From Arcobacteraceae bacterium (GTDB lineage: Bacteria > Campylobacterota > Campylobacteria > Campylobacterales > Arcobacteraceae), in contig JAOZJU010000010.1 in the NCBI GenBank assembly GCA_029935705.1, positions 1-42,097 of the forward strand: 42,097 nucleotides of DNA, in the 5' to 3' direction. Below are positions 1 to 42,097 of this stretch, piece by piece. The notes under the pieces were generated by a model. That model made no database searches. It had not been told where the DNA came from and saw nothing but the letters and a program-made list of their open reading frames with translations. The position numbers were made by a program, and so were the translations under genes. Every line of letters starts with the position of its first letter. The stretch's first letter is position 1.

Positions 1-729
1 TACAAAATAGTAAGCACGGTTATAGAGACTTTGCCATATATGATACCAACTGCTACTTTGATATCAAAGGTTGCTGGGAAAGATATATCAACAATAACAA
101 AAAAAATATATGAACGATATTTAGAAGCAAAAAAAAGTGATATTAATCTCAAAATACTACCATTTCAAATGGCAGAGAAACTAAATCTACCCATAGGACA
201 CCCTAGGATGAATGTGCTATATGTACTAAATCCAGCGTCGACCAATACGTATGTGCCTGTGTCAGATTTTCATAGTATGATATTTGAAAGCAGGACATGT
301 GAACTTATAAAAATATTAAATCATCTGGGAGCTAAAAAGATAGATATAGCCCACGAGATAAATGAAAACACTAAAGCCGAAGCAAATGCAAGTATAAAGA
401 TACCTACAGATACTATCGATATATCTGGAGAGGTAGGATATCACGACAAAATATTAAAAAAGATTGTATATAGTGGCAACTTCGATGGCGGAGAACCAAA
501 GCCACTACCAGACAATCTAGCATGGTATCATCAAGAGCAAACATGGCAACAGATGGTAGATAGTAGGCTAAACTGGGGAGCAAAAAACTTTTCACTAGAA
601 CTAAACTACGATGAAGACTTCGGTATCAATGCTAGCCTCAAAGTCAAGCTAGATGATATAGGGTTGGAAATTGGGGGCAATTTCACCACTATCAAAAAAA
701 CCCGATGGACTATAAGCGGTGAGTTTTAA
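1..729 (+). CDS. Unrecognised protein, 5'-truncated by window edge
   Basis: The frame is open to base 1, so the gene starts outside the window; the TTG at 31 is only the first possible start codon inside it. About 242 residues are visible, ending at TAA 727-729. The N-terminal part is hydrophobic and helical (TLPYMIPTATLISKVAG). It is followed by a mixed region with a Y-V-P-V-x-D-F-H stretch and a repeated leucine/isoleucine pattern ending in LGAKKIDI. The C-terminal 90 residues alternate polar and hydrophobic residues (SLELNYDEDFGINASLKVKL), as in beta-strands. I recognise no family. Three small unknown genes follow on the same strand after a promoter-like site, so they may be functionally linked, but that is inference only. 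Confidence 0.75.
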   Translation, partial: YKIVSTVIETLPYMIPTATLISKVAGKDISTITKKIYERYLEAKKSDINLKILPFQMAEKLNLPIGHPRMNVLYVLNPASTNTYVPVSDFHSMIFESRTCELIKILNHLGAKKIDIAHEINENTKAEANASIKIPTDTIDISGEVGYHDKILKKIVYSGNFDGGEPKPLPDNLAWYHQEQTWQQMVDSRLNWGAKNFSLELNYDEDFGINASLKVKLDDIGLEIGGNFTTIKKTRWTISGEF

Positions 730-756
730 GAGAAAAAATTTCAATCAGCATAACTA

Positions 757-789
757 TTGACACAACCTGTCAATCGCTCATGGTATAAT
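757..789 (+). promoter_or_regulatory. Promoter with palindromic operator-like site upstream of zinc ribbon gene
   Basis: A perfect inverted repeat TTGACA-caacc-TGTCAA lies at 757-773. An extended -10, TGGTATAAT, lies at 781-789, 45 bases before the ATG at 834. TTGACA could be a -35, but the 21-base spacer is long; the TG extension may make a -35 unnecessary. The palindrome is the size of a dimeric repressor site and sits where a repressor would block polymerase. The -10 is convincing; the operator role is inferred. Confidence 0.5.
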
Positions 790-833
790 ACGAAGTTGCA
801 AAGATAAAACTATATACAAAAAAGGAACAAAAT

Positions 834-1022
834 ATGCCAATACAACCAAAGCCATACAAAGTAAAGTGCGAGAAGTGTGGGCATACCACGATAGTTCGTC
901 CTAGAAGTGATTGTTTGGATCCAAGAGATTTAACCAAACAGATATGCCCTACTTGTAAGCTTGTCATGCCACGAGTGCCTATGAATATATTTGACAAGTT
1001 AACAACAATATTTTATAAATAA
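834..1022 (+). CDS. Small zinc ribbon protein
   Basis: A 62-residue soluble protein with two CxxC knuckles, C-E-K-C near residue 14 and C-P-T-C near residue 41. This is the spacing of a zinc ribbon that binds one metal ion. Basic residues (VRPRSD) lie between the knuckles, and the C-terminus (IFDKLTTIFYK) is amphipathic. An AAGGA ribosome binding site precedes the ATG by 8 bases. It is the first gene after the promoter at 781-789 and is followed by 1049-1402 and 1417-1635 with short gaps, so the three are probably co-transcribed. Zinc ribbons of this size bind nucleic acid or partner proteins; nothing here shows which. Confidence 0.8.
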   Translation: MPIQPKPYKVKCEKCGHTTIVRPRSDCLDPRDLTKQICPTCKLVMPRVPMNIFDKLTTIFYK

Positions 1023-1048
1023 AGTTAGATATTAAAAGGAATCAAGCT

Positions 1049-1402
1049 ATGAACATATTGTTGGAGGTTGTCAAGTTTGCAGATAGCAACTTCAAAGACC
1101 TGAAAAGAAAATTGATAAATCACTTTATCGGTGAATATGGGCATATAAAAACTCTCAAGATAGACAACACAAACAAAACCATATTTGTATCGATCAAGCT
1201 TCAAGGCGATATGACAGATACAAATATAGATATAAAAAAATACAAAATAATCCCAAAACACAACCACACAAAAGCTATAATCATAGAGCAAGCAACATGC
1301 GACAAGCAGTGGATAGAGAAAGTTCTAAACAAGTTTGTTGTAGGCAAGTCGTTTGATATACCTATACTGGACAAACATGGTATGATAGATCATTTTTTAT
1401 GA
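1049..1402 (+). CDS. Unrecognised small soluble protein
   Basis: A 117-residue protein with no signal peptide or membrane segment. The N-terminal 30 residues are helical and basic (NFKDLKRKLINHFIGEYG). The middle alternates like beta-strands (KTLKIDNTNKTIFVSIKLQG), and a second helix-strand block follows (WIEKVLNKFVVGKSFDIPIL). AAAAGGA lies 10 bases before the ATG. It stands between the zinc ribbon gene and a membrane protein gene in the same short operon. I do not recognise the family. Confidence 0.75.
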   Translation: MNILLEVVKFADSNFKDLKRKLINHFIGEYGHIKTLKIDNTNKTIFVSIKLQGDMTDTNIDIKKYKIIPKHNHTKAIIIEQATCDKQWIEKVLNKFVVGKSFDIPILDKHGMIDHFL

Positions 1403-1416
1403 CAAGGTAGGAAAAT

Positions 1417-1635
1417 ATGCAAATAATCATGCTATTGTTTATGCTCGTAGCATCTGTAGTCATCGTAGCTGCTTTGACACTCAAATATATATTGATATTT
1501 ACTTTTATAGCTGTAGTGATACTGCTACACAACTATTTGCCTGTGGTTTTTGACACGGCACTTGAGTATTGGTATTTGTCGCTACTATTGATAGTGGTCT
1601 ATGTGCTATATCAAAAACAAAAAAATAAAAAATAG
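1417..1635 (+). CDS. Small integral membrane protein
   Basis: A 72-residue, very hydrophobic protein. Two or three membrane helices are visible, roughly residues 3-40 (one long or two short helices) and 50-66, with a basic C-terminal tail (QKQKNKK) that by the positive-inside rule should be cytoplasmic. AGGAAAAT precedes the ATG. It is the last gene of the unknown cluster, 14 bases after its neighbour, and is convergent with leuA. Bases 1636-1757 downstream are AT-rich and show no clear terminator. Confidence 0.7.
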   Translation: MQIIMLLFMLVASVVIVAALTLKYILIFTFIAVVILLHNYLPVVFDTALEYWYLSLLLIVVYVLYQKQKNKK

Positions 1636-1757
1636 AATCAGACTTTATCTTTTTGTAGTTTTTGATGTTTCAAATCTCAACCAAAATAAAACAAACTCCT
1701 ATTTGAACAAAATAGAAAATCGATCAAAACAGCAGAATGAAAATATTTTAAGACACC

Positions 1758-3302
1758 TTATACTTGATGCTTGTTTCTCGATGCTGAGTTTTTCATAGAT
1801 ATATAGCTATTTAAAGCGCCTAAATATGCCCTAGCACTAGCAAGGACTGTGTCTATATTTAGTCCATGTCCTATGACATTGAACTTTGCATCATCGAACT
1901 TGACTTTACATATCACTTTTGCTAAAGCATCTTTGCCTTCGCTTATCGCTTGGACTTGATAATCAACCAAAGAACCTTTTTGTTTGGTGACTCTATCTAT
2001 AGCTTTAAAGACAGCATCGATAGCTCCATCGCCTATACAAGCATCGCTATATATTTTATCTTTGTGTATTATTGATATAGTAGCAGTTGCTAAACCGCTT
2101 GTGCAGTTGGATATCTGGACTGATTTTAGTTCATATAGTTTATCTTCGTTTAGTTTTTCATCTGATATGATAAATCGTATATCATCATCATGGACTACTT
2201 TTCGTTTGTCACAAAGCATTTTAAATCTATCAAAGGCTTGTTTGATCTCACTATCGCTTAGAGTATCAAACCCCATAGCTAAAACTTTGTTTTTAAATGC
2301 AGCTTTGCCAGATAATTTACCCAGCACTATAGTGTTGTTTTGTTCTACTCCTACATCAGCTGGTTTCATGATCTCATAAGTTTCTATATGTTTTAATACT
2401 CCATCTTGATGTATGCCACTTTCATGCGAGAAAGCATTTTTGCCTACTATAGCTTTGTTTGGTTGGGGTTGTATCCCTGTGATTTGTGCTACAAGACGAC
2501 TAGTTGGCGATATATATTTTGTATTTATATTTGTTTTGAAGTTGTTATAAAAATCATGCCTGACACTCAAAGCCATAACTATCTCTTCGAGTGCTGCATT
2601 GCCTGCTCTTTCACCTAGACCATTGATAGTGCACTCCACTTGTCTAGCACCTGCTTGTATGCCAGATAAACTATTTGCCACGGCCAAGCCTAAGTCGTTG
2701 TGGTTGTGAAGTGATATTATGGCACGATTGTTTATATGTTTTGCCATATCCTCTACCATATTGTATATCTCAAAAGGTAGTCTATATCCTACAGTATCGG
2801 GCAAGTTTATAGTGCTAGCACCTGCATCTATGACGGCATCTGCGATATCTTTCATAAAATTCATATCGCTTCGACCTGCATCTTCGAGTGAAAACTCAAC
2901 ATCATCGACAAAAGTTCTAGCATATTTCACTGCATCAACTGCTCTTTTGACCACTTCATCGCTTGACATCTTTAGTTTGTATTTCATATGAATAGGACTT
3001 GTAGCGATGAAAGTGTGGATTCTTTTGTGTTTTGCTCTTGCTATACTCTGCCCTGCTTTTTTGATATCGTTTTCTACTGCTCTTGAGAGCGAACATATTT
3101 TGCTTGTGCTAGTTTGTGAGGCTATTTGTGATATTGCTTCAAAGTCACCATCGCTAGCGGCTGCAAACCCTGCTTCTATGATATCTACTCCCAATTTTTC
3201 AAGCTGTAGTGCTATTTGAACCTTTTGTTTGGCATTCATAGATGCCCCAGGAGACTGCTCTCCATCTCTTAATGTAGTATCAAATATGATTATATTATCC
3301 AT
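1758..3302 (-). CDS. leuA: 2-isopropylmalate synthase
   Basis: Condenses acetyl-CoA with 2-oxoisovalerate, the first committed step of leucine synthesis, in the cytoplasm. The 514-residue product starts [19 protein letters not shown], carrying the catalytic and metal-binding DTTLRDGEQ signature of the DRE-TIM barrel. The metal-binding H-N-H-N-D-L-G motif lies near residue 200 and the [13 protein letters not shown] motif follows. The C-terminal 120 residues form the regulatory domain that binds leucine in this family. An upstream in-frame ATG at 3332 would add ten residues inside ftsH. I prefer ATG 3302 because AAGGA lies about 9 bases before it and the protein then starts at the conserved strand. 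The start overlaps the last 8 bases of ftsH, which suggests translational coupling. Confidence 0.95.
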
Positions 3303-5223
3303 CTTTTTGTTCCTTATAAACCACTCCACCATTTGACTCTATGATCTGCTGAACTCTAGCTCCTGTTATCACTTCGACATCAAGTAGTTCTGCTGTTATT
3401 TGTTCTATAGCATCTTTGTGTTTTTTTAATTGATTTATCACGATTTTGTATCTATCTTTTAGAGTCGTTTTTATATATTCATCTAACTTATTTGCCATAG
3501 TATCGCTATAATCTTTGGTGCTTTGACCACCACCTAAAAATTGGTTTTGTTGTTTGCTCAGAACCATAAGTCCGCTTATATCGTCGTCGCTCATACCATA
3601 TACACTCGCCATAGCTTTTATGATATCAGTAGCTCGTTCTAAGTCATTGCCAGCACCTGTGCTTATCTCACCTATAAATACCTCTTCAGATGCACGACCG
3701 CCTAAAAGCACATCAACCTCTGCTATGAGTTCGTGTTTTTGTATTAGATACTTATTTTCTTCAGGAGTGTTCAAAGTATATCCAAGAGCGGCCAATCCAC
3801 GAGGGACTATAGATACTTTATTTACCTTTTTTGCTCCTTTGGTTATCTCAGCTATCAAGGCATGTCCGCTTTCATGGTAGGCTACAATTTTTTTCTCTTT
3901 TGGAGATATTCGTCTACTTTTTTTCTCCAATCCTGCTATTTGTCTCTCTACTGCTTCTTTGAAGTTCTCTTCATTGACCTCATCTTTGGAAGCTCTACCG
4001 GCTAAAAGTGCTGCTTCGTTTATGATATTTGCCAAATCTGCTCCAGATAATCCAGCGGTCATCACGGCTATATCTTTAAGTACTACATCTGAAGCTACTT
4101 TGACATCTTTTATATGAACTTGCAGTATCTCTATACGACCTTCTAAATCTGGCTTGTCTACTAACACTTGCCTATCAAATCGCCCAGGACGAAGCAAAGC
4201 AGGGTCAAGTATCTCTGGTCGGTTGGTGGCTGCTAGGACGATAACTGGTGCTTTGTCACTACTAAAGCCGTCCATCTCTGCTAAGAGTTGATTTAGAGTT
4301 TGTTCTCTCTCGTCATTGCCGCCAATTCCACCACTTGCACGGCTTTTGCCTATAGCATCTATCTCATCTATAAATATGATAGCAGGTGCATTTTGTTTTG
4401 CTTGTTCAAATAGGTCTCTCACTCTTGAAGCGCCTACTCCAACAAACATCTCGATAAATGATGACCCCGTGACACTCAAAAACTCCACACTCGCTTCACC
4501 TGCTACAGCTTTTGCTAGAAGTGTTTTACCAGTTCCAGGAGGACCTACAAGGAGCACACCTTTTGGTATTTGGGCTCCTAGTTTTACATATCGTTCGGGT
4601 GATTTTAAAAAATCCACTATCTCGCTTACCTCTTCTATGGCTTCTTTGTTGCCTGCCATATCTTTAAACTTGACATTTGGTTTTTCACTATTTATCATCT
4701 TTTTAGAGCCACCCATACCCAAGATACCTCCACTCATAGAGGACTGAATACGGCTTGACAAAAACATCCATATACCAAAGATGATAACCATAGGAACAAC
4801 CCAGCCAAACAATATATCTTCAAAATAGTTCTCTTCGTTTACTGAACCATATGTTATGTTATGTTTCTCTATCAAAGGTATCAAAGAGCTATCATCTGGC
4901 ACTTTTCTGGCTTTATATATAGTTTGTTGTTGGTTTCGCACCTTGCTTAATGCTTGGATATTTGTATCTCCTACTACTACTTGCTCTATCTCTCCTGTAG
5001 TTAACTTATGTTTGAGCGATGAATAGGATATAGACTTTTTGGTAGTTTTTATCTGTGTGTTGCTGTTTATTTGCATACCATCTTGTGGAAACAGACTTTT
5101 AAATGACATAATCGTAACAAGTGAAAATATAAAGAAAAATACTATAGGATTGTTACCAAAAAAGTTTGAGTTTTTTGGATTTTTATTGTTTGGGTCTTTT
5201 GGATTTGGGCTTTTGTCTTGCAT
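3295..5223 (-). CDS. ftsH: ATP-dependent zinc metalloprotease FtsH
   Basis: Membrane-anchored AAA+ protease that degrades misassembled membrane proteins and short-lived regulators. The 642-residue protein has TM1 at about 25-45, a periplasmic domain, TM2 at about 137-157, Walker A GPPGTGKT at 227-234, Walker B IIFIDEID at 282-289, the second region of homology ([20 protein letters not shown]) at about 332-351, and the zinc site HESGH with His450, Glu451 and His454. Every key residue is present and the length is normal. The N-terminus carries an unusual Asn/Pro/Lys-rich stretch before TM1. CAGGAA precedes ATG 5223. leuA begins inside its last codons, so the two share an mRNA. Confidence 0.97.
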
Positions 5224-5242
5224 CTTTTTTCCTGTTTTTAGT

Positions 5243-5282
5243 ATTATATCTAAAATATCTAAATTTTGTTTATTTAAACAAA
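5243..5282 (-). promoter_or_regulatory. ftsH promoter with 18-bp perfect palindrome at the -35 position
   Basis: Read on the minus strand, a TATAAT -10 lies at 5248-5243, about 20 bases upstream of the ftsH ATG. Centred 17 bases further upstream is the perfect palindrome TTTGTTTA-TT-TAAACAAA (5265-5282), which covers the -35 position; no good -35 hexamer is visible there. This layout suits a regulator that replaces or blocks -35 recognition. It could also be a chance AT-rich dyad. Confidence 0.45.
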
Positions 5283-5369
5283 GAGCATCTTTAACTATTT
5301 GGCAACTCTATTTAAAGTTTGAGAAGTTGTTGTTTAATACAGATGGGTCTATTTTGAGATATAAAACTA

Positions 5370-5426
5370 CAAATTTCAAAATTTGCATCCCCCACACTTG
5401 ACTTTTAATGATATTTATTATATAAT
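5370..5426 (+). promoter_or_regulatory. Sigma70 promoter of the large lipoprotein gene, with upstream dyad
   Basis: TTGACT (5398-5403) and TATAAT (5421-5426) are separated by exactly 17 bases, the best -35/-10 pair in the window. Transcription would start near 5433, giving a leader of about 24 bases that contains a near-perfect AAGGAGG ribosome binding site before ATG 5457. A 16-bp dyad, CAAATTT-ca-AAATTTG (5370-5385), lies 12 bases upstream of the -35, where an activator might bind. Such a promoter and binding site predict high expression. Confidence 0.7.
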
Positions 5427-5456
5427 AGGATACAAAACAAAAAGGAGGGTAAGATT

Positions 5457-7820
5457 ATGAAAACCTTATCAAAATATATGTTAGCAACAGCCGTTGCTTT
5501 TGCTATAAGTGGAGTGTTGTTTATCTCTTGCGGACAAACCGGAAGTGGAAAAGCAGCAGCTACAAACCAAGATGCCATAAGTGGAAAAGTAGTAGATGGA
5601 TATATAAAAAACGCAACAGTCTATCTTGACTTAGACAAAGATGGAGAGCTTGACCAAGATGAACCAAGAACCTCTACAGATGCCACTGGTTCATATACTA
5701 TGAATATAAGCGATACGCATAAATCTCACAGCAACTACAATACAGCCTCTATCGTAGCATATGGTGGAACTGATATGGATAGCAATCAAGAATTTAAAGG
5801 TCAGCTTAAAGCTACCAATATCGGCTCTGCTACAGTTAATATTACCCCAGTTACGACATTGGTTGACAGTATGAGTTTGCCATATACAGAATCAAAAAAT
5901 AAAATAGCAGAGATTTTAGGTGTAAGTGCTGATGATATAGAAAAAGATCCTATAATTAGTAACAATACAAAACTATTTGCAAAAGCTGCAGCAGTACAAA
6001 GAGCAGTTGATTTGTTGATAAAAGCAGATGATAGCAGTGATACTAATGCTAAAAAAGCAAATAATATCATGGAAGCATTAGCAAAAGGTCTAAAAAACCA
6101 AACAGGAGAAAAAGCAATAGAAGAGATAATAAGTTCTATAGATACGAGTAGCATAAATAACAAATCAGCAAATGTAGTAAAATTGGCGCAACAGTTAGCC
6201 AAGCAAACATGGGCTACTTATACAAATATAAATGACAGGGCAAACTGGGCAAAAACTTGTGACATATATCTACAAGATACATATTCTATAATAGCTGACA
6301 ACAATCTATCAATAGAATTGCCATATGCTACAGTAGAAGCTTTTAAAGAAAGAAATGAACAAAAAGAACATTTCAATGCTACTATAAATGGCACTGTCAA
6401 AGATAGCGGCGGCACAGCCTATGCCAACAGAACTGTCTTTTTAAGAGACAATGTAGCAACAGGCAATGGCAATGGCGGTTTTTATACCACCCAAACAGAT
6501 GATAGTGGCAATTATTCATTTAAAGTCTTTACCAAAGGCACTTATACTTTATGGTTAAGCCTTACCGAAGACGAAGAACAAACAGCCCCTGCACAAGGCA
6601 AAGGCATAGTTTTTTATGAAACAGGCGAGATAACCACAGCTGGTTCTGTTACAACTATGGATTTTGTGGTGAAAAAACTTACAAGCTCTAACACCTCGCC
6701 TTATACCATCACTCCACCTGTCAAAGCCATCTTTTATGGTAAGATGTTTGCTGATACCAATAACGATGGACTATATACAAAAGGTGAATATATCTATAAA
6801 AATGCTTCCATCATGATAAGAAATGTAGAAACTGGTGAGCGTTCTTTAGAAACAACAGATGAATATGGCACATACAAGTTTGCCATGAGATATACTGGCA
6901 GGTTTGTTGTTTGGTATATTATACATACTGATTATAAGTATAGAAGAGCTGACAATACAGATAGCAAATTAGACAATTTTGAGTTTATTGTAAACGATGG
7001 CGACAACAAAGTAATAAATTTGCCTATAAATTCTAAAGAATATATAACATTATCTGGCAGAATGTATTATGATGACAATCACAACGAGTCTTTTGATGAA
7101 GGTATAGATAGACCTGTCAAAAATCGTGAATGGTATATGATTGGCACTGGTGAAAATGTAGAAGATATATACATTAAAACACATACAGATATTAATGGTA
7201 AGTATACCTTCAAAGTTGAAAAAGGAAAATCTTGGAAGTTGCGCAAAACAAATGGAACATATTATGATGTTATCAAAAGCCCTGTTTTAGAAAACAGTTT
7301 GTATTATGATTTTGGCGTCATAAATGACTCGGCATCTTTAGATATAAGATTGGCAGGTTATAATGATCCAGAAGTATTTTTGCCTTTGGTTGTTAAGGTG
7401 CATAGGGATCATAAAGAAAATCATCCTACAGGTTCTATCATAAACAATGTCACAGGGACAGGATCTCCTCAAAAGAACTTTACAATACATTTTGAAAACG
7501 ATAGAGACAAATCAAAAAAATATGATCTAACCACTGGCGAACATGGTGAAATAGCTTTTGAAGTTGGCAAAACGGGTGGCATCATATCAGGCATATATAC
7601 ATATTGGTATGACCTACCAGAGGGTGCTTATGATTCCTATCATTCAGCAAGACTATTTGGATCAGAATCTTGTGACGATCAAGACGGCATACTACCTGAT
7701 ATGTGGAGTAGTGGACCAAACTGCACAGGCACAATTTATAGAAAAGAACATTTTTATCCTAAAGGGCATTATTATGATCAACATGACATTATGTGGATTA
7801 GATATTTTATCAATAACTAA
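5457..7820 (+). CDS. Large lipoprotein with SdrD/Cna-B-like repeat domains
   Basis: A 787-residue exported lipoprotein. Residues 1-24 are a signal peptide ending in a lipobox (L-F-I-S-Cys25). Repeated beta-sandwich units with acidic, calcium-binding-like loops follow: DLDKDGELDQDEP near 58-70, ADTNNDGLYTKGE near 430 and YYDDNHNESFDEG near 535, each followed by a strand pattern such as TDATGSYTM or TDINGKYTF. A further unit without the acidic loop (TQTDDSGNYSFKV) lies near 345. A helical segment (about 140-260) separates the first unit from the rest. These loops resemble SdrD B-like/Cna-B domains of surface proteins. It stands alone with its own strong promoter and terminator. A structural or adhesive surface role is likely; the ligand is unknown. 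Confidence 0.85.
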   Translation: MKTLSKYMLATAVAFAISGVLFISCGQTGSGKAAATNQDAISGKVVDGYIKNATVYLDLDKDGELDQDEPRTSTDATGSYTMNISDTHKSHSNYNTASIVAYGGTDMDSNQEFKGQLKATNIGSATVNITPVTTLVDSMSLPYTESKNKIAEILGVSADDIEKDPIISNNTKLFAKAAAVQRAVDLLIKADDSSDTNAKKANNIMEALAKGLKNQTGEKAIEEIISSIDTSSINNKSANVVKLAQQLAKQTWATYTNINDRANWAKTCDIYLQDTYSIIADNNLSIELPYATVEAFKERNEQKEHFNATINGTVKDSGGTAYANRTVFLRDNVATGNGNGGFYTTQTDDSGNYSFKVFTKGTYTLWLSLTEDEEQTAPAQGKGIVFYETGEITTAGSVTTMDFVVKKLTSSNTSPYTITPPVKAIFYGKMFADTNNDGLYTKGEYIYKNASIMIRNVETGERSLETTDEYGTYKFAMRYTGRFVVWYIIHTDYKYRRADNTDSKLDNFEFIVNDGDNKVINLPINSKEYITLSGRMYYDDNHNESFDEGIDRPVKNREWYMIGTGENVEDIYIKTHTDINGKYTFKVEKGKSWKLRKTNGTYYDVIKSPVLENSLYYDFGVINDSASLDIRLAGYNDPEVFLPLVVKVHRDHKENHPTGSIINNVTGTGSPQKNFTIHFENDRDKSKKYDLTTGEHGEIAFEVGKTGGIISGIYTYWYDLPEGAYDSYHSARLFGSESCDDQDGILPDMWSSGPNCTGTIYRKEHFYPKGHYYDQHDIMWIRYFINN

Positions 7821-7885
7821 AAACATAAAGTTGTTGTGGTTTTTTGATTTTAAAGACAAATAGTATTTGAATATCCAAAAACAAC

Positions 7886-7916
7886 AAAAAGCCCATATCG
7901 TTGATATGGGCTTTTT
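7886..7916 (+). terminator. Rho-independent terminator after the large lipoprotein gene
   Basis: A 9-bp GC-containing stem, GCCCATATC (7891-7899) and GATATGGGC (7903-7911), with a GTT loop, flanked by five A residues upstream and TTTTT (7912-7916) downstream. The stem is perfect and extends into the A/T flanks, so it could stop transcription from either side. It ends the lipoprotein gene 65 bases after its stop codon. Confidence 0.9.
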
Positions 7917-7974
7917 GCATTTAGAGATGCCTCTTGTAGTTTCTATTGGATATAGTCTTTGTTTTATAAGATTG

Positions 7975-7983
7975 TGGTATAAT
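7975..7983 (+). promoter_or_regulatory. Extended -10 promoter of the DUF808-to-glyS operon
   Basis: TGGTATAAT at 7975-7983 is an extended -10, identical to those at 781-789 and 28216-28224. Transcription would start near 7990, giving a leader of about 28 bases before the short ORF at 8018. No convincing -35 is visible upstream. It is the only promoter-like site between the terminator at 7886-7916 and the overlapping genes up to glyS. Confidence 0.6.
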
Positions 7984-8017
7984 ATAGCAAGCTCTAATCA
8001 ACCAAAAAGGAAGCAGT

Positions 8018-8092
8018 ATGTCAAAAATAGTGCCATACCATAAACAAACAAACAAAATAAAAACCAAAAGATATATAGTGGCAAAAATATGA
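8018..8092 (+). CDS. Short leader ORF, 24 codons, coupled to the DUF808 gene
   Basis: ATG 8018 is preceded by AAAAGGA at good spacing and encodes a 24-residue basic peptide (MSKIVPYHKQ then TNKIKTKRYIVAKI). Its TGA (8090-8092) overlaps the next gene's ATG (8089-8091) in an ATGA junction. The DUF808 gene itself has no ribosome binding site right before its ATG (atagtggcaaaaat), so ribosomes probably reach it by finishing this ORF. The peptide may be functional or only a device for coupling. It is not an amino-acid attenuator in any obvious way: no codon is strongly repeated except Lys. No homologue is known to me. Confidence 0.5.
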   Translation: MSKIVPYHKQTNKIKTKRYIVAKI

Positions 8093-8937
8093 CCGGAGGT
8101 ATTTTTGCTATACTTGACGATATAGCTATTTTGCTTGATGATGCAGCAGTAGCTACTAAAATATCTATCAAAAAAACAGCAGGAATATTAGGAGATGACT
8201 TAGCAGTAAATGCTCAAAAGTCGTCAAATTTTTCCTCAAGTAGAGAGTTGCCTGTATTGTATGCTATAACCAAAGGTTCGTTTATAAACAAAGCTTTGAT
8301 ACTTCCTGTTGCATTTTTGTTGTCTGCATATGCATCTTATATGATAGTTCCTATTTTGCTGTTGGGTGGATTGTATCTATCTTATGAAGCGGTTGAAAAG
8401 ATATATGAGTATGCACAGTTAAAGACAAAAGGAAACAAACAGCATCAAAAAACAAAAACTATGACAGAAAAACAAAAGATAAAATCCGCTATTATGACTG
8501 ATTTTATCTTGTCAATTGAGATAGTAGTATTGACTTTAGGAACAGTTTTGGACTATAACTTAACGACACAAATCATAGCTACATCTGTTGTAGCTATTTT
8601 AGCTACTGTTGGTGTATATGGTTTGGTTGCATTGATAATTCGTATGGATGATATAGGTCTTTATATCACAAACCACAGCAAAGCAAATAGCTATAAACAA
8701 AAGTTTGGCAAAACACTCATAACAGCCTTGCCAAAAATTATCAAAATACTCACAGTCGTAGGTACTATTGCTATGCTTCTTGTAGGTGGCGGTATATTTA
8801 GTCACAACATAAGTATGGTTCATCATATAGGTGATATAGTGCAAATATACCCTGTATTGTTTGATATGATTGTAGGGTTTATTGTTGGGTTTTTCTTTTT
8901 TATAAGTTTAAAATTTATTAAGGGTTTGTTTGTTTAA
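8089..8937 (+). CDS. DUF808 (YedI-like) inner membrane protein
   Basis: A 282-residue polytopic membrane protein. The N-terminus (ILDDIAILLDDAAVATKIS, then KKTAGILGDDLAVNAQ) and RELPVLYAITKGSFINK match the conserved opening of the YedI/DUF808 family as I know it from E. coli. Hydrophobic helices follow at about 70-95, 165-190, 215-240 and 255-280, with a lysine-rich cytoplasmic loop near 115-140. It is slightly shorter than the roughly 300-residue E. coli protein. The family's function is not established. It opens an operon with a metallopeptidase and bioV, and its stop overlaps the next start by 8 bases. Confidence 0.88.
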   Translation: MTGGIFAILDDIAILLDDAAVATKISIKKTAGILGDDLAVNAQKSSNFSSSRELPVLYAITKGSFINKALILPVAFLLSAYASYMIVPILLLGGLYLSYEAVEKIYEYAQLKTKGNKQHQKTKTMTEKQKIKSAIMTDFILSIEIVVLTLGTVLDYNLTTQIIATSVVAILATVGVYGLVALIIRMDDIGLYITNHSKANSYKQKFGKTLITALPKIIKILTVVGTIAMLLVGGGIFSHNISMVHHIGDIVQIYPVLFDMIVGFIVGFFFFISLKFIKGLFV

Positions 8938-9625
8938 AACTATAGAAAACTACAAATTTGAACTAAAATTTCATAGATCAAATCGTATCAAACGAACTAC
9001 AGTGGTATTAAATAGCCAAAAATTAGTCACGATAAAAGCTCCTATATCCTTTAGTGACAGACAGTTTGAAAAGATATATTTAAAGTTTATTCCATGGATA
9101 AAAAAGCATATAAAAAATGCAAAATGCTCACACAAGTTTGATATATTGTCAAATCAAACCATAGATTTTTTGGGTAAAAAACACAAACTAACACTAAAAG
9201 AGAAAAACGACACAACCAAAGCTAAGATAGTATTTGAAGATGGGCAGTATTGTTTGTATTATAACAAAAATATCCACAAATCATATGAAGATTTTTTCTT
9301 TAGTTTAAAATCTTTTTATTTTTTAAACTCAAAAGATATTGTAGATAATATATTTTTAAAATATATAGAAAAAACAGATTTAAAACCAAAAAAAATAACC
9401 TACAAATATCTAAAATCAAAGTGGGCAAGCTGTAGCTGGGAGGATAAAATTAGTTTTAATATTATGTTGCTTCAGTTTGATATAGATGTGATATCTTATG
9501 TAGTGCTTCACGAACTTTGTCACATAAAAGAGAAAAATCACTCAAACAATTTTTGGCAATTAGTTTATAAATATATGCCAGACTACAAAAGATATCAGAT
9601 AGCTCTCAAAGGCGGAATATTGTGA
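8930..9625 (+). CDS. YgjP-like (DUF45/M48-type) metallopeptidase
   Basis: A 231-residue protein whose C-terminus carries the zinc-peptidase signature HELCHIKEKNHSNNFW: His194, Glu195 and His198, with a third ligand probably His204. The upstream segment LKSKWASCSWEDKISFN (about 161-177) is typical of the YgjP/DUF45 family, and the N-terminal half is the usual beta-rich domain. No signal peptide is seen, so it should act in the cytoplasm; substrates are unknown. The start is TTG 8930, supported by AAGGG upstream and by the 8-base overlap with the DUF808 gene. The stop overlaps the bioV start (GTGA). Confidence 0.88.
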   Translation: MFKTIENYKFELKFHRSNRIKRTTVVLNSQKLVTIKAPISFSDRQFEKIYLKFIPWIKKHIKNAKCSHKFDILSNQTIDFLGKKHKLTLKEKNDTTKAKIVFEDGQYCLYYNKNIHKSYEDFFFSLKSFYFLNSKDIVDNIFLKYIEKTDLKPKKITYKYLKSKWASCSWEDKISFNIMLLQFDIDVISYVVLHELCHIKEKNHSNNFWQLVYKYMPDYKRYQIALKGGIL

Positions 9626-10119
9626 TATATTTTAGTGGGTTTTGTCTAAAAGATGAGGCAAAGCTGTTTGAAAACTATCTTGAGGATAAAGAGTTGGTTG
9701 TAAGCGGGTTTAGTGCTGGAGCTATAGATGCTTTTGAGTATTGTCAAACTACCACTTCAAGAGTAGATAAACTTCAGTTAATCAGTCCTGCTTTTTTTCA
9801 AAATAAAGAGAAACGATTTATAACAAATCAGCTCTTATATTTTGAGAAAAACAAAGAGTTGTATAAAGAACAATTTTTTAAAAATATCACCAATACAAAT
9901 ATAGATATATATAAAACAGATGGCAAAAAGCAGCACCTAAAAAAGCTTCTTAATTTTGTCTGGGAGAAAGATAAGTTAAAAAAAATTAAAGACAAAGGTA
10001 TCCAAATAGAGCTATTTTTAGGTTTAAATGATAAAATCATAGATAGTGATGAAGTAGCAATATTTTTTAAAGATATCGCAACTGTATATCTATATAAAAA
10101 CAAAGGACATATTCTGTGA
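9622..10119 (+). CDS. bioV: Pimeloyl-ACP methyl ester esterase, BioV type
   Basis: Small alpha/beta-hydrolase of 165 residues. The opening FSGF...LFENYL...VVSGFSAGAIDAFEY matches Helicobacter BioV as I remember it. The nucleophile should be Ser31 in G-F-S-A-G, with Asp in LGLNDKI and His163 in the C-terminal NKGHIL completing the triad. BioV removes the methyl ester from pimeloyl-ACP methyl ester, ending pimelate synthesis for biotin; it replaces BioH. GTG 9622 is the start and overlaps the previous stop. No other bio gene lies in this window, but the biotin-dependent carboxyltransferase OadA (38919-40718) shows that the cell needs biotin. Confidence 0.82.
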   Translation: MIYFSGFCLKDEAKLFENYLEDKELVVSGFSAGAIDAFEYCQTTTSRVDKLQLISPAFFQNKEKRFITNQLLYFEKNKELYKEQFFKNITNTNIDIYKTDGKKQHLKKLLNFVWEKDKLKKIKDKGIQIELFLGLNDKIIDSDEVAIFFKDIATVYLYKNKGHIL

Positions 10120-10235
10120 AAGAGGTTTTGGATATCGTGATGACTGTAGGGTTTGTTCTCTTGCTTTTTTGGTTTATAAATGGTATGAACAAAAATCAAA
10201 TACAAAAGCACAAAGATAAGTTAGGAGACAAATAG
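10116..10235 (+). CDS. 39-residue single-span membrane protein
   Basis: GTG 10116 overlaps the bioV stop (GTGA), and the TAG at 10233-10235 shares its last base with the GTG start of glyS. The 39-residue product begins MKEVLDIVMT, has one membrane helix (about residues 8-23, VMTVGFVLLLFWFING) and ends in a basic tail (KHKDKLGDK), so an N-out/C-in orientation is likely. GGACAT lies upstream, inside bioV. Being locked between two overlapping genes is good evidence that it is translated. Function unknown; it may assist the membrane or simply couple translation of glyS. Confidence 0.7.
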   Translation: MKEVLDIVMTVGFVLLLFWFINGMNKNQIQKHKDKLGDK

Positions 10236-12232
10236 TGACAACCAAACCTATGCTCATAGAGATACTAACAGAAGAGTTGCCAGCAGTTCCTTTTCAAAAA
10301 GAGTTGCCAAATATCAAAAAAAAATGGCAAGAGATTTTAGATAGATACTCATTTGAAACAAATTTTGAGTTTTTTTATACTCCAAGGCGACTCATCTTGC
10401 TACACAAGCAAATGCCGACAAAACAATGCGACAAAACAAAAGAGCTTGTAGGTGCACCGATAAGCATAGCTTACAAAGACGGCAAACCAACCAATGCTTG
10501 TATAAGTTTTGCTAAAAAGTGTGGTGTGCAAACTGATAAACTATCCACAAAAACGATAAACTCCCAAGAAGTTTTGTATTTTAAAAAAAACACAATAGGC
10601 AAAGAGACAAAAGAGCTTTTAGAAGATATGATAAACCAGTTTTTAAAAAACTTAAACTTTGGCAAAGCTATGAGGTGGGCAAGTTGTGAAAAGAGCTTCA
10701 TAAGACCAATACGAGGTTTGGTAGCGATGATAGGCGATGAAGATATAAAGGTATCTGCTTTTGGTGTAAACTCAAGCAAAAAGACAAATATCCACAGAAG
10801 TATATCATACGACAAAATAGGTTTTGCTACAATTGAAGAGTATTTTGAAGTTTTAAAAAACAATGGTGTAGTATTTGACCAAACCCAAAGAGAATACACA
10901 ATCATCAAACAAATAGAAGATATATCAAAAAAGCAAGATATAGATGTAGATATAGACAAACAACTTCTAAGTGAGATAGTAGCTATGTGTGAGTATCCTA
11001 CAGTTTTGTGTGGGAATTTTGATAAAAAATTTTTAAATCTACCCAAAGAGGTTATCATAAACTCTATGAAAGAGCATCAAAGATATTTTGCTTGTTTTAA
11101 ACAAAATAAGATCACAAACAGATTTATAGTAGTATCAAATGCCTATACAGATGATATGAGCTTGGTGCAAAGAGGCAATGAAAAAGTTCTAAGACCAAGG
11201 CTTGAAGATGCTATGTTTTTTTATCAAAATGATATAAAAGATGGTTTAGATAGCCAAAAACTAAAAAATATCAAATTTGCAGATAGTTTAGGTACTGTAT
11301 ATGACAAGATGTTAAGAGAACAAAAAATTGCTTTGTTGTTTAACAACGATCCAAACCTCATAGAAGCTATAGTTTTAAGCAAAGCTGATTTGGTAAGCAA
11401 TATGGTAGTAGAGTTTCCAAAACTTCAAGGACTGATGGGATATTATTATGCCAAAAAGATGAACAAAGATGATAAAATCTGCCAAGCTATAAAAGAACAA
11501 TATATGCCTACAAGCGATACAGCACCTTTGCCAAATAGTTTGTTTGGTGCTATTGTAGCAATTTGTAGTAGATTTGATACAATTTTATCTATGTTTAGTA
11601 TAGACAAAATACCAACAGGAAGCAAAGACCCATACGGCCTAAGAAGAGCAGTGGTTGCAATTGTGCGAATTTGTCTAAAGTTTGATATCAAGTTTGATAT
11701 TATAAATCTTATAGATAGCTTGTCACCAAACTACAAAAAAATTGACAAAGATATGATAGTAGAGTTTTTTTATGAAAGATTTTATAAAATATACAAAGAT
11801 ATAAATCCATCAGTCATAAAAGCAGTGCTTGGTGGTCAAAGTGGCGATATAGTTGATTTTGATAAAAAACTAAAAGCTTTAGATATGGCAGTTTCGCAAA
11901 AAGAGTTTGAGGTAAATTTCAAGACATTTAAGAGAGTTGCAAATATAGTAGATGAAACTGTCAAAGATATCAATATAGATGAAGCTATGCTTGTAGATAA
12001 AACAGAGATAACTTTAGTATCAAAACTTAAAACAATACAACAAAACAACACAAATAGTTTTGAAAACAAACTATCTAAACTTTTTGCTCTAAAGAGTGAT
12101 ATAGATAATTTTTTTGATAAAGTAAAGATAAATTGTGATGATATTAAGTTAAAACAAAATAGACAAAAAATTATAAACAATATATACCAAGAGTTTAAAA
12201 AGATAGCTGATATAAAACTTATCACAATTTAG
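10235..12232 (+). CDS. glyS: Glycine--tRNA ligase beta subunit
   Basis: Beta subunit of the alpha2beta2 glycyl-tRNA synthetase, which recognises tRNA-Gly while the alpha subunit (glyQ, not in this window) activates glycine. The 665-residue protein starts TTKPMLIEILTEELPA, the conserved opening of GlyS. It carries the family signature around TPTGSKDPYGLRRA-like sequence (IPTGSKDPYGLRRAVVAIVR) near residue 460, and the C-terminal 130 residues form the helical anticodon-binding domain. The start is GTG 10235, sharing one base with the previous stop; TTAGGAG lies 8 bases upstream. Length is slightly below the roughly 690 residues of E. coli. It ends the operon begun at 7975. Confidence 0.96.
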   Translation: MTTKPMLIEILTEELPAVPFQKELPNIKKKWQEILDRYSFETNFEFFYTPRRLILLHKQMPTKQCDKTKELVGAPISIAYKDGKPTNACISFAKKCGVQTDKLSTKTINSQEVLYFKKNTIGKETKELLEDMINQFLKNLNFGKAMRWASCEKSFIRPIRGLVAMIGDEDIKVSAFGVNSSKKTNIHRSISYDKIGFATIEEYFEVLKNNGVVFDQTQREYTIIKQIEDISKKQDIDVDIDKQLLSEIVAMCEYPTVLCGNFDKKFLNLPKEVIINSMKEHQRYFACFKQNKITNRFIVVSNAYTDDMSLVQRGNEKVLRPRLEDAMFFYQNDIKDGLDSQKLKNIKFADSLGTVYDKMLREQKIALLFNNDPNLIEAIVLSKADLVSNMVVEFPKLQGLMGYYYAKKMNKDDKICQAIKEQYMPTSDTAPLPNSLFGAIVAICSRFDTILSMFSIDKIPTGSKDPYGLRRAVVAIVRICLKFDIKFDIINLIDSLSPNYKKIDKDMIVEFFYERFYKIYKDINPSVIKAVLGGQSGDIVDFDKKLKALDMAVSQKEFEVNFKTFKRVANIVDETVKDINIDEAMLVDKTEITLVSKLKTIQQNNTNSFENKLSKLFALKSDIDNFFDKVKINCDDIKLKQNRQKIINNIYQEFKKIADIKLITI

Positions 12233-12251
12233 AAGCGACAAACAACCTCTT

Positions 12252-12701
12252 CTAATCGCTCAAATCAACCTCCCAAAAAAACTCTATCCAGTTTGTGGCT
12301 TCTTTGACACTGAAATCAGGCTGAAGCATAGCTGTGGATTTGTAAAAAAGAGTGGCTACTTTAAACTCACAAGCAGGATAGTTGGTTTGAAGTTTTTTTA
12401 TGATATATTGCATACTCTCGCCACTATCTACTATATCATCTATCAACACCACTTTTTTTCTGTTTTCTAAGTTTGGTATATTAAACACTTTACAGTGGTC
12501 TAATTTTTTTTGACCATCATACATAATAGAGTTTACTGTATATACCTCTCTTGTATTCATAGCTTCACCTATCAATTGACCCAAAGCCATACCACCACGA
12601 GCTACTGCTACGAGGGCATCTGGATCGTAAGATAGTATCTGTTTTAGTAGAGTTTTGCTATCTTTTAAAAACTCATCGTATCCATAATATACCTTTGTCA
12701 A
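12252..12701 (-). CDS. Purine phosphoribosyltransferase
   Basis: A 149-residue type I phosphoribosyltransferase. The PRPP-binding motif KVVLIDDIVDSGES lies at 83-96, and the flexible-loop region and pyrophosphate loop (VAVARGGMALG at 31-41) are in place. The C-terminal hood has an aromatic-rich segment (NWIEFFWEVD) like xanthine/hypoxanthine enzymes of the Gpt group. It should convert a purine base and PRPP to the nucleotide in the cytoplasm. It overlaps the upstream NCS2 permease gene by 4 bases, so the base imported by that carrier is its likely substrate. The exact base (guanine, hypoxanthine or xanthine) cannot be read from sequence. Confidence 0.88.
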   Translation of the reverse strand: MTKVYYGYDEFLKDSKTLLKQILSYDPDALVAVARGGMALGQLIGEAMNTREVYTVNSIMYDGQKKLDHCKVFNIPNLENRKKVVLIDDIVDSGESMQYIIKKLQTNYPACEFKVATLFYKSTAMLQPDFSVKEATNWIEFFWEVDLSD

Positions 12702-13993
12702 ACTATAAACACAATCAATGATATAGCAGTTATCACCAACAACCCTAAGTTGATATCCTCAAACTCTTGTTTTAGAAGTTTTAAAGTGGTATATACTACA
12801 AACCCAGCAGCAAAACCATTTGTAATAGAAAAGGTCAATGGCATAAGTATTACTATCAAAAATGAAGCACTTGTGATAGCTAAGTCGTTGTTTTTAAAAT
12901 TTATATTACCAAGTTCTGTAAACATCAATATACCTACAACTACTAACACTGGATATATAGCATTTGGAGGAATTGATTTAAATAGTGGCAACATAAACAA
13001 AGTTAAAATAAAAAACAACCCAGTAAAAATAGCAGTCAAACCAGTTCTGCCACCCTCCTCAACACCACTGGCACTCTCTATAAATGAAGTAGTAGTAGAG
13101 ACTCCAAGCAAACTACCAGCTACAGTAGCAACCGCATCTGCTTCAAGAGTTTTTTCTAAGGCTTTGTCATCTTTGTCTTTGGTTTGAAACAAGTTTGCAC
13201 GAGTTCCAACACCTGTCAAAGTGCCAATAGTATCAAACATATCAGTCACTAAAAATGTAACAATCACAGGCAAGAGACTAAGAGATAAAGCACTTATGAT
13301 ATCAAGTTCGAAAAATATAGGAGATATAGATGCAGGCAAAGATACAATTGTCTGAGGCAGCTGGCCTATACCTACAATCCAACCTAAAATAGATGTGATA
13401 ACAATACTCAATATAAATGCACCTTTTAGCCTAAATGTATAAAATCCAAGAGTGATAAAAAGTCCTACAATACCAAGTATCACAGGTGCCGAACCCAAAT
13501 CTCCAAGCGAAACCAAAGTAGCCTTGTTTGCTGTGATGATACCCATCTGTTTAAGACCGATAAATGCTATAAATGCACCAATACCAGCACTAATAGCTCG
13601 ACGAAGATCAACTGGTATGCTTGTCATAAGCCATATTCGAAACTTTGTAAATGACAACACTACAAATATAACACCACTTAAAAATACAACCCCCAAAGCA
13701 GTTTGCCATGCAATTCCCATACCCAATACCAAACCATAAGCAAAATAAGCATTTAGTCCCATACCAACACTCATAGCAATTGGAGTATTTGACCAATAAC
13801 CACTAAAAATAGTAGCAAATATAGTAATAAGTGCCGTAGCGGTAACCACTGCCCCCATAGGAAGCCCTGCATCTGCTAGTATGAAGCCATTTACAGGGAC
13901 AATATACATCATAGTTAAAAATGTAGTCCATCCTGCTATAAACTCCTGTTTTACAGTTGTGTTGTTTTTGTCTAAACCAAATCGTGAAAGCAT
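12698..13993 (-). CDS. NCS2 family purine permease (AzgA/PbuG type)
   Basis: Inner membrane purine transporter of 431 residues with 12-14 hydrophobic helices. Family signatures visible are the N-terminal FGLDKNNTTVKQEFIAGWTT-like block, GMGLNAYFAYG near residue 76, and DMFDTIGTLTGVGTRAN near 245, with ADAVATVAGSLLGVSTTTSFIESASG shortly after. The AzgA branch imports adenine, guanine or hypoxanthine with protons. The downstream phosphoribosyltransferase overlaps by 4 bases, forming an uptake-salvage pair. AAAGGA lies 8 bases before ATG 13993. Confidence 0.93.
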   Translation of the reverse strand: MLSRFGLDKNNTTVKQEFIAGWTTFLTMMYIVPVNGFILADAGLPMGAVVTATALITIFATIFSGYWSNTPIAMSVGMGLNAYFAYGLVLGMGIAWQTALGVVFLSGVIFVVLSFTKFRIWLMTSIPVDLRRAISAGIGAFIAFIGLKQMGIITANKATLVSLGDLGSAPVILGIVGLFITLGFYTFRLKGAFILSIVITSILGWIVGIGQLPQTIVSLPASISPIFFELDIISALSLSLLPVIVTFLVTDMFDTIGTLTGVGTRANLFQTKDKDDKALEKTLEADAVATVAGSLLGVSTTTSFIESASGVEEGGRTGLTAIFTGLFFILTLFMLPLFKSIPPNAIYPVLVVVGILMFTELGNINFKNNDLAITSASFLIVILMPLTFSITNGFAAGFVVYTTLKLLKQEFEDINLGLLVITAISLIVFIV

Positions 13994-14046
13994 TTTTATT
14001 ATCCTTTTGCTCCTCTATTTATAAGCTATAGAAGATATTTTGTGTA

Positions 14047-14063
14047 ATTATATCTAATTAGAT
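14047..14063 (-). promoter_or_regulatory. Promoter of the purine uptake operon with adjoining palindrome
   Basis: On the minus strand TATAAT lies at 14052-14047, about 55 bases before the permease ATG. Touching it upstream is the perfect 12-bp palindrome ATCTAATTAGAT (14052-14063). A regulator bound here would contact polymerase, and a purine-responsive repressor is one possibility. No convincing -35 is seen. The palindrome is AT-rich and could be chance. Confidence 0.4.
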
Positions 14064-14096
14064 TGAAAGTTTCAGCTAAAATTAAAATTTTTTAGA

Positions 14097-14107
14097 TATA
14101 ATATAAT
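14097..14107 (+). promoter_or_regulatory. Overlapping TATAAT elements directly before rpoD start codon
   Basis: TATAATATAAT fills 14097-14107, ending at the base before ATG 14108. The first TATAAT (14097-14102) leaves 5 bases to the ATG, so transcription would start at or inside the start codon. There is no Shine-Dalgarno sequence in the preceding 25 bases. A leaderless rpoD mRNA is one reading; an unseen upstream promoter is the other. Confidence 0.45.
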
Positions 14108-15949
14108 ATGGCAAAAATAAACATCACAAAACTACTTGACAATATATTTAAAGAGAATAAAAATAGCACAATAACATACGAAACACTTGTATCTGTATTT
14201 GACAAAACACCAACATTGGCAAACTGTAAAAAAGTAGATGCTTTGTCTTGTTTATACAAAGTAAAACTTATTCACACAAGAGAGCTTGTCCACAAGACAA
14301 AAAATGAACAAATCAAACAAAAACAGATCCAAAGACAAAAAAATATCAAAAACAAAGAGAGTCTTGAAGATGAACTTTTAAACCAAAAAGAGCTCTCTGA
14401 GTGGAGTAGAAGCGACTCGCCTGTTAGAATGTATCTAAGACAAATGGGCAATGTGCCACTACTTACAAAAGAGCATGAGATAGAGATAAGCAAAATGATC
14501 AAACACGGAGAAGATATAATACTAAATGCTATTTGTTCTATATCTTATCTTATTGAGTTTATTATTGATTATAAAGAACCGCTTGTAAACCGTGAAAGAA
14601 AAGTCAAAGAACTATTTAAAAGTTTTGATGAAAAAGAGGATGTTGAGGTTGAAGATGCACAAAACAAAAAAAAGCCTGCAAATATATCCAAAACAAACCT
14701 TTTGGAAAAGAGAGAGAAACATATAATTGCTGAGTTTAAAACACTTGAAAAAGCAAAACAACAATGGCAAAAATATCTTGATGAGCATGACAAAAGTGCT
14801 AAAAAAGACAAATTTGAAGAGCTTTTGCATGCTTTGACACTCTCTTATAAAAAACATCAAATGAAAAAAGCAATATTAGTATTGTCTCCTACTAGCAAAC
14901 TTATAGCAGAGATAGTAAAGATACTTGAAGCAACCTTAAATAGTGCAGATGATTTTGATATTCAGCTTAAAAAACTTGAGTATAGGTTGCCACTATTTAA
15001 TGATATCTTACGAGAAAATCACAACAAACTTTTATCCAAAATCACAAAACTTGACAAAAAAGATATAACCAAAATGGTTCCAGAGGTTACTATGGTAAAT
15101 ATCTATATGGATATAAAAAAACTTTTCAAGACAAGAGAAAATAGCAAAAAAGGTCTAAAGATGAGTGACCAAGAGCTTGAGGATATATTGACACAGATAA
15201 AAATTGGCAAAAAGATAGCCGATAGTGCAAAATTTAAGATGGCAAAAGCAAACTTACGATTGGTTGTCTCTATAGCTAAAAAATACACAAATAGAGGTTT
15301 GTTGTTTTTGGATTTGATACAAGAGGGCAATATAGGACTGATGAAAGCTGTAGATAAGTTTGAGTATAAACGAGGGTTTAAGTTTTCAACCTATGCTACT
15401 TGGTGGATAAGACAAGCGATCACTAGGGCTATAGCGGATCAAGCAAGGACAATACGAATCCCTATACATATGATAGAGACAGTAAATAGAATAAATTTGG
15501 TATCAAGAAGATATCTGCAAGAGCATGGCGAAGAACCAGACTTAAATACTATAGCAAAAATTATGGATATTGAAGAGGATAAGATAAGCCAAGTGCTAAA
15601 AATCACAAAAAAACCTAAATCGCTCGAAGCCCCTGTAGGAAAAGATGATGACGGAAAGTTTGGTGATTTTGTGCCAGACAACAGTATGCCAAGCCCACTT
15701 GACAATATCTTGACAGATGACTTAAAGGGTCAAATTGACAATGTCATAGACCAACTCACACAAAGAGAACAAGCAGTGATTCGTATGAGATATGGCCTTA
15801 TGGATGACAATAGCGACAGAACACTCGATGAGATAGCATTGAGACTAAATATCTCAAAAGAGAGAGTTCGTCAAATAGAAGCAACCGCTATAAAAAAACT
15901 CAAACACCCAAATGTAGGCAGAAACCTCAAAACATATATGGAGAGTTAG
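14108..15949 (+). CDS. rpoD: RNA polymerase primary sigma factor (sigma70)
   Basis: Housekeeping sigma factor of 613 residues. Region 1.2 ([19 protein letters not shown]) lies at about 102-120. A long charged non-conserved region occupies 150-360. Region 2 ([21 protein letters not shown] through [14 protein letters not shown]) lies at about 382-442, including the -10-reading helix. Regions 3 and 4 follow, ending with the -35-reading helix-turn-helix ([20 protein letters not shown]) near 580-600. The N-terminal 80 residues differ from classic region 1.1 and are rich in Lys/Gln. The gene is single, without dnaG or rpsU next to it in this window, and lies upstream of rpsT. Confidence 0.97.
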
Positions 15950-15990
15950 GGCACTTTTACAAAACTAATAGGTGCATTTGATCTCATCTG

Positions 15991-16020
15991 CACTATTTTG
16001 TTTAACACTATTTTGTTTAA
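15991..16020 (+). repeat. Perfect tandem duplication of 15 bases in rpoD-rpsT gap
   Basis: CACTATTTTGTTTAA occurs twice back to back (15991-16005 and 16006-16020). The gap also holds a weak dyad GTGCA...TGCAC (15973-15994) followed by a T-rich stretch, a poor terminator candidate for rpoD. The second copy ends 17 bases upstream of the rpsT -10, so the duplication creates two alternative, weak -35 contexts. Confidence 0.85.
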
Positions 16021-16037
16021 CTTTAAGCAACATTAGA

Positions 16038-16043
16038 TATAAT
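16038..16043 (+). promoter_or_regulatory. -10 element of the rpsT-prfA-yebC operon
   Basis: TATAAT at 16038-16043 with an AT-rich spacer and no clear -35 (GTTTAA at 16015-16020 is 17 bases upstream). Transcription would start near 16050, just before the AAGGA ribosome binding site at 16056-16060 that serves ATG 16066. Confidence 0.5.
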
Positions 16044-16065
16044 ATAAAAAAAGATAAGGATAGAT

Positions 16066-16326
16066 ATGGCAAACCATAAATCAGCAGCAAAAAGAGCAAA
16101 ACAGACGATAGTCAAAACAAAAAGAAATAGATTTTTCAAATCAAGAGTGAAAACAATCACTAAAAATGTATTAGACGCGGTTTCGTCAAATGACAAAGAG
16201 AAAGCACAAGAGAGTATGAAGCTGGCAAATAAATTTTTCCACCATACAGTAAGCAAAGGTATATTGAAAAAAGAGACTGTCAGTAGAAAAGTGAGCAGAC
16301 TTCAAAAAAAAGTTAATTCACTGTAA
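16066..16326 (+). CDS. rpsT: 30S ribosomal protein S20
   Basis: An 86-residue, lysine-rich, all-helical protein that binds 16S rRNA in the bottom of the 30S subunit. It starts [20 protein letters not shown], the standard S20 opening, and ends in a helix ([14 protein letters not shown]). Length is typical. AAGGA precedes the ATG by 5 bases. prfA starts 8 bases after its stop; the rpsT-prfA pair is typical of Campylobacterota. Confidence 0.97.
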
Positions 16327-16334
16327 GTTATTGT

Positions 16335-17408
16335 ATGCTTCAAACTCAACTAAAAGTATTTGAAGATAGATATGAAGAGATAAACAAACTTCTCATAACA
16401 TCTGAAGTTGTCAAAGATATTAAAAAGATGACCAAATTATCTAAAGAGCAGTCCTCTATAAAAGATATAGTCAATGCATCAAAAATTTATCGCAGTACGA
16501 TAGAGCAGATACAAGAGAGTAAAGCAATGCTTGAAGATCCAGAGATGGAACAGATGGCAAAAGATGAATTAAAAATATTAGAAAAACAAAAGATCGACAT
16601 ACAAGATAAGATTCGTTTGCTTTTGTTGCCAAAAGACCCAAACGATGACAAAAATATTTTTGTCGAACTAAGAGCAGGAACTGGCGGAGATGAAGCTTCT
16701 CTTTTTGTTGGTGATATCTATAGAACATATATGAAGTATTGTGAAAATAGAGGCTGGAAAATAGAGATAATGAACTCAAGCGAATCAGAAGCTGGTGGAT
16801 TTAAAGAGCTGGTGTTTTTAATCAAAGGCGAAAAAGTCTATAGTAAAATGAAGTTCGAATCAGGCACACATAGAGTTCAAAGAGTTCCAGCGACAGAAAC
16901 ACAAGGACGAGTTCATACATCTGCTATCACTGTAGCTATCATACCTGAAGTTGACGACGAGCAGATCGAGATTAAGGCAGAAGATCTAAAGATAGACACT
17001 ATGAGAGCTTCTGGTTGTGGTGGCCAAAGTGTAAATACAACAGATAGTGCTATACGAATCACACACTTACCAACAGGTCTTGTAGTCACAAATCAAGACC
17101 AAAAATCACAACACAAAAACAGAGAAAAAGCACTCAAAGTACTAAAAGCAAGACTTTATGACCTACAAGAAAATGAAAGATTGCAAAAAGAGGGTGCAAA
17201 CAGAAAAGAGCAAGTAGGCACAGGGGATAGAAGCGGTAGAATACGAACTTACAACTATCCACAAGGACGAGTGACAGACCATCGTATAGGACTTACTCTT
17301 TATAGGTTGGATGCTATTATGAATGATGGATTGCTAGATGAGGTGATAGAGCCACTTATAGCTGACAACCAAGCAAAACTTATAGCAAATAATAGTTTAG
17401 GAAAATAG
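16335..17408 (+). CDS. prfA: Peptide chain release factor 1
   Basis: Class I release factor that reads UAA and UAG and triggers peptide release. The 357-residue protein has the anticodon-like P-A-T tripeptide at 185-187 (the RF1 form; RF2 has SPF) and the catalytic GGQ at 229-231 in [18 protein letters not shown]1 specificity is therefore clear. It lies between rpsT and a YebC-family gene with gaps of 8 and 1 bases. There is no strong Shine-Dalgarno right before ATG 16335, so coupling to rpsT is likely. Confidence 0.97.
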
Positions 17409-17409
17409 A

Positions 17410-18117
17410 GTGGGTAGAGCATTTGAATACAGAAAAGCAGCCAAACTAAAAAGATGGGGAAATATGTCAAAAGTATTTCCAAAACTTGCCAAAGCTATCA
17501 CAATGGCGGCAAAACAAGGTGTGCCTGATCCTGATATGAATGCACCATTAAGAACCGCTATAAACAATGCAAAAGCCCAAAACTTACCAAAAGAAAATAT
17601 AGCTTCAGCTATAAAAAGAGCAACATCTAAAGATAGTGCAAATTTGTCAGAGGTAAACTATGAGGGCAAAAGTAGTTTTGGAGTGCTTGTGTTTGTCCAG
17701 TGTGCTACAGACAATACAGCAAGAACAGTAGCTCATATCAAAGATATATTTAAAAAAAACAAAGGACAACTATTGCCTACTGGTTCGTTGGAGTTTATGT
17801 TTGACAGAAAATCTGTATATGAGATAAGCAAACCATCTATGGATATAGATGATTTGGAGCTTTTTATGATTGATTTTGGTTGGCAGTCATATGATATAGA
17901 TGACGATACTATATATGTATATGGTGATTTTAAAGATTTTGGAACATTAAGCGATGGTTTTGAAAAGCTTGAAATTGAGGTAAAATCAGCAAAACTTGAA
18001 AGAATACCAAACAACCCACAAGAGATAAGCGATGAAGCTATGGCTGATATAGAGAATCTTTTAGAAAAACTTGAAGAGGATGAAGATGTTCAAGCGGTAT
18101 GGACAAATATATTATAA
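17410..18117 (+). CDS. YebC/PmpR (TACO1) family protein
   Basis: A 235-residue cytoplasmic protein of the YebC/TACO1 family. It begins MGRAFEYRKAAKLKRWGNMS, includes the conserved NAPLRTAINNAKAQNLPKENI stretch and ends in the acidic C-terminal lobe (LEKLEEDEDVQAVWTN). Family members were described as DNA-binding regulators (PmpR) and more recently as ribosome-linked factors that help translate difficult peptide stretches; the setting after rpsT and prfA fits a translation role. The start is GTG 17410, one base after the prfA stop. Confidence 0.94.
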   Translation: MGRAFEYRKAAKLKRWGNMSKVFPKLAKAITMAAKQGVPDPDMNAPLRTAINNAKAQNLPKENIASAIKRATSKDSANLSEVNYEGKSSFGVLVFVQCATDNTARTVAHIKDIFKKNKGQLLPTGSLEFMFDRKSVYEISKPSMDIDDLELFMIDFGWQSYDIDDDTIYVYGDFKDFGTLSDGFEKLEIEVKSAKLERIPNNPQEISDEAMADIENLLEKLEEDEDVQAVWTNIL

Positions 18118-18127
18118 AGGTAAATTT

Positions 18128-19516
18128 ATGAAAAATTCTATTTTATTTGTATTGATTTTAAACTCTTTTTTGTATGCAAGTACTATAAAACAAGGTCAAA
18201 AATTGCAAATAACTGGATGTGACGAACATCAATGGTGTCACATAAAAGGCACAAAATTTTATATCAAAGGTTTCAAATATAAAAAAAATGGCAACACAGT
18301 AACACTTAAACCACAATTTGATGATGCTTCGTATTATAAAAGAACTCAAGATGGAGATAGTTATGGTTTTGTAGAAACATCTGGTCCTTCAAATAGTCAA
18401 AAAAATGAGTTTTTGACACAAAAAGCAAAAAGAGCTAAGATATTGGCTCAAGAAGCCAAAGCAAAAAAGCTGAAAAAATACAAACCAATAAAAACTAATA
18501 TAAGAGTAATACCTTCTGTTGAAGATGAGCAAATAGATACAAAATATATAGAGACAAAAAAACTTGACACAATAAAACCAGGCGACAAGATCATAGTAGA
18601 AAGTTGCGATGAATATAGATGGTGTAAAGTAGCTAAAACTGAGTATTATATAAGAGGCCATAAGTTTGATTTTGTAGGAAAAGAGTTTTTTCTCAAAAAG
18701 AGATATAGTGAAGCATTTTATTATGTCAATGTAAACAAAAAAGTATTTGGATACAAAAAAGCATACGATACAAACGAGATAGACACACTAAAACCACTTA
18801 AAGATGAAGAGCCACAAGAAAAGATAGACACATTGCAACCTTTGATAAGCGAAGATGTAGAAGAGATGCAAAACCAACAAGAGGATGAAGAGGTATTTGT
18901 ATACAACAAGATGGGACAAAAAGAGATATCAAATGAAGACCCTGAAGATTATCTCGCAAGAGAAGATACAGCTTCAACAAATGAAGATACAGCTTCAACT
19001 ATCAGCAAATCAAATTTTTATCTATCTTTGGGTATAGGGTTTGGCAAAACAGATATTGATATAAATATACCAGAAAGTTTTTTGAGTGAAGATATAGACA
19101 AAAGTTCCATTGGCATAGATATGGGAGCTGGAGTTGAGTATGATACCTTTTTGTTTGGTGCGAATTATGAGTATCAAAAGACAAATAGTTACAATATAAA
19201 AAGCTATTTTTTAGATATCAATTATAAACTATATAAAGATGATATATATCCATATGTCGGTATTTTTGCTGGATATAGCAAACTGTTGTGGGACAAATCT
19301 CCTATCAAAACAACTACAGATACCAAACTTGATAGTCAAGATGCCACATACGGAGCACAAATTGGGATTGTAAAAGATATAAACAAACACATTGATATAC
19401 GATTGTATTACAGATATGCAAAACAAAACTTCAAAACAGATATCACAAATAGCAGTAACTATATCAAACACAACAGCACAAACAGCTTAATAATGGGAGT
19501 AAAATATGTATTTTAG
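18128..19516 (+). CDS. Outer membrane beta-barrel protein with two cysteine-paired SH3-like repeats
   Basis: A 462-residue exported protein. Residues 1-17 form a signal peptide (ILFVLILNSFLYAS). Two SH3-like units follow, near 22-55 and 150-185, each with the core C-D-E-x-x-W-C (Cys31/Cys37 and Cys160/Cys166) and a trailing YI-x-G. A Lys/Ala-rich helical linker lies at 90-120, and an acidic linker at 215-290 contains two IDTLxPL copies. Residues 296-462 alternate like strands and end in Phe, as in small outer membrane barrels. An upstream in-frame ATG (18071) lies inside the YebC gene; ATG 18128 is preferred because AAAGG and the signal peptide follow correctly. The SH3 units may bind peptidoglycan. 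Confidence 0.82.
   Translation: MKNSILFVLILNSFLYASTIKQGQKLQITGCDEHQWCHIKGTKFYIKGFKYKKNGNTVTLKPQFDDASYYKRTQDGDSYGFVETSGPSNSQKNEFLTQKAKRAKILAQEAKAKKLKKYKPIKTNIRVIPSVEDEQIDTKYIETKKLDTIKPGDKIIVESCDEYRWCKVAKTEYYIRGHKFDFVGKEFFLKKRYSEAFYYVNVNKKVFGYKKAYDTNEIDTLKPLKDEEPQEKIDTLQPLISEDVEEMQNQQEDEEVFVYNKMGQKEISNEDPEDYLAREDTASTNEDTASTISKSNFYLSLGIGFGKTDIDINIPESFLSEDIDKSSIGIDMGAGVEYDTFLFGANYEYQKTNSYNIKSYFLDINYKLYKDDIYPYVGIFAGYSKLLWDKSPIKTTTDTKLDSQDATYGAQIGIVKDINKHIDIRLYYRYAKQNFKTDITNSSNYIKHNSTNSLIMGVKYVF
18962..18999 (+). repeat. 21-base-period tandem repeat inside the SH3/barrel gene
   Basis: GAAGATACAGCTTCAAC occurs at 18962-18978 and again at 18983-18999, period 21 bases, encoding EDTAST twice in the linker just before the barrel. 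In-frame gain or loss of copies would change linker length without breaking the protein. Confidence 0.85.
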
Positions 19517-20540
19517 ACTATTATTATATTTTTTAACAGCAATATTTTTTGTAAACTGTGGCAATGAAGATAGTAAAATAACTATAAACTATCTATCTAT
19601 CGATGAAAGCAGATGGACAATTATGGAAAACTACTATATAGACAAAAATGTATCATATACATATCTTAAAGATGACACCTTAACTTGGACAATAACAGGA
19701 GCAGACAAAGAGAAATTTGATATCAATAGCACCACTGGGAATATTAAAAACAAGGTAAATTTTGATTTTGAATCACCAGATGACAACGATACAAACAATA
19801 TATATGAGATAGAGATAAATGTCCAAGATGGCACATACAAAGCAAGCAAAACAGTTCAAATCGAAGTAACAGATGAAACAATAGATGGCAAAAAGTTTGG
19901 GCAAACTGGATACAATATGAGATATGAATCAGTTTTAAGTAGTAGTGGCCAAAGATGGCTAAGAACAAATCTAGGAGCTAAATATAACGATATTGATGGA
20001 GGTGATTTTGACCCAGATATAAATCTCTCCGATGGGACAAACAACTATAAAGCATACGGATTTTTGTATCAATGGGGCAGAGGTATGGATGGACACGAAC
20101 AGATATCGTGGACAGACAATGTGTCAGGAAGTGGCAATGGTGTAACTAGCACACAAACAAATATTCCAGCTCATAACAAATTTATCAACACTCATGATGA
20201 TTGGAGAAACACCAACGACTCATCATTGTGGAGTGAAGAATCATCTACAAACAACCCTTGCCCAGATGGTTATAGAGTTCCTACAATAGCTGAATTTAAC
20301 AAAGAGAATATTACTAACTATAGCAGTGGTATTGGCTCTGTTCTTCATCTAACAAAGGCAGGCATAAGACAAAAAAGTGATGGCGATACAGTAGAGACAG
20401 ATACAACAGGAGTATATGCCACAAACAAAGAAGCAGGGACGACAAATCATTTTGAATCATTTGAATTTAACAATACATCAGCAGGTTTATCTTCAAGAGC
20501 AAAAGCCACAGGTATATCTGTAAGATGTATAAAAAATTAA
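19506..20540 (+). CDS. Lipoprotein with cadherin-like and FISUMP domains
   Basis: A 344-residue lipoprotein. Signal peptide and lipobox (FFVN-Cys18) occupy the N-terminus. Residues 45-125 look like a cadherin-type domain (WTITGADKEKFDINSTTG; EIEINVQDGTYKASKTVQIEVTDE). The C-terminal 210 residues match the Fibrobacter succinogenes major paralogous (FISUMP) domain: FLYQWGRGMDG, PCPDGYRVPTIAEF and the closing GLSSRAKATGISVRCIKN. The function of FISUMP domains is unknown; many are on surface lipoproteins. ATG 19506 lies inside the last 11 bases of the upstream barrel gene, so the two proteins are translated together and probably act together in the outer membrane. Confidence 0.83.
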   Translation: MYFRLLLYFLTAIFFVNCGNEDSKITINYLSIDESRWTIMENYYIDKNVSYTYLKDDTLTWTITGADKEKFDINSTTGNIKNKVNFDFESPDDNDTNNIYEIEINVQDGTYKASKTVQIEVTDETIDGKKFGQTGYNMRYESVLSSSGQRWLRTNLGAKYNDIDGGDFDPDINLSDGTNNYKAYGFLYQWGRGMDGHEQISWTDNVSGSGNGVTSTQTNIPAHNKFINTHDDWRNTNDSSLWSEESSTNNPCPDGYRVPTIAEFNKENITNYSSGIGSVLHLTKAGIRQKSDGDTVETDTTGVYATNKEAGTTNHFESFEFNNTSAGLSSRAKATGISVRCIKN

Positions 20541-20549
20541 AGAAGATAT

Positions 20550-22094
20550 ATGGATAAAGTTCTTGCTTTAAAATACAGGCCAAAAAGTTTTGATGAGTTA
20601 ATAGGCCAAGAAACAATATCACAAACACTTAGTTTGGCTTTAGATAGTGACAGAATAGCTCATGCATATCTGCTAAGTGGGTTAAGGGGTAGTGGCAAAA
20701 CATCTACTGCTAGAATATTATCCAAATCGATCCTCTGTGAAAAAGGCCCAAGCTCAAAACCATGCGAACTTTGCGATAGTTGTATATCTGCTAACAGTGG
20801 AAAACATATGGATATAGTAGAGATGGATGCGGCATCAAACAGAGGGATTGATGATATAAAAAAACTAATAGAACACATACGATACAAACCATCTGTAGGA
20901 AAATATAAGATATTTATCATAGATGAGATACATATGCTCACAAATGAAGCTTTTAATGCTTTGTTAAAAACACTTGAAGAGCCACCTGCTTATGTGAGGT
21001 TTGTACTAGCAACTACAGATCCACTTAAACTTCCTGCTACGATTTTAAGTAGGACACAGCACTTTAGGTTCAAAAAAATATCAGTAGATGATGTAGTTCA
21101 ACATCTGTCATATATATTAAATATAGAGAAAATTGAGTTTGAAAAACAAGCTTTGGAGATATTAGCAAGACACGGACACGGAAGCTTAAGAGATAGTTTA
21201 ACTATACTTGACCAAGCTATCATATATACAAAAAGCGATATAACGGTTCAAGCTGTTACACAGATGTTAGGTTTGGTTGATGATGAGCTTTTTGATAAAC
21301 TTTTTGATATAGTTTTAAACCAAAAAGATATAGATGAAATAGTTGAAGAGTTAAAAATGCACGAGTTTGGAATGGTGCTTGATGAGTTGTCTATATATCT
21401 TAAAAATTGTTTAAAAAATAAAAATCCAAAATTTGATATGATGCTGTATGAGAGGTGTTTTAAAATCATTGCAAACTCAAAATATCTTTTGAGTTTAAAT
21501 AGCGATGAAGAGTTTGTATTGTATCTAACTTTGATGAAACTAAAAGAGGCATCTAAAAAAGAGACAATTGACAATATAATAAACAAAATCCAATCTATAC
21601 CAACTACTGACTCTAAAAAAACCTTGACAAAAGAGCAACCAATAGAAGAAAAAGATGACAAAGAGTTGTTCAAGATGGTTATTGAAAATATATATGACAA
21701 AAGTTTTGAAGTAGGACAATGTATCGAAAATGGTTTTAAATTTATAAGATATGCCGATGGTTTGGTTTATATCAAATCAAAAGTAGATGAAAAGTGCAAA
21801 ACTCTTATATGGCAAAATTATGATATAGTCAAAACAAAATTTAAAGAAGTTTTTAAAGATATGAAAGATATCAAATATATCAAAGATGAAGAGATAAAAA
21901 CTACTCAAGAACCCCAACTCTCAAAAGAAGATACAACTGAAGGCTCAAGCTGTATAGAAAATAGTATATCAAAAACAAAAGCGGTAGATGGTATGCCAAA
22001 TACAGAAGTACAGGATATACAAAACAGCGATATGGTTAAAAAAACTCAAGATTATTTTAAAACTACCGATATAAAAATCCAAACCAAAGCATAA
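20550..22094 (+). CDS. dnaX: DNA polymerase III subunit gamma/tau
   Basis: Clamp-loader ATPase of the replicative polymerase. The 514-residue protein has Walker A GLRGSGKT at 44-51, four zinc-binding cysteines (63, 72, 75, 78), Walker B IFIIDEIH from 121, and a sensor/arginine-finger region (LSRTQ) near 166. Domain III ends around 350; after it comes a lysine/glutamate-rich tail where tau would contact DnaB and the polymerase. A run of seven A at 21615-21621 lies just after domain III (see findings). It follows the envelope genes by 9 bases and precedes proB by 4. Confidence 0.95.
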   Translation: MDKVLALKYRPKSFDELIGQETISQTLSLALDSDRIAHAYLLSGLRGSGKTSTARILSKSILCEKGPSSKPCELCDSCISANSGKHMDIVEMDAASNRGIDDIKKLIEHIRYKPSVGKYKIFIIDEIHMLTNEAFNALLKTLEEPPAYVRFVLATTDPLKLPATILSRTQHFRFKKISVDDVVQHLSYILNIEKIEFEKQALEILARHGHGSLRDSLTILDQAIIYTKSDITVQAVTQMLGLVDDELFDKLFDIVLNQKDIDEIVEELKMHEFGMVLDELSIYLKNCLKNKNPKFDMMLYERCFKIIANSKYLLSLNSDEEFVLYLTLMKLKEASKKETIDNIINKIQSIPTTDSKKTLTKEQPIEEKDDKELFKMVIENIYDKSFEVGQCIENGFKFIRYADGLVYIKSKVDEKCKTLIWQNYDIVKTKFKEVFKDMKDIKYIKDEEIKTTQEPQLSKEDTTEGSSCIENSISKTKAVDGMPNTEVQDIQNSDMVKKTQDYFKTTDIKIQTKA

Positions 22095-22098
22095 TATC

Positions 22099-22863
22099 AT
22101 GAAAAAAAGGTTAGTTATCAAAATAGGCTCTGCTATCTTGACCAAGAAAGATATGATAAATGAAAAAAGATTGAAAAAGATAGTTAAATTTATCTTTCAA
22201 TTGAGACAAAATAATTATGAAGTGATAGTTGTAAGTAGTGGAGCAGTAGCTTCTGGATATACTGAACTAAAATTAGACAAAAACAGATTAAACAACAAAC
22301 AAGCATTGGCTTCTATAGGCCAGCCACTTCTTATGGCAAAATTTAAAAAAGCTTTTGATAAGTTTGATATAATATGTTCACAATTTCTTATAGAAGCTAC
22401 TGTATTTAAAGATAAGATAAGATTAGATCATGCAAAAGATACCATAGAAGCATTGATAAAAAATAGTGTTGTACCAATAATCAACGAAAACGACACAACA
22501 TACACAGATGAACTGGAGTTTGGTGACAATGACCAGCTCGCTGGCTTTGTGGCGGTATATTTTGATGCTATGGGTGTTTTGATATTAAGTGATATAGATG
22601 GATATTATGATAAAAATCCACAACACTACAAAGATGCCAAACTGATAAAAAAAATAAGCAAAATACCAAAAAAAGAGATGATAAAAAAACCTACTCAAAA
22701 TAGCCAATTTTCAACTGGTGGCATAGTAACTAAACTAAAAGCTGCCCACTATTTGATAAAACATAACAAATTTATGTTGCTAACAACTGGGTTTGAACTA
22801 AAAATAGCAAAAAACTATTTTCTAAAAAATATACACAACGGCGGGACTATATTTCAAAAATGA
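22099..22863 (+). CDS. proB: Glutamate 5-kinase
   Basis: Phosphorylates glutamate in the first step of proline synthesis. The 254-residue protein has the amino acid kinase fold: KRLVIKIGSAIL at the N-terminus, VVSSGAVASGY near 50, INENDTTYTDELEFGDNDQLAG near 132-153 and FSTGGIVTKLKAA near 205. It lacks the C-terminal PUA domain of the E. coli enzyme (367 residues), as is normal for short Campylobacterota ProB. The stop overlaps the fmt ATG by 4 bases. The proB-fmt order is also seen in Campylobacter. Confidence 0.95.
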   Translation: MKKRLVIKIGSAILTKKDMINEKRLKKIVKFIFQLRQNNYEVIVVSSGAVASGYTELKLDKNRLNNKQALASIGQPLLMAKFKKAFDKFDIICSQFLIEATVFKDKIRLDHAKDTIEALIKNSVVPIINENDTTYTDELEFGDNDQLAGFVAVYFDAMGVLILSDIDGYYDKNPQHYKDAKLIKKISKIPKKEMIKKPTQNSQFSTGGIVTKLKAAHYLIKHNKFMLLTTGFELKIAKNYFLKNIHNGGTIFQK

Positions 22864-23777
22864 TAAAAATCATATATATGGGAACCGCACAATTTTCTAC
22901 AACAATATTTGAAAAGCTTTATAACGATAAGCATATAGAAATCTCGACTCTATTTACTCAACCAGACAAAAAAGTAGGACGAAAACAGATCTTAACTGCA
23001 CCACATATAAAGCAGTTTTGTAAAACAAATGATATAGATATAGATATATATCAGCCTACAAATCCAAACGATAAAAGATATATCGAACTTATCAAAGATA
23101 TAAAACCTGATTTTATAATTGTAGCATCATATGCAAAAATTTTGTCACAAGAGATATTAGATATCGCTCCTTGTATAAATCTACACACCTCTATCTTGCC
23201 AAAATATAGAGGAGCTAGCCCTATACAAACAGCTATATTAAACAACGATAAATATACTGGAACTACTGCTATGTATATGGCAAAAGGACTTGATAGCGGA
23301 GAGATATTGTCAACTGCTTATATAAAAATAGAACAAAAAGATGATATATCCTCTTTGTTTGACAAATTGTCAGTCGTATCAGCAGATCTAATTTTGTATG
23401 TATTGAAAAATTTTCAAACTATTTTACCTAAAAAACAGCAACCATCTCAAGCTACATATTGTGGCAAAATATCAAAAAACGATGCGATAGTTTCATTTGA
23501 TGATAGTAGCAAATTGTTTCAAAAATATAAAGCATATAAGTTTTGGCCTGAAATTCACACAAAAAATAGTCTAAAGATAAAAAGCTGTGATATATTGGAT
23601 AGAAATAGTTTAAACAAAAGTGGTGTGATATTAGAAATAAGCAAAGATGGTATAACAGTTGGATGCAAAAAAGGTTCAATAAAAATTTATCAACTCCAAG
23701 CACCATCAAAAAAAGCGATAAATGCCACTGACTATACAAGAGGCAAAAGGTTATCCAGGGGTGATATTTTTGGATAA
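22860..23777 (+). CDS. fmt: Methionyl-tRNA formyltransferase
   Basis: Formylates initiator Met-tRNA using 10-formyltetrahydrofolate. The 305-residue protein shows the formyltransferase core: IIYMGTAQFS at the start, LFTQPDKKVGRKQ near 36, the catalytic block INLHTSILPKYRGASPIQTAIL near 107-128, and D-S-G-E-I-L after. The C-terminal OB-like domain follows (about 205-305). Asn in I-N-L-H, the His, and the downstream Asp give the expected Asn/His/Asp catalytic set. Start ATG overlaps proB (ATGA). Confidence 0.95.
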   Translation: MIKIIYMGTAQFSTTIFEKLYNDKHIEISTLFTQPDKKVGRKQILTAPHIKQFCKTNDIDIDIYQPTNPNDKRYIELIKDIKPDFIIVASYAKILSQEILDIAPCINLHTSILPKYRGASPIQTAILNNDKYTGTTAMYMAKGLDSGEILSTAYIKIEQKDDISSLFDKLSVVSADLILYVLKNFQTILPKKQQPSQATYCGKISKNDAIVSFDDSSKLFQKYKAYKFWPEIHTKNSLKIKSCDILDRNSLNKSGVILEISKDGITVGCKKGSIKIYQLQAPSKKAINATDYTRGKRLSRGDIFG

Positions 23778-24678
23778 TGAAACTTTACACAAACCAGTCT
23801 TAAAAGAGCAGGTTGTAGATATATTTAAAGAAGCGAAAGGATATATAGTTGATTGTACTTGTGGTTATGGTGGACATAGTCAAGCTATACTTGAAGCAAA
23901 CCAAAATGTAAGTTTGATATGCAACGACCAAGACCAAGTGGCGATTGATTTTTCAACTAAAAAGTTAGCAAAATATAAAAACAGAGTAACATTTACAAAA
24001 CAAAATTTTGAAAATATCATAAACACAGTTAAAGAGAAAAAAATAGTAGGTATATTAGCAGATATTGGGGTGTCATCTTTGCAACTTGATGACAAAAGTA
24101 GAGGTTTTAGCTTTCTTTCTCAAACACTTGATATGAGGATGGATAGAAGCAATCAATTAAGTGCATATGATGTAGTCAACCACTATACACAAACAAAACT
24201 ACAGCAGATACTAAAAGAGTATGCAGAGGTAAAAGAGGCAAAAAAGTTAAGCGAAGCGATAGTTAAAAATAGACCCATAAAAACAGCTATAGAGTTATCT
24301 AAAATTTGTGAAAAATATATATACAAAAAAAAGACAAACCCAGCAACTGGTGTATTTCAAGCTATACGAATAGAGGTAAACAGAGAGCTTGAGGTGTTAG
24401 AAAATCTCTTAAAAACAGTAGAAGATGCTGATTTGAAGGGTTGCCTTGTAGCAATAATATCGTTTCACTCTCTTGAAGATAGGATAGTTAAGCGGTATTT
24501 TAACTCATGGTCAAAAAACTGCATATGTCCTACAAATTTTATGCGATGTGAGTGTGGCAACAACAATGCAAAAGGGTATAAGATCACCAAAAAACCAATT
24601 GTAGCTACAAAAGATGAGCTTGCAAAAAACAAAAGAGCCAGAAGTGCAAAGATGAGAGTGTTTAGATTTGCAAGTTGA
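23770..24678 (+). CDS. rsmH: 16S rRNA (cytosine(1402)-N4)-methyltransferase
   Basis: Methylates C1402 of 16S rRNA. The product starts ..DNETLHKPVLKEQVVDIF, followed by the SAM-binding V-D-C-T-C-G-Y-G-G-H-S motif, DIGVSSLQLDDKSRGFSF and ISFHSLEDRIVK. Start choice: I use TTG 23770 (302 residues), 9 bases after AGGGG and next to the fmt stop. GTG 23761 is possible, and the far upstream ATG at 23722 lies deep in fmt and adds residues not expected for the family. It sits before an ftsL-like gene, as rsmH does in classic division clusters. Confidence 0.92.
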   Translation: MDNETLHKPVLKEQVVDIFKEAKGYIVDCTCGYGGHSQAILEANQNVSLICNDQDQVAIDFSTKKLAKYKNRVTFTKQNFENIINTVKEKKIVGILADIGVSSLQLDDKSRGFSFLSQTLDMRMDRSNQLSAYDVVNHYTQTKLQQILKEYAEVKEAKKLSEAIVKNRPIKTAIELSKICEKYIYKKKTNPATGVFQAIRIEVNRELEVLENLLKTVEDADLKGCLVAIISFHSLEDRIVKRYFNSWSKNCICPTNFMRCECGNNNAKGYKITKKPIVATKDELAKNKRARSAKMRVFRFAS

Positions 24679-24922
24679 TGAACTAAAAAAAGTATTGTTT
24701 ATGTTGCTAATAGTTGTATCTATAACTTTTCCGTTGATATATCTTAAAAACAATATATACTATGTGAGTAAAGATATAAATAGCTTGACAAACAAAAAAA
24801 ACTCACTTTTACAAGAGCAGTTTATCTTGATGCAACAGCTCGAACAAAAAGAGTTTGAAAACCAAATAAACGACTCACTTATCATAAATGATCTAAAACT
24901 TATTTCAAAGGAACTAAGATGA
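24668..24922 (+). CDS. FtsL-like bitopic protein
   Basis: An 84-residue protein with a short cytoplasmic head, one membrane helix (about 9-27, VLFMLLIVVSITFPLIYL) and a heptad-like coiled-coil region (30-75, LQEQFILMQQLEQKEFENQ). This is the layout of the division protein FtsL, whose sequence is poorly conserved, and the position right after rsmH is the classic one for ftsL. TTG 24668 is the only start that keeps the full head; it overlaps rsmH by 11 bases. The stop overlaps the next ATG by 4 bases. I leave the symbol empty because only shape and position support it. Confidence 0.7.
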   Translation: MQVDELKKVLFMLLIVVSITFPLIYLKNNIYYVSKDINSLTNKKNSLLQEQFILMQQLEQKEFENQINDSLIINDLKLISKELR

Positions 24923-25887
24923 TACAGATGATAAAAGATGCAAAATATATCCTAATAGCAACACACCAAAATCCAGATATAGATACTATGTGTAGTGCTA
25001 TAGCTATAGGTGGATATCTCAAACAAATAGGCAAAAAATATAAGATATTTAATATCTCAAAAACTGTACACAACAGATACAAAATGTTTGATAACTATAG
25101 CAAAATCACATCTATAGTTCCCGCCTTTTATGACCTTGTCATATATGTGGATTGTGCAAACAAACAAAGAGTAGCACAACAGTTTGACGATGATGCAAAG
25201 ACCATAAACATAGACCACCACATACTAAACGATATGTATGGTGATATAAATATAGTAGATGACAAAGCGGTAAGTTGTGGATTGGTAGTTTATGATATAT
25301 TTGAAAAGTTTAATATAACTATAGATACAAATATGGCAAATGCATTATATTTGGCGATATATGATGATAGTTTTGCTTTTACAAAATATAAAACTAGCGA
25401 CAATATATATAAAGTGATGGATAGCTTGACAAAATATGGAGCAAAACCAAACAAGTTAGCAGATGGTTTTTTATCTACATTGAGTGTGGCAAAATACAGA
25501 TTGCTTCCGCTTATTGGCAATACTCTTGAACTACATAATGATGGTTTGATAGCTACTATTGAACTAAAACAGGAGTTTTTAGACAAAACAGATGCTACCA
25601 TAAATGAGTGCGATGATTATCCATATGAGATATTAAAAATAAAAGTTGTAGATATAGTTTGTTTTTTCAAACAACTTAAAAACAATAACATAAAAGTATC
25701 TATAAGAGCAAAAAGAGATATAGACTTAAGAGAGATAGCTACTATCTTTGGAGGCGGTGGGCATATCTCATCTGTAAGTTTTACACTAAAAGAAACAACC
25801 ATAAGTGAAACTAAAAAAAAGGTGATAGATAAGCTAAAGCAGAATTTTAAGTCACCTATAAAAACCAATACTATCTTTAAGAAGTAA
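24919..25887 (+). CDS. DHH/DHHA1 family phosphoesterase (NrnA-like)
   Basis: A 322-residue cytoplasmic phosphoesterase. DHH domain motifs are H-Q-N-P-D-I-D (His16, Asp20, Asp22), Y-V-D-C (Asp78), I-D-H-H (Asp99, His100, His101) and a downstream V-D-D; the DHHA1 domain carries G-G-G-G-H-I near 275. These metal ligands match NrnA-type nanoRNases/pAp phosphatases that clear two- to five-base RNAs. The usual PDGD is PDID here. It is translationally coupled to the FtsL-like gene by a 4-base overlap. The substrate (oligoRNA, pAp or c-di-AMP breakdown products) cannot be settled from sequence. Confidence 0.87.
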   Translation: MIQMIKDAKYILIATHQNPDIDTMCSAIAIGGYLKQIGKKYKIFNISKTVHNRYKMFDNYSKITSIVPAFYDLVIYVDCANKQRVAQQFDDDAKTINIDHHILNDMYGDINIVDDKAVSCGLVVYDIFEKFNITIDTNMANALYLAIYDDSFAFTKYKTSDNIYKVMDSLTKYGAKPNKLADGFLSTLSVAKYRLLPLIGNTLELHNDGLIATIELKQEFLDKTDATINECDDYPYEILKIKVVDIVCFFKQLKNNNIKVSIRAKRDIDLREIATIFGGGGHISSVSFTLKETTISETKKKVIDKLKQNFKSPIKTNTIFKK

Positions 25888-25957
25888 GATTTAAGTTATC
25901 AATATTTTAGTTTTGCAGAGTTTTTATATATTTATGATAAAATCAAAAAAGGCAAAT

Positions 25958-26041
25958 ATGTTATATATAAAAAATAAGCAAATCCAAAAATCAACACTCA
26001 ACGATGAAGCGATAAACAAAGTTACACCACAAGAAAACTGA
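25958..26041 (+). CDS. Possible 27-codon leader ORF before the histidine kinase
   Basis: ATG 25958 has AAAAAAGGC 5 bases upstream and opens a 27-codon frame (MLYIKNKQIQKSTLNDEAIN, then KVTPQEN) ending in TGA 26039-26041, 8 bases before the kinase ATG. The kinase has no ribosome binding site of its own, so reinitiation after this ORF is plausible. The peptide is polar and has no recognised relatives. It may equally be untranslated leader sequence. Confidence 0.35.
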   Translation: MLYIKNKQIQKSTLNDEAINKVTPQEN

Positions 26042-26049
26042 TATAATAT

Positions 26050-27813
26050 ATGATACAAATTCAAGAGTTAAGCAAAGAGACCAAAAACTACAAATACAAG
26101 ATATTGTTTTCTTTTATTTTGTTCTCTGCTTTGATGTTAGTCTCAGCAACACTAGTGCATATATATTTTACTAAACAAAATATCAAAGATGAGTTTATCT
26201 ACCAAAGTCAGCTTCAAGTCAAAGACAAAGCGATATATCTTGAAAGTTTCATCCAAAAAAGAGTAGACACAGTAAATGCAGTCAAAAAAAATCCCTATTT
26301 TGCTCAATTTATTGATTATAAAAACTACGAACACAACACAAACTTTCTGTTTTTTACTATATTAGAAGAGAACAAAGACTTTATGCAACTTAGATATATA
26401 GATGAGTATGGCGATGAAAAATTGAGGTTCGATAGAGAAAGAAGCGGTTCTGTCGGATACAAAACAGCCTATTTGCAAAACAAAAAAGATAGATACTACT
26501 TCAAAAAAACAAAACAACTCAAAGAAGATCAGGTATTTATATCGCAAATAGACTTTAATATTGAGAACAACAAAGTGCAAAAACCATATGTGCCAGTAGT
26601 TCGTATATCTACACCAATATATAGAGATGATAAGTTCAAAGGAATACTCATAGCAAATATATTTATAGATGATTTTATCAAACAGTGGACAAGTTCACCT
26701 ATATTTGATATAACTTTGATAAACCAGCAAAATAAGATAATATATAAAAACAACAAATACAACCACAACGATCTTTTTGGAAACAATATCCAACATATTT
26801 TAGATGAGAGTTTGATAAATGATGGTAAGAAATATATAAAAAAATTGCAAATACACAACTTTGTCATATATATTTGTTTGGAGAAAAAGAAAAAATTTAA
26901 ACAACAGATGATGACAAACAACATATATATGTCTATGATTATCTTACTTATCACATTTGTTTTGGCTATGGTTTTTGTCTATATCGTATCAAAACCTATA
27001 AACAGGATATTTAAAATTGCTATAGATAAATCAGAACAGCTTTATAAATTAGCAAATGAACTTGACCAAAAAGTAGATGAAGAGGTTAAGAAAAATCAAA
27101 AAAAAGATACAATGATACAACACCAAGAAAAGATGGCAGGTCTGGGCGATATGATAAGCAACATAGCTCACCAGTGGCGACAGCCTATAACTAGAGTATC
27201 ACTAATAGTTCAAAACCTAAAACTACTCAAAAAACAAAATATGCTAAAAGATAAACAGTTTTATGATAGTCTTGCTATAGCTCAAGACCAAATAGAGTTT
27301 ATATCAAATACAATAGATGATTTTCGAGAGTTTTATAAGTCAAATCAAAAGAAAGAAAAGTTTAGTATCGCAGAATCATTTAAAAAGATTTTAAAGATTG
27401 TTGAGCCTATGATAAAAAACTCAAATATACAAATAGAGATAAACGATAAAGATAGTATAAAAATATATGGCAATCAAAATCTTTTTATGCAAGCTATATT
27501 GACTATAATATCAAATGCCAAAGATGCTTTGGTTCAAAATAAACCCAAAAATCCAAAAATATCTATAAATATCTACAAAAAAGATGATAAAATTATGATA
27601 GATATTAAAAACAATGGCAAAGGTATAGAGAAAAATATAGTAAAAAATATATTTGAACCATACTTTAGCACCAAAGGTGACAAAGGAACTGGAACTGGAT
27701 TGTATCTATGTAAAAATATTATTTATGATAGTTTTGCTGGCAAAGTAGTGCTTGAAAATGCTCTAAATAGTGCAACTTTTAAAATCATTTTAGATAAACC
27801 ACCACAAGCTTAA
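26050..27813 (+). CDS. Membrane sensor histidine kinase with periplasmic Cache-like domain
   Basis: A 587-residue kinase. TM1 lies at 17-39, a periplasmic sensor region of about 250 residues resembling a double Cache domain (QLQVKDKAIYLESFIQKR at the start; RISTPIYRDDKFKGILIANI near the end) follows, and TM2 lies at about 296-318. A short coiled coil leads to the H-box MISNIAHQWRQPITR with phospho-acceptor His374. The N-box (ISNAKDAL), G1 (NNGKGI), F-box (IFEPYFSTK) and G2 (GTGTGLYLCK) of the ATPase domain are intact. HQWRQP is the H-box style common in Campylobacterota. No response regulator is adjacent, so this is an orphan kinase; the signal is unknown. Confidence 0.93.
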   Translation: MIQIQELSKETKNYKYKILFSFILFSALMLVSATLVHIYFTKQNIKDEFIYQSQLQVKDKAIYLESFIQKRVDTVNAVKKNPYFAQFIDYKNYEHNTNFLFFTILEENKDFMQLRYIDEYGDEKLRFDRERSGSVGYKTAYLQNKKDRYYFKKTKQLKEDQVFISQIDFNIENNKVQKPYVPVVRISTPIYRDDKFKGILIANIFIDDFIKQWTSSPIFDITLINQQNKIIYKNNKYNHNDLFGNNIQHILDESLINDGKKYIKKLQIHNFVIYICLEKKKKFKQQMMTNNIYMSMIILLITFVLAMVFVYIVSKPINRIFKIAIDKSEQLYKLANELDQKVDEEVKKNQKKDTMIQHQEKMAGLGDMISNIAHQWRQPITRVSLIVQNLKLLKKQNMLKDKQFYDSLAIAQDQIEFISNTIDDFREFYKSNQKKEKFSIAESFKKILKIVEPMIKNSNIQIEINDKDSIKIYGNQNLFMQAILTIISNAKDALVQNKPKNPKISINIYKKDDKIMIDIKNNGKGIEKNIVKNIFEPYFSTKGDKGTGTGLYLCKNIIYDSFAGKVVLENALNSATFKIILDKPPQA

Positions 27814-27888
27814 GAGCCTCTTTGTGAAGTACTGCTGTCATATATGTGGCACTATTTTACAACCAATATCTTACTGAAGTCTCTTCTT

Positions 27889-28170
27889 TTAGCAGTTGTC
27901 GCACTCTTTTATGTCAAGATCTTTTAAAAGCTTCTCTATAAACACACCAGGGTCTCTTGAACCTACATGTTCATCTCCACTAAACTCTATGCTAAATGAA
28001 CTTGAAGTTTTGCTTGTATTTTTATGGATCACTTCTGGAAATATCTTGGTCTCTCTCTCTACTTTGCCAACTGCTTCACAAATCTCTACTCTGTCATCTT
28101 TATCTTCATAAGAGATTATCATCCTCATATAGTTCTCTTCCATCTTTACTACTACTGTTTTTTTACCCAT
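27889..28170 (-). CDS. Unrecognised 93-residue protein with C-terminal CxxC
   Basis: A soluble, strongly charged 93-residue protein, rich in Lys/Glu in its first half. Strand-like stretches (KKTVVVKMEENYMRMIISYED) are followed by a Ser-rich middle and a helix near the end (VFIEKLLKDLDI), and it closes with E-C-D-N-C. AAGGA lies 8 bases before ATG 28170, and an extended -10 (TGGTATAAT) lies at 28200-28192 on this strand, so the gene has a proper promoter. It is divergent from coaBC and convergent with the kinase. I do not recognise the family. Confidence 0.75.
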   Translation of the reverse strand: MGKKTVVVKMEENYMRMIISYEDKDDRVEICEAVGKVERETKIFPEVIHKNTSKTSSSFSIEFSGDEHVGSRDPGVFIEKLLKDLDIKECDNC

Positions 28171-28191
28171 TTTTGTCCTTTTTTGTGTAAA

Positions 28192-28224
28192 ATTATACCA
28201 TATTAAATTTAATTTTGGTATAAT
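28192..28224. promoter_or_regulatory. Mirror-image divergent extended -10 promoters
   Basis: ATTATACCA (28192-28200) and TGGTATAAT (28216-28224) are exact reverse complements, separated by 15 A/T bases. Each is an extended -10: the left one serves the small gene ending at 27889, the right one coaBC. For coaBC only 6 bases (aaagct) separate the -10 from ATG 28231. A start of transcription at the A of the ATG would give a leaderless message, and there is no ribosome binding site to argue against it. The minus-strand gene has a leader of about 15 bases with AAGGA. Confidence 0.65.
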
Positions 28225-28230
28225 AAAGCT

Positions 28231-29499
28231 ATGATATTAAAAAATAAAAAAATTCTACTAGCAATCACAGGCAGTATCGCTGTATATAAGGTAGTCGAAT
28301 TGATAAGAGTTTATATAAAAGCAGGAGCAGATGTAAAAGTAACAATCACACCATCGGCACTTAAATTTATATCCAAATTGACTCTACAAACCATAAGCAC
28401 TCATGATGTGTTGTGTGACGATAACGAAAGTTGGTCTCACTCAAACTTTTTTAACCATATAGCACTATCAAAATGGGCAGATACCATAGTAGTAGCACCA
28501 GCAACCGCAAATACCATAAACAAACTATCAAACGGCATAGCAGACAATATCCTGCTTCAAACCATATTGGCTTTTGATGGCAAAAAACTTTTGTGTCCAT
28601 CTGCAAATACAAAGATGCTTAACAACCCTATAACCAAAGCAAACATAAAGATGCTTAAGCTTTGCAACTTTAAAATAGTAGAACCAATCTCTAAAACTTT
28701 AGCTTGTGGCGATGAGGGTTTTGGAGCCTTAGCAGAGATAGAGGATATATTTCACAACACAGCGAGAATTTTACTTGAAAATGAGTACTATAAAGATAGA
28801 CTTGTAGTAGTATCAAGTGGTGGCACTATTGAGAGTATTGATGATATGCGATATATTAGCAACCACAGCAGTGGCAAGATGGCAAACTCTATAGCAAAAT
28901 CTTTGTTTTATCAAGGGGCAGATGTATGTATGGTTAAGACAAAAACAGCTTTAGATGTAGGCATAAAAGATATTCATGTCATAGAAGTAGATAGTGCAAA
29001 AGAGATGTATGATATGATAAAACAGTGTATAGTTATAGCAAAAAAGGGTAAATTGACAGATGAAACACTCATGGATAACTCGACTAAAAAACATATTTTA
29101 AAAAAACCATACTTTTTTGCTCTATGTGCTGTAAGTGATTGGAGAGTAAGATATCCACAAACTGGCAAAATAAAGAAAAAAGATATAGGAGATATTTGGC
29201 ACTTAGAGTTAAAACAAAATATAGATATATTAAAATCTATTGACAAAAGTGATATATATACCATAGGTTTTAAAGCAGAGATGGATCAACAAATCGCAAC
29301 TAAAAGTGCAAAAGATATGTTAAAAGAAAAAAATCTTTCAGCAGTGTGTTTAAATATATTAAACAAAGATAGTTTTGGCAGTGATGAAAATAGTATAACT
29401 ATTGTATATAAAGATGAGATGATAAAGTTAGACAAACAAAACAAACTGGATCTATCTTTTGTTTTGCTTAAAAGTTTGGAAAAAAAGTTTGACAAATAG
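28231..29499 (+). CDS. coaBC: Bifunctional phosphopantothenoylcysteine decarboxylase/phosphopantothenate--cysteine ligase
   Basis: Two consecutive steps of coenzyme A synthesis in one 422-residue protein. The N-terminal CoaC flavoprotein domain starts ILLAITGSIAVYKVVELIR and contains the active-site His in SHSNFFNHIALS and the P-S-A-N-x-x-M region (CPSANTKMLNNPI), followed by the conserved ACGDEGFGALAE. The CoaB domain begins near 190 with VVSSGGTIESIDDMRYISN and includes HSSGKMANSIA and GFKAE. All key blocks are present. In Campylobacter this gene also precedes uppS. It has no Shine-Dalgarno; see the promoter entry. Confidence 0.95.
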   Translation: MILKNKKILLAITGSIAVYKVVELIRVYIKAGADVKVTITPSALKFISKLTLQTISTHDVLCDDNESWSHSNFFNHIALSKWADTIVVAPATANTINKLSNGIADNILLQTILAFDGKKLLCPSANTKMLNNPITKANIKMLKLCNFKIVEPISKTLACGDEGFGALAEIEDIFHNTARILLENEYYKDRLVVVSSGGTIESIDDMRYISNHSSGKMANSIAKSLFYQGADVCMVKTKTALDVGIKDIHVIEVDSAKEMYDMIKQCIVIAKKGKLTDETLMDNSTKKHILKKPYFFALCAVSDWRVRYPQTGKIKKKDIGDIWHLELKQNIDILKSIDKSDIYTIGFKAEMDQQIATKSAKDMLKEKNLSAVCLNILNKDSFGSDENSITIVYKDEMIKLDKQNKLDLSFVLLKSLEKKFDK

Positions 29500-29506
29500 T
29501 CACAAT

Positions 29507-30178
29507 ATGCCTACACATATAGCTATAGTGATGGACGGCAATGGCAGATGGGCAAAAAAAAGAGGCCTAAAAAGAAAAGAGGGACATAAACAAGGAGCGA
29601 AAACGACTAGATCTATCACAGAACACTGTGCTAAAATTGGTATCAAATATCTTACTTTGTATGCTTTTTCTACAGAAAACTGGAATAGACCAAAAGTTGA
29701 AGTGGAGTTTCTTATGAAACTATTACAAAAGTATCTAAAACAAGAGTTAGAAACATACCTATCAAACAATATCATATTTGATACGATAGGAGATATAACA
29801 GTATTGTCAAAAACTCTTCAAAAACTGATAAAAGATACAAAGGCAAAAACTAAAAACAATACAGGACTTACTCAAATCTTAGCTTTGAACTATGGTTCAC
29901 ACGATGAGATAGTAAGAGCTGCAAATAAACTTCAAAAAAACAATAGTAAAATAACAATAAAATCTATCAAAAACCATCTTGATACATCGAGGTTTCCTGA
30001 TGTTGATATATTTTTAAGAACAGGTGGCGAAAAAAGAGTTTCAAACTTTTTATTGTGGCAAATAGCATATACTGAGATATTTTTTGTAGATGAGTTTTGG
30101 CCAGATTTTGATGAAAAACAGTTAGATGCGATTATATCACAATTTTACAATCGTCATAGGAGATACGGTGCTCTTTGA
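29507..30178 (+). CDS. uppS: Undecaprenyl diphosphate synthase
   Basis: cis-Prenyltransferase that builds the C55 lipid carrier for peptidoglycan and O-antigen. The 223-residue protein starts MPTHIAIVMDGNGRWAKKRG with catalytic Asp10. YAFSTENWNRPKVEVEFLM and the C-terminal DIFLRTGGEKRVSNFLLWQ (pyrophosphate-binding Arg residues) follow. An upstream in-frame ATG at 29459 lies inside coaBC and adds 16 residues not expected in the family, so ATG 29507 is preferred although its ribosome binding site is weak. The classic RxSNFLLWQ is complete, so the enzyme should be active. Confidence 0.95.
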   Translation: MPTHIAIVMDGNGRWAKKRGLKRKEGHKQGAKTTRSITEHCAKIGIKYLTLYAFSTENWNRPKVEVEFLMKLLQKYLKQELETYLSNNIIFDTIGDITVLSKTLQKLIKDTKAKTKNNTGLTQILALNYGSHDEIVRAANKLQKNNSKITIKSIKNHLDTSRFPDVDIFLRTGGEKRVSNFLLWQIAYTEIFFVDEFWPDFDEKQLDAIISQFYNRHRRYGAL

Positions 30179-30920
30179 TATGATATTGGTTTTGATTGTA
30201 GGAGCTGTGGTTGGTTCGTTTTTAAATATGCTTATATATAGATTGCCGCTAAAGATATCACTCATATCGCCAAATCGTTCATTTTGTCCAAAATGCAAAA
30301 AGAGCATAAGTCCTAAACACAACATACCTATAATATCATACATATTTTTAAAAGGTAAATGTGCAATGTGCCACGAAGCTATATCAACAAGATATATAAT
30401 AGTAGAGCTATTAAGTGGTTTTGTCGCTTTGGTTTTATTTTTAAAATTAAACTTAAATACAGATTTTTTTATAGTTTGTGTGGTGTTTTATCTTTTGATA
30501 CTTTTGTCGTTTATTGATTTAAAATACAAAGCAGTGCCTGATTATCTTTTAGTTTTGGTTTTAATAACCTCTATGTTTTATAGCGATTTTGATATCACAG
30601 CAGCCTTGCTTTTTGCAGGTTCATTCTCTTTGCTTGAGTTTTTTGTGACATTTTATATACAAAATATCAAATACAAAATTACAAAAGATAAACAACTGCT
30701 TCATATGAAAGCCTTAGGCGAGGGGGATATACCAATAGTAGCGGTTATTGGTGGAGTGCTTGGAGTTTATCTTGGTGCTATTGGAGTTGTTGTTGGTGCC
30801 TTGGTAGCTCTGTTGCCATCTTTGATCAACAAAGAGTTAAAAACTGCTTTTATACCATATCTTTCAATCGGGTTGTTTGTAGTTTTTCTATTTGACGATA
30901 TGATAAAGGTGTGGTTTTGA
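30168..30920 (+). CDS. Type IV prepilin peptidase (A24 family)
   Basis: Inner membrane aspartic protease that cleaves, and in many cases N-methylates, type IV pilin-like precursors. From GTG 30168 the protein has 250 residues: AGGAG lies 5 bases upstream; ATG 30180 is the alternative. The N-terminal methylase-like domain has two CxxC pairs (Cys40/43 and Cys65/68). The catalytic aspartates are Asp117 (SFIDLKYKAVPD) and Asp187 (GEGD, the family GxGD). Seven or eight membrane helices are visible. No pilin gene is in this window. The position between uppS and the LPS permease is shared with Campylobacter. Confidence 0.93.
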   Translation: MLFDMILVLIVGAVVGSFLNMLIYRLPLKISLISPNRSFCPKCKKSISPKHNIPIISYIFLKGKCAMCHEAISTRYIIVELLSGFVALVLFLKLNLNTDFFIVCVVFYLLILLSFIDLKYKAVPDYLLVLVLITSMFYSDFDITAALLFAGSFSLLEFFVTFYIQNIKYKITKDKQLLHMKALGEGDIPIVAVIGGVLGVYLGAIGVVVGALVALLPSLINKELKTAFIPYLSIGLFVVFLFDDMIKVWF

Positions 30921-31942
30921 TATTAAAAAAATATATCCTAATCAGTTTTGCTTCAAGTTTCTTTCCTATATTTGGAGTCCTTTTTAGTATCATCTCTTTG
31001 ATAAATTTGGTCAAAATAGCATCTATGACATCGGTAGTGAATATATCATTTGATGAGCTATCTTTGTTGTATTTTTATAGTTTGCCACAAATTTTGTATA
31101 TGATTATACCAGTATCGTTTTTTATAGGAGCAATAAGTGGTATAGCAAAACTTACAACCCAATACGAACTGCTGGTTTTGTCAGCTATTGGTATCAAACC
31201 AACTAAAGTGCTAAGGATATTTATACCACTTGCTTTTGTGATTAGTTTTAGTCTGTTTCTTTTATCGCAAATAATCATACCAAAGACATCCTATTTGTCA
31301 GAACTATTTTTAAAAGAAAAAAGTCAAGAGGCGGCATTGAACATAAAAGCATCGCAATTTGGACAAAAATTTGGAAAATGGATGGTATTTATAAGCGACA
31401 AAGATACAGATAGATTAACTGATATCAAACTATTTGAAGACAATGACGAAAAAAGCAGATTTATCATATCCTCAACAGCAAATATTGAAAACAAAAGTGG
31501 AGATATATCACTAAAACTAAAAGATGGTTTTGGCTATTTTGACAAAGAATCAACCAAACATAGCATAGATATACTCTCTTTTAAAGAGCTGATTATCTTA
31601 AACAAACAAAAACAGATTGTTTATAAAAATTTTGAAAATTTTGAAAAATATTGGCAAGAGATAAAAAAAAGCAAAAAAAAGGCTATAGATTTTAGTGAAA
31701 CAGTGCATGAGATATTGTTCCCTATCGTTATGGTATTTTTCATCATCTCGCTTGGTTATTTTAATCCACGATTTGCTACAAATAAGGCATCTATGCTTGG
31801 ATTTGCAATATTTTTGGCATATTTTGTTTTATATACAAATATATCAAAAATCTATCCTTTTGCCTCTATGATAGTGCTGCCATTGTTTTGGTTGATTTTG
31901 TCATATATCATCTATGTCAAAACCATAAAGTTTAGATATTGA
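30917..31942 (+). CDS. LptF/LptG family LPS export permease
   Basis: Membrane subunit of the ABC transporter that extracts lipopolysaccharide from the inner membrane and passes it to the periplasmic bridge. The 341-residue protein has the YjgP/YjgQ plan: membrane helices near 10-35, 55-75 and 98-120, a periplasmic domain of about 150 residues (SQFGQKFGKWMVFISDKD, then strand-rich), and three C-terminal helices. TTG 30917 has AAAGG 7 bases upstream; GTG 30911 is the other candidate. I cannot separate LptF from LptG by eye. It overlaps both neighbours by 4 bases. Confidence 0.87.
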   Translation: MILKKYILISFASSFFPIFGVLFSIISLINLVKIASMTSVVNISFDELSLLYFYSLPQILYMIIPVSFFIGAISGIAKLTTQYELLVLSAIGIKPTKVLRIFIPLAFVISFSLFLLSQIIIPKTSYLSELFLKEKSQEAALNIKASQFGQKFGKWMVFISDKDTDRLTDIKLFEDNDEKSRFIISSTANIENKSGDISLKLKDGFGYFDKESTKHSIDILSFKELIILNKQKQIVYKNFENFEKYWQEIKKSKKKAIDFSETVHEILFPIVMVFFIISLGYFNPRFATNKASMLGFAIFLAYFVLYTNISKIYPFASMIVLPLFWLILSYIIYVKTIKFRY

Positions 31943-32676
31943 CAAATATTAAATTAGTTTTCTCTTATGATGGTTCTAGATATTATGGCAGTCAAATTCA
32001 GCCACAAAAGAAAACTGTAGCATATGAGTTTGAAAAGATTTTTAAAAAACTAAATATCAACTCCAAACTAATTTTAAGTGGTAGAACAGACAAAAATGTC
32101 CATGCTACAAACCAAGTAGCCAACATATTTGTGCCACCATTTTGGACAGATATGAAAAAACTTTTTCATATAATATCTACTCAACTGCCAAAATCAATAG
32201 AGCTTAAATCATTAAGTGAAGTTTCACCTACTTTTCATGCGAGATTTAGTGCCAAAAAAAGAGTTTATAGATATATCATAACACAGAAAAAACCCTCTGT
32301 TTATCAAGAACCATATATCACATACCATAAAGAACAAATTGATAAAAATTTGATAACAAGCTCTATGAAAGAGTTTGTAGGCAGATATGATTTTAGAAAT
32401 TTTTCAAAGGATCTGCCAAAAGAACAAAACAGCATAAGAGAGATATATGAGGCTAAATTTTACAAACACAAAGATATCTATCTGTTTAAGTTTGTAGCAA
32501 ATAGTTTTTTAAGAGGGCAGATACGACTTATGGTAGCTTTGTTGCTTGATATATCTTCTAAAAAAGCAAACAAAAAAGATATAAAACAGATGCTTTTTTT
32601 AAAAACGAAAAAACAACTAACACAAGCACCACCAAATGGTTTGTATCTTACTAAAATTTTTTATAAAACATATTAG
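31939..32676 (+). CDS. truA: tRNA pseudouridine(38-40) synthase
   Basis: Converts uridines 38-40 of tRNA anticodon stems to pseudouridine. The 245-residue protein has the catalytic Asp51 in S-G-R-T-D-K-N-V-H-A and conserved FHARFSAKKRVYRYII near 87-102, NFLRGQIR-like (NSFLRGQIRLMVALLL) near 190, and YLTKIFY at the end. The canonical motif GRTDxGVHA reads GRTDKNVHA here. The start is TTG 31939, overlapping the permease stop (TTGA). Its place after the permease matches Campylobacter gene order. Confidence 0.95.
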   Translation: MTNIKLVFSYDGSRYYGSQIQPQKKTVAYEFEKIFKKLNINSKLILSGRTDKNVHATNQVANIFVPPFWTDMKKLFHIISTQLPKSIELKSLSEVSPTFHARFSAKKRVYRYIITQKKPSVYQEPYITYHKEQIDKNLITSSMKEFVGRYDFRNFSKDLPKEQNSIREIYEAKFYKHKDIYLFKFVANSFLRGQIRLMVALLLDISSKKANKKDIKQMLFLKTKKQLTQAPPNGLYLTKIFYKTY

Positions 32677-32716
32677 GACAATTTTTGTCTTAATATAGAT
32701 TTTTTAAGAATTTTTT

Positions 32717-32724
32717 GCTATAAT
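32717..32724 (+). promoter_or_regulatory. Extended -10 of the peroxiredoxin-superoxide reductase operon
   Basis: TATAAT at 32719-32724 is preceded by TG-C (32717), an extended -10. AAAAAGGAGAG gives a strong ribosome binding site before ATG 32745. Upstream is T-rich without a good -35. I looked for a PerR-like box and saw none that is convincing. Confidence 0.55.
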
Positions 32725-32744
32725 AAACTACAAAAAGGAGAGAT

Positions 32745-33341
32745 ATGTTAGTAACAAAAAAAGCCCCAGATTTCACAGCTACAGCAGTGATGGCAGATGG
32801 GCAGATAAATGAGAATTTTAATCTATACAAAAATTTTGGTAAAAAAGGAACAGTTCTGTTTTTTTACCCACTTGATTTTACATTTGTTTGTCCTTCTGAG
32901 ATTATTGCTTTTTCAAAAAGGGCAGATGATTTTAAAAGTCGTGGTGTAAATATAATAGGTGTATCCGTAGATAGCCAGTTTTCACACTTTGCTTGGAGAG
33001 AAACTCCAGTAGCAAAGGGCGGAATAGGGCGAGTCAATATGCCACTTGTAGCAGACCTGACTAAAAGTATAAGTAGTGATTATGATGTTCTTTTAGATGG
33101 TGGAGTTGCTTTGAGAGGTTCATTTTTGATAGATATAGATGGAACAATACGACATCAAGTAGTAAACGACCTGCCACTTGGCAGAAACATAGACGAGATG
33201 ATTAGAATGGTAGATACTATGCTTTATACAAATGAGCATGGAGAGGTATGTCCTGCTGGCTGGAACAGTGGAGATGAAGCGATGAAAGCAGACACAGAAG
33301 GTGTGGCTGAGTATTTAAAAAATCATGAAGGAGATTTATAA
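32745..33341 (+). CDS. Typical 2-Cys peroxiredoxin
   Basis: Thiol peroxidase of 198 residues in the AhpC/Prx1 group. Peroxidatic Cys49 sits in D-F-T-F-V-C-P-S-E and resolving Cys169 in E-V-C-P-A-G-W. The active-site Thr and Arg are also in place (YPLDFTFVCP; FAWRETP). A GGIG motif near 92-95 resembles the GGLG of peroxidation-sensitive enzymes, but the matching C-terminal YF is absent (EYLKNH). Reductant is unknown (no AhpF in the window). It shares one base with the downstream superoxide reductase gene (TAATG), a meaningful partnership. Confidence 0.95.
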   Translation: MLVTKKAPDFTATAVMADGQINENFNLYKNFGKKGTVLFFYPLDFTFVCPSEIIAFSKRADDFKSRGVNIIGVSVDSQFSHFAWRETPVAKGGIGRVNMPLVADLTKSISSDYDVLLDGGVALRGSFLIDIDGTIRHQVVNDLPLGRNIDEMIRMVDTMLYTNEHGEVCPAGWNSGDEAMKADTEGVAEYLKNHEGDL

Positions 33342-33724
33342 TGCCAAAAATAAACAAATATACCGATATAAGCGAGATTGATAGAGAAGCAAAAAAAGAT
33401 TTGATAGATAGACATAGTCCATTTGTACATTGTAGCGACACAGCAAAAGCTGGTGAGCCATTTGAAGTTACTGTCAAGATGGGGAACGAATACACTCATC
33501 CAGATGATTTTGACCACTATATTGAGTCTGTATCATTGTTCAATGGCGATGTTTTGTTGGCAAAAGCGACATATGTGCCAGGAACACTTGGAAATATAAA
33601 AGCTCACAATACGACAACTTTTACTATAATTCCACAAACCAAAAAACTAAACCTTGTAGCTCATGGATACTGTACCAAACATGGTATTTGGGAAGGAACA
33701 CCAAAAGAGGTAGCAGTCCAATAG
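33341..33724 (+). CDS. Superoxide reductase, neelaredoxin type (class II)
   Basis: Reduces superoxide to hydrogen peroxide at a mononuclear iron centre without making oxygen. The 127-residue protein lacks the N-terminal rubredoxin-like domain, so it is class II. Iron ligands visible are His25 (DRHSP), His53 (THP), His59 (DHY), Cys111 and His114 (C-T-K-H-G-I-W). The family E-K-H-V-P before the first histidine reads D-R-H-S-P here, so the lysine that helps steer superoxide is replaced by arginine. The peroxide it makes can be removed by the peroxiredoxin encoded just upstream, one base overlapping. Confidence 0.88.
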   Translation: MPKINKYTDISEIDREAKKDLIDRHSPFVHCSDTAKAGEPFEVTVKMGNEYTHPDDFDHYIESVSLFNGDVLLAKATYVPGTLGNIKAHNTTTFTIIPQTKKLNLVAHGYCTKHGIWEGTPKEVAVQ

Positions 33725-33777
33725 AGCCTTAAAACAAAACAACAAAAAAGAGCAGTTGTTTTATACTCATAAAGTAT

Positions 33778-33798
33778 GACCTCTTGATTTTAGAGGTC
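33778..33798 (+). terminator. Stem-loop terminator after superoxide reductase
   Basis: GACCTCT (33778-33784) pairs with AGAGGTC (33792-33798) around a TGATTTT loop, 54 bases after the stop codon. The downstream tract (tactttgtt) is only partly T-rich, so it may be a weak intrinsic terminator or an mRNA-stabilising hairpin. Confidence 0.6.
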
Positions 33799-33839
33799 TA
33801 CTTTGTTAAATATCCAAAAATAATATAAATATCATACTC

Positions 33840-33874
33840 GTTTAATCATAATTTAAACTAATATATAGTATAAT
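33840..33874 (+). promoter_or_regulatory. lysR-type gene promoter with interrupted dyad
   Basis: TATAAT (33869-33874) lies 20 bases before ATG 33894. The dyad GTTTAA-tcataat-TTAAAC (33840-33858) overlaps the -35 position and has the size of a LysR-type recognition site, so autoregulation is plausible. AAAAGGA precedes the ATG. Confidence 0.45.
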
Positions 33875-33893
33875 CTACACAAAAGGATATAGT

Positions 33894-34793
33894 ATGATAA
33901 GAGATTTTAATAAAATCAGAACATTTTTGACCATCGCAAGAACAAAATCATTTTCACAAACATCAAAAAAACTCGGTATTTCACAACCAGCAGTCACTCA
34001 ACAAATAAGACTTATAGAGGATTATCTTGAGCAACATGTGTTTATAAGAAAAAAGAATGGCACAAAACTTACAAAAGTTGGAAAATCTTTTTTAACTGTT
34101 TGTCAAAAAATAGAAAAGACACTCCAAAAAGCAGAAAATGAGGTTATTGATATTATCAACAAAAAGATGATATTTGATTTTGGAACATCATTTGTAGTTG
34201 GTAACTATATTTTGCCAAACTATCTAAATAAGATAAAAGAGGGTATCAAAAATGATGTAAATATAGAGGTCTCTACATCGGCAGAAGCACTTGATAAGCT
34301 TGAAGATGGAGATGTCGATATGGCATTGATTGATGTGCCAAACGATTCTAAAAATATTGTTTTTAAAGAGTGGATGGATGATGAGATTGTGATATTTTCA
34401 AACCAAAAACTCCCCGCTAAACTTACATCAAATGATATATTAAATTACAAATGGGTATGCAGAGACAGAGACAGCAACACCAGGCAGATATTTAAAGAAG
34501 CTTTAGAGCTGTCAAATTTACCTGATTGTGATCATTTTAATATCATAAGCGAATCATCAAGTCCAACATCGATCATAAACACTGTTTTAAAAAGCGACAA
34601 AAACTCTACGCCTACTGTCTCGATAGTATCAAAGTTTGCATTGGAAGATTATATCAGTTCTGGTATGATATATATCTCAAAAATAGAAAAAAAAATCAAC
34701 AGAAAGTTATATATAGCATACCACAAAGAGAAAAAATACGATCTATTTGTAGATAAAGTGACCGCCTTTTTGATGAACCATAAGAGTAAATAA
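33894..34793 (+). CDS. LysR family transcriptional regulator
   Basis: A 299-residue regulator. The N-terminal winged helix-turn-helix (FLTIARTKSFSQTSKKLGIS then QPAVTQQIRLIEDYL) occupies about 10-50 and is followed by the linker helix (about 65-90). The substrate-binding domain runs from 93 (FDFGTSFVVGNYILPNYL) to 295 in two lobes. Genes of this class sense a small molecule; no divergent target gene is present. It overlaps nadC by one base (TAATG), so the pair is co-transcribed, but a link to NAD synthesis is only suggested by position. Confidence 0.93.
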   Translation: MIRDFNKIRTFLTIARTKSFSQTSKKLGISQPAVTQQIRLIEDYLEQHVFIRKKNGTKLTKVGKSFLTVCQKIEKTLQKAENEVIDIINKKMIFDFGTSFVVGNYILPNYLNKIKEGIKNDVNIEVSTSAEALDKLEDGDVDMALIDVPNDSKNIVFKEWMDDEIVIFSNQKLPAKLTSNDILNYKWVCRDRDSNTRQIFKEALELSNLPDCDHFNIISESSSPTSIINTVLKSDKNSTPTVSIVSKFALEDYISSGMIYISKIEKKINRKLYIAYHKEKKYDLFVDKVTAFLMNHKSK

Positions 34794-35614
34794 TGGTGAA
34801 TATTAAAAAATTTGTAAAAAATGCTATATTTGAAGATAATGGCAGGGGAGATCTCTTTTTTGATATTGCTCCAAAGGGTCGATTTAAAGCGAGAGTCATA
34901 GCAAAAGACAATGGAGTATTAGCTGGTGTCAAATATGCAAAAGTATTAAGCAAAGCAGAGAAGTTTGATTGTAAATTTTTGTTTTTTGATGGTCAGTATA
35001 TCAAAAAAGGGGACACTATAGCAAAACTTGAAGGTAAAGCATCTATACTATTAAGTAGTGAAAGGACTTTTCTAAATATGCTTCAACATGCCTCAGGTAT
35101 TGCAACTATGGCTTCAAAATATGCCAAACTACTTAAAGATAGCAATGTTGTGCTTTTGGATACGAGAAAAACAAGACCTTTGTTGAGAAATTTTGAAAAA
35201 TATGCATCTAGAGTTGGTGGAGCTATCAATCATAGACTTGGACTTGATGATTGTTTGATGTTAAAAGATACACACCTTAAAACTATATCCAACTTAGAAG
35301 AGTTTATAAAAATAGCAAGAAAAAGGATCTCATGGGTTACCAAAATTGAAGTAGAGTGTGAGACCTATGAGCAAAGTTTGGTGGCTATGAAAGCTGGAGC
35401 TGATATAATTATGTGTGATAATATGAGTTATGATATGATAAAACAAATATCAAGATATAGAGACAAAAATCACCCACATATACTACTTGAAGCTAGTGGC
35501 AATATAACTCTTGATACTATTACCGACTATCTTGATACTGGCATAGATGCCATAAGTAGTGGGTCTATCATTCACCATGCGGTGTGGCTTGATTTTTCTA
35601 TGAGGTTTGATTAG
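34793..35614 (+). CDS. nadC: Nicotinate-nucleotide diphosphorylase (carboxylating)
   Basis: Quinolinate phosphoribosyltransferase: makes nicotinate mononucleotide from quinolinate and PRPP for NAD synthesis. The 273-residue protein has N-terminal E-D-N-G-R-G-D-L (the usual EDxGxGD), the phosphate-binding block LDTRKTRPLLRNFEKYA near 121-137, and GGAINHRLGLDDCLMLKDTH near 141-160, then EVECETYEQ and EASGNI. The related ModD proteins differ in these blocks. Its last 17 bases overlap the convergent gene 35598-36035. Confidence 0.94.
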   Translation: MVNIKKFVKNAIFEDNGRGDLFFDIAPKGRFKARVIAKDNGVLAGVKYAKVLSKAEKFDCKFLFFDGQYIKKGDTIAKLEGKASILLSSERTFLNMLQHASGIATMASKYAKLLKDSNVVLLDTRKTRPLLRNFEKYASRVGGAINHRLGLDDCLMLKDTHLKTISNLEEFIKIARKRISWVTKIEVECETYEQSLVAMKAGADIIMCDNMSYDMIKQISRYRDKNHPHILLEASGNITLDTITDYLDTGIDAISSGSIIHHAVWLDFSMRFD

Positions 35615-36035
35615 TTTTTAAAGGTGCAATTGAGTTTTTGTAATATTTTGAGTTTTTTATCTCTTCGTTTTGCTGTGCTAGTTTCTCTAAGACTGATTTT
35701 TTGATATCGTATTCTAACTTCTCTAACAAGTTGTCATCTATGGTGTTTATTTTTTTTAATCTACTCTCATACAGAGATTTGTTATCCCACTCAATATCAA
35801 GATATTTGCACACTTGTTTATAAATATCTTCGGCACTACTATTGTGTCGTCTATATATCTGTCCTGCCATATCGTTTAGATATATTGTATAGTTGTTAAA
35901 GTTTGAAAATATCTCGTTGAGTTTGTTTTGATTTATATTGTCTATTTTGAGTTTATTTAAAATATGTCTAACTGATATGCAAACTATTTGTTCGCAAGTT
36001 TTTTCCATATCTTTTATCAACTCATCTGTTGTCAT
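35598..36035 (-). CDS. Unrecognised helical protein downstream of pckA
   Basis: A 145-residue, mostly helical, soluble protein (DELIKDMEKTCEQIV at the start; KLEYDIKKSVLEKLAQQNEE near the end), with cysteines at about 14, 19 and 76. The ATG (36035-36033) is directly next to the pckA stop (TAG, 36038-36036), and no good ribosome binding site is seen, so translation is probably coupled to pckA. Its stop lies inside the convergent nadC gene. It is the last gene of the oad-pck operon. I do not recognise the family; a regulatory or accessory role for PEP carboxykinase is only a guess. Confidence 0.72.
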   Translation of the reverse strand: MTTDELIKDMEKTCEQIVCISVRHILNKLKIDNINQNKLNEIFSNFNNYTIYLNDMAGQIYRRHNSSAEDIYKQVCKYLDIEWDNKSLYESRLKKINTIDDNLLEKLEYDIKKSVLEKLAQQNEEIKNSKYYKNSIAPLKTNQTS

Positions 36036-37595
36036 CTAAATCTTTGGTCCAGCTGATGAAAAATCAAACTCTCCACCACTGTATTTTTTAAAGTTTTCTA
36101 TATACATTTTAGCCAATTTTAATGCTTGGGTGTCGTATGATTTTCTGTCATTCCAACACTCTGCTGGGTTTAGGACATGAGTATCTACACCTTTTAGTGT
36201 CGTTGGAATCGATAGGTTAAATATATCTGTCTTTTCAAATTTGCTTTGTTTTATACTGCCATCTAATATAGCATCGATACATGCTCTTGTGTTTTTGATG
36301 CTCATTCTTTTGCCAACTCCATAAGCTCCACCAGTCCAGCCAGTATTTACAAGATAGATATCAACTTGGTGTTTCTCTATCATCTTGCCTAATAAGTTTG
36401 CATAAAAAGTAGGGTGAAGTGGCAAAAATGCCTCTCCAAAACAAGCACTAAAAGTAGCAGTTGGTTCATCAACTCCTAGTTCAGTTCCAGCTACTTTTGC
36501 AGTATATCCACTTAGAAAATAATAGATAGCTTGCTCTTTTGTGAGTTTTGATACTGGTGGCAGAACACCAAAAGCATCAGCACTTAAAAATATGATATTT
36601 GAAGGGTGTCCTGCGAGACTTCCTTTTTGAATATTGTGAATATGATTTATAGGATAGGATACTCTTGTATTTTGTGTTTTGCTAGTATCGTCAAAATCAA
36701 CCACCCCAGCTTCATCGCTTACTATATTTTCAAGTATTGCACCTTTTTTTATAGCATCGTATATCTCTGGTTCACTTTTTTTATTTAGATTGACTACTTT
36801 AGCATAACATCCACCTTCAAAGTTAAATACACCATTTTCATCCCATCCGTGCTCATCATCGCCAATTAATGCTCTCTTTTCATCTGTAGATAAAGTAGTT
36901 TTGCCAGTGCCGCTAAGACCAAAAAACAAAGCTACATCGCCACTACTACCAACATTTGCCGAGCAGTGCATAGCCATCTTGCCATGAAGCGGTAGATGAT
37001 AGTTCATTATAGAAAAGATCCCTTTTTTCATCTCACCAGCATACCAAGTGCCACCTATGACACAAATAGCATTTTCAATATCAAATGCCACATATACAGG
37101 AGAGTTTAGACCATGTTTTTGCCAGTTTTTGTTTGTAGTTTTGCAAGAGTTATAAACTGTAAAATCTGGCTTGAAATTCTCTAATTCATCCTCTTTAGGG
37201 TTTATAAACATATTTTTTACAAAGTGTGCTTGCCAAGCTAACTCAGTGATAAATCTCACCTTGATACGGCTATCATAACTCGCTCCACAATACAAATCAG
37301 TAACAAACAAAGATTTGTTTTCTAACTGGTTTTTACTATTTATAAGAAGTTCATCAAATATATCTTGAGATATTGGTTTGTTTACATCTCCCCATGCTAT
37401 ATGGTTTGTAGATGGCGATTTATCCACAAAATACTTGTCTTTTGGGCTTCGCCCTGTAAACTTTCCAGTATCTATGATCAAAGCTCCAGTGGATGATACT
37501 TTTGCACCTTCATTTTTGATAGCCATATCTATCAAATCATCTGTATTTAGATTTTTATATATTTTTTTTACACTCTTTAGTCCAATATCAAGCAT
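36036..37595 (-). CDS. pckA: Phosphoenolpyruvate carboxykinase (ATP)
   Basis: Converts oxaloacetate and ATP to PEP, CO2 and ADP at the entry to gluconeogenesis. The 519-residue protein has the P-loop GLSGTGKT at 226-233, kinase-2 [10 protein letters not shown] at about 243-252, GRSPKDK at 48-54 (oxaloacetate-binding Arg), and the conserved [11 protein letters not shown] near 182-192. These are the marks of the ATP-dependent family, not the GTP one. It lies 9 bases after oadB in the same operon, so oxaloacetate made or consumed by the Oad complex is its natural partner metabolite. Confidence 0.97.
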
Positions 37596-37604
37596 GATTT
37601 TCCT

Positions 37605-38906
37605 TTATTTAAATATCGACAACAAGACACCAGCAGCGACAGCAGAGCCTATGACACCAGCTACATTTGGTCCCATTGCATGCATCAACAAAACATTTGA
37701 TTTGTCATACTCTTGTCCTACTTTGCTCACAACCCTTGCACTCATAGGCACAGCAGATACTCCAGCGGCTCCTATTAGAGGGTTTATCTGTTTATCTTCT
37801 GCACTAAACTTGTTCATCAGTTTTGCCATAAGCACACCTACAGCAGTTCCTGCTGAAAAAGCAAGCAAACCTATCACCATAATACCCATAGTATCAAGCA
37901 CCAAAAACTTATCGGCAGCTAGTTTGCTACCAACACCAAGTCCCAAAAATATTGTTACTATATTTATAAGTGCATTTTCCATAGTTTCGCTTAATCTATC
38001 TACTACACCTGATTGTTTAGCAAAGTTTCCAAAAGCAAAAGCACCTATAAGTGGGGTTGATTCTGGCAAAATAAGTATAGCCATAACAAGTATCAAAATA
38101 GGCAAAAATAGTTTTTCTAATCTATGCACTTTTCTTAAAGGTGGCATCTTGATTCGTCGTTCTTTTTCGGTCGTAAGAAGTTTCATAATAGGTGGTTGTA
38201 TCACTGGCACAAGAGCCATATAACTATAAGCCGCCACAGCAATAGCACCTAACATTTCAGGGGCTAATCTGTTTGCTATAAATATAGATGTCGGTCCATC
38301 TGCGCCACCTATTATAGATATAGCAGATGCACTTTGTAGGTCAAAACCTATCATAACTGCACCTACTAGCGAACCAAATATACCAAACTGAGCAGCACCA
38401 CCTAGTATAGCAGTCTTTGGATTTGCAAGAAGTGGTCCAAAATCAGTCATAGCACCAACTCCCATAAATATAAGAAGTGGGAAAAACTCATTTGCTATAC
38501 CCATATTGTATATGATACCTAACATCCCATGTTCACCACCCATATTTGCAAGTGGTATATTGGCAAGCAATCCACCAAAAGCTATAGGTATAAGCAATAG
38601 CGGTTCAAAATTTTTCGCAATAGCAAGATAAAAGAGCAAAAAGACAACAACAAACATAATAATCCTACCCCATGTTTGTTCAAAATTGGTCATAACTCTC
38701 ATATCCTCTTTTTTTGGCTCACTAGTCATCACATCATCGCTTGGGTTTAATATGGCATTTATGCCTGTAGTTTTATAAAATGAACTCATAAGTTGTATCA
38801 CTGTCTTTGGCTCATACTCTTTTTTTGGTTCTTGTGGAGTATCAGATGCCATGATATTTGTCATAAATACAAAAAAAAGCATAAAAATTGATATGTTTTT
38901 CATCAT
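37605..38906 (-). CDS. oadB: Sodium-translocating oxaloacetate decarboxylase, beta subunit
   Basis: Inner membrane subunit that decarboxylates carboxybiotin and couples this to Na+ export. The 433-residue protein has a cleavable-looking N-terminal helix ([17 protein letters not shown]), a 65-residue polar segment, and about nine membrane helices. Key pieces known from Klebsiella OadB are present: Asp in [11 protein letters not shown], Tyr in [10 protein letters not shown], and Asn, Gly and Ser in [11 protein letters not shown] start at ATG 38906, with GGGAGG 7 bases upstream; TTG 38912 is too close to that site. The gene sits 12 bases after oadA. Confidence 0.93.
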
Positions 38907-38918
38907 AATCAACCCTCC

Positions 38919-40718
38919 CTAACCGATAGTCATAATTGTTTGACCCTCTTCTACTGCGTCGTTGGGTTTTGCAGATATAGATAAAACTTTTCCATCAATA
39001 GGAGCTTCTATATCTATCTCCATTTTCATAGCTTCAAGTATAGTTATCACATCTCCCTTTTTGACCTCGTCGCCTACATTTACAAGTATTTTCCATACAT
39101 TGCCATTTACAGTTGCTCCTATATCTTGACTACCTGCACTTGGACTGCTTGATTGAACAGTTTCGCTTGTTGATAGTTCCTCTTTAACTGGTGCTGTGAT
39201 TTTTATATCTGCTTCACCTTTTGCTACTTGAACACTAAATTTTTTACCATCTACTACTACTGTATAGTTACCATCTGCCATATCTTGCTCCTGTTTGTTG
39301 TTTTGTTCATCTGTGATTTTTCTCACATTTAGTGGCGATTCGCCTTTTAAGTATGCTATGCCTTTCTCTTGACATGCTGCTGCTATAAATATATTTTCAT
39401 CTGTGGTTTCGATATCTTCAATACTCAATCTCTCTTTCCAAGCTGAAATTGATTTGCTATCATCTTCATCTGCTATATCCAGCGGATTCCTACTTGTTGG
39501 TTCAAGTTTTAGTTTTTCTGCTGCTAATTTGACTATCTCGCTATCTGGTTTGACAGGTGTTTTTCCAAAATATCCCAATACCATCTTGCCATATCCTGGA
39601 GCTATCTGTTTCCAAGGACCAAATATCACATTTGCATATGCTTGTTGCCAATAAAACTGCGATACAGGAGTGACCGATGTTCCAAAACCACCCTTTTTGA
39701 CAACCTCTTGCATAGCTTTTATAACTAAAGGAAATTTATCTAAAGTGTCGTCATCTCTCATCATTTGTGTATTTGCAGTTAGTGCACCACCTGGCATAGG
39801 CGAAAATGGTATCAAAGGCGAAACTTGTGTAGCTTCTGGTGGTATCATATAATCACTCAAACAATCCTTCAATACAGCTTGATACTCCAAAATTTTGTCT
39901 ATATCAAGACCACCAAGGTCATAATTGCTTCCTTTAGTAGCATGTATCATAGTCAATATATCAGGCTGACTGGTGCCACCACTTACTGGTGAGTTCGCCA
40001 AATCAATACCATCGGCACCTGCATCAAGAGCAGCAAGATATGCCGATATAGATACTCCTGCTGTCTCATGTGTATGTAGTCTTATGTGAGTCTTGTCTCC
40101 TACAAGTTTTCTTGCCATCTTGATAGTATCAAAAACTTTTTTTGGATTTGCTGTGCCACTTGCATCTTTGAAACATATAGAGTCATATGGCAAACCGCTA
40201 TCAAGTATCTCTCTGAGTGTTTTTTCATAAAAAACTACATCGTGAGCTCCCTCACATCCAGGGGGCAAATCCATCATTGTTACTACAACTTCATGTTTTA
40301 AGTTATAATTTTTTATACAACTTGCTGAAAATTCAAGATTGTTTACATCGTTTAGAGCATCAAAGTTTCGTATAGTTGTAGTGCCATGTTTTGCAAACAT
40401 TTTTGCATGAAGTTTTATTAAATCACGACTTCCAGTATCTAACATAACAGTATTTATACCACGAGATAGTGTTTGTAAGTTTGCTTTTTCGCCTACAACC
40501 TCTCTAAACCTATCCATCATCTTAAATGCATCCTCTTTAAGATAAAAATATAAAGACTGAAACCTAGCTCCGCCACCAAACTCATAGTGAGAGATTCCAG
40601 CTTCTTTGGCAGCTTCTACCGCTGGCATAAAATCATCCATAAGTACCCTTCCACCAAATACACTTTGAAATCCATCTCTAAATGTAGTATCCATAATATC
40701 TATAAATTTTTTTGCCAT
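38919..40718 (-). CDS. oadA: Biotin carboxyltransferase: oxaloacetate decarboxylase alpha / pyruvate carboxylase subunit B
   Basis: A 599-residue carboxyltransferase with biotin carrier. TIM-barrel metal and carboxyl-transfer residues are visible: Asp in T-T-F-R-D-G-F-Q, the lysine in CFKDASG and the two histidines in RLHTHETAG. The C-terminus carries the biotin lysine in I-L-E-A-M-K-M-E. An acidic, Ser-rich linker precedes it. The opening matches Campylobacter PycB as I recall it. In Campylobacter this subunit works with PycA as pyruvate carboxylase; here oadB and oadG flank it, favouring the decarboxylase pump, though both assemblies are possible. ATG 40718 (AGGAGAG upstream) is chosen over TTG 40721. 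Confidence 0.93.
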   Translation of the reverse strand: MAKKFIDIMDTTFRDGFQSVFGGRVLMDDFMPAVEAAKEAGISHYEFGGGARFQSLYFYLKEDAFKMMDRFREVVGEKANLQTLSRGINTVMLDTGSRDLIKLHAKMFAKHGTTTIRNFDALNDVNNLEFSASCIKNYNLKHEVVVTMMDLPPGCEGAHDVVFYEKTLREILDSGLPYDSICFKDASGTANPKKVFDTIKMARKLVGDKTHIRLHTHETAGVSISAYLAALDAGADGIDLANSPVSGGTSQPDILTMIHATKGSNYDLGGLDIDKILEYQAVLKDCLSDYMIPPEATQVSPLIPFSPMPGGALTANTQMMRDDDTLDKFPLVIKAMQEVVKKGGFGTSVTPVSQFYWQQAYANVIFGPWKQIAPGYGKMVLGYFGKTPVKPDSEIVKLAAEKLKLEPTSRNPLDIADEDDSKSISAWKERLSIEDIETTDENIFIAAACQEKGIAYLKGESPLNVRKITDEQNNKQEQDMADGNYTVVVDGKKFSVQVAKGEADIKITAPVKEELSTSETVQSSSPSAGSQDIGATVNGNVWKILVNVGDEVKKGDVITILEAMKMEIDIEAPIDGKVLSISAKPNDAVEEGQTIMTIG

Positions 40719-40963
40719 CAAACTCTCCTGTTGTTGTGATATAGTATAGCACCTGTAATTGCTGCTATTATACTATCGTTGCTGTTGTCATTTTTAATTT
40801 TTTCTTTTAGTTTGTTCTGTACTTTTATATCATCTTTGACAAATTTTGCTATGAGATATGCTTGAAGTTTTAACACATAAATCATAATTGTCAAAAAGAT
40901 AAACACCACACCCATACCAAGCAACATAAAAATCAATGCTTGATAAATCATACTTGTATCCAT
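40718..40963 (-). CDS. oadG: Oxaloacetate decarboxylase gamma subunit
   Basis: An 81-residue membrane protein with one long N-terminal helix (about 6-30, ALIFMLLGMGVVFIFLTIMI) and a charged cytoplasmic tail. Small OadG proteins of this form hold the alpha and beta subunits together. The conserved L-L-G-M-G-V-V-F motif is present. The usual C-terminal metal-binding histidines are reduced to a single H in YHNNRRV. AAAGGA lies 6 bases before ATG 40963, and its stop shares one base with the oadA start (TGATG). It is the first gene of the operon. Confidence 0.88.
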   Translation of the reverse strand: MDTSMIYQALIFMLLGMGVVFIFLTIMIYVLKLQAYLIAKFVKDDIKVQNKLKEKIKNDNSNDSIIAAITGAILYHNNRRV

Positions 40964-40991
40964 AAGTTATCCTTTTTTGGCTCTACCTAAA

Positions 40992-41021
40992 ACTATAAGG
41001 TCACCTCTAAAACTGTTGCAA
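40992..41021 (-). promoter_or_regulatory. Promoter of the oadGAB-pckA operon
   Basis: Read on the minus strand, TTGCAA (41021-41016) and TATAGT (40997-40992) are separated by 18 bases. Both hexamers differ from consensus by one or two bases. Transcription would start near 40985, about 20 bases before the oadG ATG. No clear operator is seen. Confidence 0.45.
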
Positions 41022-41051
41022 TAAAAACTCCCGCTTCTTATAACATACTCT

Positions 41052-41870
41052 TTAAAGGTGCTCTTTAGCATTATACCATAAAAAAGAAAAAGTTTCATAT
41101 CTTTGTAGAGTTTTGCTCAATTTTATTCCAAATAAAAATATAATCCACGATATATAAAGCCAAATAAAAAAGAGCATCAATACACTAAATGAGCCATAGA
41201 TAGTAGCATACATCTTATTGTATGATACATAAAATAAAAACATATACTTAAAAAATGACAATGCAATTACTGTCAAAAATGTAGATAAAAATAGAGCAGT
41301 ATTTTTGATTTTTGTGTTTATTGATATCTTAAACAATAAAATAAACATAATCCAAGCCGTAAAAAACCTCAGGACAATCTCCCCTACAACATTGTCAAAA
41401 AAAGCTATCTTAAATATCGCTACAAACATCGTAAATAGAAGAAAACCTATAGGTAAGATTATCAAAAAACTAAAATATGTCAAAACCATCTTGTATAACT
41501 TTTTTTGTTTGATTTTATATATTTTGTTTATGATATAATCATAATCACGAAAAAATAATCCAAAAGCAAAAAGTAGATAAAACAATCCAAACATACCTAA
41601 ATCTTTTGTATTTGAAAGAAAGTTGATGATAGTTTCTTGAAGTTGTGCTGATTTTGTAGGATTGATAAGTTCTAAACTATTTTTTATAAAATGCTCTGTA
41701 ACACCATCAAATATAGGCATACCAGAAAGATACGAAAGCCCCACAAGTATCAAAGCTAATATAGGCAATATAGACATAATAGTAAAAAAACTTAAACTAG
41801 CACTATAATAAAATATATCAGGGTCAAAGAAGTTTATAAAATTTTTGATATTTTTTTTGATAGTTATCAA
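41052..41870 (-). CDS. YihY/BrkB family inner membrane protein
   Basis: A 272-residue membrane protein with about six helices. Family hallmarks are the N-terminal helix (DPDIFYYSASLSFFTIMSIL then PILALILVG), the GLFYLLFAFGLFFRDYDYIINKIYKI stretch near 95-125 (R-D-Y where the family usually has a small-residue/N-x-I-Y block), and the last helices (GSFSVLMLFFIWLYISWIIFLFG). YihY/BrkB proteins were once called ribonuclease BN by mistake; their function is unknown. The start is TTG 41870, with AAAGG 6 bases upstream. The out-of-frame ATG at 41874 would not give this protein. Confidence 0.87.
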   Translation of the reverse strand: MITIKKNIKNFINFFDPDIFYYSASLSFFTIMSILPILALILVGLSYLSGMPIFDGVTEHFIKNSLELINPTKSAQLQETIINFLSNTKDLGMFGLFYLLFAFGLFFRDYDYIINKIYKIKQKKLYKMVLTYFSFLIILPIGFLLFTMFVAIFKIAFFDNVVGEIVLRFFTAWIMFILLFKISINTKIKNTALFLSTFLTVIALSFFKYMFLFYVSYNKMYATIYGSFSVLMLFFIWLYISWIIFLFGIKLSKTLQRYETFSFLWYNAKEHL

Positions 41871-41885
41871 ACATAGCCTTTGTCA

Positions 41886-41907
41886 AGATACCTACAAGTT
41901 GGTATCT
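41886..41907 (-). promoter_or_regulatory. Dyad in the leader of the BrkB-family gene
   Basis: AGATACC and GGTATCT are perfect inverted arms with an 8-base spacer, 16 bases upstream of the TTG start. It could be an operator or an mRNA hairpin close to the ribosome binding site. No other support. Confidence 0.35.
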
Positions 41908-41960
41908 GTATTGTGCAAATTTTATCCAAAATAACTTAAGGAAGCGCTAAATCAATATCA

Positions 41961-42097
41961 GTTCGGCAGATGTTATTGTAGGGATATTTTTTTACTCTTG
42001 TATCAAGCTTCGCTTGACACAAGATATTTTAAAGGCACATACCTTTGCTGCTTTTTTAGAAAAACCAGCACAAAAATCGGTTCGGCAGATGCTATTG
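41961..42097. repeat. Direct repeat pair at the right edge of the window
   Basis: GTTCGGCAGATGTTATTG (41961-41978) recurs as GTTCGGCAGATGCTATTG (42080-42097), one mismatch in 18, 119 bases apart; the second copy ends exactly at the window edge. Read on the minus strand, both copies encode similar short frames (ITSAEL and IASAEP), and the outer one is open from the edge to a stop at 42005-42003. This may be a dispersed intergenic element or the decayed end of a gene. Confidence 0.7.
41997..42023. other. Long hairpin between the direct repeats
   Basis: CTTGTATCAAGC and GCTTGACACAAG form a 12-bp stem with one mismatch and a TTC loop. It is the strongest stem-loop in the window apart from the terminator at 7886-7916, but the T-run lies on the upstream side (41987-41993). 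It would therefore work as a terminator only for minus-strand transcription entering from the right. Confidence 0.65.

Follow-up and report, generated by a model that had tools for sequence, protein, structure and literature searches.

Among described systems, OmpA links its outer-membrane barrel to the cell wall through a periplasmic domain, and barrels with an even number of strands and a C-terminal beta-signal have both of their ends in the periplasm. Partnerships between lipoproteins and barrels have so far been worked out in a few model systems. In E. coli, the lipoprotein RcsF works in complexes with barrel proteins (PMC4942254, PMC7553776), and it is reported to bind the periplasmic part of OmpA and not its barrel (PMC7553776). 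Slam is described as a barrel protein required for the display of lipoproteins at the cell surface (PMC7857515). The Legionella adhesin Lcl binds host glycosaminoglycans. Its C-terminal domain is reported to be similar to C-type-lectin-like domains (PMC11162425). No description of the kind of barrel-lipoprotein pair reported here was found in the open-licence literature, and the word "FISUMP", which names a domain of one of its members, was found in no paper of the open-licence literature searched.

The pair behind yebC and its two products

The window, which is the whole 42,097-nucleotide stretch of Arcobacteraceae DNA analysed here (contig C78 of a genome of 1.28 Mb that is 99.6% complete), carries on its forward strand gene 1, which runs from an ATG at 18128 to a stop at 19516 (462 amino acids), and gene 2, which runs from an ATG at 19506 to a stop at 20540 (344 amino acids). 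The two overlap by exactly 11 bases, ATGTATTTTAG, and both open reading frames were found where the original prediction had placed them. The pair is flanked by yebC (17410-18117) on one side and dnaX (20550-22094) on the other; prfA lies farther upstream and an amino-acid kinase gene (proB-like) farther downstream. Further neighbours are presumably rpsT, fmt and rsmH, names that we took from the look of their sequences. In a genus set of 4 genomes, which are that of the window (G000) and G001 to G003, the order prfA-yebC-gene 1 is conserved in all 4, and it is preceded by rpsT in the three genomes where the ORF caller lists that gene; in G003 (L067) the caller, which uses the first start codon and so makes some N-termini too long, gave an antisense ORF at the place of rpsT in the other genomes. 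By comparison, dnaX adjoins gene 2 in the window only (1/4) and follows proB- and fmt-like genes in G001-G003. Thus, of the predicted setting between yebC and dnaX, the yebC side held and the dnaX side did not; the site is stable on one side only and a conserved dnaX neighbourhood is ruled out. A scan for promoter-like and terminator-like signals gave 32 and 1, compared with 28.0 and 2.3 in shuffled sequences. A mobile or plasmid origin was rejected, as gene 1 has no relatives in a plasmid collection, viral contigs or PHROGs (E<=0.01).

Gene 1 (18128..19516, + strand) is predicted, from domain matches, alignment and a structural model, to encode an exported outer-membrane protein that combines SH3-like units with an eight-stranded barrel; its signal peptide was seen by eye. 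Two repeats centred on CDxxxWC form SH3-like unit 1 (residues about 19-83, 18182..18376, motif CDEHQWCHI), supported by alignment A5, and unit 2 (residues about 150-211, 18575..18760, motif CDEYRWCKV), supported by alignments A1 and A5. Both are beta-rich in the model, where their pLDDT is about 80-88 (mostly 85-88 in unit 1 and 80-87 in unit 2); the fold comparison covered residues 291-462 only. The SH3_3 profile (PF08239) matches gene 1 with an E-value of 1.1e-4 and 22.8 bits, below its curated cut-off of 27, and matches 3 of 9 members when single units are compared (best E 0.0053); no solved relative of the unit was found by sequence. As a wider marker the unit was dropped, with matches in 3 of 298 class genomes, of which one is that of the window itself and the other two are weak. 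An acidic linker (residues 214-293, 18767..19006), disordered in the model (pLDDT <50), leads to the barrel (residues 296-462, 19013..19513), which ends in the beta-signal GVKYVF.

The model of gene 1, built from 9 sequences, has a mean pLDDT of 67.7 and eight long strands at residues 296-461. Compared with solved folds, the modelled barrel is closest to NspA (Z 19.5, rmsd 2.6, 148 aligned) and OmpA (Z 18.5, rmsd 2.2, 154 aligned), followed by OmpW (Z 16.6) and OmpX (Z 12.5), and the loops presumed to face outwards have 12, 3, 13 and 4 residues. By sequence, gene 1 matches OMP_b-brl (PF13505) with an E-value of 1.5e-4 and 22.4 bits against a cut-off of 28.7, which is passed by its G002 counterpart (33.1) and by a barrel of family b (29.9; see below), and alignment A1 gave weak matches to the solved structures of OprH, AlkL and NspA (best E 0.022). 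Neither the C-terminal wall-binding domain of OmpA nor TPR repeats were matched in gene 1 at E<=1, and the protein ends with the barrel. Since both ends of such a barrel are periplasmic, the SH3-like units, which are N-terminal to eight modelled strands, would be periplasmic as well, as had been supposed, and they probably bind the cell wall.

Gene 2 (19506..20540, + strand) encodes a lipoprotein-type putative adhesin with a signal peptide and Cys18, a cadherin-like domain (residues 62-121, 19689..19868) and a FISUMP domain that runs to the end of the protein (residues 148-344, 19947..20537). Its lipobox, FFVNC, with Asn before Cys, is atypical and fails the usual pattern; the same pattern is passed by 9 of the 11 lipoprotein starts tested, both orthologues of gene 2 (LMIGC) included, and among the 10 partners described below the window's and one other fail. 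The Cadherin profile matches at E 2.2e-4 (22.0 bits, cut-off 28.8), the domain also matching cadherin repeats in the partners of other pairs, and Fib_succ_major matches at E 0.0013 (19.4 bits, cut-off 33.9). The FISUMP profile TIGR02145 matches at E 1e-7 over positions 18-175 of its 176, and its 32.8 bits do not reach the curated cut-off of 41.65, which is also missed by 4/4 other FISUMP-like proteins tested. An alignment of gene 2 with 7 other FISUMP-like proteins (A3) has 36 invariant columns, and the motifs W-L/R-x-x-NLGA, YGxLxQWGR, DGHE, NPCPxGYR and VRCI are common to the aligned proteins, whole or nearly whole. Taken with the barrel model, these sub-cut-off scores and this alignment indicate that the SH3/barrel and cadherin/FISUMP domains of the original prediction are real, though weak.

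No credible solved relative of gene 2 was found by sequence. Its model has a mean pLDDT of 52.6, and Foldseek found nothing significant for it (best E 1.3). Among the best 13 VIA rows, 11 read as C-type-lectin-like from their titles, including Lcl (Z 6.3, rmsd 4.6, 106 aligned) and venom proteins, which we take to have the C-type-lectin fold; the top row is Bd2740 (Z 6.8, rmsd 2.7, 87 aligned). With all Z-scores below 8, the likeness to C-type lectins is a lead. In G001 and G003 the contig ends inside the orthologue of gene 2, with FISUMP visible for its first residues only. Action of a diversity-generating retroelement (DGR) on the FISUMP gene was considered and rejected: a DGR-like RT, provisionally so labelled from an SQ motif and a sub-cut-off bAvd match, lies on another contig of the genome (G000:C38), but gene 2 matches only itself in that genome (40 of 116 candidates scored). 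A search of 6000 of the RT contig's 6566 bases gave no template-like stretch for the last 435 bases of gene 2, and no convincing second copy turned up for the 760 bases that precede and include the RT start (best location off the contig, E 0.005).

Recurrence of the pair and content of the overlap

Searched with a profile of the SH3-barrel type, the 4 genomes of the genus have 20 matches (4, 6, 4 and 6; E<=1e-6). All were examined, and 10 of these barrel genes are followed by a lipoprotein-type gene that overlaps them by 11 bases. The pairs fall into four orthologue families and occur in all 4 genomes. Family a lies behind yebC in G000 (the window), G001 and G003. Family b (G001 and G003) has giant cadherin partners, of which that of G001 has 11 cadherin stretches in 1859 amino acids and that of G003 is split by an N run. 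Family c lies beside nadC in G001, G002 and G003, with partners of 731-765 amino acids that carry DUF285/PARCEL repeats (two of the three scanned), and in L079 the PARCEL repeats score above the cut-off (TIGR02167, 54.1 vs 30 bits). Family d (G001 and G003) has short Cys-rich lipoproteins of 44 amino acids and of 129 amino acids with an N run. Across the pairs, the partners carry cadherin, InlK, Ig-like, DUF285/PARCEL or FISUMP modules. The family c pair of G002 may be broken or misassembled; its barrel ORF has 286 amino acids, starts inside the SH3-like unit and lacks a signal peptide.

Of the 10 unpaired barrels, one is the yebC-linked counterpart in G002 and three have a PRPP-synthase-like gene next to them. 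Another family accounts for three more, among them one that is truncated at a contig end and was assigned from the genes around it; G000:C29 carries two in tandem, and the last, on G000:C64, has a large lipoprotein gene 12 bases downstream. Counted by family, 4 of 9 have the overlapping partner and 5 of 9 any adjacent lipoprotein. Half of the barrels in the genus lack an overlapping partner, so the barrel can function on its own. The expected co-occurrence was borne out for SH3-barrels and lipoproteins, which are paired 10 times in 4 genomes, and not for FISUMP: the FISUMP genes examined elsewhere have no adjoining barrel and three of the four families have other lipoproteins, so that a pairing specific to the FISUMP lipoprotein is not supported. 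Matches to gene 2 occur in 25 of 120 related genomes, a set that takes in the genus; in 21 of these they cover the FISUMP domain, and in 4 the cadherin domain only. No barrel was found near these relatives in 12 stretches (L071-L075, L133-L139), some of which end near a contig end. One of them, a cadherin plus FISUMP gene at a contig end of G002 (L072), is split in two frames, and its upstream side is beyond view.

Outside the genus, the barrel profile found 16 weaker places in 12 of 100 other genomes of the family (E<=1e-6). At 5 of the 9 such loci examined, a small lipoprotein gene (83-113 amino acids) precedes the barrel gene by 1-9 bases, so that the neighbourship of lipoprotein and barrel is wider than the genus, in reverse order. 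An SH3-like region precedes the barrel at 2 of these 9 loci, L125 (SH3_3, E 0.0012, below cut-off) and L127 (by eye).

The overlap of the window is part of a dual-use segment (19496..19516, + strand), GGA GTA AAA TAT GTA TTT TAG, which encodes GVKYVF and the stop of gene 1 and also holds both the ribosome site GGAG (19496-19499) and, at 19506, the start codon ATG of gene 2. In all 10 pairs, the barrel gene ends GGA GTN ARA TAT GNW TTY TAR, so that the C-terminus G-V-K/R-Y-V/D-F and its stop hold the partner's GGAG, then six bases, then ATG; the coupling signals are thus present in the DNA of the pairs. GGAG occurs in the terminal codons of 10/10 paired and 0/10 unpaired genus barrels, a contrast of 5e-6 by gene and 0.005 by family (with the a-type gene of G002 as a sixth unpaired unit), of which the by-family figure is fairer since the genes are related. 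In that G002 orthologue, which is linked to yebC and has no gene 2 behind it, the end reads GGA ATA AAA TAT ATA TTT TAG, without GGAG and ATG. Outside the genus, 1 of 9 examined barrels (L128) has GGAG in these codons, without a coupled gene.

A looser pattern, GGNRTNARATATGNWTTYTAR, matches at each of the 10 pairs and nowhere else in the 4 genomes of the genus, where its reversed control has 0 matches. Applied to a class draw of 397 genomes, which lacks G001 and G002, it gave 11 matches: 5 in G000 and G003, which are pairs, and 6 in 5 other genomes. Those 6, from the remaining 395 genomes of the draw, compare with 5 for the reversed control, and by reading none stands before a lipoprotein gene. 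The length of the overlap is another matter. Among 214 tandem neighbours in the genus DNA examined, a count that leaves contig-cut genes and the 44-amino-acid gene outside, 13 overlap by 11 bases, which are 7 pairs and 6 others without lipobox by a loose test passed by 25 of 320 ORFs; that is, 6 of 207 neighbours that are not pairs have the same overlap. The 11-base overlap alone is therefore not meaningful; its sequence content is.

Barrel and partner genes alike are constrained. In the comparison of G001 with G003, dN/dS is 0.12-0.20 for four barrels and 0.20-0.28 for three partners, the latter including a 142-amino-acid stump of family a and one first-700-amino-acid stretch; these values indicate purifying selection on both and not chance ORFs. 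Their dN of 0.08-0.17 lies far above the 0.007-0.03 of YebC, RF1 and NadC, and their dS is raised as well, by a factor of two to four; the proteins are maintained yet evolve quickly, in the manner of surface proteins. In barrel trees of 24 rows (without the window) and 23 rows (with the window, minus u_G047b and u_G054, and with the few post-barrel residues of two rows trimmed), families b-f each hold together, and deep forks are weak. Paired and unpaired families are intermixed, with paired family b grouped with unpaired family e (support 99/98 and 99/99), and repeated loss of the partner is a simpler account than repeated gain. The window's barrel stands on a long branch of the 23-row tree with no supported join to its yebC-linked counterparts, and its orthology is argued from position, two-unit build and best matches.

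A proposed coupled anchor and adhesin, and other readings

We favour, with moderate confidence, a reading in which the pair is a translationally coupled two-gene module, where a wall-linked OmpA-like barrel is made together with an exchangeable surface adhesin lipoprotein and serves as its anchor. Gene 1 would supply the eight-stranded barrel, with two periplasmic SH3-like units on long flexible linkers probably holding the cell wall. Ribosomes that end gene 1 could re-initiate on gene 2 through the GGAG and ATG within the barrel's last codons, a coupled translation suggested by the arrangement of the bases, and production of the partner would then keep pace with that of the barrel. Gene 2 would give an outer-membrane lipoprotein whose cadherin-like stalk bears a C-type-lectin-like (FISUMP) head, most likely located at the surface and acting as an adhesin, with the barrel as its dedicated partner and wall anchor. 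The two products are probably made and used together; we infer that they touch each other and that the exposed head adheres to a ligand. In the other three pair families of the genus, this type of barrel is coupled to different heads. A broader and more tentative proposal, which we hold possible, is modular adhesin display, in which the beta-signal codons of a wall-anchored barrel double as ribosome site and start of exchangeable lipoprotein heads (lectin-like, giant cadherin, PARCEL-LRR or short Cys-rich).

An alternative is that the lipoprotein faces inwards, with SH3-like units and cadherin/FISUMP domains both in the periplasm and linking the outer membrane to the cell wall. Lipoproteins stay periplasmic by default and the topology suggested for the SH3-like units fits such a tether, but at about 4.5 nm per cadherin repeat the 1859-amino-acid partner of family b, with its 11 cadherin stretches, is too long for the periplasm. 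The fast evolution of the proteins also argues against it, as do the PARCEL repeats and C-type-lectin-like heads, which are surface types by model name and published description, and we consider this reading unlikely. It is a little less probable again that the barrel acts as a dedicated exporter, bringing the lipoprotein to the surface without giving it a lasting anchor. Tight coupling with varied cargoes is what such a role would lead one to expect, and the requirement for Slam provides a precedent (PMC7857515); against this stand the eight modelled strands, compared with the predicted 14 strands and TPR repeats of Slam in the same source, and the current view that even E. coli RcsF does not reach the surface via OmpA (PMC7553776). 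Least probable is that the genes are mere neighbours, whose recurrence comes from duplication of an old overlapping pair with no joint function of the products: 11-base overlaps do occur in other genes (6/207) and a barrel without partner persists in G002, but the coupling stays constant while the type of partner changes, its signals are gone where the partner is missing, and in other genera 5 of 9 examined loci have a lipoprotein gene immediately ahead of a related barrel.

The overlap illustrates how one set of bases can carry both a beta-signal for the barrel-assembly machinery and an RNA signal for ribosomes. It also offers a simple DNA signature for finding such pairs, and four pair families with different heads and one overlap are a natural test set for the matching of lipoproteins to barrels.

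Comparison with described systems

Gene 1 resembles the OmpA/NspA/OmpX-type barrels (OMP_b-brl) in its eight modelled strands, its terminal beta-signal and its fold matches. It differs from OmpA in that its presumed wall-binding module is N-terminal and SH3-like, with paired cysteines, and an OmpA C-terminal domain was not found in it; in addition, its modelled extracellular loops are short. As with RcsF, a lipoprotein would work with a barrel protein, and, given that RcsF contacts the periplasmic part of OmpA, the SH3-like region is as likely a contact as the barrel. RcsF is, however, a stress sensor, whereas the pair described here has overlapping genes and a lipoprotein with adhesin-like modules. 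Slam and gene 1 have in common an outer-membrane barrel protein that belongs with particular surface lipoproteins, although Slam is a larger exporter, with the repeats and the wider predicted barrel given above (PMC7857515), and gene 1 has no TPR match. The BspA/DUF285 and PARCEL surface lipoproteins have their counterpart in the family c partner L079, here behind an SH3-barrel gene, and gene 2 of the window is without these repeats. Gene 2 itself is closest to the FISUMP and DUF1566/Lcl C-terminal domains, with FISUMP motifs in its sequence and C-type-lectin-like proteins, including Lcl, as neighbours of its model; it differs from FISUMP proteins in its sub-cut-off score and in its coupling to a barrel gene.

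Gene order and lipoproteins beside related barrels

In the window, the genes following the barrel-lipoprotein pair at 20550-24678 run dnaX-proB-fmt-rsmH (proB, fmt and rsmH being names that we assume for these genes), whereas the three congeners (G001-G003) carry the order fmt-proB-dnaX, a difference that amounts to a local rearrangement. The family c barrel-lipoprotein pair adjoins a nadC-like gene in the three congeners. The window's own nadC-like gene (34793-35614; presumably nadC) is 86% identical to the congener copies and has no barrel-lipoprotein pair beside it. PARCEL/DUF285 repeats are carried by lipoproteins of one Campylobacterota genus, namely at L079 3699-5966 (TIGR02167, 54.1 bits; DUF285, E 6e-56), at L076 6362-8557 (DUF285, E 2e-57) and, to judge by its sequence likeness to these two, at L082 2039-4336.

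In Arcobacteraceae genera other than that of the window, small lipoproteins of 83-113 aa are encoded directly upstream of related barrels (L124 6134-6475, L125 6668-6931, L126 6297-6602, L128 6041-6292 and L130 2918-3175). Each of the five has two further cysteines, and their C-termini are related (e.g., CVVSGSAHLIR and CITTGSGTIY).

FISUMP domains in congeners and other genomes

In two congeners, gene 2, the FISUMP lipoprotein gene, is cut by the contig end just where its FISUMP domain begins (L066, 1-427; L067, 1-445), a pattern that assembly breaks at repeated FISUMP sequence would produce. In one genome of the same order (G118; L034, L057), the FISUMP part of gene 2 is matched 17 times or more, a lower bound from 17 scored candidates of 96, and these matches represent a large paralogous family. 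FISUMP-like domains are also encoded at 14 IMG/VR viral-contig loci (L151-L164).

A candidate diversity-generating retroelement

A reverse transcriptase of 410 aa (RVT_1, E 4.5e-21) is encoded within 403-1973 of L085, on contig C38 of the window's own genome, and is preceded by a bAvd-like ORF with a match below the cut-off (E 3.2e-4). Neither its template nor its target was found: 6000 of the 6566 bases of this contig hold no template-like sequence for the last 435 bases of gene 2, gene 2 matched nothing but itself among the 40 of 116 candidates scored in its genome, and for the 760 bases leading up to and including the reverse transcriptase start there is no convincing second copy (best place outside the contig, E 0.005). 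The enzyme contains the motifs GLPIGSLSSQ and YVRYVDD; with its SQ motif, a mark of such enzymes, and the bAvd-like ORF in front, the locus looks like a diversity-generating retroelement in an Arcobacteraceae genome.
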